NCBI GenBank assembly: GCA_902520495.1
Contig: CABYNW010000009.1
Location: 1-45,541 of the forward strand
Length of the DNA: 45,541 nucleotides
From: an uncultured SAR86 cluster bacterium
Lineage (GTDB): Bacteria > Pseudomonadota > Gammaproteobacteria > Magnimaribacterales > D2472
Direction of reading: 5' to 3'
Positions within the stretch are counted from its first letter, which is position 1. The number at the start of each line of letters is the position of its first letter. Of this stretch, positions 1-45,541 are shown piece by piece. The notes under the pieces are model-generated. The model searched no databases. It was given only the letters and a program-made list of their open reading frames with translations, and was not told the origin of the DNA. Made by a program: the position numbers and the translations under genes.

Positions 1-1029
1 AAAAAAATTAATATCTATGTTTTCAGAATCTAGTGTTGATAATACCTCTTGTATGTAATTAACATTAAACGCTATATCTATTTCTTCGCCACTATAATTG
101 CATATAATATTTTCCTCTGCCTTTTCTTTTTTTGGTTTGTGTGTAGAAATATTTATTGAATTTTCGCTGGTCAAAAATCTAACCCCTTTATCTTTATCAT
201 CAACAGACATGACGCTAACTCTGCTCAAGCATTCTGAAAAAGTTTTTCTATTTATAGTTAATTTGGAGCTGTCGCCTGATGGGATAACTTGCTCATAATC
301 AGGAAACCTTCCTGCAATTAGTTTGCTTATAAATGTTGTACCAGAAACGTTTACAGTAATCGATGTATCACCCAATCCAATTAAAGCGTTTTCAGATTCA
401 TCTCCAACCAGCCTTCCAATTTCATTAATTGATTTTCTTGGAACAATTCCACTAACACTGTCTGGCGCCGCTTCATTTAATGAAGAGGTGGCAAAGGCAA
501 GTCTATGTGCGTCTGTTGCAACGCTTGTAATGGATTTATCATCTATTATTAAATATAGGCCGTTTAAAAAATGCCTCCAATCTTGGTTTCCCATTGCAAA
601 AGTTGTTTTTCTTATCAACCTTTTCAGGTTTTGAGATGAAATATTAGTCTGTAACCGGTTCTCTTCTTGCTCAAATACAGGAAAATCATCACACGGAAGG
701 GTTGAAATACTATATTTTCCAGGCCCTGACTCAATTTTTAAATTGTCTCCATCAAGATATATATGGATTTCCGCTAAATCGGGCAAAAGTCTGCATAAAT
801 CACCTAGTTGTCTAGCAGGCGCAGTTGTTTTGCCTCCGCTCTTAAAATTAGAAATAGTAGAGGTTGTTGAGATTTCACTTTCAAGATCTGTTGCAGTTAG
901 TTTTAAGGATGACTCATCAACCTCAAGCAGCACGTTTGACAAAATCGGGAGGGTTTGTCTTTTTTCAACAACTCCTAGTGTGTGATTTAAGGTCTGAACA
1001 ATTTCTTCTTTCGTTATATAAAAATCCAT
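1..1029 (-). CDS. dnaN: DNA polymerase III sliding clamp (beta subunit), 3' end cut by window
   Basis: Encodes the ring-shaped processivity clamp that tethers DNA polymerase III to DNA. Reading the minus strand from ATG at 1029 gives [19 protein letters not shown] and then the clamp-typical KRQTLPILSNVLLE, GKTTAPARQL, TDAHRLAF, PRKSINEI and FISKLIAGRFPDYEQVIP. The frame stays open to base 1, giving 343 codons; a complete clamp is about 365-370 residues, so only the last 25 or so are outside the window. The ATG overlaps the dnaA stop codon by one base (TAATG), so the two genes are translationally coupled in the conserved dnaA-dnaN order. Confidence 0.96.
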   Translation of the reverse strand, partial: MDFYITKEEIVQTLNHTLGVVEKRQTLPILSNVLLEVDESSLKLTATDLESEISTTSTISNFKSGGKTTAPARQLGDLCRLLPDLAEIHIYLDGDNLKIESGPGKYSISTLPCDDFPVFEQEENRLQTNISSQNLKRLIRKTTFAMGNQDWRHFLNGLYLIIDDKSITSVATDAHRLAFATSSLNEAAPDSVSGIVPRKSINEIGRLVGDESENALIGLGDTSITVNVSGTTFISKLIAGRFPDYEQVIPSGDSSKLTINRKTFSECLSRVSVMSVDDKDKGVRFLTSENSINISTHKPKKEKAEENIICNYSGEEIDIAFNVNYIQEVLSTLDSENIDINFF

Positions 1030-2321
1030 TAATTTGTAAGCGCTCTATTTAGGTTTCTGTAATCCTCTTCGTGAGAGGGGCTCTCTTTTCTGAGCTCGTT
1101 TATTTTTTTGCAAGCATGTAAAACTGTGGTGTGGTCTCTGCCATTAAAAGCTTCTCCAATTTCTGGAAGGCTGTGATTGGTGAGCTCTTTGGTAAGCGCC
1201 ATAGCCATTTGTCTTGGTCTGGTAATAGATCTGCTTCTTCTCTTTGATAGTAAGTCGGAAAGTTTGATATTATAGTATTCTGCTGTTGTTTTTTGTATAT
1301 TCTCAATGCTTACCATTTTTGCAGAAATCACAAATAAGTCTTTTAAGGCCTCTTTTACAAGATTTAAATCTATATCTTGATTTGTAAATCTTGCATTTGC
1401 CACGACTCTTTTTAGCGCGCCCTCAAGCTCTCTAATGTTAGATCTAATCCTTTGAGCAATATAAATAGCACAATCGTTTGGCATGCTTATTCCCATTGAA
1501 GAAGCTTTGTTTAATAATACCGCGGCTCTTGTTTCTAGCTCTGGCGGATCTATAACTACCGGCAAACCCCAACCCAGCCTAGATTTTAATCTTTCCTCTA
1601 ATCCATCGATTTCTTTTGGGTATTTATCACAAGTAAGGACCATTTGATTGTTTCTATCAAGCAGCGCATTAAATGTATGAAAAAACTCTTCTTGGGATTG
1701 TTCTTTGCCGGCAAAAAACTGAATATCGTCTATCAAAAGAGCGTCTGCATTTCTGTAAAATGACTTAAATTCATTCATGGCACCAAGTTGTAGGGCTTTT
1801 ACCATGTCGGAAACAAACTTCTCTGAGTGAACATAAACTATTCTTTTTTTTGGTTCATTTTTTAAAATCTCATTCCCAACCGCATGCATAAGGTGTGTTT
1901 TTCCCAGCCCAACCCCACCATAGATAAACAAAGGGTTGTAGTCGCCTTTTGGGTTTGCAGCAACCTGTTTAGAGGCAGCAAGGGCAAGGTGGTTTGATTT
2001 TCCTTCAACAAAACTATTAAAAGTATAATTTTCTACGAGTTTTGCGCCAGAAGATTGAGATTTTTGGTATTTTTCGACAAATGTTTCTTTAGTATGAGTC
2101 TTAAAAACCAAATTAATTTCGTTTTTTGCTTGTGACCTTACAAGTGTTTTTATATCTTCTGCAAAATTCTTTTCGATATAATTTAAAATAAAATCATTTG
2201 GGGCAACTAGCTCTAAATTGTCTTTGCTAATTTTTGCTCTTAAAGGCCTTATCCAGGTGTTAAAATCTTCCTGAGACAGCTTATTTTCAAGCTTTTCTGA
2301 GCATTTTATCCAAAGATCCAA
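1029..2321 (-). CDS. dnaA: Chromosomal replication initiator DnaA
   Basis: AAA+ ATPase that binds DnaA boxes and melts the origin. At 430 residues it is shorter than E. coli DnaA (467), with most of the loss in the linker domain II. Visible parts are the N-terminal oligomerisation domain ([20 protein letters not shown]), Walker A GGVGLGKT at residues 135-142, Walker [10 protein letters not shown], the [12 protein letters not shown] region, and the C-terminal DNA-binding signature [14 protein letters not shown]. The start is TTG at 2321, chosen because a strong Shine-Dalgarno (AGGAGG) precedes it by six bases and the protein begins colinearly with the family. It is divergent from rpmH and overlaps dnaN by one base. 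Confidence 0.97.
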
Positions 2322-2501
2322 CTATATCCTCCTATTAGTTCTGATAGTCTATTAAAAAATCCACAAGATATCTACAGGATAAGGTTAAGAATTTGTTGTG
2401 GATAACTTGTTTATAAAAGAAATTGTAATTAATTTGTTTTTTTTCTGTTTTTAAAAAAATATTGAGCTATAATTCTCAAACTTTTTTGACCTACAAATAT
2501 T
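2322..2501. other. Candidate oriC / dnaA-rpmH divergent regulatory region
   Basis: Gap between the divergently transcribed dnaA and rpmH, where many gammaproteobacteria (for example Pseudomonas) have their origin. A perfect DnaA box on the reverse strand, TGTGGATAA, lies at 2397-2405. Weaker box-like 9-mers are AAATCCACA at 2357-2365 and ATATCTACA at 2368-2376. They are followed by a T/A-only-like tract at about 2430-2465 that could serve as a duplex-unwinding element. The boxes could equally be only for dnaA autoregulation. Origin function is inferred. Confidence 0.5.
2468..2473 (+). promoter_or_regulatory. Probable -10 box of the rpmH promoter
   Basis: A consensus TATAAT lies 29 bases before the rpmH start, in the only intergenic space upstream of the rpmH-rnpA-yidC-mnmE series. 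The upstream T/A-rich tract gives no clear -35 hexamer, so the call rests on the -10 and its position. Confidence 0.4.
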
Positions 2502-2636
2502 ATGAAAAGAACATTTCAACCAAGCGTATTGAAGCGCAAGAGAACACACGGCTTTAGGGCTAGAATGTCTACAAAAGCTGGTCGAGCCATTTTATCTAAT
2601 AGAAGAAAAAAAGGTAGAAAAGTTCTTAGCGCCTAG
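2502..2636 (+). CDS. rpmH: 50S ribosomal protein L34
   Basis: A 44-residue basic protein starting [20 protein letters not shown] and ending GRKVLSA, essentially the universal L34 sequence and length. It is a structural component of the large ribosomal subunit, buried in 23S rRNA. The start is ATG at 2502 and the stop TAG at 2634-2636. It is directly followed by rnpA (one base between the stop and the TTG), the conserved rpmH-rnpA pair. Too short for most open-reading-frame cut-offs. Confidence 0.97.
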
Positions 2637-2637
2637 T

Positions 2638-2955
2638 TTGTCTCAAGCTAATCAAAAATACAGCTCCCTCGATCTTGTTTATTCAAGCAAAAACTTTCGA
2701 TTGTTTTACAAACCCTCCGATAAAAAAGGTTTAGAAATCTCAATATCAAAAAAGAATTTTAAGAGCGCTGTTCAAAGAAATAAAATTAAACGAAAAATTA
2801 AAGAGATATTCAGAACAAATTTATTCTTAAAAAATTTTAACGGGGTGGTTGTTTTTTCTGTATTTAGACCTTTTGGGGAGTTATTATATTCTGAGGCCCT
2901 AAAAGAGATAGGTTTGGCTGTTGATCGTTTTGTTGTGTTTTATGGAAATAAATAA
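2638..2955 (+). CDS. rnpA: Ribonuclease P protein component
   Basis: Small basic protein that binds the RNase P RNA and helps it cleave the 5' leader of pre-tRNAs. It has 105 residues, a little short for the family (about 115-125). The family signature is present as SKKNFKSAVQRNKIKRKIKEIF, given here only to mark residues 37-58 (RNR-type motif with the invariant ARG/LYS cluster). The start is TTG at 2638, the first in-frame initiator after the rpmH stop. The stop overlaps the yidC ATG by one base. The gene yidD, often found between rnpA and yidC, is absent. Confidence 0.88.
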   Translation: MSQANQKYSSLDLVYSSKNFRLFYKPSDKKGLEISISKKNFKSAVQRNKIKRKIKEIFRTNLFLKNFNGVVVFSVFRPFGELLYSEALKEIGLAVDRFVVFYGNK

Positions 2956-4484
2956 TGAATATTAGAAGTGTTTACCTTGTTTTGATTGTTGTTCTTTCTT
3001 TGGGTTTGTTGTTTGAGTGGACGTCTGAAAAAAAAGAGCAAGCTGCTCAATATCATTTAAATAATGCCCTTGAATCGAGTTTTGATTTTGTAAGTGGTGA
3101 GTTTGTTTTGGTTGAAAACGAAGAATTGCAGGTTGTGGTTGCTGTTGAAACCGGGGCTATTGTAGAAACAAGGCTAAAAAAATATCCGGTTGAGGATGTT
3201 GAGGGGGCTCTTGGTTTTCGGGTGTTTGGTGAATCAAGCGGCACCTCTTTTGCTTATTATTTTAAAAGCGGTTTTACGAGCATAACCCCAAGTTATAAAC
3301 TTCAGGACTCTGGTCAAGATTATGTTGTTCTTGTGGATGATGTGTTGGGCATTACTAAAAGAATTTCTTTTTTGCCTGCTTCTTATGAAATATCTATAGT
3401 TGACTCCTCGACGAATGGTGTTCGGGGAAAATCTTTTGCCGGGCTTTATAGAACCGAAGGCAGGGCTCTTGATTTAAAACGGGATGCCTTGAGCGGTGGC
3501 ATGATGAACAACAGCTCCTATGAAGGGGTTGCTGTAAGCACTGAAAACGACCCTTACTCAACGTCTCGGCTTGGTGGGATTGATGAGCCGATAGAGTCAT
3601 TATCAAGGTCTGGGTGGGTGGCTTTCATCCAAAAATATTTCTTTGCAGCAATTTTGGGCTCTGATGAGTATATTTATAATTACTATGTTTTACCAAAAGA
3701 GTCTGGGTTGTTTAGAATGGGGTATACGGTAGAGGGTTCTTCTGCGGGTGGTGTTGTATACGAGCACGAGCACAGGCTTTTTGTTGGCCCAAAAATAAGA
3801 AAAGACTTAATGCAAAGATCTGATAATCTTGAGCTAGCGATTGATATGGGTTGGTTTTGGTTTTTATCTCAGCCGATGGTTTGGTTTATGGATATTCTAA
3901 ATGGTTATATAAATAATTGGGGCTTAACAATAATTGTTTTTACTCTTTTAATAAAACTTGTGTTTTGGCCGGTTACTGCTAAAAGTTTTAGGTCTATGGC
4001 TGCTCTTAGAAAAATAACCCCTGAGCTAAACGAGGTAAAAGAAAGGTATAAAGACGACAGACAAAAACAGGGCACAGAAACCATGAAGCTTATGAAAAAG
4101 CATGGAGCAAACCCGCTTGGGGGTTGTTTGCCTATGTTAATTCAGATGCCCTTTTTTATTGGTTTCTTTTTTGCTCTTAGAGAGATGGTTGAGCTGAGGC
4201 ATAGTGAGCTTGGTTTGTGGGTGGACCTCTCTGCGCCAGACCCTTATTTTATTATGCCTGCTCTTTTTGGTTTGCTAATGTTGTTAACCCAAAGACTAAA
4301 CCCACAGCCCGCTGGTATGGATCCTACACAAGCACAGGTAATGAAATATATGCCTGTTATGTTTTCTGTTTTGTTCATATTTTTTCCTGCGGCGCTTTGT
4401 TTGTATACCGTTGTAAACACGGGGGTTCAGCTTGCTCAACAAAGTTATTTATACAAACAACAAGGTGCCCTGGGTTCTGATTAG
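2955..4484 (+). CDS. yidC: Membrane protein insertase YidC
   Basis: Inner-membrane insertase and chaperone acting alone or with SecYEG. The protein has 509 residues (E. coli 548). It has an N-terminal membrane anchor at residues 4-21, a periplasmic beta-rich domain up to about residue 300, and then the conserved insertase core with five transmembrane helices. Recognisable core blocks are GLTIIVFTLLIKLVFWPVT with the following FRSMAALRKI, the cytoplasmic ELNEVKERYKDD hairpin, NPLGGCLPMLIQMPFFIGF, and YMPVMFSVLFIFFPAAL before the last helix. It is translationally coupled to rnpA and is followed two bases later by mnmE. Confidence 0.96.
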   Translation: MNIRSVYLVLIVVLSLGLLFEWTSEKKEQAAQYHLNNALESSFDFVSGEFVLVENEELQVVVAVETGAIVETRLKKYPVEDVEGALGFRVFGESSGTSFAYYFKSGFTSITPSYKLQDSGQDYVVLVDDVLGITKRISFLPASYEISIVDSSTNGVRGKSFAGLYRTEGRALDLKRDALSGGMMNNSSYEGVAVSTENDPYSTSRLGGIDEPIESLSRSGWVAFIQKYFFAAILGSDEYIYNYYVLPKESGLFRMGYTVEGSSAGGVVYEHEHRLFVGPKIRKDLMQRSDNLELAIDMGWFWFLSQPMVWFMDILNGYINNWGLTIIVFTLLIKLVFWPVTAKSFRSMAALRKITPELNEVKERYKDDRQKQGTETMKLMKKHGANPLGGCLPMLIQMPFFIGFFFALREMVELRHSELGLWVDLSAPDPYFIMPALFGLLMLLTQRLNPQPAGMDPTQAQVMKYMPVMFSVLFIFFPAALCLYTVVNTGVQLAQQSYLYKQQGALGSD

Positions 4485-4486
4485 GA

Positions 4487-5806
4487 ATGTCTGTTGTGTT
4501 TGCTTTAGCTACGCCTCCGGCTAAGTCTGCGATTTGTGTTTTTAGGGTTTCTGGAGACGGATGCCACCAGTCTTTAAAAAAACTTTTTAACAAAAAATCT
4601 TTTTCTTTTAATAGGTTTTATGTTGAGCCTTTTAGTTTTGAGGGCCGGTTGGTTGATCGGGTTGGGCTTGTTGTTTTTAAGGGTCCAAAAAGTTATACAG
4701 GAGAGGATTCTTTTGAGGTTTATGCTCATGGTGGTCTTGGGGTAATGTCTGGTATTGTTAGTGCTTTTAAGGGTGTTGGTTTTGATGAGGCGGTTGGTGG
4801 AGAGTTTACAAAAAGAGCTTTTTTAAACAACAAAATAACGCTTAATGAGGCCGAGGCTGTTTCCGATCTTATAGATAGTACTGATAGCCGGGGTGTTGTT
4901 CTGTCTAATAACAATCTGTTTGGCGCTCTTTCTTCAAGCGTTGTTTCTTTTGCTGGTGAGATAGACTCTGTAAGGGTTAGGGTTGAGGCTGAAATTGATT
5001 TTTCTGATGAGGGTAATGATTATTATGATGAGTCTTTGGTTGCTGAGCTTAAGGGGCTATATGAGAGGTTTGATTTGTTTGTTGGCGCTTGTGTTAGTAA
5101 AAAAAATAATGATGAAAAAAACAATATTGTTTTAGTTGGTCCTGTGAACTCTGGTAAGTCTTCAGTTTTTAATAGGTTGCTTGGGTATGAAAGAGCTATT
5201 GTTTCTGATGTGCCGGGTACAACGAGAGATATGATTGGTTCAGAGATCTTTTATGAGATAAACTCTTTTAAGATTTTTGATACCGCTGGTTTTCGTGAAA
5301 CACCTGGTGTTCTTGAGAAAAAAGGGATTGATATCTCTATGTCTGAAATAAATAATTCTGATTTAATTCTTGGTGTTTTTGAAAAAAATAACATGGAAAG
5401 TTTTAACTTTTTTAAAGATTTGTGTAGTGGAAAAAACTATATATGTGTTCAAAATAAAATTGATTTAGATGATTGTGATGATATTGTTTTTGATTGTTGT
5501 GTGTCAGCAAAAACAGGGGAGGGTTTTGGTCGATTGAAGTCTTTAATAGAAGGTTGTTTTAATGAAGGTGTTAAAGAGAGTGATTATAGGTTTTTAATAA
5601 AAGAGAGGCAGGAAAAACTTTTTTATTCAGTTTTGTCGAGCCTTAAAAGTGCTATTGAGGGTTTGTCTGGTTCTACTGATGTTTTTTTGGAGCTGGTTGC
5701 TGAGGATTTGAAGGATGCAAGATCTTGTCTTGATGAGGTTGTTGGGATTAAATACTCTGACTCTTTGCTTGGTGAGGTATTTAATTCTTTTTGTATTGGT
5801 AAATAA
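4487..5806 (+). CDS. mnmE: tRNA uridine-5-carboxymethylaminomethyl modification GTPase MnmE
   Basis: With MnmG, forms the complex that makes the cmnm5 modification on the wobble uridine (U34) of certain tRNAs. The protein has 439 residues (E. coli 454). It has an N-terminal folate-binding domain, a helical domain, and an inserted G domain with G1 GPVNSGKSS, the switch region DVPGTTRDM, G3 DTAGF and G4 NKID. It ends with FCIGK, whose cysteine is the family's conserved catalytic-region residue. The coding strand is extremely rich in G and T (GGT, GTT, TCT and GAT codons), unlike the A/C-rich mnmG that follows. The 3' end shows no repeat copies, so there is no sign of an SGI1-type insertion here. 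Confidence 0.96.
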   Translation: MSVVFALATPPAKSAICVFRVSGDGCHQSLKKLFNKKSFSFNRFYVEPFSFEGRLVDRVGLVVFKGPKSYTGEDSFEVYAHGGLGVMSGIVSAFKGVGFDEAVGGEFTKRAFLNNKITLNEAEAVSDLIDSTDSRGVVLSNNNLFGALSSSVVSFAGEIDSVRVRVEAEIDFSDEGNDYYDESLVAELKGLYERFDLFVGACVSKKNNDEKNNIVLVGPVNSGKSSVFNRLLGYERAIVSDVPGTTRDMIGSEIFYEINSFKIFDTAGFRETPGVLEKKGIDISMSEINNSDLILGVFEKNNMESFNFFKDLCSGKNYICVQNKIDLDDCDDIVFDCCVSAKTGEGFGRLKSLIEGCFNEGVKESDYRFLIKERQEKLFYSVLSSLKSAIEGLSGSTDVFLELVAEDLKDARSCLDEVVGIKYSDSLLGEVFNSFCIGK

Positions 5807-6019
5807 GTTGTTATTAAGTTGTATTTATTATTTAAAGTCTTTTTTTATTAACAGTTATAGGGGTTGTCTTTGTCCTGTTTTTTAACAGGGTTAAGCTAAG
5901 GTTATACAGTGGTGTTTTGATTGCAGGCATTGATATTTTAAGGGTTATTAACAAAAAAGGACTGGCTTAATAGAAATAACAATAAGTATATAATATAGAT
6001 ATTATTTCTTTAATTAATT
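5807..6019 (+). promoter_or_regulatory. mnmE-mnmG intergenic region with hairpin and mnmG promoter
   Basis: A 213-base gap in an otherwise compact region. It holds a short perfect inverted repeat CCTGTT-TTTT-AACAGG at 5874-5889, not followed by a T run and so not a classical terminator. It also holds a DnaA-box-like TTATACAGT at about 5903-5911 and a TATAAT at 5989-5994 that could be the mnmG -10 box. The left-hand neighbour is G/T-rich and the composition flips within the first part of mnmG. In enterobacteria the origin lies just upstream of mnmG (gidA), so a second origin candidate is possible here, but box density is low. Confidence 0.35.
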
Positions 6020-7864
6020 ATGTATAAATTTGATGTAGTTGTAGTTGGTGGGGGGCATGCTGGTGTTGAGGCAGCTTATGCTGTTAACAGAATGGGATTG
6101 AGTTGTGCGATAGTAACTTTTAATATTAAAAACATTGGTCAAATGTCATGTAACCCTGCTATCGGTGGGTTGGGCAAATCACATATAGTTAGAGAGATTG
6201 GTGCAATGGGAGGGTTGATGCCAATTGCAACAGATATGTCTGGTATTCAATACAGAACCCTTAACACAAGAAAAGGCGACGCTGTTCAAGCATTAAGAGT
6301 TCAATGCGACAGAGATCTTTACAAAAAAAGCGTTCAAAAGATAATTAATAAAACAACAATACATTTATTTGATGAAGAGGTTATCGATATATTGGTTGAA
6401 AAAAATTCAGTAAAAGGAGTTTTAACAAAAAATTATAAAATTAAAGCCACCAAAACAATCTTAACCACAGGAACATTTCTAAATGGAAAAATGTATTCTG
6501 GAGGGGTTGTTACAGAAGGCGGAAGGCTTGGCGACTCCTCTTCAATTCCTTTGTCGAAAAGACTGTATGACTTAAAACTCCCAATGGGCAGACTTAAAAC
6601 AGGAACCCCTGCAAGAATAAAGCTCTCAACAATTGACATAACAAAAATGGAGGTACAACCAGGAGAAAAACCAACACCCTGGATGTCTTTACACAAAACC
6701 CCAAAAAAACACCAAAAACAACTACCTTGCTACATCGCAAGAACAAACACCGAAACCCATAAAATTATTAAAGACAACACCCATCTCTCAGCTATGTACT
6801 CAGGCAATATAAAAGGGATAGGCCCCAGATATTGCCCTTCAATAGAAGATAAAGTGAACAGGTTTAAGGACAAAGAAAGCCACCAGATATTTATTGAACC
6901 AGAGGGAGTTAATAAAGATCTTATTTATCCCAACGGAATATCAACAAGCCTTCCAAAAAAAGTACAAAAAGAATTTATTGGTTCTATCAAAGGGCTGGAA
7001 AATTGTGTTATTGAGGAATATGGGTATGCAGTAGAATACGATTTTATAGACCCAAGAAGCCTGAAACCAACCCTAGAAACAAAAATACTAAAAAACTTTT
7101 ATTTAGCTGGGCAAATAAATGGAACAACGGGCTACGAAGAGGCTGCCGCACAAGGGCTAGTGGCTGGAGCAAACGCAGCAGCTAAAATATTAAAAACAAA
7201 GGAACTAATACTAAAGAGAAGCGAAGCATATATAGGTGTTCTTATAGACGACTTAACAACACATGGCATAACAGAGCCATACAGAATGTTTACCAGTAGA
7301 GCAGAACACAGACTTCTTTTATCTCAAAACAACGCAGAGCAAAGGCTTTTAAAAAAAGCTTTTAATCACAAACTTGTAAGCGAGAAAAGGTACAAAAAAT
7401 ACCAAAAAAACGAGGAAGAATATAAAACATTTCTTAATAAATTAAAAAACAAAAAAACCAAATCCTTTACAAACAACAAAAACAAAAAAATAAAACTGAA
7501 TGAAAAAAAGAGCATTATCAATCTCTTATCAAGAACAGACGCAGACAAAGAAAAACTATTTAAAACAAACAAACAAAACAAAAGCCTTTACCAAAGAGCA
7601 ATAACAGAACACAAATACAAAGGCTATATAAAAAAACAACTAAGAGAAGTTAAAAAAACACAAAAACAAAACAATAAAAAAATACCTAATAACATTAATT
7701 ATTCAAAAATTGCCGGATTGTCAAACGAGGCCATAGAAAAACTTAACACAACACAACCAACAACAATAGGATCAGCCTCAAGAATAGAGGGTGTTACACC
7801 AGCTGCAATCAACCTCATTTTAATTCAAATTAAGAAAAAAGAATTATTAAAACAAAATGCATAG
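6020..7864 (+). CDS. mnmG: tRNA uridine-5-carboxymethylaminomethyl modification enzyme MnmG (GidA)
   Basis: FAD-dependent partner of MnmE in wobble-uridine modification. The protein has 614 residues (E. coli 629). It has an N-terminal Rossmann motif [14 protein letters not shown], the [12 protein letters not shown] block, the [11 protein letters not shown] segment, and the C-terminal FAD-closing block [19 protein letters not shown]. The C-terminal helical domain (about residues 440-590) is very lysine- and asparagine-rich, reflecting a switch to A/C-rich coding sequence after about position 6350. No clear Shine-Dalgarno precedes the ATG. It overlaps rsmG by 8 bases. Confidence 0.96.
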
Positions 7865-8462
7865 GGTTGAATATCAAACCAGCTTTAAAAAAAAAGAACA
7901 AGAAAAAATTGAAGAATACATAACCTTAGCGCAAGAATTTAATAAAACCCATAATATTTTTGTAAGAAAAAATAAAAAAGAAATAGTAGATAAAGACATT
8001 ATAGATTGCTCACCCCTTATAACAATTATTAAGCCAAATAAAACCATCTTAGATTTAGGTTCTGGCGGCGGCTTCCCAGGAATACTCCTTTCAATAACAA
8101 AACCAGAAAATAAAATAACCCTTATAGAGAGCAATCAAAAAAAGTGTTACTTTTTAAGAACAGCTATCCACAAGCTTGAACTTAAAAACACAACAGTTAT
8201 AAACAAAACCATTACCCAAAACAACAACCTTGGCGAGTATGACGTTATAACAGCAAGAGCATTTGCCCCAATAAAAAAAATAGTAGAACTTACAAAAAGC
8301 AACACACATAAAAAAAGTAGATACATATTATTAAAAGGGAGAGAGTCCAAAACACTGGAAGAGTTAAAGTTTTTAGACACAAAAAAGCATCAATATGAAA
8401 TAATCAAACTTAATAACAAAAACCACGAAAGGAGCGTTGTTGTTATAAAAGAGAATGAATAA
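7857..8462 (+). CDS. rsmG: 16S rRNA (guanine527-N7)-methyltransferase RsmG
   Basis: SAM-dependent methyltransferase acting on G527 of 16S rRNA (GidB). The protein has 201 residues, near the usual 205-210. The SAM-binding motif I is [11 protein letters not shown]. The downstream acidic strand ([14 protein letters not shown]) and [14 protein letters not shown] match the family. It overlaps both mnmG and parA by 8 bases, the conserved mnmG-rsmG-parA-parB order. The coding strand is A-rich with many lysines, like the end of mnmG. Confidence 0.93.
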
Positions 8463-9216
8463 GGTAATTGTAATAGCAAACCAAAAAGGTGGAGTGGGTA
8501 AAACCACAACAGCAGTAAATCTCGCCGCGGGCCTGGCAGCAACAAAAAGAAGGGTCTTACTAGTTGACCTAGACCCCCAAGGCAACGCAACCTCAGCAAC
8601 AGGAATATCTAACAAAGAACCACTTAGTCTTTATCATCATTATTTTGAAAACAAAACTCTAAATGAGTGCATATATCAAACCAGTGACGGTTACAGTGTC
8701 ATTCCAGGCGGGGAGGAGTTAATAGCCCTAGATGTTGCAATAAGAAATGATAACAACCAGGGGTTTTTTTCAAACAGCCTTAAGGAGATAGAGGGTTTGT
8801 TTGACTATACTTTGATAGATACACCCCCAACCCTAAACCAACTAACACTTGAGGGTCTTTCTTGTTCATCAGGAACACTAATTCCGCTCCAGTGTGAATA
8901 TTATTCTTTAGAGGGTGTAATAGGACTAATGAAAACAATTCAAACACTTTCTGAAAAAAGCATGTCATCAAACCGGGTAATTGGAATTGTTAGAACGATG
9001 GTAGATATGCGAAACAACCTAGCAAAAGAGGTGTCTGATGAGCTGGAAAAACACTTCACAAACCTAATATTTAATACGCTTATACCTAGAAATGTAAAAC
9101 TTGCAGAGGCCCCAAGTCATGGTGTTTCTGGTATAAAATATATGCCTAACTCTTATGGAGCAAAGGCTTATTTAGCGCTTGCAGGCGAACTTATAAGGAG
9201 GGTTGAATATGACTGA
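8455..9216 (+). CDS. parA: Chromosome partitioning ATPase ParA (Soj)
   Basis: Deviant-Walker ATPase that forms nucleoid-bound gradients used by ParB-parS complexes to segregate the chromosome origin. The 253 residues start directly with the family N-terminus [23 protein letters not shown] (residues 1-23; KGGVGKTT is the deviant Walker A). LVDLDPQGNAT and LIDTPPTLN are the Walker A' and B regions. It is a chromosomal-type ParA without an N-terminal HTH extension. It overlaps rsmG and parB. Confidence 0.94.
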   Translation: MNKVIVIANQKGGVGKTTTAVNLAAGLAATKRRVLLVDLDPQGNATSATGISNKEPLSLYHHYFENKTLNECIYQTSDGYSVIPGGEELIALDVAIRNDNNQGFFSNSLKEIEGLFDYTLIDTPPTLNQLTLEGLSCSSGTLIPLQCEYYSLEGVIGLMKTIQTLSEKSMSSNRVIGIVRTMVDMRNNLAKEVSDELEKHFTNLIFNTLIPRNVKLAEAPSHGVSGIKYMPNSYGAKAYLALAGELIRRVEYD

Positions 9217-10051
9217 AAACAAAAAAACACTCAACAAAGGCCTTGATGCTTTATTGGGCCAACAAAACCAAAACCAAAGAACTGTAAAAGAAATAAATAT
9301 TGATAAAATAAAAGCTGGAAGGTTTCAACCCAGATCAAATTTTGACAGTGAAAAACTTCAAGAACTTACTAACTCAATTAAAAACCAAGGCGTTCTTTCA
9401 CCAATTCTTGTTAGGGAACTAGGGCTAAATGAGTTTGAGGTAATTGCTGGAGAAAGGAGATTAAGGGCTTCAAAAATGGCTGACCTAAAAACCATCCCAT
9501 GCTTGGTTGATCAAAAACAAGACCAAGATGCGCTTGTTTCAGCTTTAATAGAAAACCTCCAAAGAGAAGACCTAAACCCTTTGGAGGAAGCAAAGGGACT
9601 CGATAGATTAAAAAGAGAGTTTGGTTTAACACAGGATGAAGTGGCAACATCAACAGGAAAAGCAAGGAGCACAATTGCAAACTCTTTAAGAATATTGTCT
9701 TTGCCAAACTTAGTGCTAGAAATGCTTGCAAAAGGCTTAATTGAGAAAGGGCATGCAAAACTTTTGGCCTCAATGAGCCACCAAGAGGCTGAAAAAATAG
9801 CCAAAAAAATAACAAAAGACTCATTATCAATTAAAGAACTAAGTTATTTAATTTCAAACAACACAAAAAACAAAACAACCAAAATTAAAACAAAAAACAC
9901 AGACCTTCTTAATATAGAAAAAGAAATGTCAGAAAGTTTTGGTCATAAAATTGAAATAGAAACCAAGAACAAAAAATCAGGAAAGGTGTCAATAAGTTAC
10001 AACACTCTCGACGAGCTAGATAATATTATCTTGAAGATAAAAAATAAATAA
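9209..10051 (+). CDS. parB: Chromosome partitioning protein ParB (Spo0J)
   Basis: CTPase clamp and parS-binding protein that works with ParA. Visible parts are the N-terminal LNKGLDALLG, the CTP-binding ParB/Srx domain with GRFQPR, VIAGERRLRA and ALIENLQREDLNP motifs, the HTH around GLTQDEVATSTGKARSTIANSLRIL (residues about 138-162), and a C-terminal dimerisation domain. I place the start at ATG 9209, not at the in-frame TTG six bases upstream, because AAGGAGG at 9195-9201 is ideally spaced for 9209. That gives 280 residues. No parS palindrome was found by eye in the window. Confidence 0.93.
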   Translation: MTENKKTLNKGLDALLGQQNQNQRTVKEINIDKIKAGRFQPRSNFDSEKLQELTNSIKNQGVLSPILVRELGLNEFEVIAGERRLRASKMADLKTIPCLVDQKQDQDALVSALIENLQREDLNPLEEAKGLDRLKREFGLTQDEVATSTGKARSTIANSLRILSLPNLVLEMLAKGLIEKGHAKLLASMSHQEAEKIAKKITKDSLSIKELSYLISNNTKNKTTKIKTKNTDLLNIEKEMSESFGHKIEIETKNKKSGKVSISYNTLDELDNIILKIKNK

Positions 10052-10130
10052 TAAACACCTTGTTTATAGATGCATATATTTTTATAATTCTCACCATTAA
10101 AGCAATTAAATTAATCCTAAAAACCCCAGA

Positions 10131-11455
<1,325 letters not shown>

Positions 11456-11469
11456 TCCTCAACTTATAG

Positions 11470-11700
<231 letters not shown>

Positions 11701-11716
11701 AGTTAGATAATAAGAT

Positions 11717-12187
11717 ATGAATATAAACGCAACTCTTCTTGCCCAAGCTGTCGTAATGATTGTCTTTGTTGCTATATGTTGGAGATATATCTATCCCCCA
11801 ATACTTGCAGTGATGCAAGAAAGAGAAAAGAAAATATCTGATGGACTAGAGGCTGCAAAAAAAGCAGACGATTCACTGGAAGAGGCAAAGCTTGCTTATG
11901 ATAAAGAATTAAGCCAAGCAAAAGCAGAGGCAGCAGAAATACTTGATAAGGCCAATACAAGAGCCTCACAGATTGTTAGTGATGCGTCATCTAAAGCAGA
12001 GGCTGAGGCAGATAAGATCATGGCTGCTGCATCAACAAACATTGAAAATGAAACCAATAAAGCCAAAGAAGAGCTAAGGCAGCAGATGTCAGATATTATT
12101 ATAGATACAACTCAAAAAATTCTTGATGATGAAATTTCTAAAGAAAAGCATGAGGAGATCTTGAAAAAGGCTGCAAAGGAACTATAA
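11717..12187 (+). CDS. atpF: F1Fo ATP synthase subunit b
   Basis: Peripheral stalk subunit of 156 residues. One N-terminal transmembrane helix (residues 5-25, LLAQAVVMIVFVAICWRYI) is followed by the conserved PPI and then a long alanine-, lysine- and glutamate-rich coiled coil to the C-terminus. It links Fo to the F1 delta subunit. It sits between atpE and atpH in the standard order. Confidence 0.95.
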   Translation: MNINATLLAQAVVMIVFVAICWRYIYPPILAVMQEREKKISDGLEAAKKADDSLEEAKLAYDKELSQAKAEAAEILDKANTRASQIVSDASSKAEAEADKIMAAASTNIENETNKAKEELRQQMSDIIIDTTQKILDDEISKEKHEEILKKAAKEL

Positions 12188-12190
12188 CTT

Positions 12191-12727
12191 ATGATTGAAT
12201 TAACCCCTTTAGCCCGACCTTATGCAAAAGCTATATTTGCATCAGCAAATGATTCTAAAAACCTAGATGGTATGGCTGAAGAGTTAAAAATAATGGCTGC
12301 CGCCTCAAAAACAGAAGGAGTTATTAATACTATTGAAAATCCTGTTTTTTCAAGACATGAGGTTGTAGACATACTTGTTAAATTATTTGAAGATAATATT
12401 TCAGATTCATCTAAAAGGCTTCTTGAAATACTCGCTGAAAACAAGCGCCTAAATCTGATAGAGCCAATATTTTCCATATACAAAGATTTATTAGAGAAGC
12501 ATAAAGAACAAAACTCTATAAAGGTTTTTGTTGCGGTTGAGCCGGGCGCTGAAGCTAAAGAAAGTATTGAAAAAAAACTAAAATCAACTTATGGCGAAGA
12601 TGCCAATATATATTTTTCTAAAGACCCAAAAATGATGGGCGGCTTATCTATAAAGATAGGTGATGAAACACTTGACCTTTCTATAAGAGGAAAGGTTAAC
12701 AAACTAGTAAACCAATTAAATTTTTAG
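12191..12727 (+). CDS. atpH: F1Fo ATP synthase subunit delta
   Basis: Stator protein of 178 residues (E. coli 177) that joins the top of F1 to subunit b. The N-terminal helical domain starts with LARPYAKAIFASA, a family hallmark. The C-terminal part has the DPKMMGGLSIKIGDETLDLS motif with the usual D-x-S-I-R-G-K ending. It is three bases downstream of atpF and nine upstream of atpA. Confidence 0.95.
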   Translation: MIELTPLARPYAKAIFASANDSKNLDGMAEELKIMAAASKTEGVINTIENPVFSRHEVVDILVKLFEDNISDSSKRLLEILAENKRLNLIEPIFSIYKDLLEKHKEQNSIKVFVAVEPGAEAKESIEKKLKSTYGEDANIYFSKDPKMMGGLSIKIGDETLDLSIRGKVNKLVNQLNF

Positions 12728-12736
12728 GGTGAAAAA

Positions 12737-14281
12737 ATGAGTCAATTAAATCCATCAGAAATATCCAGCGTTTTAAAAGAAAAAATTGCTGGCCTTGATC
12801 TCTCTGCTGAAAGAAAAAATGAAGGCATTGTTGTAAGCGTATCAGACGGAATTGTAAGAATACATGGTATGGGAGATGTTATGTATGGTGAGGTAATCGA
12901 GTTTGAAAACGGCACAAAAGGCATGGCCCTTAACTTAGAGCAAGACTCGGTTGGAGCTGTTGTTCTTGGAGATTATCTGGATATTATTGAGGGTCAAAAA
13001 GCAGTTTGCACAGGCAAAGTGCTAGAAGTTCCAGTTGGTGAGGCTTTGTTGGGTAGGGTGGTTAACACTCTTGGAACTCCGATTGATGGAAAGGGTGAAA
13101 TAAAGGCTGAAAAGAATCTCCCAGTAGAAGTGGTTGCGCCTGGAGTTATTGCTCGACAGAGCGTGGATCAGCCGGTTCAAATCGGCTTGAAAGCAGTTGA
13201 TGCAATGGTTCCGATAGGAAGGGGTCAAAGAGAGCTGATAATTGGAGACAGGCAGACAGGAAAAACAGCAGTTGCTATAGATGCAATTATTAATCAAAAA
13301 GGTACAGGAATTAAATGTATATACGTTGCAATTGGCCAGAAGCAGTCAACCGTAGCAAACGTTGTAAGAAAGCTAGAAGAGTATGGTGCAATGGAGCACA
13401 CAATTGTTGTTTCGGCTACAGCTGCTGACCCAGCACCAATGCAATATCTTTCAGCATATTCAGGCTGCACAATGGGAGAATATTTCAGAGACAAAGGGGA
13501 AGATGCTCTAATTGTTTATGACGATCTTTCCAAACAAGCGGTTGCATATAGACAAGTTTCATTGCTATTAAAAAGACCTCCAGGAAGGGAGGCTTACCCG
13601 GGAGATGTTTTTTATCTTCATTCAAGACTATTAGAAAGAGCGGCAAGAGTTAATGCGGATTACGTTGAACAAGTTACGAACGGAAAAGTTAAAGGAAAAA
13701 CAGGCTCATTAACAGCTCTTCCAATTATTGAAACTCTTGCTGGAGACGTTTCCGCTTTTGTTCCAACCAATGTTATTTCAATCACAGACGGACAAATATA
13801 TCTAGAAACTGAGCTATTTAATTCAGGTATTAGACCAGCTATTAATCCAGGGCTTTCTGTTTCTAGAGTTGGGGGATCCGCGCAAACAAAGATTATGAAA
13901 AAATTAGCCGGAGGCGTTAGGACAGCACTAGCTCAATATCGAGAGTTGGCAGCCTTTTCTCAATTTGCATCAGACTTAGACGACGCAACAAAACAACAAC
14001 TTGCAAACGGCAAGGCTTTTACAGAGCTGCTTAAGCAAAAACAATATGCTCCAATGAGCGTTGCTCAGCAGGCCTTAAGTTTATTTGCTGCTGACAGAGG
14101 TTATATGGCTGACATTGAGGTTGAAAAAATACTAGACTTTGAAGAAGCCCTTCATGGATATTTGTCTTCTGAAAAAGGCGATCTAGAAGAACAGATAAAT
14201 TCAACTGGTGACTGGAGTGATGATATTGAGAGTCAATTCAAAGACCTTGTTGAAGATTTTAAAAAGACTCAAACCTTCTAA
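12737..14281 (+). CDS. atpA: F1Fo ATP synthase subunit alpha
   Basis: Non-catalytic nucleotide-binding subunit of the F1 hexamer, 514 residues (E. coli 513). The Walker A loop is GDRQTGKT. Other visible blocks are [23 protein letters not shown], the [21 protein letters not shown] segment (around residues 279-299) and [17 protein letters not shown], which carries the arginine-finger region. The N-terminal 20-residue extension that contacts delta is present. A ribosome binding site (AGGGTG) precedes the ATG. Confidence 0.97.
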
Positions 14282-14288
14282 TTAAATA

Positions 14289-16561
<2,273 letters not shown>

Positions 16562-16563
16562 TA

Positions 16564-16977
16564 ATGAGCACAATTAAAATCAATATAGTTTCCTCAAGTG
16601 AAGAAATCTATTCTGGAGAAGCGACTATGATTTTTGCAACCGGAACACTCGGTGAGCTTGGCATAGCACCAGGACACACACCGCTTTTGACCGGACTTGC
16701 TCCTGGGCCTGTCAGAGTCCAAAACGGATCTGACGAGGAAGCTTTTTTTTGTTCAGGCGGATTTCTAGAGGTACAGCCTGACTTAGTAACCGTCTTATCT
16801 GATACGGCGGAGAGAGCAGACAGCCTAGATGAATCTGAAGCAATAAAAGCTAAAGAAATAGCAGAGCAAGAATTAGCCAACAAAGACGCTACCCTTGATT
16901 ACGCAAAAGCATCTGCACAACTTGCTGAAGCGGTTGCCAGACTAAAAACTATTCAAAAACTTCGCAAAAAACAGTAA
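16564..16977 (+). CDS. atpC: F1Fo ATP synthase subunit epsilon
   Basis: Rotor and regulatory subunit of 137 residues. The N-terminal beta sandwich shows GELGIAPGHTPLLTGL and FFCSGGFLEVQPDLVTVLSD. A C-terminal helical hairpin (about residues 88-137) is rich in alanine, glutamate and lysine. The hairpin can inhibit ATP hydrolysis in this family. Last gene of the ATP synthase operon; glmU begins 22 bases after its stop, so read-through is likely. Confidence 0.94.
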   Translation: MSTIKINIVSSSEEIYSGEATMIFATGTLGELGIAPGHTPLLTGLAPGPVRVQNGSDEEAFFCSGGFLEVQPDLVTVLSDTAERADSLDESEAIKAKEIAEQELANKDATLDYAKASAQLAEAVARLKTIQKLRKKQ

Positions 16978-16999
16978 GGTATCTATTTAGCCTTATATT

Positions 17000-18355
17000 G
17001 TGAATATTCATACTGTCATACTAGCTGCGGGCGAAGGCTCAAGAATGCTTTCAAACAAAGCAAAATCTCTTCAACCTCTTGGCGGACATTCCATGCTTGA
17101 AAGAATCTATTCCACAGTTTATAGCATCACTAACGAGACTTCATTCGTAGTTGGCTATGAAAAAGATTCAGTCATTGAAGAAATTAAAAAATTTGAGGGC
17201 ACCTTACATATTGCTGAACAAAAAAAAGCCATTGGAACCGCTGATGCTGTTAAATGCGCGCTACCAAAAATATCTAACAATCACATGGTGCTTGTTCTCT
17301 ACGGAGATGTACCTTTAATAACACAAGAAACATTGAAAGAAATAATATCTCTATCTGATGACTGCTTAACAATCTTAAGCACAATTATGGAGAGTCCATT
17401 TGGCTATGGCAGAGTTAAGAAAGATAGCTCGGGCCATGCGGTTGCCATAGTTGAAGAAAAAGATGCTTCAAATAATGAAAAAGAAATTCAAGAGGTTTTT
17501 ACAGGCATACTTTGCTGTAAGAAGGAATTGCTTGAAGCAGCGATTAGTGAGGTAGATAATAATAACGCAGCTGGTGAATATTATTTAACAGATATAGTTT
17601 CTATAATTGCATCAAAAGGGTATAAAATTAAAACATGTATTGTTCCCAATGAAGAAGTAAAGGGAGCAAATACAATAACAGAGTTGTCAGAATTAGAGGA
17701 AATATACAGATCAATGAAGTCTGAAGAATTATTAAATATGGGCATATCGTTATCAGATAAGTCTAGGCTTGATGTCAGAGGGAGCATTTCTGCTGGTAAA
17801 GATTGTCATATAGATGTTAATGTAATTCTCGATGGAGATATAGTTCTTGGCAATAATGTTTCTATTGGACCTAATACAATACTTAAGGATGTTGAAGTAG
17901 GTGATAATTCAATCATAGAGGCCTTTTCTCATCTTGTTTCGGCAAAAGTTGGTAAAAATTGCTCTATTGGGCCTTATGCAAGATTAAGAGAAGGAAGCCA
18001 CATAGATGATGGCGCAAAAATAGGTAATTTTGTTGAAACAAAAAAAACAACACTTGGCAAAGGAACAAAAGCAAACCATTTTGCATATCTTGGAGACGCT
18101 GAAATCGGAGAAGACTCTAATATTGGTGCGGGAACAATAACCTGCAACTATGACGGTAAAAATAAACATAAAACCAAAGTTGGAGATAATAGTTTTGTTG
18201 GAACTAATTCTTCACTAGTTGCCCCAGTTACCATTGGATCTAATTCATATGTTGCTGCAGGGTCTGTAATCACCAAAGATGTTCCAGATAATGCTCTTGG
18301 TGTTGGAAGAGCAAAACAAGACAACAAAGAAAACTGGTCTAAAAAGAAGAACTAA
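17000..18355 (+). CDS. glmU: Bifunctional UDP-GlcNAc pyrophosphorylase / GlcN-1-P acetyltransferase
   Basis: Makes UDP-N-acetylglucosamine for peptidoglycan and lipopolysaccharide. The protein has 451 residues (E. coli 456). The N-terminal uridylyltransferase domain has LAAGEGSRM, YGDVPL and GYGRV; the C-terminal left-handed beta helix consists of hexapeptide repeats with the acetyltransferase blocks YARLRE, NFVETKK and GAGTITCNYDG. The start is GTG at 17000. The order atpC-glmU-glmS is common in gammaproteobacteria, and glmS follows the stop by one base. Confidence 0.95.
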   Translation: MNIHTVILAAGEGSRMLSNKAKSLQPLGGHSMLERIYSTVYSITNETSFVVGYEKDSVIEEIKKFEGTLHIAEQKKAIGTADAVKCALPKISNNHMVLVLYGDVPLITQETLKEIISLSDDCLTILSTIMESPFGYGRVKKDSSGHAVAIVEEKDASNNEKEIQEVFTGILCCKKELLEAAISEVDNNNAAGEYYLTDIVSIIASKGYKIKTCIVPNEEVKGANTITELSELEEIYRSMKSEELLNMGISLSDKSRLDVRGSISAGKDCHIDVNVILDGDIVLGNNVSIGPNTILKDVEVGDNSIIEAFSHLVSAKVGKNCSIGPYARLREGSHIDDGAKIGNFVETKKTTLGKGTKANHFAYLGDAEIGEDSNIGAGTITCNYDGKNKHKTKVGDNSFVGTNSSLVAPVTIGSNSYVAAGSVITKDVPDNALGVGRAKQDNKENWSKKKN

Positions 18356-18356
18356 T

Positions 18357-20183
18357 ATGTGTGGAATTATAGCCGCTGCTTCTGAACGCAACGTTGGAAA
18401 ATTGCTAGTAAAAGGCTTACATAAAATGGAATATAGGGGTTATGATTCTGCTGGAATCGCACTTCATCAAAACAACAAGATTGTCCATTTAAGAACCCTT
18501 GGAAAAGTAAAACTTCTTGAAGAGAAGATGATTTCTGAAAAACCCAAAAGCAAGCTTGGCATTGCCCACACGCGTTGGGCAACTCATGGAGAGCCATCAG
18601 AAGAGAATGCTCATCCTCATAAATCAAATGAGAGAGTTTATATAGTCCATAACGGGATTATTGAAAATTATATTGATCTTAAAGCGTTTTTAAAGAAAGA
18701 AGGATATGCTTTTACCTCACAAACAGATTCTGAGCTCATTGCCCATATGCTTGAATTTTTCTTGGGCCAGGGAAATACCATGTTAGATTCAATGTATTTA
18801 ACAAAGGAAAAGCTTGAAGGTGCTTATGCTATAGCCGCAATAGATAAAGAAGACGGCTCCAATATAATAATTGCCAGAAGCAAGTCGCCTCTTTTAATAG
18901 GGATAGGCACAGATGAATTTTTGGCAGCCTCAGATCCATTAGCTATATCTGGGCTTACAAATGAATTTATTTTTTTAGAAGATGGTGATGTTGCAGAGAT
19001 CTCGTCTCAAGATTATAAAATTTATGATGCATCTAAAAACAAAGCAAAGAGAGAGATTTCTAAAATAGATATATCAAATGAAGCCACCTCAAAAGGTGAC
19101 TATAAGCACTTTATGGAAAAAGAGATATATGAACAACCCGAGGCAATATTAAATACAATTGATGGCAGGGTTGGTGGAGATGATGTCTTAGATAATATCT
19201 TTGGTCTAGGATCATCTGAATTATTTGAGAAAGTAAAAAGAGTTCAAATAGTAGCGTGTGGCACAAGTCTTCATGCAGGAAGGGTTGCTGCAAACTGGTT
19301 CTCTGCAATTTCTGAACTTCCAGCTCAAATCGATTACGCATCAGAATATAGGTATAGAAATCCTCATGTAGATGAAGACTCTCTTTTGGTAACCATTTCC
19401 CAGTCTGGTGAAACAGCAGATACTCTGGCGGCTCTAAGGTATGCAAAAGGAAAGCAATATTTGTCTACACTAACCGTTTGTAATGTTCCAACAAGCTCAT
19501 TAGCTAGAGAATCAGACTATTCTATCTTTACAAATGCTGGTCCAGAAATTGGGGTTGCCTCAACGAAAGCATTCACAACTCAGTTAGCAGCACTAATGTT
19601 ACTTGCGCTTTCTCTTGCTAAAAGCAGAAACAGAAATCCAAAACTAAGAACTCGAGTTATTACTGGAATGAGGTCTCTTCCTGATACCATCAATGAAACA
19701 TTAAAACTCAAAGATGAAATTTTAGAAATTGCTCCTGAAATAGCAAACAAAGACAATGCATTATTTTTAGGAAGAGGTATTTTTTACCCAATTGCTAAAG
19801 AGGGTGCGCTTAAACTAAAAGAAATATCATATATTCATGCCGAGGCATATCCAGCAGGCGAGCTAAAACACGGGCCTCTAGCGCTAATTGATGAAGATAT
19901 GCCAGTAATAGCGCTTGCTCCGGAAAGCGACATAGCAGAAAAACTTGTTTCAAATCTTGAAGAAGTTAAGGCAAGAGGAGGAACTATTTATGTTTTTTCT
20001 GATCCATCTATTTCTATGGAATTAAACTCAGGTAAGTTAATAAGAATGCCAAAATGCGATTTCCTACTGACACCTATTATTTATACTATTCCACTTCAAA
20101 TTCTTGCGTACGAAGTTGCTCTTCTTAGAGAGACAGACATTGACCAACCTAGAAACTTAGCCAAGTCCGTTACGGTGGAGTAG
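18357..20183 (+). CDS. glmS: Glutamine-fructose-6-phosphate aminotransferase (isomerizing)
   Basis: First committed step of amino-sugar synthesis, using glutamine to make glucosamine-6-phosphate. The protein has 608 residues (E. coli 609). It starts MCGIIAA, so Cys2 is the glutaminase nucleophile; this fixes the start at ATG 18357 and excludes the upstream in-frame codons inside glmU. The glutaminase domain has HTRWATHGEP and HNGIIENY. Two SIS domains show CGTSLHAG, ISQSGETADT and EGALKLKEISYIHAEAYPAGELKHGP. The intact C-terminus is RNLAKSVTVE. The sequence encoding SVTVE and the stop is repeated six times downstream (see repeats), making this the attachment point of the following island. Confidence 0.97.
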   Translation: MCGIIAAASERNVGKLLVKGLHKMEYRGYDSAGIALHQNNKIVHLRTLGKVKLLEEKMISEKPKSKLGIAHTRWATHGEPSEENAHPHKSNERVYIVHNGIIENYIDLKAFLKKEGYAFTSQTDSELIAHMLEFFLGQGNTMLDSMYLTKEKLEGAYAIAAIDKEDGSNIIIARSKSPLLIGIGTDEFLAASDPLAISGLTNEFIFLEDGDVAEISSQDYKIYDASKNKAKREISKIDISNEATSKGDYKHFMEKEIYEQPEAILNTIDGRVGGDDVLDNIFGLGSSELFEKVKRVQIVACGTSLHAGRVAANWFSAISELPAQIDYASEYRYRNPHVDEDSLLVTISQSGETADTLAALRYAKGKQYLSTLTVCNVPTSSLARESDYSIFTNAGPEIGVASTKAFTTQLAALMLLALSLAKSRNRNPKLRTRVITGMRSLPDTINETLKLKDEILEIAPEIANKDNALFLGRGIFYPIAKEGALKLKEISYIHAEAYPAGELKHGPLALIDEDMPVIALAPESDIAEKLVSNLEEVKARGGTIYVFSDPSISMELNSGKLIRMPKCDFLLTPIIYTIPLQILAYEVALLRETDIDQPRNLAKSVTVE

Positions 20184-20184
20184 A
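20166..20184 (+). repeat. glmS-tail repeat copy 1 (within glmS itself)
   Basis: Reference copy TCCGTTACGGTGGAGTAGA. It encodes SVTVE plus the TAG stop of the functional glmS. It is followed by TTTGGT, a flank that is found again after copy 7. The core contains the short dyads CCG-TTA-CGG and TCC...GGA. Confidence 0.9.
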
Positions 20185-20225
20185 TTTGGTTGTACTAGTT
20201 TATATATTTGGTAGGTAGTTAGTAG

Positions 20226-20939
20226 ATGAACAAAATATCTAATTCTTTTTTACTCACTGACAAATTTGTTAGAACTAATGTTGAATTTGATTCAAGAGTC
20301 AAACCTCATAATAGGAAAAGAACAGAGTGGATAGGTGAAGGAAAAACATTCTTTGACATATATAAACACAACTCTACTTACAGGAAAAATATAAAGAGAG
20401 AAAGTTACTCTGGTAATGAGACCATGATTGATCAAGACGTAAAATGGGATTTAAAACACAAATGGATTAAAAAGGTTAAAACCAAAGATCAATACCTAAG
20501 AGATGAAAATCTTAAAACTTTAGATCAGTACATGGATCAAATGAATTTTAAAAAAATTGGTAAGTTTTATATAAGAAATAAAAAATTCATTGTTGAATAT
20601 GACCAAAAGTACTCAACTTCAGAAAAAATGATTTACATACATGTGATAGATAATGAAATAGTAAGAGTTGGATCTAGTAAAAATAAATTTAAATACAGAA
20701 TGGAACGTTGGGAGAAAGATATTACAAGAGTTTTAAATAATAAAAAACACGATACCTCAGTAAACGAAGGTGATGAGTGGACTAATCTTTTAAACAACAG
20801 AATCGGTACCCTTTATGGACGAAGGGGTACATCTATTAATACCCCTGTTGGTGAGATCAATATCTATCTATCTGAAGAATCTTATTTGATAGGAAAACAT
20901 CAACCAATAATGTGTAAAGATAGGTCTAGATATAAGTGA
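20226..20939 (+). CDS. GIY-YIG-like nuclease domain protein
   Basis: A 237-residue basic soluble protein, first gene of the island, starting 42 bases after the glmS stop. The N-terminal 110 residues are lysine-rich and unrecognised. From about residue 133 the pattern MIYIHVIDNEIVRVGSSK, then RMERWEKDI, a tryptophan near residue 188, the GTLYGRRGTS turn, and EESYLIGKHQPIM resembles the GIY-YIG fold. In that fold a tyrosine pair, an arginine and a late glutamate (in EESYLI) are the catalytic group. Related domains occur in restriction enzymes and homing nucleases. This is a motif-level judgement; the GIY and YIG triplets themselves are altered to YIH and RVG. Confidence 0.45.
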   Translation: MNKISNSFLLTDKFVRTNVEFDSRVKPHNRKRTEWIGEGKTFFDIYKHNSTYRKNIKRESYSGNETMIDQDVKWDLKHKWIKKVKTKDQYLRDENLKTLDQYMDQMNFKKIGKFYIRNKKFIVEYDQKYSTSEKMIYIHVIDNEIVRVGSSKNKFKYRMERWEKDITRVLNNKKHDTSVNEGDEWTNLLNNRIGTLYGRRGTSINTPVGEINIYLSEESYLIGKHQPIMCKDRSRYK

Positions 20940-20967
20940 CAAGGAAAACAGGTACAACCAATTTAAC

Positions 20968-20986
20968 TTCTTTACAGTGGAGTAAG
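20968..20986 (+). repeat. glmS-tail repeat copy 2 (degenerate)
   Basis: TTCTTTACAGTGGAGTAAG, 14 of 19 positions equal to copy 1, reading FTVE-stop in the glmS frame. It lies 28 bases after the nuclease-like gene. It is flanked by the complementary arms AACTT (20965-20969) and AAGTT (20984-20988). Confidence 0.65.
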
Positions 20987-21004
20987 TTCAACCCAACTTT
21001 CGTT

Positions 21005-21030
21005 AAAACCTCGCATTCTGCGGGGGTTTT
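21005..21030. terminator. Rho-independent, probably bidirectional terminator
   Basis: The hairpin AAAACCTCGC-ATTCT-GCGGGGGTTTT has a G/C-rich centre and A and T tracts outside, so it could work on either strand. It closes the first cassette and isolates the next lipoprotein gene. It is the clearest terminator in the window. Confidence 0.75.
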
Positions 21031-21168
21031 AAAAATCACTAAAACTTAACCCCGGTAAAAACAATCTTAAAAATTTCACATTTTTTTTCGTGTTAGCGGA
21101 AGTCATAAGGTGTTGATATGACTTGTTGCGGTCTCCTGTGTGTATTATTAGGAAATTTATAAGGAGTT

Positions 21169-21792
21169 ATGGCAAAATATTTCTTAATGAAAAATTTAAT
21201 ATATTTGTGTTCTTTATTTTTGATGATATCTTGCTCAACAACTTCTGATGCACCTGACTATTCCCAATATCCCATATATGAGAGGGATATACCCAATACG
21301 TTCAAGTCAGGTGTGGAACCAGGAACCGTTCTGAATTGTTATTACGATTCTGGAGGCGGAAGTAGTTATTATTTTGGTATTTACGAAGAAGAAGAAAAGA
21401 TTGTAAGAATTGTCGACCTCACAAATGAGGATGTTTTAAGTAATCAAAGACGCTTTTATCCAGTGGATCAGTTTGTAACCCTTGCCTCAGATTTATTCGT
21501 AAGTATGAGAGAGAATGAAAGACCTAGTATGAGTTGCCCATATAGACTAGTTCCAGGCAGCAGCATATTAGCGACGATAATGTACGACAGGACAATATTG
21601 ATTAATAAAAAATTCTTAACATTCCAACAACAACAAACTAATGTGTTTTTGGATAGAACAGATTCCAATAATCCTGTTTGCAGGCAAGGAAGAACAACCA
21701 CAAGCAAAGGATATTGCAAGGTTGTAGAAGGTTTCGATAGGGACTATGAAAAGTTTATACAATGGTACACCTTTCCCTCATCACAACTTTAG
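21169..21792 (+). CDS. Predicted lipoprotein, unknown function
   Basis: A 207-residue protein with a lipoprotein signal: a positively charged start, the hydrophobic run LIYLCSLFLMIS and the lipobox cysteine at about residue 22 (MISCS). The mature part has VEPGTVLNCYYDSGGGSSYYFGI and two further cysteines near residues 124 and 170, and no family I recognise. The start ATG at 21169 is preceded by AAGGAG. A second in-frame ATG 18 bases later would give a more typical signal (MKNLIYLCSL). The 138-base upstream region after the terminator likely holds its own promoter. Confidence 0.75.
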   Translation: MAKYFLMKNLIYLCSLFLMISCSTTSDAPDYSQYPIYERDIPNTFKSGVEPGTVLNCYYDSGGGSSYYFGIYEEEEKIVRIVDLTNEDVLSNQRRFYPVDQFVTLASDLFVSMRENERPSMSCPYRLVPGSSILATIMYDRTILINKKFLTFQQQQTNVFLDRTDSNNPVCRQGRTTTSKGYCKVVEGFDRDYEKFIQWYTFPSSQL

Positions 21793-21879
21793 TTAAATAA
21801 TGAGTAATTCATGCAACCAAACCCCAACTCTTTCAAACACCGCAGAAATAGTGGAGAATAACAATCGGTTCAAACTTAG

Positions 21880-21898
21880 TCCGTTACGGTGGAATAAG
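21880..21898 (+). repeat. glmS-tail repeat copy 3
   Basis: TCCGTTACGGTGGAATAAG, 16 of 19 positions equal to copy 1. It still encodes SVTVE-stop, with GAG to GAA and TAG to TAA changes. It is bracketed by perfect 7-bp complementary arms, AAACTTA (21872-21878) and TAAGTTT (21895-21901). The sequence AAACAGTGATTT that follows recurs after copy 5. Confidence 0.85.
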
Positions 21899-21919
21899 TT
21901 TAAACAGTGATTTGTTAAG

Positions 21920-22210
21920 ATGAAATTCTTTAAAAAAACAATCTTTTTATCTTTAATTGTTTTCTTAACTACAGGATGTGCTAGCACTGCATTAGGAATA
22001 ACTGGAGGAAAAATTATAAGTCACGATTTCAAGATATATCATTTTAGTGATGACGATTATCTAGATATTTTTAACTTAAAAAATAGCGAAAGAATTACTA
22101 AGTTCTGCACTAAACACGAAGAACAAGTAGAGGTAAGAAAAATGCGTAAGTATAATGACGGTGTGGATAGAACTATCTGGATAGTTGATATAGTAGAAAC
22201 CGTTGAATAA
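21920..22210 (+). CDS. Small predicted lipoprotein, unknown function
   Basis: A 96-residue protein starting MKFFKKTIFLSLIVFLTTGC, with a textbook lipobox (LTTGC, cysteine at residue 20). The mature 76 residues contain DDDYLDIFNLKNSERITKFC and end DIVETVE; no family is recognised. The ATG lies 21 bases after repeat copy 3, and the gene is the only content of a 365-base cassette. No obvious Shine-Dalgarno is present. Confidence 0.7.
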   Translation: MKFFKKTIFLSLIVFLTTGCASTALGITGGKIISHDFKIYHFSDDDYLDIFNLKNSERITKFCTKHEEQVEVRKMRKYNDGVDRTIWIVDIVETVE

Positions 22211-22244
22211 AACAATGAACAATGAGAAACCTTGCTACGACAAC

Positions 22245-22263
22245 TCTGTTACTGTGGAATAGT
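22245..22263 (+). repeat. glmS-tail repeat copy 4
   Basis: TCTGTTACTGTGGAATAGT, 15 of 19 positions equal to copy 1. All differences inside the sense codons are third-position synonymous (TCC to TCT, ACG to ACT, GAG to GAA), so it still reads SVTVE-stop. It has imperfect arms GAAAC/GTTTC around it. The next gene starts five bases downstream. Confidence 0.8.
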
Positions 22264-22268
22264 TTCCA

Positions 22269-23366
22269 ATGAGAATATTTTTCCTTATATCAATTTTCTT
22301 TAGTCAACTAAGTTTTAGTTCTGACAGCAATTATGTATTTGGATGGACTCAATTAGATAATCCAGATTTGATGACACCAAGAGGAGGAACTTCCTCAGGT
22401 CCAGATGTTGACTTAGATAAAACTCCCAATCCTTTATGGAAGGAAATACAAAATGATGAATTGACCAAATTTGAAAAAGACAGGTTAGCAATTCTTGCAA
22501 TGCAAGGCGAACATAAAATTAATTTTGATTTTATGGAGACAATGGGTTTCACTGAGGACTACATACCGCCAAAACCTTATCAGTCATGGGGAACAGAATT
22601 TGTAATCGCAGTCGAAGATGAAAAGGATTTCATAAGTCTGCAACACATAATGGTCATGTTCTTTGAACAAGATGATGGGACGATTTCAGATCCTATTGTT
22701 GTTAAACACTGGAGACAAGATTGGAAATACCAAGATAATTCAATTAATGAGTTTGTTGGAGAAAATACATGGGAAAGAAAAAATCTATCCTACAGTGATA
22801 GAAAGGGAACTTGGTCACAAACGGTTTATCAAGTTGATGACTCACCAAGATACGAGGGTTTTGGGGAATGGAAACATTTTTCAAACTCATCATCATGGAC
22901 AAGCAATGAAACAAAAAGACCTCTTCCAAGAAGGGAGGCGACCATAAGAGATGATTACGATATTGTTATTGGAACAAATATACACACAATTACCCCGAAT
23001 GGATGGGTTCATGAGCAAAACAACAATAAAGCAACACTAGACAATAAAGTTATTGCAAAAGAAATTGGTTTAGCAAGATATCAAAGAATAGAAAACTTCG
23101 ATTGGTCGGCAGGATATACCTATTGGGATGAAACTTCAGACTTTTGGAAAAAAGTAAGAGAAGTTTGGGGAGAAAAGACAGAAAAATCAAAAAAAATTAA
23201 AGTTAATTCAGATGTCGACGGTAATATTTTATTCGCACGATTGTTTGGATTAGCAGATGATTATAAGAACGGCAATTTAGATGCAATTGATAAGATAGAA
23301 ACCACAATTGATGAACATATTGAAAAAAGAGAATCTGGTTATGGCTACTCCGTTACGGTGGAGTAG
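22269..23366 (+). CDS. DUF6607-type exported protein with a glmS-derived C-terminus
   Basis: A 365-residue protein with an N-terminal signal peptide (MRIFFLISIFFSQLSFSS). The body matches my recollection of the DUF6607 family: DRLAILAMQGEHKINFDFMET, ISLQHIMVMF, VVKHWRQDWKYQ, EFVGENTWER, KRPLPRREATIRDDYD and NTHTITPNGWVHEQ-like blocks. Function is unknown; the family is exported and tryptophan-rich. The reading frame runs straight into repeat copy 5, so the last residues are YSVTVE and the stop is the glmS-type TAG. The start ATG lies just after copy 4, so the cassette is exactly one gene long. Confidence 0.8.
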   Translation: MRIFFLISIFFSQLSFSSDSNYVFGWTQLDNPDLMTPRGGTSSGPDVDLDKTPNPLWKEIQNDELTKFEKDRLAILAMQGEHKINFDFMETMGFTEDYIPPKPYQSWGTEFVIAVEDEKDFISLQHIMVMFFEQDDGTISDPIVVKHWRQDWKYQDNSINEFVGENTWERKNLSYSDRKGTWSQTVYQVDDSPRYEGFGEWKHFSNSSSWTSNETKRPLPRREATIRDDYDIVIGTNIHTITPNGWVHEQNNNKATLDNKVIAKEIGLARYQRIENFDWSAGYTYWDETSDFWKKVREVWGEKTEKSKKIKVNSDVDGNILFARLFGLADDYKNGNLDAIDKIETTIDEHIEKRESGYGYSVTVE

Positions 23367-23367
23367 A
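23349..23367 (+). repeat. glmS-tail repeat copy 5 (identical core)
   Basis: TCCGTTACGGTGGAGTAGA, identical to the glmS core over all 19 positions, and used in frame as the end of the upstream gene. The perfect dyad CTACTCC (23345-23351) / GGAGTAG (23360-23366) spans it. It is followed by AAGGAAACAGTGATTT, part of which is shared with copy 3. Confidence 0.9.
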
Positions 23368-23422
23368 AGGAAACAGTGATTTACACATAAAAATATTATG
23401 ATGAAAAAAAAAACTAAAAGAC

Positions 23423-23566
23423 ATGGAATGCAAAAAAGTTCTATTTAAAAAAAGTTCCAGTGAAACCTTCAATCTGATTCCTGTTGAGCATTTTTCCCTA
23501 AATTATAATACTCAGAAAATAATAAACAGAATAAAAAGCGCCATTGAATCTGGATGCTGTGATTGA
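23423..23566 (+). CDS. Possible small protein, 47 residues
   Basis: An open frame from ATG 23423 to TGA 23566 in an otherwise empty 277-base gap. It starts MECKKVLFKKSSSETFNLIP and ends IESGCCD. A terminal CC pair and a plausible amphipathic segment are visible, but there is no Shine-Dalgarno and no family recognised. It is reported because the rest of the gap holds nothing else. Confidence 0.25.
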   Translation: MECKKVLFKKSSSETFNLIPVEHFSLNYNTQKIINRIKSAIESGCCD

Positions 23567-23656
23567 TAGAAGAATGAAATTAATATTCATACTAATTTTT
23601 AAATATGTGTATAAATTTGCTATATTAAAACTTGAATATAATTTTTGGAGAATAAT

Positions 23657-23911
23657 ATGGCGAATATATATATAACAAGCAGAGAAAGAAATGCAGATAT
23701 AAAGGTTTGTGCCGTTAAAAAAGAAAGAGATGCTGATATGTCATTTTGGGTAGCAGATAAAGAAAGAAATGCCAAAGATGATGCTAAGTGGTTTTATGTT
23801 GATAAAGAAAGAAAGGCAGATAAAACTATCTTCTGGGTTGATAAGGAAAGAAATGCTGATCTTAAGGTATATCAAGTTACAAAAGACAGGTATGCTAAAG
23901 GTAGATTTTAA
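23657..23911 (+). CDS. Short-repeat protein (DUF6150-like), KER(N/K)AD repeats
   Basis: An 84-residue cytoplasmic-looking protein made almost entirely of a 13-15-residue repeat, with units such as SRERNADIKVCAV, KKERDADMSFWVA, DKERKADKTIFWV and DKERNADLKVYQV. The alternation of a charged turn, an Ala-Asp and a short beta strand suggests a small beta-solenoid or beta-prism. It resembles the DUF6150 repeat family as I remember it. ATG 23657 is chosen over an upstream TTG because GGAG sits eight bases before it. Function unknown. Confidence 0.7.
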   Translation: MANIYITSRERNADIKVCAVKKERDADMSFWVADKERNAKDDAKWFYVDKERKADKTIFWVDKERNADLKVYQVTKDRYAKGRF

Positions 23912-23968
23912 GAGAGATAGATCTGGTTACAGCTATCTCTTTCGATAATATCAATTAGGAGAATTAAT

Positions 23969-24163
23969 ATGAAAATTGTAGGAATATTATTAATCATTTG
24001 GGGTTTTGCTGATCTTGGTCTTAGTTGGGCAGGAACAGACTTATATTATGAAATTGGCATTGAATTATCTAATGCAATTTATCCATTTACACATTGGATA
24101 GCAATGGGCATTGGTTATGGAATATATTCAATTGCAGGTTCTGATGGGACCGAGCAGGAATAG
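23969..24163 (+). CDS. Small membrane protein, unknown
   Basis: A 64-residue protein with a hydrophobic N-terminal segment (residues 3-20, VGILLIIWGFADLGLSW) and a second one at about residues 40-57 with IAMGIGYGIYSIAG, and a short acidic tail. AGGAG precedes the ATG. It lies between the repeat protein and repeat copy 6. The glycine-rich second helix could pack tightly, but no function is suggested. Confidence 0.6.
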   Translation: MKIVGILLIIWGFADLGLSWAGTDLYYEIGIELSNAIYPFTHWIAMGIGYGIYSIAGSDGTEQE

Positions 24164-24210
24164 GCATTTCAATATTCATACATAAGTACTTATTCTCTGT
24201 TCCAAAATAC

Positions 24211-24229
24211 TCCGTCACGGTGGAGCAGA
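24211..24229 (+). repeat. glmS-tail repeat copy 6
   Basis: TCCGTCACGGTGGAGCAGA, 17 of 19 positions equal to copy 1. The GTT to GTC change is synonymous; the stop TAG has become CAG. It sits in an intergenic space between the small membrane protein gene and the protease gene. Confidence 0.85.
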
Positions 24230-24297
24230 AGCCTAACTTTTTTCAATCGGCAATGATCTGGTATTCAAAACCTGAATAATTTTTAGGATAATAAAAT

Positions 24298-24984
24298 ATG
24301 GTTTTAGCGGCGGGTACGCTCATAGTTCTAGTATTGATATTTGGACCATCTTTGTGGGTGAAGTTGGTTATGAAGAGGTATTCATCGGAAAAGCCTGAAA
24401 TGCCTGGTACTGGAGGAGAGCTTGCCAAGCATTTGATTGACCGATTTTCTCTAAAAAATGTGAAGGTAGAAGTAACTGAGCTAGGAGATCATTATGATCC
24501 GATTGAAAAAAAAGTTAGGCTTCTGCGAGAGCATTATGAATCTAAATCGTTAACTGCAATCGCTATTGCGGCTCATGAGGTTGGACATGCGATTCAAGAT
24601 CAGCAAGGTGATAAACGTTTGACTGCTAGAACAAAGATGGTCCCCGTTGTTGACAAGGTGGCTCGTTGGAGTGTTGCCATTATCTATTTATCACCTGTGA
24701 TAGGCATTATTACCAGACATCCACTGCCATTTTCTTTATTGCTTTTCCTTGGACTATCGGGTTTTATCGCTCGCATGATGGTTCATGCGGTGACTTTGCC
24801 AATTGAATTTGATGCAAGTTTTTCTAAAGCACTTCCTTTGTTAAGGGAAGGGAATTATGTATCGCAGTCTAACGAAAAAGCTGTTAGTCGTATTCTGAGG
24901 GCAGCGGCTCTTACTTATGTGTCGGCTGCATTAGCTGATATTTTAAACCTTGGTCGTTGGATGGTTATACTATTAAGGCGATGA
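24298..24984 (+). CDS. Neutral zinc metallopeptidase, YugP-like, membrane-anchored
   Basis: A 228-residue predicted membrane protease of the Zn_peptidase_2 (YugP) family. It has an N-terminal transmembrane segment (residues 2-20), the conserved GTGGELAKHLIDR, and the zinc site HEVGHAIQ at about residues 98-105. Two or three further membrane segments lie at about 130-165, and a downstream IEFDASFSKALPLL carries the third-ligand-type acidic residue. It occupies its own cassette between repeat copies 6 and 7, with three small membrane-protein genes after it. Substrate unknown; membrane protein quality control is a common guess for the family, not shown here. Confidence 0.85.
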   Translation: MVLAAGTLIVLVLIFGPSLWVKLVMKRYSSEKPEMPGTGGELAKHLIDRFSLKNVKVEVTELGDHYDPIEKKVRLLREHYESKSLTAIAIAAHEVGHAIQDQQGDKRLTARTKMVPVVDKVARWSVAIIYLSPVIGIITRHPLPFSLLLFLGLSGFIARMMVHAVTLPIEFDASFSKALPLLREGNYVSQSNEKAVSRILRAAALTYVSAALADILNLGRWMVILLRR

Positions 24985-25033
24985 AACAGATAATTTTATG
25001 CATATTTTTCATAGATCAAGATTGTAAATTTAT

Positions 25034-25138
25034 ATGATTGAGATATTATTTTGGAGTTTGGTAATAGTTACATGGATTGCTGTTGGCATGCATGTAATTA
25101 AAGAGTTCATAAGATTTAATAGGAGAACAGATGATTGA
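25034..25138 (+). CDS. Very small membrane protein, 34 residues
   Basis: MIEILFWSLVIVTWIAVGMH followed by a basic tail, KEFIRFNRRTDD. One transmembrane helix with an N-out/C-in charge pattern. Its stop overlaps the start of the next gene by 8 bases (AGATGATTGA), a coupling that favours real translation. No clear Shine-Dalgarno. Confidence 0.45.
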   Translation: MIEILFWSLVIVTWIAVGMHVIKEFIRFNRRTDD

Positions 25139-25541
25139 ACCAAATATAAAAAAACCCAGTCTATTTAGAAGAATCGTAATGAAGGTTGTAAGTGGCTGGA
25201 GAAGAGTAATGGACGTTAGATATAATCCATTAAAGTATATACCTGATCCAAGTTTGCAAACTTACTTTATGCTAGTTTTGTTCACTATTTGGAGTGCATT
25301 CTTCGGATTCTTGGCAGCAAACTATCTTGGATGGTTTGGATATAATACTATTGCGAGCATCATTATACATGTTGGAGTATTCTTACCGCTTGCATTCACA
25401 AACGCGATATTTGTTGATGCAGAGAGGGATGGCGCGAATTGGTTAAAGGAATGGAAAGAAGAACAATCAAGATACAAGCTAGTAGTAAACAGGCTGAAAA
25501 CTAAAAACTTGGTAATATGGAACCCAAATAAAGAGTCGTAA
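25131..25541 (+). CDS. Membrane protein, unknown
   Basis: A 136-residue protein with a basic N-terminal region (residues 1-40, including FRRIVMKVVSGWRRVMDVRY). Two transmembrane helices at about 47-68 (MLVLFTIWSAFFGFLAANYL) and 74-96 follow, then a charged C-terminal part with KEWKEEQSRYK. ATAGGAG precedes the start. Its stop lies four bases before repeat copy 7. No family recognised. Confidence 0.65.
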   Translation: MIEPNIKKPSLFRRIVMKVVSGWRRVMDVRYNPLKYIPDPSLQTYFMLVLFTIWSAFFGFLAANYLGWFGYNTIASIIIHVGVFLPLAFTNAIFVDAERDGANWLKEWKEEQSRYKLVVNRLKTKNLVIWNPNKES

Positions 25542-25544
25542 CAC

Positions 25545-25563
25545 TTGGTTGCTGTGGAGTAGA
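25545..25563 (+). repeat. glmS-tail repeat copy 7
   Basis: TTGGTTGCTGTGGAGTAGA, 15 of 19 core positions equal to copy 1. It is followed by the same TTTGGT that follows the functional glmS stop, so 16 consecutive bases (GTGGAGTAGATTTGGT) are identical between the two. That extended match suggests this copy preserves the original chromosomal downstream flank. Confidence 0.8.
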
Positions 25564-25570
25564 TTTGGTA

Positions 25571-25858
25571 ATGGAAATAAATTGGGTGACTTTAGGTTGG
25601 CTAATCGACATGATTCTTAATGGCTTTGTGTGGCTTATCATCGCAGCATTTTCTCTGTTATTAATTGATGTAACTGACAAATGGACTAGAAAAGCTGTTA
25701 AATGGATGGGTAAAGCTGATGATTTGATAAGAATATTTATAGAAAACTCATTTGAATGGATTCTAAAGAAGAATCTTAAAATACTCTCTAGCATTATACT
25801 GTTAATTATCTTTGGTATTCTTGCTCAACTAGAAATAATACCGAAGTTAATAACCTAA
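25571..25858 (+). CDS. Membrane protein, unknown
   Basis: A 95-residue protein with two strongly hydrophobic segments (about residues 12-31, DMILNGFVWLIIAAFSLLLI, and 70-88) separated by a basic amphipathic stretch KWTRKAVKWMGKADDLIRIF. The start is placed at ATG 25571, eight bases after repeat copy 7; a TTG six bases upstream is inside the shared repeat flank and less likely. No family recognised. Confidence 0.6.
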   Translation: MEINWVTLGWLIDMILNGFVWLIIAAFSLLLIDVTDKWTRKAVKWMGKADDLIRIFIENSFEWILKKNLKILSSIILLIIFGILAQLEIIPKLIT

Positions 25859-25873
25859 TATAGTAACCACTGT

Positions 25874-26236
25874 TTAAATCTCTACATCATATTTATCGGC
25901 CGTAGATTTTGCCATATCTTCATCTAGGAATGTCATATCATTAAGAACATCTATAAGATCATCTTTATCATCTTTTACATCACCATTTTCATCATACGCA
26001 GCTTCAATTGCAGCTGCATCAAACATTCCATAAGCTAGGTCATTATCATTAAATTTTGTACAAAGGTGATACCCAATTCTTCTTAAATGATATGTATTAG
26101 AAACATCTTCTTTTGCAGGATTAATATCCCATTCTAAACTTTCTTCATAATCTTCATGTTCTTTATATTTGGCCTCTACCTCAAGTAGCAATTCTTTTAT
26201 ATAATCTCTATTGGCTTGAAAGTTCTCTGGTTTCAT
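25874..26236 (-). CDS. Acidic protein of unknown function
   Basis: A 120-residue, very acidic soluble protein (DENGDVKDDKDDLIDVLND near the C-terminus) with a central YHLCTKFNDNDLAYGMFDAAAIEAAY block. It is the only clear minus-strand gene in the island and converges on the preceding gene 15 bases away. AGGGAGATAG precedes its ATG. No signal peptide. Function unknown. Confidence 0.65.
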   Translation of the reverse strand: MKPENFQANRDYIKELLLEVEAKYKEHEDYEESLEWDINPAKEDVSNTYHLRRIGYHLCTKFNDNDLAYGMFDAAAIEAAYDENGDVKDDKDDLIDVLNDMTFLDEDMAKSTADKYDVEI

Positions 26237-26312
26237 ATCTATCTCCCTATAAAATTTTATTATAGCAACTCACCAGACAAAGACTATTAAAAAACGAGGA
26301 TTAAGGGTCGGG

Positions 26313-26331
26313 TTAACTCCACTCTCCAGCA
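26313..26331 (-). repeat. Possible degenerate inverted glmS-tail copy
   Basis: On the reverse strand this reads GCTGGAGAGTGGAGTTAAC, sharing GTGGAGT and the following A residues with the repeat core, and it is followed by CCC as in copy 2. The match is short and could be chance. It matters only because it lies where the island seems to end. Confidence 0.2.
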
Positions 26332-26411
26332 AAGCAAGAAGAGCAGGTTGGCAGGGTTGTTATTTAAATTTTCCTTGGGATAATGTTTTCCATGTATATA
26401 AAGAATAATCT

Positions 26412-26657
26412 ATGAAAGAGAAAATTCAAACTTTTCTCAAAAATGAACCACTCGTTGTTAATGTAATAAATATATTTTTTACCTCTTTAATATTTTTACT
26501 TCCATTACTTTTCTCAATAGACGTAAGGTGGTTTTTTATTTTATATTTGTTGTGTATCGCTTCTTACTATTATTTTTTTAATAAGCCAATTTTTAAAAAT
26601 AACTGGGTTCTTATGCTTTTTTCGCTTGTATGTATTCTTTTACTTTTTAAATTGTAG
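26412..26657 (+). CDS. Small membrane protein, unknown
   Basis: An 81-residue protein with three hydrophobic segments (about residues 18-36, 38-55 and 62-80) and a short basic N-terminus. It ends two bases before the DoxX gene, so the two are probably one transcript. No family recognised. Confidence 0.5.
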   Translation: MKEKIQTFLKNEPLVVNVINIFFTSLIFLLPLLFSIDVRWFFILYLLCIASYYYFFNKPIFKNNWVLMLFSLVCILLLFKL

Positions 26658-26659
26658 CT

Positions 26660-27043
26660 ATGAAAAATTTATTAATAACTATCAGCCGTATTTTTTTGGG
26701 CCTGTATTTCTTATTGGCTGGTGTTGCGAAGTTTTTATCTTGGGACATGCATATATCACTTATGGAGGTTCATAATATAGAAATGTCCACAGTTTTATTA
26801 GGTATTGCCGGTGGGGCTCAGGTTCTCGCAGGTATGTGCCTTATATTCAATAAATATGTTGTTGTGTGTGCGCTAGGATTGGCAATCATGGTCTTAATAA
26901 TAAACCTCAACTTACACGACTTTTGGAATATATATGAAGGCGTTGATGTAAAGCATGAAACTCAGAATTTTATTAAAAACCTAGGTTTAATCATAGCTTT
27001 TTTGCTATTGGCTGCATCTAATATGAAGGACTCAAGAGACTAG
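26660..27043 (+). CDS. DoxX family membrane protein
   Basis: A 127-residue protein with four transmembrane helices. The DoxX-type signature appears as RIFLGLYFLLAGVAKFLSW in the first helix and GIAGGAQVLAGMCLIF in the second. Family members are linked to thiosulfate:quinone oxidoreductase, or to redox stress in some bacteria, but most are uncharacterised. It sits in a run of small membrane genes. Confidence 0.75.
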   Translation: MKNLLITISRIFLGLYFLLAGVAKFLSWDMHISLMEVHNIEMSTVLLGIAGGAQVLAGMCLIFNKYVVVCALGLAIMVLIINLNLHDFWNIYEGVDVKHETQNFIKNLGLIIAFLLLAASNMKDSRD

Positions 27044-27078
27044 TGCATAATAAAATAGCTTTGGTATATACTTAGCAT

Positions 27079-27126
27079 ATGTGTGATTGTTGTGATTGCT
27101 GCGAGTGCGCTTGCTGCTCAAAGTAA
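27079..27126 (+). CDS. Possible cysteine-rich micropeptide, 15 residues
   Basis: ATG 27079 opens a 16-codon frame encoding MCDCCDCCECACCSK, with 8 cysteines in 15 residues. TATACT at 27067-27072 could be a -10 box that would start the RNA almost at the ATG (leaderless), and a hairpin terminator follows at 27137-27169. No Shine-Dalgarno. CC-D-CC spacing would suit metal or thiol binding. Because it is so short it could be chance, but the enclosed promoter-frame-hairpin arrangement is suggestive. Confidence 0.35.
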   Translation: MCDCCDCCECACCSK

Positions 27127-27136
27127 AAAATTAAGT

Positions 27137-27169
27137 AATTCTTTAAGATAAACCCATAAAGAATTTTAT
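27137..27169 (+). terminator. Hairpin terminator after the micropeptide frame
   Basis: Perfect 9-bp arms AATTCTTTA (27137-27145) and TAAAGAATT (27157-27165) with an 11-base loop, followed by a short T-rich end. The stem is A/T-only apart from one C-G pair, so it is weak, but well placed between the micropeptide and the next gene. Confidence 0.5.
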
Positions 27170-27184
27170 TATCTTGTTGATTAT

Positions 27185-27355
27185 ATGACTTATCAAGCTC
27201 ATTTATTTATTGCTTTAACTATTGGCTTTCTTGGAGCTTTGATTTGCATTTCTCTTTACAACATGAACAAGCGAAGAGAGGCTCAAATTTTTACTTTTTT
27301 AACGATAGCCATGATGGCTTTTTGGATGTATGTAGCAACAAGCTACCTTCTATAG
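27185..27355 (+). CDS. Small membrane protein, 56 residues
   Basis: Starts MTYQAHLFIALTIGFLGALI and ends WMYVATSYLL. Two hydrophobic helices (about residues 6-24 and 35-54) are joined by a basic loop NMNKRREAQ, a helical-hairpin topology with the loop inside the cell. It ends ten bases before the SMR gene. No family recognised. Confidence 0.5.
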   Translation: MTYQAHLFIALTIGFLGALICISLYNMNKRREAQIFTFLTIAMMAFWMYVATSYLL

Positions 27356-27365
27356 CTTATAGAAG

Positions 27366-27692
27366 ATGAATGTTTACTTAATATTATTTGCTGCAATTAC
27401 TTTTGAAGTACTAGGAACAATGTTGCTCCCAGTTTCTCAAAATTTTTCAAGAATAGTGCCAACATTGATCTTGATAGCTTCATACGGAATATCTTTTTAT
27501 ATGCTGGCAATTGTTTCTCAAAAGCTTCCTTTGTCAGTCGTATATGCCTCCTGGTCAGGCATAGGTATTTTTTCTATAGCAATTTTGAGCTATGTTTTTT
27601 ATAAGCAGCCACTTAATTGGCAAACAGTTTTAGGATTATTTTTTATTGTGGTTGGCGTAACTATTGTGAACATATACAAAACACAGAGCTGA
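27366..27692 (+). CDS. Small multidrug resistance (SMR) family transporter
   Basis: A 108-residue protein with four transmembrane helices, the standard SMR size. The essential membrane glutamate of the family is seen in helix 1 (ITFEVLGTMLLP), and helix 3 has the VYASWSGIGI block. SMR proteins are dual-topology proton antiporters for cationic drugs, guanidinium or polyamines; the substrate cannot be told from sequence. Its stop overlaps the next ATG by one base. Confidence 0.85.
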   Translation: MNVYLILFAAITFEVLGTMLLPVSQNFSRIVPTLILIASYGISFYMLAIVSQKLPLSVVYASWSGIGIFSIAILSYVFYKQPLNWQTVLGLFFIVVGVTIVNIYKTQS

Positions 27693-28219
27693 TGAAAAAA
27701 TTTAAAAATTTAATTGTTTTAGGCCCATTAATATATGCAATTCATCACTATGAAGAGCACGTGATATTTAACTTTAGAGAATGGCGCCTCAATTATTTCT
27801 TGGACAATAATGCCATTGCAACAGAAGAGGTATTAATAAGACTCATATCATTGTTATTAATAGTTATTTTTATTCATTTAATTAAAAAAAATAGAGGCAG
27901 CGCCCATGTGGTCTTATTTTTTTTAATGACAACACAGGTTGTTAATGCTTTTTTTCATATATTTTTTAGTTTTTATTTTGCTGATTTCAGCCCAGGAGCT
28001 ATAACCGGAATAATTTTGTATCTTCCAATAAACTACTTAATTTTTAAAGCAGCGTTTAATGAAGGATTTATAAAAAGTTACCTCGAACTATTTTTAATAT
28101 TTATTGCTGGAGCAACAACGTTTGCCTTATTTGAGTTGCTGGGCCCCAAGGTGATAGGATTCACCATCTTATTATTGCCGCTTTATTATGTTTTAATAAA
28201 TAAAGTAGAAAATAAATAA
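27692..28219 (+). CDS. HXXEE domain membrane protein
   Basis: A 175-residue polytopic membrane protein with about five helices. The HXXEE motif is present as AIHHYEEHVIF near residue 17, and a second histidine lies in NAFFHIFFSFYF. The paired histidine and glutamates look like a metal or proton site, but the family has no known function. Translation starts at ATG 27692, coupled to the SMR gene; an upstream in-frame ATG inside the SMR gene is not needed. Confidence 0.75.
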   Translation: MKKFKNLIVLGPLIYAIHHYEEHVIFNFREWRLNYFLDNNAIATEEVLIRLISLLLIVIFIHLIKKNRGSAHVVLFFLMTTQVVNAFFHIFFSFYFADFSPGAITGIILYLPINYLIFKAAFNEGFIKSYLELFLIFIAGATTFALFELLGPKVIGFTILLLPLYYVLINKVENK

Positions 28220-28231
28220 ATTTTTATTTAT
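28212..28231 (+). terminator. Weak A/T-only dyad after the HXXEE gene
   Basis: ATAAATAAA and TTTATTTAT form a perfect 9-bp inverted repeat with a two-base loop at the end of the gene. A/T-only stems in AT-rich DNA are common, so terminator function is doubtful. Confidence 0.25.
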
Positions 28232-28277
28232 ATTTTATGATTATTAAGTTATTTAAATAACCATAGGAGAGCGAGCG

Positions 28278-28502
28278 ATGAAAAAAAATCTTATTTTTAA
28301 AATATTAATTATTGGCATTCCCACTTATGCCATGGCAATTATTACTAAAGCAATGGTTTTTACAATGCCGATGTTAGCAATCACAACAATCATAGCTACT
28401 AATATGTTTGATGATGGAAGGGAAAATGAAAATCGAGTTGATGAAGGGGATGGTATTGATGGTGGAGATATCGGTGATATCGGAGATTTTGATGGTGAAT
28501 AA
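28278..28502 (+). CDS. Small membrane protein with a gp32-like acidic tail
   Basis: A 74-residue protein with a hydrophobic first half (about residues 5-42, one or two helices) and an acidic tail DGGDIGDIGDFDGE. Its last residues and the downstream spacer are the same as those of the following gp32-like gene, because both ends lie in a 75-bp direct repeat. The gene is probably a chimera: a membrane segment joined to the duplicated tail of an SSB gene. TAGGAG precedes the ATG. Confidence 0.55.
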   Translation: MKKNLIFKILIIGIPTYAMAIITKAMVFTMPMLAITTIIATNMFDDGRENENRVDEGDGIDGGDIGDIGDFDGE

Positions 28503-28545
28503 ATTTACTAGGAAAAGACTATGAACAAAAATGAATTAAAAGAGT
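28471..28545 (+). repeat. 75-bp direct repeat, left copy
   Basis: Runs from the codons for the acidic DIGDFDGE tail, through the stop, the AGGAAAAGACT ribosome binding site and the ATG, to codon 8 of the next gene. It matches 29290-29364 with two mismatches, giving an 819-base period that contains exactly one gp32-like gene. Confidence 0.95.
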
Positions 28546-29321
28546 ACAACGACTATTACAGGAGTATCTATGGCGATGAAAGATTCTGGCAACTTGAACT
28601 AGACAAGTCTGGCAATGGTTATGCAGTACTTCGTTTTCTACCAGCAGCCAATGGTGAAGAATTACCGTGGATCCAATATTGGGATCATGGTTTTCAAGGA
28701 CCTGGTGGTTGGTTCATGGAGAAATCTTTAACAACTTTGGGCAACAAATGTCCAGTTAGTGAGTACAACAATAGTCTTTGGATTAGTGGTGACGAAGCTC
28801 AAAAGGATCAAGCCAGAAAACAAAAACGAAGAGTACACTATGTAGCGAATGTTCTTGTTGTCTCAGATCCGACTCATCCTGAGAACGAAGGTAAAGTAAT
28901 GCTTTATCGTTTCGGTAAAAAAATCTTTGAGAAAGTCAAACGTGTTATGCAACCTCAGTTCGAAGATGAGAATCCAATCAATCCTTTTGATATGTGGGAA
29001 GGTGCTGACTTTAAACTTAAAGTTAGAAAAGTAGACGGTTATTGGAACTATGATAAATCAGAGTTCGCATCAGTAGCTCCTATTTCAGAAGATGATTCTG
29101 TACTAGAAACGCTCTACAATAAACAGCACTCTTTAGCAGAGTTGATCGCACCTGATCAATTCATGTCTTATGATGAAATGAAGGTTAAGTTGGATAGGGC
29201 TTTAGGTCTTAGTGGTGATGTCTCTACAGTTAAGTTGGATAGGGTTTTAGGTCTTAGTGGTGATGTCTCTACTGCTACAGCTGAGAGTATCGCTGATATC
29301 GGAGATTTTGATGGTGAATAA
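28521..29321 (+). CDS. T4 gp32-like single-stranded DNA-binding protein
   Basis: A 266-residue protein whose core (about residues 21-182) matches the OB-fold core of T4-type phage gp32. The blocks are LELDKSGNGYAVLRFLPA, LPWIQYWDHGFQGPGGW, SLTTLGNKCPVSEYN, ARKQKRRVHYVANVLVV, HPENEGKVMLYRFGKKIF, NPINPFDMWEGADFKLKV and GYWNYDKSEF. gp32 coats single-stranded DNA in phage replication and recombination. Only one cysteine of the T4 zinc site remains, as in many cyanophage versions. The basic N-terminal cooperativity segment is replaced by MNKNELKEYNDYYRS. It keeps an acidic tail ending DIGDFDGE. No other phage genes are nearby, and G+C looks higher than its neighbours by eye. Confidence 0.85.
   Translation: MNKNELKEYNDYYRSIYGDERFWQLELDKSGNGYAVLRFLPAANGEELPWIQYWDHGFQGPGGWFMEKSLTTLGNKCPVSEYNNSLWISGDEAQKDQARKQKRRVHYVANVLVVSDPTHPENEGKVMLYRFGKKIFEKVKRVMQPQFEDENPINPFDMWEGADFKLKVRKVDGYWNYDKSEFASVAPISEDDSVLETLYNKQHSLAELIAPDQFMSYDEMKVKLDRALGLSGDVSTVKLDRVLGLSGDVSTATAESIADIGDFDGE
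29184..29273 (+). repeat. 45-bp tandem repeat inside the gp32-like gene
   Basis: Two in-frame copies (29184-29228 and 29229-29273) differing at two bases. They encode VKLDRALGLSGDVST and VKLDRVLGLSGDVST in the linker between the OB core and the acidic tail. Near identity implies a recent duplication. Confidence 0.95.
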
Positions 29322-29364
29322 ATTTACTAGGAAAAGACTATGAACAAAAATGAAATAAAAGAGT
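29290..29364 (+). repeat. 75-bp direct repeat, right copy
   Basis: Partner of 28471-28545. It covers the last codons of the gp32-like gene, the spacer, and the first eight codons of the 57-residue gene that follows. Confidence 0.95.
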
Positions 29365-29513
29365 TTAATGAAAAGCTGTTAAATGAAATTGGTGAAGAAA
29401 GCTTTCTTCAAGACATTTTTGGATTAACGATGGGAAGCGGCGATAATTTTTGGATGATAGATAGCGACGAGATGGAACAAATATTTGAAAACATGAGAAA
29501 TATACTTAAATAA
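29340..29513 (+). CDS. Small acidic protein sharing the gp32-like N-terminus, 57 residues
   Basis: The frame starts MNKNEIKEFNEKLLNE, as the gp32-like protein does (MNKNELKEY), then diverges to ESFLQDIFGLTMGSGDNFW and ends ENMRNILK. Start context and ribosome binding site (AGGAAAAG) are those of the repeat. The stop overlaps the ankyrin gene start (TAATG). It may be the gene originally present before the gp32-like unit was inserted or duplicated. Confidence 0.55.
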   Translation: MNKNEIKEFNEKLLNEIGEESFLQDIFGLTMGSGDNFWMIDSDEMEQIFENMRNILK

Positions 29514-31033
29514 TGTTTGGCTCTAAAAGTGATGAAAAAAAGTTATTTAAAAGCATATTAGAAAATGATTTAAATACCTTAAGAGAACTAGCTCCGAAGA
29601 TTAAGAATAAAAAGATCTTAAATAAAGATAACCAAACACCCTTTATGATTGCAATGAAGAATTACAATCTAGATATTTGTGAATTATTGTCAAAAGAATC
29701 TTTTCCCATAGAGGCAATTAAAGGCTCCGCTTCTGCAATATGCTCAGCGCTTTTGGATTCTGATTTAAGACAGCTTGATATAGCGGTTAAGTGTGGAGCT
29801 GATGTTAATAAGCCTCTCCAAATACAGGTTGAAACCTACCCGTTGGCACTTGCGATAAACCATGGAAAAGTTTCTTTTGCAAAAAGATTAATAGACCTAG
29901 GAGCAAATACAGATATTTTTTGTCCGGTTGAAGATGCGGGCATTGCTGACGAATTCCCGCTTTCGCATATCGCAGCTCAAACATGCAATTTTGATTTGTT
30001 TGATACTCTTTTAGATAAGTCGAAAGATTTTTATACAAAGAAAGGAATCTCAATATATTGGTCGCTTTTATCTTCAAAAGAGAAAAGAGAAACCGATAGA
30101 TTTAAAAACAAAGCACTTAAAGCACTATTTGAAAAGAAAGTTCCTTTTGAAAACAAGATGCAAAATGAAGTTATTGATAAAAATGCAATGAGTTTACTGT
30201 TCACACAGAAAATGGAGTCAAATGAGAAAATTAAAAGAGAAAAGCTTATATTAGAAGTTTTAGAAAACAATCTTGTTAAATTTGATTTTATAGATATTCA
30301 TAAAAATAATTTACTAAAATTATCTGCCCGGATGGGCTCGAAGAAACTTGTAGAATACTTTATCGGCAAAGGACTGTCTCCATACGTACAAGATGATCAG
30401 GGCTATAATGCATTTCATAATGCTGCTGCTTTAAGAGACTGCGATTTGTCATATTCAATAATGTTAATCTTACTTGGGCCTAAAAATTATGATCTTTTTT
30501 CACATAATAAAGATAAGCAAGAAGCTAATAGGGGTCTTGATCTTGCAAATGAAGATGGGCACTCACCAACTCACCTAGCTTTTAACTATAATAATTATGA
30601 ATCAGCAAGAGTGTTAATAGAAAAGGGCGCAAAAATACCTTATTCAGCATGGAAAAGAGACGAAGAAAGAGTGCCTTTATGGATACAGCTTATATGTCAT
30701 CTTGAAACCCAAGAGGATATAGACAATTTAATCTATTTTATTGAAAGCGGTTTAGATATAAAAGCATATAAATCTAAAACTTATAAATTTGATCTCTCCA
30801 TATCAAGCGTAATTGGGGCAAGAATGTTACTTCAGGATAAATTTAAGTCTTACAAAGATTATGCGTGGTATGGCTTTTATGAGAAAGATAAAAATAAGAT
30901 ATTCAATAAAATAGACCTGAAACCACTTTATAAACTAGTAAAAAATAAAGATAAAACGAATTCAATTATTAACAAGCTAGAACTAGGTATAGAATATATA
31001 GACGGTCTATTAAAAGAAAGAGAAGAAAAATGA
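29513..31033 (+). CDS. Ankyrin-repeat protein
   Basis: A 506-residue cytoplasmic-looking protein. Ankyrin-type helices are visible at about residues 38-65 (NQTPFMIAMKNYNLDICELL), 106-135 (TYPLALAINHGKVSFAKRLIDLGANTD, residues marking the consensus), 262-305 and 343-372 (GHSPTHLAFNYNNYESARVL). The C-terminal third has no recognised motif. Bacterial ankyrin proteins are protein-binding scaffolds, in some cases immunity or host-interaction factors. It overlaps the next gene by four bases (ATGA), so the pair is co-translated. Confidence 0.8.
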   Translation: MFGSKSDEKKLFKSILENDLNTLRELAPKIKNKKILNKDNQTPFMIAMKNYNLDICELLSKESFPIEAIKGSASAICSALLDSDLRQLDIAVKCGADVNKPLQIQVETYPLALAINHGKVSFAKRLIDLGANTDIFCPVEDAGIADEFPLSHIAAQTCNFDLFDTLLDKSKDFYTKKGISIYWSLLSSKEKRETDRFKNKALKALFEKKVPFENKMQNEVIDKNAMSLLFTQKMESNEKIKREKLILEVLENNLVKFDFIDIHKNNLLKLSARMGSKKLVEYFIGKGLSPYVQDDQGYNAFHNAAALRDCDLSYSIMLILLGPKNYDLFSHNKDKQEANRGLDLANEDGHSPTHLAFNYNNYESARVLIEKGAKIPYSAWKRDEERVPLWIQLICHLETQEDIDNLIYFIESGLDIKAYKSKTYKFDLSISSVIGARMLLQDKFKSYKDYAWYGFYEKDKNKIFNKIDLKPLYKLVKNKDKTNSIINKLELGIEYIDGLLKEREEK

Positions 31034-32049
31034 ATCAAATAAAATGGAAATATATAAATAGTTGTTCATTTGAAACACTACGTGCAGATTTTATGAGAAC
31101 CATTTGGAATGAGCACGCTCCTAACCCCGCATATCCAGAAGAAGATACAATTGATGAAACAGAAGAGTCCCCAGAAAATGTAATAACATCCTCTATGACT
31201 ATTGGAGGCGGAAATTATAGAAGAGGAATATCTGGTTATATATATGAAAACCTAGAACTAAACGATAGGAAGTCATTGCAAGCAATTTTTTGGGAAAGAA
31301 CTTGTGACTTATTAGACTCAATTCACACTTTTACTATTGGATTTAATAATGATTTTTGGCACGGACCTCCTGAATATGATGAAGATAACGATGACATTGA
31401 TGAAGAGCTTCCATGGGATGAATATTACGAACAAGCAAATTCCGATATGGTTTCGCTTGAAGATGATATTGTTGATTTAGCAAGAAAGGTATCAAAAGCC
31501 CAAAAGGAATCAGAACAAGTTTATTATGACAGGATTATTGATTTTATTAATTCGAAAGGCGATTATTTGAATATTGAGTGGGCTGATATTGAAAGTTGGA
31601 AAGAAGCAAAGAAATGCCTGCTTTTACAAATGGAAAATTATTTTTTAGCCGTTGGGCCTGATCCTTTTCTTTTCTCTTACATAGACGAGTATCTTCCAAA
31701 ACAACAACAAGAACACTTCGACTGGAGAATAAACCCTATTCTTAGAGATGTATTTTTAGGTTTTCTTACAAGAAATCTTTTTTTAGTAGATATAAACAAG
31801 AAACTGTTAGAAGATACACAGCTCACAGATTTAATGTTTGAAGATGAAGATGTTTCATTCCAGGCACGCTTTAAAATCAATGATTTCAATGGAAAAGATG
31901 TTATATCCATCGAAGATTATGACTCCTTATTGGAGTGGAAATATGAAGTAGGATATTTTAAGGAACACGGCGGAGAAGATCTTTCATATAAAGAATATAC
32001 TGAATTTGTTAAAAAGAACCTTGGATCTAATTTTGTTGAAGATATCTAA
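31030..32049 (+). CDS. Acidic protein of unknown function, partner of the ankyrin protein
   Basis: A 339-residue soluble acidic protein. Visible features are a glycine-rich TIGGGNYRRGISGYIYE near residue 60, two strongly acidic stretches (PEYDEDNDDIDEELPWDEYY at about 117-136, and EDDIVDLA), and several tryptophans (ESWKEAKKCLLLQMENY). No signal peptide, no membrane helix and no family recognised. The four-base overlap with the ankyrin gene argues for a shared function or a complex. Confidence 0.6.
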   Translation: MNQIKWKYINSCSFETLRADFMRTIWNEHAPNPAYPEEDTIDETEESPENVITSSMTIGGGNYRRGISGYIYENLELNDRKSLQAIFWERTCDLLDSIHTFTIGFNNDFWHGPPEYDEDNDDIDEELPWDEYYEQANSDMVSLEDDIVDLARKVSKAQKESEQVYYDRIIDFINSKGDYLNIEWADIESWKEAKKCLLLQMENYFLAVGPDPFLFSYIDEYLPKQQQEHFDWRINPILRDVFLGFLTRNLFLVDINKKLLEDTQLTDLMFEDEDVSFQARFKINDFNGKDVISIEDYDSLLEWKYEVGYFKEHGGEDLSYKEYTEFVKKNLGSNFVEDI

Positions 32050-32260
32050 ATTATTTAACCATCATCCAAAGTCAAATGGCGAGACTTACTTTGAACATAT
32101 GCGTTGCGCCTCTTATTATGGTTTGAGAATGGTTGTGTCAGGCTTAGCTGCAATTGTCCATTCAATTTTTCCTTTTCTTTTTGAAACGGCTGCTAGTGAT
32201 TGTGCAAAGATGGTAAATGAGGAAGTAGAGAGACGTAAACATGAGCCATCACCTAAGTAA
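32036..32260 (+). CDS. DUF6356 family small protein
   Basis: A 74-residue protein. The motif FNHHPKSNGETYFEHMRCA followed by the hydrophobic MVVSGLAAIVHSIFPFLFETAAS matches the DUF6356 family, which has one membrane-like helix and an IH-FPF block. Function unknown. The start is uncertain: TTG codons at 32021, 32033 and 32036 are in frame; all lie inside the end of the previous gene, and I give the last. It abuts the SDR gene. Confidence 0.65.
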   Translation: MKISKLFNHHPKSNGETYFEHMRCASYYGLRMVVSGLAAIVHSIFPFLFETAASDCAKMVNEEVERRKHEPSPK

Positions 32261-33133
32261 GTGAAAAGCTTTGCTAACAAAGTTGCTTTAATTACTGGAG
32301 CTGGCTCAGGAATAGGCAGAGCACTTGCAGAAGAGCTGGCTGATCAAGGCTGCAGTCTGGCCTTAGTAGATTGGAACAATGAATCGCTTGAAGAAACTAA
32401 AGAAATAGTTAGAAAAAAGAATATTTCTGTTTCGACCTATCATTTTGACATTAGTGATAGAGAAAAAATAAATGAGCTTCCAGAAAAAGTTTTAAATTTT
32501 CATAATCAAATAGATCTTGTAATAAATAATGCTGGGGTTTCGGTTATAGGGTCTGTTGATGAGGTAAGCCAAAATGATTGGGACTGGGGGTTGGATATTT
32601 TATTAAAATCTGTCATTCAAATGACAACAGTTTTTCTTCCTCATCTAGAGAAGCGTTCTGAGGCTGCAATTGTTAACACATCATCAATTTTTGGATTATT
32701 TAGCGTACCTAAACAGTCTATTTACAACGTTGGTAAATTCGGAGTGAAGGCATTTACAGAATCCTTGTCATTAGAGTTAGAAGCATCAGGGTCATCTGTT
32801 GAAGCATATTGTGTTTTTCCAGGGCATGTAGGAACAAACATTTACAGCTCATCAAGATTTAAAAGTTTTCAGCAAGATGAGGCGGGCGCTGCAATGTTTG
32901 GTGCAAACGCTTCAACCGTTGAAGAGGCCGGCGTTCAATTTAAGCAAAATGCACCATCGAGCCCTCAATACGCAGCAAAAACCATCTTAAAAAACATTAA
33001 AAAGAAAAATAAAAGAATATTAATTGGTTTCGATGCTCACTTTTACGATTTAATGAGCAGACTTTTCCCCAAAAGCTTTGTGAAGATAATATGGATTCTT
33101 CCATTTCTCAGGAGTCTCTTTAGATCAAAATAG
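32261..33133 (+). CDS. Short-chain dehydrogenase/reductase (SDR)
   Basis: A 290-residue NAD(P)-dependent oxidoreductase of the classical SDR type. The nucleotide motif is TGAGSGIG, followed by NNAG and the catalytic group: Ser in VNTSSIFGLF and Tyr/Lys in YNVGKFG (YxxxK). A C-terminal extension from about residue 245 is basic and partly hydrophobic (IIWILPFLRSLF), possibly a membrane-associating tail. The start is GTG at 32261. Substrate cannot be deduced; acyl or sterol-like lipids are common for this subgroup. Confidence 0.88.
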   Translation: MKSFANKVALITGAGSGIGRALAEELADQGCSLALVDWNNESLEETKEIVRKKNISVSTYHFDISDREKINELPEKVLNFHNQIDLVINNAGVSVIGSVDEVSQNDWDWGLDILLKSVIQMTTVFLPHLEKRSEAAIVNTSSIFGLFSVPKQSIYNVGKFGVKAFTESLSLELEASGSSVEAYCVFPGHVGTNIYSSSRFKSFQQDEAGAAMFGANASTVEEAGVQFKQNAPSSPQYAAKTILKNIKKKNKRILIGFDAHFYDLMSRLFPKSFVKIIWILPFLRSLFRSK

Positions 33134-33205
33134 ATTTTAAAAGCATGCTTGTTAATTCCTACAAAGTTTTATAAGGTAATTGCCTAGAAGATTTATATAT
33201 ACGTT

Positions 33206-35266
33206 TTGAACAAAATTAAGATTTTATTATGGTATTCGTCAAATAAGCTCGGAGAAGCTGCTTCAACAATTATTAATTTTGAAAAGAAAGCGGTTTCATG
33301 TATACAAAAACAAATTAATCTTAATGGGGGTATTGGTGGAATCCCAGTAGAGATAGACTTTTATGATATACCGCATAATAGGGCAGGACATGACAAGGAT
33401 GCATGGCTTTATTATAAAAATATATTTGATTCGAGTAACTATACTTTTGCAAGAAGCCCAGGAGCCTTTGCCGGACTAAGTAAATATAAACTCGGTTATC
33501 TAGAGTCTATAGCATCTGACAAGACAATTATATTTAGTGATCTTACAATTCCTAAAAGCATAGATGTATTAAAATCAAATATTATTGATATGCGATCTAA
33601 TGCATTTACAGATGCAGAAAAATCACTAGCAGAAAGATCAAAGATCAATCTTGAATTATTAAAAAAAAATAGAACTTTTTATATAGCTAACTTTGGTGCA
33701 TCAAGTTCTGTTCTGGCACAAAAAGAAGATTTAGAAAAAGATGAAATATTTATATTTGATATATCCCCAAAAATTCATGAAGACAGTCAAAAACTTCAAA
33801 AAGATTTAAATAAATTTTTTGAATCTCATAATGCTGATAAAAACGATTTAATAAACATGGGTCTCGTCCCCAACACTATCAAGCAAAGTATTATTAATTG
33901 TATTCAAAATTTTAATAAAGATATAACAATAATGACTGGATCAGCAGGCTCAGCATACTTAGACTATCAGGAAATTAATTACCCAATTTTATTTAGAGAA
34001 GATGCAAATTTTGATGTATATCTTTCAATGGAGGATTTCATTGAAAAAATTGGAGAAGATCTGTCCTTAAAAGAAAAACAAATATGCAACCAGCGCTTTA
34101 CACAATTTGAAATTCCATTATTAATTAAGAAAATATGTGATAGAGATAAAATTACATTTTCCTCCCAAGAAGAACTAGTTAAAAAAGTCTTAATGTCTAT
34201 CAATGAGACTGATGGAAGTAAAGATATCTATATGGGAGTTTCAAAAGACCTATCATTTAAAGACAATAGAAATAATAAAAAGACCGCAGCATTAGTAGAG
34301 CTAGCGCTTCCTTCAAGAGATAAATCAGATGTGGTTAAAACTTTATATAAAAATCAGCTTTGTATAATTGATGAGCAAGAAAAGATTAACTCAGTTATAG
34401 CATTTAATATTGATGTTGAAAGAATTACCAATGTTTCGATTGAGGAAGGAATTTTTGGAGCAGAATTTTATTTAGACATTACATCAGAAAACGAAAATCC
34501 CATAAATTCAATTAAATTTAATAATCTTAGTTCTTTAAATCCTAAACATGAGGTTCGAAGATTGGACCACATACAGATTGATAATTTATATTCATCTAGG
34601 TATGTAGTAACTTCTAATTTTGATTTTAATCCGATTGCTGATAATTATCCGTTTGATGAACAATTTATTTATATTGGGATTTCGGGTACAGAAAAAGATT
34701 CTCAAATTCAGCCAGTTCCAGAAGAATACATTGATGATGAATTTAAGATAGATGGATGGTCTATGGTGTATGCAAAATGTGGAATAAATAGAAAAAAGAA
34801 TTGGGTAGCGCTTAATAACAATTTAGAAAAAATTCCAAAAATTGGAGAAGAAATTAGACTTGGATGGGAGCTTAAGAGAAAAAATTCGATGACTTTATTA
34901 AAAATAGGCATCCCATTATTTTTCTTATATATACTTCTTTATTACACTCTTTTTGTACCATTAGAGAATATCGAGACTGCTTTTAATAATATTAATCTTG
35001 CATTCTTGTCTAGCATTGCCTTGTATTTTTCAACCGAAAGACCTCAACCCTTAAAAATGACTACAATAGATGTTGTATTTGCTTTTTTCTATATAATGGC
35101 AGGCATTTCATTGATATCGATTGTATTTGTAGAGTTTTACCCTGACTACTATAGTGCAGTTATAAATCCATTGCGCTTTTTATTGCCCGCCTCAATTATC
35201 GGATTGGGTCTTTTCATCAAGAAAAGGCTTGCCTCAAGAAAATACAAACCATCTATAACTAAATAA
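33206..35266 (+). CDS. PBP-domain / pentameric ligand-gated ion channel fusion
   Basis: A 686-residue protein in two parts. Residues 1 to about 370 resemble a type-1 periplasmic binding protein (branched-chain amino acid binding type), with IKILLWYSSNKLGEAA and INLNGGIGGIPVEIDFYDI at the start. Residues about 395-560 look like the beta-sandwich extracellular domain of Cys-loop-type channels, with the hallmark YPFDEQ at 481-486. Four helices follow: 563-584, 593-610 (pore-lining position), 619-645 starting after TTIDVVFAFF, and 652-671. The start is TTG 33206; an in-frame TAG at 33185 rules out a longer N-terminus, and no signal peptide is visible, which is odd for a domain expected outside the membrane. 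Ligand unknown. Confidence 0.7.
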   Translation: MNKIKILLWYSSNKLGEAASTIINFEKKAVSCIQKQINLNGGIGGIPVEIDFYDIPHNRAGHDKDAWLYYKNIFDSSNYTFARSPGAFAGLSKYKLGYLESIASDKTIIFSDLTIPKSIDVLKSNIIDMRSNAFTDAEKSLAERSKINLELLKKNRTFYIANFGASSSVLAQKEDLEKDEIFIFDISPKIHEDSQKLQKDLNKFFESHNADKNDLINMGLVPNTIKQSIINCIQNFNKDITIMTGSAGSAYLDYQEINYPILFREDANFDVYLSMEDFIEKIGEDLSLKEKQICNQRFTQFEIPLLIKKICDRDKITFSSQEELVKKVLMSINETDGSKDIYMGVSKDLSFKDNRNNKKTAALVELALPSRDKSDVVKTLYKNQLCIIDEQEKINSVIAFNIDVERITNVSIEEGIFGAEFYLDITSENENPINSIKFNNLSSLNPKHEVRRLDHIQIDNLYSSRYVVTSNFDFNPIADNYPFDEQFIYIGISGTEKDSQIQPVPEEYIDDEFKIDGWSMVYAKCGINRKKNWVALNNNLEKIPKIGEEIRLGWELKRKNSMTLLKIGIPLFFLYILLYYTLFVPLENIETAFNNINLAFLSSIALYFSTERPQPLKMTTIDVVFAFFYIMAGISLISIVFVEFYPDYYSAVINPLRFLLPASIIGLGLFIKKRLASRKYKPSITK

Positions 35267-35272
35267 GCTTTA

Positions 35273-36118
35273 GTGATTAATTCAATAGATCATTTAATTG
35301 TTGCTGTAAAAGACCTAGATGCAGCAGAAAAAAATTATAAAAAAATATTTGGTATCGAGCCTGTATGGAAAGGTGAGCACAAAGAGCTTGGAACTGCTAA
35401 CGTAATCTTTAATTTTAAAAATACATACTTTGAACTTTTATCAGCTAAAGGGGAGGGACTGGGAGCAGAATTAGTGGACAGTAATATTAAAAAGAACGGA
35501 GATTGCCTTATCGGATTAGTTTTTGGTGCTGAAGATATAACTTCTGTAGAAAGTATTTTAAAGAACAAAGGTTATGCAGTTACAGAATCATCTGAAGGCG
35601 TAGGAAAAAATTCTCAGAACAACGAAATAAGAAAATGGAAAAACATTTTTTTACCTTTAGAACTTAGTAGAGGGATTTTTTCTTTTATTATTCAACATAC
35701 GCATGGAAGTCTACCCAAAATAAATAACTATGAGGAGTCATCAATAAATAAGTTAGATCATGTTGTAATAAATACAAACGATCCCGATGGCTTTATAAAT
35801 ATTTATGAAAAAGTTTTTAACATTAGGCTTGCTCTAGACAGAGTCATTGAGCATTGGAAAACTAGAATGCTATTTTTTAGATTAAATAAAACAACTATAG
35901 AAGTAGTAGAGAAGGAACATAATGATGAAGATCCAGACAAGCTCTGGGGGCTTGCTTGGTGCGTGGACTCTATTAAGAGTGCTCATGAAAGATTAACAAA
36001 TGAAGGCGTAGAAATAACCGATATTAAACAAGGAATAAAGGAAAAGACCTTGGTTGCAACCATTAAATCACATACAAATAATGTGCCCACACTGCTCATA
36101 GAACATTTAAATAAATGA
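35273..36118 (+). CDS. VOC / glyoxalase-like domain protein (two modules)
   Basis: A 281-residue cytosolic protein. The first beta-alpha-beta module begins IDHLIVAVKDLDAAEKNYKKIFG, the second at about residue 160 with LDHVVINTNDPDGFINIYEKVFN. These are the paired modules of a vicinal oxygen chelate fold, of the Glyoxalase_3 type. Histidines at both module starts and late glutamates could bind a metal. The reaction is unknown. The start is GTG at 35273; it overlaps the permease gene by four bases. Confidence 0.75.
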   Translation: MINSIDHLIVAVKDLDAAEKNYKKIFGIEPVWKGEHKELGTANVIFNFKNTYFELLSAKGEGLGAELVDSNIKKNGDCLIGLVFGAEDITSVESILKNKGYAVTESSEGVGKNSQNNEIRKWKNIFLPLELSRGIFSFIIQHTHGSLPKINNYEESSINKLDHVVINTNDPDGFINIYEKVFNIRLALDRVIEHWKTRMLFFRLNKTTIEVVEKEHNDEDPDKLWGLAWCVDSIKSAHERLTNEGVEITDIKQGIKEKTLVATIKSHTNNVPTLLIEHLNK

Positions 36119-37026
36119 AGCTTTTAATAGGAATTATTTTGGCTTTCACAGCAATTTTTTCAGGATCTCCCTTGGGGGCATTATTATTAGGCATTACTTT
36201 TGCCCTGTTTCTAGAGTCACCAAATGAATTTATTGAGAAATCAATTGGAACAAGACTGCTTCAAGCTGGGATAGTTATTCTAGGACTAACAATTTCTGCA
36301 TCAAACACTCTAAGTATAACAACGGCATACTTTCCATACATATCTATTTTTGTTGTTATTGTTTTTAGCTTAGGCATTTTAATTTCAAAGATCTCAAGAG
36401 TAGATTCAAAATTATCAATACTTATTGTATCAGGCACAGCAATATGCGGAGCGACTGCAATAGCAGCAATTTCACCGTTAATTAAAGCAAAACCAAACCA
36501 ACTACTAACGTCCTTAGCAGTTATTTTTCTACTTAATGCAATCGCAATCGCTATATTTCCTATTATTGGAAATAATATTGGGATGTCTGATGAGCAATTT
36601 GGATCTTGGATGGCAATGGCAGTTCATGATACAAGCTCTGTAATAGGTGCTGCAGTCTCTTTTGGGGGCGGGGCTGTAGAAATTGCGGCGCCTCTTAAAC
36701 TAGCAAGAACACTTTGGTTAATACCCTTAATAATAGTTTTAGGAGTCTTTTATAAAGATAAAAAAAATACTAGAAACACATTTCCTTTATTTATATTTAC
36801 ATTTATTTTAGCGATATTTGTTGGCAATCAACTAAATCTTTCGGATATGACTTCGTCATTTTTAAAAGATGCAAGCAGTGCACTTCTTATTGGAGCTCTT
36901 TTTTGTATTGGAACACAGATTAATTCAAAATCAATTAAAAATATTGAACTCAAAACTATATTTTTTGCCTTATTGCTTTGGTTATTTGCTATAGCGGCCT
37001 CATACTATTTAGTTAAGGTGCTTTAA
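36115..37026 (+). CDS. YeiH-type putative sulfate exporter family permease
   Basis: A 303-residue inner-membrane protein with about nine or ten helices. Family blocks are RLLQAGIVILGLTIS, SGTAICGATAIAAISPLI and SWMAMAVHDTSSVIGAA, then KLARTLWLIPLII. The family (UPF0324/YeiH) is annotated as putative sulfate exporter without solid proof of substrate. It overlaps the upstream VOC gene by four bases (ATGA) and is followed after ten bases by another VOC gene. Confidence 0.88.
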   Translation: MKLLIGIILAFTAIFSGSPLGALLLGITFALFLESPNEFIEKSIGTRLLQAGIVILGLTISASNTLSITTAYFPYISIFVVIVFSLGILISKISRVDSKLSILIVSGTAICGATAIAAISPLIKAKPNQLLTSLAVIFLLNAIAIAIFPIIGNNIGMSDEQFGSWMAMAVHDTSSVIGAAVSFGGGAVEIAAPLKLARTLWLIPLIIVLGVFYKDKKNTRNTFPLFIFTFILAIFVGNQLNLSDMTSSFLKDASSALLIGALFCIGTQINSKSIKNIELKTIFFALLLWLFAIAASYYLVKVL

Positions 37027-37036
37027 AGGAGGAAAA

Positions 37037-37429
37037 ATGTTTAGTCATGTAATGGTAGGAACAAATGACATAGAAGAATCTAGAAAATTTTATGATAAAT
37101 TATTCCAAGCACTTGGTGGCAATCCAGGACGAATGTATCCAAGTCGAACCGGAGAAAAAAGATATTTTTATAATTTTAAAGATACTAGTTTTGCAATAAC
37201 AGAACCAATAGATGGCAATTCTGCAACAGTAGCAAATGGGGCTACAATTGGATTTAATATAGAGAGTGTTGAGCAGGGAGATGCATGGCATAAAGCTGGA
37301 ATTGAAAATGGAGGAACTTCTATTGAAGAAGCTCCAGGCATTCGTGAATATGGTAAGTTTAGTATGTATTTGGCCTACTTAAGAGATCCGACTGGCCATA
37401 AACTATGTGCAGGACTTTTGATAAGATAA
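37037..37429 (+). CDS. VOC family protein
   Basis: A 130-residue single-domain VOC protein. It starts MFSHVMVGTNDIEESRKFYD, has GATIGFNIESVEQGDAWHKA in the middle, and ends AYLRDPTGHKLCAGL, the typical last strand with the conserved histidine. A strong ribosome binding site (AAAGGAGG) precedes the ATG. Function unresolved; metal-dependent lyase, dioxygenase or binding roles occur in the family. Confidence 0.85.
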   Translation: MFSHVMVGTNDIEESRKFYDKLFQALGGNPGRMYPSRTGEKRYFYNFKDTSFAITEPIDGNSATVANGATIGFNIESVEQGDAWHKAGIENGGTSIEEAPGIREYGKFSMYLAYLRDPTGHKLCAGLLIR

Positions 37430-37433
37430 TTTT

Positions 37434-37826
37434 ATGAAAATAATTTTTTTAGTTTTTATTACGCTAACATCATCATGCCTTAACTCCAGTGAGGTTAACC
37501 GATGGGACTGTAATAAATTTGATGGTGCGAAGATAATAAGTGGTGATGGGGAATTTTTAGGGGAACTTGGCCCAAGATGGAGGACAGATTCAATTTTTAA
37601 TGATTCTTCGTCTTATGCTAGCACCTGGTCACAAAATAGTATTTTTAATACAAATTCAAATTATGGTAATTCATACTCAGATTTATCTGTTTTTAATGAA
37701 AGGGCTTCTAACCCCCCAATGATAATTGCTGACTCTGGAATAATAGGATACTTATCAATCGGAGATTCATGGAACAACGAAAGATTTAATCCAAATGATA
37801 TTAAGTATACTTGCGATTGGGATTAA
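37434..37826 (+). CDS. Exported protein with SxFN-type repeats, unknown
   Basis: A 130-residue protein with a cleavable signal (MKIIFLVFITLTSSCLNSSE). The mature part repeats a short unit: DSIFNDSSSYASTWSQ, NSIFNTNSNYGNSYSD and LSVFNERASNPP, followed by ADSGIIGYLSIG. Such serine-, asparagine- and tyrosine-rich units recur in small secreted bacterial proteins of unknown role and suggest a compact beta fold. Two cysteines (residue 25 region and near the C-terminus) could form a disulfide. It converges on the minus-strand esterase gene. Confidence 0.65.
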   Translation: MKIIFLVFITLTSSCLNSSEVNRWDCNKFDGAKIISGDGEFLGELGPRWRTDSIFNDSSSYASTWSQNSIFNTNSNYGNSYSDLSVFNERASNPPMIIADSGIIGYLSIGDSWNNERFNPNDIKYTCDWD

Positions 37827-37841
37827 TAACTTAGAGCTATA

Positions 37842-38765
37842 TTAATTAAGCAGATAGGAAAGAGAAGGCGAAAAACGTTTGCCAAAATCAACAGGATCAT
37901 GGTCATGCCCTTTCAAGACCTTGCTTTCAAATGTCATACCATTTTCTAAGAAAATTTGATTAATATCATTTTGAGGTTCTCTATATAAGTAATCCAAACC
38001 AATAGTTCCGTGATCAAAATAAATCTTATGATTTTTTATTTTTGAAATATTGGCAGATACATATTTTTTAATTGCTTGAGTAGTGTCTTTGTCTCCATCA
38101 ATTTTTTTTCTAAAGGGCAGCAATAAATACTCACTCGGTTTAATGCCTACCCAATGTGTGGATAAGCAACCAGCAAAACCAAAAATTTCTGGATACTCAA
38201 TAACTGTATTAAGTGCTGATAGGCCGCCCATGCTTGAACCAATAACCCCTAAGTTATTTTTGTTTAAGCTAACTTGAAACTTTTTTTCAAGAAATGGAAC
38301 AACAACCTCTACTAGAAATTTTGGGTAATTATTCTTAGATAAAGATGAATATATTTTCTTTTTTCTACTTTCTTTAAAATAAGGTATAACCTCTTTAGGA
38401 AACAATTCAATATATCTTCTTGTATCATCAAAAAACTTGCCTTTGTATCTTTTTGCACTGTGTATAGCAACTATTACAACATTGAGATTAATACCAGCTT
38501 TATTAAGCTCATCAAAGCTTTTATCAATTCTCCAGGTTCTTCCTCTCCACGAATCTCCTTCTAAGAAAAGCTCTTCCCCATCATTCATTATGATAAAAGT
38601 CGTTTTTTCATCTATTTCATTATTCGAAGGATAGTATATTCTGACCTTTCGATCGTATTTATCTTTTTTAATTAATAACTCATCGAGCCTTCCAGTTGAT
38701 AGCTCGGCGTTGAGATTATTTGTAAATAAAAAAGATAAAAACATTATCAATATTGATTTATTCAT
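37842..38765 (-). CDS. Exported esterase, alpha/beta hydrolase (enterochelin-esterase-like)
   Basis: A 307-residue protein with an N-terminal signal peptide (MNKSILIMFLSFLFTNNLNA). The nucleophile elbow GSSMGGLSAL and the downstream histidine in KVLKGHDHDPVDFG fit the putative esterase family (PF00756 type), with FIMNDGEELF as the oxyanion-side strand. Probably periplasmic; the ester or peptide substrate is unknown. It is on the minus strand between two plus-strand genes and shares a 31-base divergent promoter region with the GFA gene. Confidence 0.85.
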   Translation of the reverse strand: MNKSILIMFLSFLFTNNLNAELSTGRLDELLIKKDKYDRKVRIYYPSNNEIDEKTTFIIMNDGEELFLEGDSWRGRTWRIDKSFDELNKAGINLNVVIVAIHSAKRYKGKFFDDTRRYIELFPKEVIPYFKESRKKKIYSSLSKNNYPKFLVEVVVPFLEKKFQVSLNKNNLGVIGSSMGGLSALNTVIEYPEIFGFAGCLSTHWVGIKPSEYLLLPFRKKIDGDKDTTQAIKKYVSANISKIKNHKIYFDHGTIGLDYLYREPQNDINQIFLENGMTFESKVLKGHDHDPVDFGKRFSPSLSYLLN

Positions 38766-38796
38766 TAGCCTTCAAAGTTTACTGTAGAATAAAAGT

Positions 38797-39246
38797 ATGA
38801 ACAATAATCAAAGTGGTAAATGCCAGTGCGGCTCAGTTTCTTATTCTTTTAATAAAGAAAAATTAATTTCATCCCATCATTGTCACTGTAAAGACTGCCA
38901 AAGAGCTACAGGATCTGGCAAAGCAACAATTTTATTCATATCAAAGAAATATGTAGAGCTAAACGGAGAGATAAAGTACTTTGAAACCAAGGGCTCTTCT
39001 GGATCACATGTAAGAAGAGGCTTTTGCCCTAACTGTGGATCTGGTATTTTGAGCTATACAAAGGAATTGCCTCACATACTATTTATAAAGGCTGGAACAT
39101 TAGATGATTCAAGCTGGGTAAAAATAGATTCTAATTTTTTTACAAAATCAGCTAATGACTGGAATAAGCCAGATGAGTCAATAAAGTGTTTTGAAGGCAA
39201 CCCAGGAATTATGTACAATTTAAAAACATTAATTAAATCTTTTTAG
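38797..39246 (+). CDS. GFA family zinc-binding protein
   Basis: A 149-residue protein of the glutathione-dependent formaldehyde-activating (GFA/CENP-V) fold. Zinc-binding cysteines are visible in KCQCGSVSY, in HHCHCKDCQRATGSG and in GFCPNCGSGI. The family binds zinc through a CxC, CxxC and CxxC arrangement; few members have confirmed enzymatic activity. Independent start after the divergent esterase gene. Confidence 0.88.
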   Translation: MNNNQSGKCQCGSVSYSFNKEKLISSHHCHCKDCQRATGSGKATILFISKKYVELNGEIKYFETKGSSGSHVRRGFCPNCGSGILSYTKELPHILFIKAGTLDDSSWVKIDSNFFTKSANDWNKPDESIKCFEGNPGIMYNLKTLIKSF

Positions 39247-39251
39247 ATAAT

Positions 39252-39662
39252 ATGGAGGTTTCAGAACAAACAATCCAGCAAATGCTCGATGAGTATTTGG
39301 AGTATTTGATGATCAAAAAAGAACTTATGCCTTTATCAGATATGCTACCATTTTTTTCGTGGAGATTTTGCAAAATCCATAATATTCATATTCAAGGCAC
39401 GCCAACGATCGACAGATATGGTTATAACATTAATTTAACAGGAGGACGTAATCTTGTTAATTTACGTTTAGAAGAAAGAGCAATTAAATATTTAAAGAGC
39501 CTTGGCTGGGAAGTCAAGCCTCCAATTGGTTTTTTTCAATACTATGCAAAGAAGACTGAATTTGAGAATGGAGATCTTGCGAAGTTAATATGGAATTCTT
39601 TACAGGCATATAATAAAAATTTAGATGATAACGGGGGTTATGAAATAGGTGCGTACGATTAA
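39252..39662 (+). CDS. Protein of unknown function
   Basis: A 136-residue soluble protein, five bases after the GFA gene and likely co-transcribed. Visible features are an N-terminal helix (SEQTIQQMLDEYLEYLMI), a middle HNIHIQGTPTIDRYGYNINL strand-like region, and LEERAIKYLKSLGWEVKPP. No signal, membrane segment or family recognised. It converges on the minus-strand MAPEG gene, whose stop directly follows its own. Confidence 0.5.
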   Translation: MEVSEQTIQQMLDEYLEYLMIKKELMPLSDMLPFFSWRFCKIHNIHIQGTPTIDRYGYNINLTGGRNLVNLRLEERAIKYLKSLGWEVKPPIGFFQYYAKKTEFENGDLAKLIWNSLQAYNKNLDDNGGYEIGAYD

Positions 39663-40085
39663 CTATTTAATTAAAAAGACACCAAGGTCAATCAATAAAT
39701 ATAAAGTTGCTAAAAAACCAATTGCCCAGAAGATGCTTCTTGGACTTGGGTTTTTATTTGTTGCAATCTTATAGAACAAAATCATATGCGCAATTCTTGC
39801 AATGGCATATATCCAGATAATTATTGAAAGTTTAAAAGCGCTATAACCTGCAAACATCGCAATACATACCATTCCCAACATTGGGATAATATTTTCAATA
39901 GAATTTTGAAAAGTTCTATGAGTTCTAAAAACTATTGATGAATGATCCAGATTAGATTTTATTATTCCAGGCATATAGCCTCCTTCTTGTCTGCGGTGAA
40001 CTCTTACAGCCACCATGGCTTGAATTACAATAGTTGATAGAATCAACCATAAACCTATCAACGAAGATTGATATATATCTAACAC
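39663..40085 (-). CDS. MAPEG family membrane protein
   Basis: A 140-residue protein with four transmembrane helices. The MAPEG pattern is seen in FRTHRTFQNSIENIIPMLGM (arginines, asparagine and glutamate conserved for glutathione binding) and in IIWIYAIARIAHMILFY. Eukaryotic relatives are glutathione transferases and leukotriene synthases; bacterial members are mostly of unknown substrate. It converges end to end with the upstream plus-strand gene. Confidence 0.85.
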   Translation of the reverse strand: MLDIYQSSLIGLWLILSTIVIQAMVAVRVHRRQEGGYMPGIIKSNLDHSSIVFRTHRTFQNSIENIIPMLGMVCIAMFAGYSAFKLSIIIWIYAIARIAHMILFYKIATNKNPSPRSIFWAIGFLATLYLLIDLGVFLIK

Positions 40086-40110
40086 ATCTACCCCTAGTTT
40101 GCTTAGTAAT

Positions 40111-40524
40111 ATGAATTATAGACATAATATGCCAATGAAAGTGTTAAAAGAAGAAATCTTATTTAATTGTGATGCAAAAACTTTATGGAATATCATTACA
40201 GATATCTCAAGATGTGATTGGGTGCCCTCTGTAAATGAAATTGCTATTGAGGACGATTGTAGGGTTTTTGAAATGAGTGGTATGGGCAAGGTCAGAGAAA
40301 AAATAATTATGAACGATAGTCAAACCATGACTCTAAAATATTCTGCAATCGAAACGAGGACACCTCTTAATCATCATCTTGCAACCATGAATATCCTTAA
40401 AGTCGATGAAGATAATTGTAATTTAATATGGACAACAGAAATCGATCCTGAAATATTTGCAGACGCTATCCATCAAGGCATGTTAATTTCAATAGAAGGC
40501 ATTAAAAAAGTTTTAGCAGAATAA
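40111..40524 (+). CDS. SRPBCC family protein
   Basis: About 137 residues. The START-like fold begins VLKEEILFNCDAKTLWNIITDISRCDWVP, followed by EIAIEDDCRVFEMSGMGKVREKI, and ends AIHQGMLISIEGIKKVLA, the long C-terminal helix. It would bind a hydrophobic ligand. In-frame ATGs at 40111, 40129 and 40135 all fit; 40135 would begin MKVLKEE, closest to the domain edge. Its stop overlaps the next ATG by one base. Confidence 0.8.
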   Translation: MNYRHNMPMKVLKEEILFNCDAKTLWNIITDISRCDWVPSVNEIAIEDDCRVFEMSGMGKVREKIIMNDSQTMTLKYSAIETRTPLNHHLATMNILKVDEDNCNLIWTTEIDPEIFADAIHQGMLISIEGIKKVLAE

Positions 40525-40883
40525 TGAAATATATATTTAAGGTTTTAACTTCAGAAGAGTGGGAGAAAGCTACTTTAGGAGGCTATGTATATTCGAGTCT
40601 TGATGAAATAGATGGATTTATTCACTTATCTTCATCTAGGCAATTAGCTTTAACCCTTTACTCTTATTTCAAGAAATATGACAAACTAGTTTTAGCTCAA
40701 ATAAGATTAGAGTCGGTTAAGGATAAAATAGTCTTTGAAGAATCAGATTCTGAAGATCGTGGTGGAAAATTTCCTCATCTTTATGGTAAGTTGTCTATAA
40801 AAGATATATGTAAAACATGGGATCTTGAGCGAAATGCATTTGAGCTTCCTTTAGAGATCTTGATAGAATCAGAAAAAATTTAA
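40524..40883 (+). CDS. DUF952 domain protein
   Basis: A 119-residue cytosolic protein of the DUF952 family: MKYIFKVLTSEEWEKA, then DEIDGFIHLSSSRQLALTL and the HLYGKL strand near residue 88. The fold is ADP-ribosyltransferase-like, with conserved His in FIHLS, but no activity is established. Translationally coupled to the SRPBCC gene by TAATG. Confidence 0.88.
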   Translation: MKYIFKVLTSEEWEKATLGGYVYSSLDEIDGFIHLSSSRQLALTLYSYFKKYDKLVLAQIRLESVKDKIVFEESDSEDRGGKFPHLYGKLSIKDICKTWDLERNAFELPLEILIESEKI

Positions 40884-40889
40884 CTTTAT

Positions 40890-41723
40890 ATGACAGAACT
40901 GACTATTAATGAAGTATACGCAATTGGAGCTCCAATTGTTTTAGCTATGATCTTGTTTGAAGTTATGTTTTCAAGCGCTAACAATAAAAAACTTTACAAG
41001 AAAGACGATACTTTGTGCACAATTGGATTACTTTCTGGAAACATTCTAATGGTTTTTGGCTTAAAGGGCATAACTCTGGCTCTACATTTTTATTTGTATC
41101 AGTTCAAATTATTTAATTTACAGGAATTTTTACCTATTTGGATGATATGGGTGCTTACATTTGTGATGATCGACCTTGTTTTTTATATTTATCATAGAAT
41201 TTCTCATAGAGTAAATTTTTTGTGGGCTATTCATATGAGCCATCATTCAAGCGAGGAAATGAATTTTGCTGTTTCTTTTAGACAGGCTTGGTTTGGTCCA
41301 ATTTCGAAGATTCCTTTTTTTATGGTTATGCCTTTAATTGGTTTTGATCCTACAATAATTGCTGTCGCAGGAGTAATTAGTACCTTGTGGGGTATTGTTG
41401 GACACACTCAAACCGTTGGTAAGTTAGGCCCTCTAGAATGGATCTTTAATACCCCTTCGCACCATAGAGTTCATCACGGATCAAACAGTCAATATATAGA
41501 TAAGAATTATGGAAACTTATTAATTATTTGGGATAGGCTATTTGGAACTTTTGAACCCGAGGTGGAGAAAGTAAAATTTGGTTTAGTAAAAAATGTTGAT
41601 ACCTTCAACCCAAGTAAAATTACTTTTATGGGCTGGCAAGATATCTATAAAAGCATAAAGAAATCTCAGAATATTAATGAGGCGCTTTATTTCTTTTTTG
41701 GTCCACCTAAAACAAAAAATTAA
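40890..41723 (+). CDS. Sterol desaturase / fatty acid hydroxylase family protein
   Basis: A 277-residue membrane di-iron oxygenase. Three histidine clusters are visible: HRISHR (around residue 106), HMSHHS (about 116) and HRVHHG (about 192), in the order and spacing of the FA_hydroxylase superfamily. Four or so membrane helices surround them. Substrate could be a lipid or carotenoid; not determinable. It sits 6 bases after DUF952 and 2 before the nuclease fusion. Confidence 0.9.
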   Translation: MTELTINEVYAIGAPIVLAMILFEVMFSSANNKKLYKKDDTLCTIGLLSGNILMVFGLKGITLALHFYLYQFKLFNLQEFLPIWMIWVLTFVMIDLVFYIYHRISHRVNFLWAIHMSHHSSEEMNFAVSFRQAWFGPISKIPFFMVMPLIGFDPTIIAVAGVISTLWGIVGHTQTVGKLGPLEWIFNTPSHHRVHHGSNSQYIDKNYGNLLIIWDRLFGTFEPEVEKVKFGLVKNVDTFNPSKITFMGWQDIYKSIKKSQNINEALYFFFGPPKTKN

Positions 41724-41725
41724 TT

Positions 41726-42724
41726 ATGAATAAATCGATTCTACTAGCATTATTATTATCTATTTCAATTTCTGCTGATATCCTAATGGTAGACAAAGGC
41801 ATATATAAGGTTTGGTACGACTCAGCACTTGAGCAGCCAATAAAAGTCTCTTATTTTGTTACAAATAGACCAAAAAATGTTGATAGGGGAGGCATGAATT
41901 TTTATAAAGATAGCAACATACATACCTCAGATAATAAGGACTACTATAAGAATGTTTGGGATAAGGGGCATATGGCACCAGCGGCACATTTTTCTGATTC
42001 AAAAGAAAATCTAAAGAATACTTTTAGTTACTTAAATTCTACTCTTCAACATGAAGAACTTAATAGAGGCGCGTGGAGGTTTCTTGAAGCAGCAGTAAGA
42101 AAATGGTCAGAAAAAGAAACTTTATTTGTAGAAAATATAATTTTATTCAATGAGCAAAGCCTCCTACTAGATTCTGGTGCAACTGTTCCACAAGCATTCC
42201 AAAAAAATATTTATTTTACTGAAAGCGATGTAAAAAAATGCTTTTTCTTTCTTAATAATGCACAAGATTCAAGGTGGCAAGAACGTGAAGTTGAATGCTC
42301 AAAAGAAGACAAAGTTCTAACCTCTAATTTGAAATGTGAGAAAGTTGATTTATTTTTTATTAAACCAAGCAACGGATTTATATCAAAAAATTCTAAATTT
42401 AGAGTTGAGTTTGGGTCTAAGAATGTCTTAATAAGTCCTGCAGGTGTAATGGTTGATAAAGAGGAAGGCTGTACCGCAACAGGCCATCATCATTTAATTA
42501 TTAATAACTCATATGATGTAATAAAAAATATAGATATGCCAATCCCTTTCGCACAAAATGTCTTACATTTTGGCGGGGGGCAAACGCAAGCCGACTTAAC
42601 TCTTCCGCCGGGCAAATATACTCTTCAGCTTGTTCTTGGGGATTATGAGCACAAGCCAGTTAAATCTCAAGAAGACAATAGCCCAGTTGTTTCAGATGTA
42701 ATAAATATTGAAATTCTTCTCTAG
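41726..42724 (+). CDS. Exported DNA/RNA non-specific endonuclease fused to DUF4399
   Basis: A 332-residue protein with a signal peptide (MNKSILLALLLSISISA). Residues about 20-165 are a beta-beta-alpha-metal nuclease: DKGHMAPAAHF (family DRGH, here D-K-G-H, general base His) and STLQHEELNRGAWRFLE (the metal-binding Asn-Arg-Gly). Residues about 210-332 are a DUF4399 domain: TGHHHLIIN, PIPFAQNVLHFGGGQTQADL and LPPGKYTLQLVLGDYEH. The cysteines between the two domains may form disulfides. Probably periplasmic or secreted, for nucleic acid scavenging or degradation. The two domains are normally separate genes. Confidence 0.82.
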   Translation: MNKSILLALLLSISISADILMVDKGIYKVWYDSALEQPIKVSYFVTNRPKNVDRGGMNFYKDSNIHTSDNKDYYKNVWDKGHMAPAAHFSDSKENLKNTFSYLNSTLQHEELNRGAWRFLEAAVRKWSEKETLFVENIILFNEQSLLLDSGATVPQAFQKNIYFTESDVKKCFFFLNNAQDSRWQEREVECSKEDKVLTSNLKCEKVDLFFIKPSNGFISKNSKFRVEFGSKNVLISPAGVMVDKEEGCTATGHHHLIINNSYDVIKNIDMPIPFAQNVLHFGGGQTQADLTLPPGKYTLQLVLGDYEHKPVKSQEDNSPVVSDVINIEILL

Positions 42725-42837
42725 TAAATACTTTTCTTTTTCTTACAACTTATTTCAACTACAATAAATGTAAGTTTTAGAAGGGGTACAAAATTTTTTT
42801 AAATACTGCACAGCGATTAACAAATTTAAGATCATTG

Positions 42838-44043
42838 ATGATCTTTACATTTTTTGTGTATTCAATAAGTCTTTTTGCAAAAGAGATAGTAATTGAGCCT
42901 GGAGAAGATGCCCAAGAAAGATTACAAGAAGCCATGATCCTTATGAGCGAAGGGGACACACTTTTAATTAAGGCAGGATATTATAATTTTGAAGATGGAC
43001 TTTCTCTTGATGTCAATGGAGTAATGGTAATCGGAGAAGGTATGGATAAAACTATACTAGATTTTAAAAACCAACAGTCTGGAGCCCAAGGTCTTTTAGT
43101 CACCTCAGATGAAGTAACACTTAAAGATTTTGCTATTTTAGATGCCAAAGGAGATGCCTTAAAAGTTATTGGTGCCAAAGGTATCAATATGATTAATTTA
43201 AAAACCGAATGGACTGGTGGTCCAAAAAGTACTAATGGCGCATATGGTTTTTATCCAGTTGAATCCGAAGATGTATTAATAGATGGGTGTGTTGCAATTG
43301 GGGCATCAGACGCTGGTATATATGTTGGACAGTCAAAAAATATAATTGTTAGAAATAGTACTGCTCAATATAATGTAGCAGGAATAGAGATTGAAAACTC
43401 TTATTATGCAGACGTATATAATAATCTTGCATCTCATAATACTGGAGGAATTCTTATATTTGATCTTCCAGATCTTCCGCAACAAGGCGGACATCACATT
43501 AGAGTCTTTGAAAACAGATCCATAGATAACGATACAGATAATTTTGCACCAGAAGGTAATATAGTTGGTGAAGTTCCAAGAGGAACTGGAATAATTATAA
43601 TGGCCAATTCAGATGTTGAAGTTTTTAATAATTTGATGAGCGGAAACGGAACAGTCAATTTGTCTATTGTTTCATACTCAGATGAAACAGATGACCCAAA
43701 TTATTATCCACATCCAAAACGAATCCAGGTTCACAGCAATACATATGGTCCTGGAGGGTTTGACCCAGATATCAATACTGGAGATTTAGCTAAAACACTT
43801 TTTGAGATAAGCAATGGAAACATGCCTGATATTTTTTGGGATGGTGTTGCTCCATTATCACAAATGATATTTGGACAACCAGATGATGAAAAGTTAATAA
43901 TAAACGAGGACAGCGAGGTAAGCTTCCTTACCATTAGCGCAGTTAAGTATATGATGGGTTTCTCAAATCCAATACGAACAAATAAAGAAGAATTTAAAGG
44001 GGTCATTAATCCGCTCGAACCGATTAACATAGACGGTATTTAG
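42838..44043 (+). CDS. Exported parallel beta-helix repeat protein
   Basis: A 401-residue protein with a short signal peptide (MIFTFFVYSISLFAKE). The first repeat region EPGEDAQERLQEAMILMSEGDTLLI is typical of the NosD/pectate-lyase-like helices, and coils continue through VLIDGCVAIGASDAGIYVGQ and NIIVRNSTAQYNVAGIEIEN. Residues 1-320 form the helix; the C-terminal part is unassigned. It is followed six bases later by a diheme cytochrome gene, an arrangement I recall from other gammaproteobacteria (SO2930-type clusters). ATG 42838 is taken over the adjacent TTG. Confidence 0.83.
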   Translation: MIFTFFVYSISLFAKEIVIEPGEDAQERLQEAMILMSEGDTLLIKAGYYNFEDGLSLDVNGVMVIGEGMDKTILDFKNQQSGAQGLLVTSDEVTLKDFAILDAKGDALKVIGAKGINMINLKTEWTGGPKSTNGAYGFYPVESEDVLIDGCVAIGASDAGIYVGQSKNIIVRNSTAQYNVAGIEIENSYYADVYNNLASHNTGGILIFDLPDLPQQGGHHIRVFENRSIDNDTDNFAPEGNIVGEVPRGTGIIIMANSDVEVFNNLMSGNGTVNLSIVSYSDETDDPNYYPHPKRIQVHSNTYGPGGFDPDINTGDLAKTLFEISNGNMPDIFWDGVAPLSQMIFGQPDDEKLIINEDSEVSFLTISAVKYMMGFSNPIRTNKEEFKGVINPLEPINIDGI

Positions 44044-44048
44044 GGATT

Positions 44049-45086
44049 ATGAAAAAAATATCAAAATTTTTAATAGTGTTTTTGCTGTGCACAAACATAT
44101 ATGCAGTCAATAATAGTTTAATAACAGCAGAAGCCTTCCCAGATAAATTATCTGACTTTAGTTTTTTCAAAGATTCATCGGCTCAAATCCCCCATGATGA
44201 TGTAGTTCCTTATGAATTAATATCCACCTTATTTTCAGATTATTCCTATAAGCAAAGATGGGTTTACGTCCCTAAGGATACAAAAGCAAAATATGAAGAA
44301 AATTGGGTTTTTGATTTTCCAGAAGGATCTGCCTTAATCAAAACTTTTTATTATCCAGTTGATGAAAGGAATCCTAATGCAGGAAAAAAACTTCTAGAAA
44401 CAAGGCTTTTACTAAGGAAAGCAGAAGGATGGGAAGCAGTATCATATGCTTGGAACAACGAGCAGAATGAAGCTTTTAAGAAGGTTGCTGGCAAGACTAT
44501 AAATGTAGAGTGGACAAATTTCATGGGCGTAGAAAGAAACGTTAGATATAGGGTTCCAAATGTTAATCAGTGTAAGGAATGTCATGCAGCTGATGACAAA
44601 ATTACACCAATAGGACCAAAGGCAAGAAACATTAATAAAGATCTAGTTTTCAAAGATGGACAATTCAATCAATTGGTTTACTGGATGAATAGACAAATGA
44701 TTGATCATTATCCAATCGAACTAAACTCTCCTGTGGATTGGACAGATTATAATCAAGACATCAATGATAGAGTAAGGTCTTATTTAGATATTAATTGTGG
44801 TCATTGTCATTCACCAACCGGGAACGCTAATTCAACTGGACTATATCTTCACTTAAATGAGACTAGAAACATTCATTTAGGAGTATATAAAAAGCCTGTT
44901 GCTACAGGACGTGGAAGCGGAGGATTAAAATACTCAATAGTGCCTGGTAAACCAGAAGAATCAATTTTATTACATAGAATGATTTCAATGGATCCTGGAG
45001 TTATGATGCCTGAATCCGGAAGAGCTCTTACTCATGAAGAAGCTGTGGAGATGGTAAAAGATTGGATTTTGTTACTAAAGGACTAG
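44049..45086 (+). CDS. SO2930-family diheme c-type cytochrome
   Basis: A 345-residue exported protein with a signal peptide (residues 1-19, ending NIYA). Two heme c attachment motifs are visible: CKECH at about residue 176 and CGHCH at about residue 248. VPYELISTLFSDYSYKQRWVY is the family's N-terminal block and the C-terminal EESILLHRM...MMPESGRALTHEE is typical. It acts in the periplasm as an electron carrier or oxidase-like protein; the partner is unknown. In an operon with the beta-helix protein and the lipoprotein that follows. Confidence 0.88.
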   Translation: MKKISKFLIVFLLCTNIYAVNNSLITAEAFPDKLSDFSFFKDSSAQIPHDDVVPYELISTLFSDYSYKQRWVYVPKDTKAKYEENWVFDFPEGSALIKTFYYPVDERNPNAGKKLLETRLLLRKAEGWEAVSYAWNNEQNEAFKKVAGKTINVEWTNFMGVERNVRYRVPNVNQCKECHAADDKITPIGPKARNINKDLVFKDGQFNQLVYWMNRQMIDHYPIELNSPVDWTDYNQDINDRVRSYLDINCGHCHSPTGNANSTGLYLHLNETRNIHLGVYKKPVATGRGSGGLKYSIVPGKPEESILLHRMISMDPGVMMPESGRALTHEEAVEMVKDWILLLKD

Positions 45087-45092
45087 GCCTTA

Positions 45093-45541
45093 ATGCCAAG
45101 AAATTATATTTTTACTATACCTCTATTTTTATTTTTAGGTTGCGACGTTCAAGAATCAAATAATATATATACACCACCCAATACCGCCGAACACTTTAAT
45201 AACAAATTTGAACTCAAGATATTTAATACCGAAGAGACAAATATTATTAAATTAAAATTACAAGAGTTCACGGGCAAGAAAAATATTGATTTGAACAAAT
45301 CAATAACAATTGATTTTAATATTACTGATATATCTGATTATATAGATTGTGGCTACATGAATAATGAAATATACGTAGATTATATTGAGCGTATCTTTGG
45401 ATCAAAATTAAAAGCAGATATAAAAATTGATATTGAAGAAATTGAAAAAGGCCTGTTGTTTAAAAATTTTGATATAAAGTATGTATTTACGTCAAAAGAA
45501 ACAGGAACCAGATGGAGATTTGCTACAAACAAACCAAAAGA
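45093..45541 (+). CDS. Predicted lipoprotein, cut by the window end
   Basis: An open frame from ATG 45093, six bases after the cytochrome stop, runs to the last base with no stop (149 codons). It starts MPRNYIFTIPLFLFLGC, with a lipobox cysteine at residue 17. The visible mature part contains SITIDFNITDISDYIDCGYM and ends in a strand VFTSKETGTRW. No family recognised; the neighbours suggest an envelope role beside the cytochrome. Confidence 0.7.
   Translation, partial: MPRNYIFTIPLFLFLGCDVQESNNIYTPPNTAEHFNNKFELKIFNTEETNIIKLKLQEFTGKKNIDLNKSITIDFNITDISDYIDCGYMNNEIYVDYIERIFGSKLKADIKIDIEEIEKGLLFKNFDIKYVFTSKETGTRWRFATNKPK

Follow-up and report, generated by a model that had tools for sequence, protein, structure and literature searches.

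A SAR86 clade of signal-less binding-protein/channel fusions that has likely turned over in the membrane

A 686-aa open reading frame in a contig of an uncultured SAR86 bacterium, within the 45,541-nucleotide stretch analyzed here (the window), raises the question of how a ligand-gated channel with a binding-protein sensor is placed in the membrane when nothing ahead of the sensor could export it. The initial annotation left three options, namely a sensor that faces the cytoplasm, export by another route, or a wrong start caused by an upstream frameshift. The gene and its parts, all on the plus strand, are:

33206–35266 (+): whole gene, fusion of a type-1 binding protein (PBP) and a Pro-loop channel (686 aa; TTG start at 33206, stop codon at 35264–35266; homologues found)
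33185–33187 (+): in-frame TAG, 21 bases 5' of the TTG, which bars an upstream signal peptide (upstream in-frame stops in L001 and L002 too)
33206–34195 (+): type-1 PBP-like sensor module without signal peptide, residues 1–330 (strand/helix alternation in the model, Foldseek matches to LivJ/LBP, PBP profile match; boundary approximate)
34391–34873 (+): Pro-loop ligand-binding beta sandwich (LBD), residues 396–556 (boundaries approximate)
34646–34663 (+): Pro loop YPFDEQ, residues 481–486 (Y-P-F-D and Q invariant in 10/10 alignment rows)
34877–34879 (+): pre-M1 arginine R558, putative partner of the Pro-loop Asp (invariant in 10/10 rows; role according to the available portion of PMC4795631)
34904–34957 (+): helix M1, residues 567–584, probable N-in signal anchor
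34985–35029 (+): pore helix M2, residues 594–608 (by alignment with control pLGICs)
35030–35071 (+): M2–M3 loop STERPQPLKMTTID (ERPQPL in 8/8 SAR86 rows)
35072–35137 (+): helix M3, residues 623–644
35138–35176 (+): M3–M4 loop, short, with one basic residue (usual site of the basic cytoplasmic loop)
35177–35218 (+): helix M4
35219–35263 (+): strongly basic C-terminal tail KKRLASRKYKPSITK, seven K/R and no acidic residue (basic tail of 4–7 K/R in 8/8 SAR86 rows)

Fold and profile comparisons confirmed that the N-terminal half of the window protein is a type-1 PBP and the C-terminal half a Pro-loop channel with four helices, as the initial annotation had proposed in describing a type-1 PBP-like module, a Cys-loop-type beta sandwich with YPFDEQ and four membrane helices. 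Taken alone, the protein had no match in a Pfam scan (five other SAR86 fusion proteins gave nothing over the cut-off) and a single weak match in a PDB sequence search, to the squid sensory receptor CRB1 (E 8e-4, residues 544–641). The AlphaFold model alternates strand and helix over residues 1–330 and runs from strands to helices over residues 396–686; the models are of low confidence (mean pLDDT 49.5 and 48.3, with three sequences in the alignment), and for this reason the predicted structure was set aside as a proof of topology. Searching with this low-confidence model, Foldseek returned Leu/Ile/Val-binding proteins (E ~2e-6) together with GLIC (1.3e-5), and for the channel half alone GLIC at 1.2e-3 with none under 0.001. 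In VIA-align, all 50 of the 50 matches listed were pLGICs or pLGIC chimaeras, the best having a Z of 14.7 and an rmsd of 14.1 over 212 aligned positions (residues 387–678 of the low-confidence model). A profile of ten related sequences matched amino-acid-type PBPs (3e-6) and ELIC/GLIC (2e-4 to 4e-3) in the PDB, each at the expected half; an earlier profile lacking four sister sequences found nothing significant among PDB sequences (best E 0.17, a branched-chain PBP at 0.48), and it was the addition of these four that made the matches significant. No Cys lies beside YPFDEQ, which places the protein outside the animal-type Cys-loop subset.

A search of 203 genomes of the SAR86 order found ten with a match, spread over four genus and two family labels, and eight of these retain the 5' end (the window, L001, L002, L006, L007, L008, L010 and L012). 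Seven of the eight are whole fusions under three genus labels, and L012, under the fourth, is a sensor half only that stops at the contig end; in the other two matching genomes the gene is truncated at a contig end (G038) or broken (G029). All eight starts agree, lying ~3 to 13 residues ahead of the first PBP strand, and a signal peptide is absent from every one (by hydropathy for seven, by eye for L012), so that the comparison of homologous N-termini called for at the outset bears out the start in the window. In 15-residue Kyte–Doolittle windows over the first 140 residues, the maximum was 1.28 in eight SAR86 frames, a set in which L009 (5' end cut) stands in place of L012; L010 has a 1.76 window at residue 202, within the PBP.

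Could the true N-terminus lie further upstream with its signal peptide, hidden by a frameshift, a sequencing error or recoding? TTG is a weak start, and two loci offer something hydrophobic ahead of the PBP: L008 a short GLAYFFSLMSL, in frame at and just before the first ATG, and L012 a mildly hydrophobic stretch upstream (KKIFSFILSLTYRATTSNLA, best 15-residue hydropathy 0.91). The former could be started only from an ATT, however, and is not kept in L011, a copy 92.6% identical to L008 (INLKIKLNPFLSLMST); the latter is out of frame. The 150 bases upstream, read by eye in three frames at seven loci (L007 left out), hold no shared coding or signal, and in L010 a TAA codon immediately precedes the ATG, while the preceding open frame, regarded as the upstream gene, stops 5 bases short of it. 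The in-frame stop that the initial annotation placed 21 bases before the TTG was verified as a TAG, and its option of a wrong start through a frameshift lost nearly all its ground: given eight signal-less genomes under four genus labels, in-frame stops and upstream neighbors that differ between genera, a hidden upstream start is very unlikely. Read-through from the upstream dehydrogenase gene, which is in the same frame in the window, was also considered and rejected, as that gene is followed by two stops in the window and by several in L001, is in a different frame in L002, and is replaced by other neighbors in other genera.

Gene order is shared by the window, L001 and L002, where a short-chain dehydrogenase gene, the fusion and a glyoxalase-like gene (starting 6 bases downstream of the fusion in the window) are followed by a PF03601 membrane protein, these neighbors being identified by Pfam in the window and by resemblance in L001 and L002. 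The neighbors of L006–L010 are different, and genomic context therefore does not name the ligand. The 5-kb loci L007 (G084) and L006 (G085) are ~91% identical overall, and their fusion proteins look identical save for their first residues and for a block of ~30 that follows GGIG, a pattern that points to recombination or chimeric assembly in the PBP module. The G029 copy (L011/L013) that is 92.6% identical to L008 has its frame broken by several stops and is a pseudogene or the product of assembly errors. Elsewhere in the window, at 28521–29321 (+), lies a T4 gp32-like single-strand DNA-binding protein (PF08804, E 1.4e-42) adjoining an ankyrin-repeat ORF at 29513–31033, which is possibly a phage-derived patch.

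As controls we used 61 pLGIC frames, taken from the loci of the best 20–30 matches per search across 369 genomes of the class, 398 of the phylum and two samples of 150 that overlap, drawn from the order to which G793 and G917 belong, with L019 and L016 added. Nearly all of them (56 of 61) have, N-terminal to the channel match, a 15-residue window with a hydropathy of at least 1.70. Among the five others, three (L016, the second frame of L044 and L072) extend beyond the fetched stretch, L037 is short and begins ~12 bases from a contig end, and the second piece of L067 is part of a broken gene whose first piece does have a hydrophobic window. Sensor fusions are found among these controls too: Peripla_BP_6 was identified in L019 (6e-46; leader MMDRCLRKGVLLALMLWLAPAMALA) and L039 (3e-45), all six long controls scanned have a PBP in Pfam, and at least eight frames carry a fusion or PBP signal, with the remainder judged by eye only. 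L079 (G1069) has two tandem pLGIC frames of 374 and 351 aa in one genome. L016 (G070) is itself from a SAR86-order genome and holds a real pLGIC of another type, which has the canonical charge pattern, scores under the Pfam cut-offs and has its 5' end cut by the contig end; it and L017 gave two PF02931 matches across the 203 genomes of the order, both under the cut-off, and L017 has no pLGIC among its listed frames. A search for PF02932 found none in the window's own genome and was silent in every control genome as well. No relative was found in two scans of viral contigs or among plasmids.

The controls nearest to the SAR86 proteins among the matches listed are L029, L030, L070–L074 and L085 (channel-profile E 5e-31 to 3e-38). 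By eye and hydropathy, seven of these eight have a signal peptide ahead of the sensor, and these are all that have a visible 5' end (L029, L030, L070, L071, L073, L074 and L085); the four sister proteins scanned (L029, L070, L071 and L074) all contain Peripla_BP_6, with E from 1e-14 to 2e-19. The mature N-terminus of the sister proteins aligns with the SAR86 start, as in LTIAVMYSS of L071 against IKILLWYSS. In a 53-row tree with an arbitrary root, in which the program warns that SAR86 is attached by long branches, the SAR86 proteins form one group (100/99) and the nearest set a second (99/99), and a 100/99 branch joins SAR86 and this signal-bearing sister clade against the rest. The simplest reading of these sequences is that the SAR86 lineage lost an ancestral signal peptide. 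Homologues with a normal signal peptide, which the initial annotation had named as the evidence to look for against a leaderless protein, do therefore exist, but outside SAR86 only, and there the membrane charges are normal as well.

In known pLGICs the M1–M2 and M3–M4 loops are cytosolic. We found that the SAR86 proteins carry 0–1 K/R in the M1–M2 loop, 1–2 in the M3–M4 loop, 2–4 in the pre-M1 segment and 4–7 in the tail, counted over eight rows of which seven are distinct (L006 and L007 do not differ in the part compared) and which leave out L012, a sensor half only, and include L009, with its 5' end cut. Control tails have 0–2 K/R in 30 rows, and longer ones, for example in L070, have as many as 4. 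The alignment-based M3–M4 minus tail count is −3 to −6 in the eight SAR86 rows versus 0 to +5 for 30 controls; a second set of 45 controls, which omits 12 frames with no Pro-loop motif where one was expected, frames with an incomplete 3' end and L084 (a duplicate of L079), gives −2 to +5. Counted free of alignment (K+R), tail minus M3–M4 is +3 to +7 in 8/8 SAR86 proteins versus −6 to 0 in 54 controls, and N-terminal-side loops minus the others is +7 to +13 in 8/8 versus −6 to +5; neither measure overlaps between the two groups. The 54 are the controls longer than 300 aa that have a complete 3' end, again without L084; they include L049 and L051, in which the final 190 residues may lie outside the channel.

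The summed charge bias was rejected as the sole criterion: the control L070, which has a signal peptide, reaches −6, the same value as in L008, the least extreme of the SAR86 rows, and weight was therefore put on tail minus M3–M4 and on the alignment-free count. On the summed bias the control pLGICs lie near zero, which indicates that the charge rule is weak for canonical pLGICs, where the leader sets the orientation, and the leaderless SAR86 rows sit far on the N-in side. Around the first helix, the window protein carries a net charge of +3 across the 15 residues ahead of M1 and −2 in the loop that follows, which by the charge-difference rule means N-in; control M1 flanks lean slightly the same way, more weakly. 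Ectodomain Cys counts (6, 4, 1, 3, 3, 6, 0 and 2 in SAR86; 0 in 12 of 17 long controls) weakly support a cytosolic sensor, the signal not being clean because L029 and L030, the nearest controls, carry 2 Cys each.

The positive-inside check on the loops thus came out on the side of the inverted topology that the initial annotation had suggested, with a charge distribution reversed relative to the signal-peptide relatives. We consider it probable, with good confidence, that this pLGIC has inverted after losing its signal peptide, with the PBP, the LBD and the C-terminus now cytosolic and the pore gated by a cytosolic ligand; we infer the location of the SAR86 LBD from the charges. The normal N-out orientation would instead require a ~560-residue N-terminal part to be exported without a signal peptide, by M1 as a reverse signal anchor or by another route, leaving the sensor periplasmic as in relatives. 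We know of no case of signal-less translocation of so long an N-tail. The retained PBP and LBD folds would suit such an arrangement, and prokaryotic relatives in the available portion of PMC549065 show it and carry a signal peptide; the SAR86 proteins, however, have no hydrophobic N-terminal segment, their loop and tail charges match N-in, and nothing was found in support of export by another route. We regard the N-out orientation as unlikely.

Would an inverted protein still work as a channel? The reading frame is kept in relatives at 73, 66 and 51% identity, and dN/dS, computable in five of six comparisons, is 0.05–0.29 (dS is saturated and the values are rough); this low ratio and the conserved frame indicate that the ORF is more than chance, and selection on the fusion is purifying. 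The two halves evolve differently, with identities of 65, 55 and 40% for the PBP half versus 84, 81 and 65% for the channel half, and dN/dS of 0.11–0.29 versus 0.045 and 0.13 (one channel-half pair without computable dS, and dS again saturated), from which it appears that the channel is tightly held and the sensor drifts or adapts. D484 of the Pro loop and R558 before M1, the putative gating salt-bridge pair, are invariant in 10/10 alignment rows, as are the M1 kink proline P570 and both W518 and W554, one of which may be the beta-9 tryptophan of Pro-loop receptors, and the M2–M3 loop proline is present as ERPQP in 8/8 SAR86 rows. Upper M2 (FLSSIALYFS, then ERPQPL) is nearly invariant across SAR86 and lower M2 is variable. 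A protein that is inverted and no longer a gated channel, serving instead as a receptor or scaffold that faces the cytosol and signals in another way, would be in keeping with the fast divergence of the PBP half and the variable lower M2; it fits poorly with the invariant Pro loop, pre-M1 Arg and M1 Pro, the nearly invariant upper M2 and the purifying selection, and no further signaling domain is seen in the chain, making this alternative quite unlikely. Placing pore residues by M2 prime numbering, we found acidic residues near the far end of M2 (E in the window, D in L010), a hint that cations may permeate.

Fusions of PBP and pLGIC are already known, and within the literature searched (open-licence PMC papers only) the signal-less, charge-reversed clade is the new aspect. 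Tasneem et al. 2004 described PBP-I fusions to ART-LGIC in bacteria, and according to the available portion of PMC549065 every prokaryotic protein in that work is predicted to begin with a signal peptide ahead of the LBD. The module order given there (PBP type 1, Pro-loop LBD, four helices) is that of the SAR86 fusion, and the related fusions found here are homologous to it by profile, fold and tree; unlike those of PMC549065, in the same portion, the SAR86 proteins have no signal peptide and reversed membrane charges. The SAR86 fusion is homologous to the pLGIC superfamily and is not a member of the exported PBP-fusion class, because a signal peptide was looked for and is absent. With GLIC, ELIC and the animal Cys-loop receptors it shares the fold, [F/Y]PxD, the pre-M1 Arg, the M1 Pro and the M2–M3 Pro, and it differs from them in its extra PBP module, its missing signal peptide, a basic tail with an M3–M4 loop that is not basic, and no Cys pair at the loop. 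These Pro-loop receptor signatures, including [F/Y]PxD and the salt bridge of the pre-M1 Arg with the Pro-loop Asp, are described in the available portion of PMC4795631, where Jaiteh et al. 2016 removed terminal sequence parts. DeCLIC is likewise a pLGIC with additional N-terminal domains, which unlike the SAR86 PBP are two jelly-roll lobes (as far as the available text of PMC9897478 goes) and are called periplasmic in the corresponding part of PMC12664993. Among the Foldseek matches is the amide receptor AmiC (PDB 1qnl, 1pea), which has the type-1 PBP fold and, unlike the SAR86 fusion, is a soluble regulator with no channel. AmiC works in the cytosol. Our search of open-licence PMC papers returned nothing relevant on pLGICs with inverted topology or a cytosolic sensor, or on SAR86 and ligand-gated ion channels. 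To our knowledge no inverted pLGIC has been described; reversal of topology among homologues occurs in other membrane families.

In the mechanism that we favor, a SAR86 ancestor would have lost the signal peptide ahead of the PBP module, after which M1 would serve as an N-in signal anchor, and basic residues on the C-terminal tail rather than on the M3–M4 loop would hold both ends of the chain in the cytosol. The PBP module and beta sandwich would then hang into the cytosol and bind a small metabolite there, and the pore of the putative pentamer would open through the usual coupling of Pro loop, pre-M1 and M2–M3, so that ions would cross the inner membrane on an internal, not an external, signal. 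It seems likely on the whole that a clade of Cys-loop-type channels, inside-out kin of the neurotransmitter receptors, flipped during evolution and is gated by a cytosolic binding-protein module that reports internal metabolite levels as ion flow. If so, the gating machine of this family would work with its sensor in the cytosol, nature would have supplied in the SAR86 clade a clear example of a membrane protein whose topology and charge pattern were reversed together, and there would be a first guess at the role of these channels in widespread ocean bacteria.
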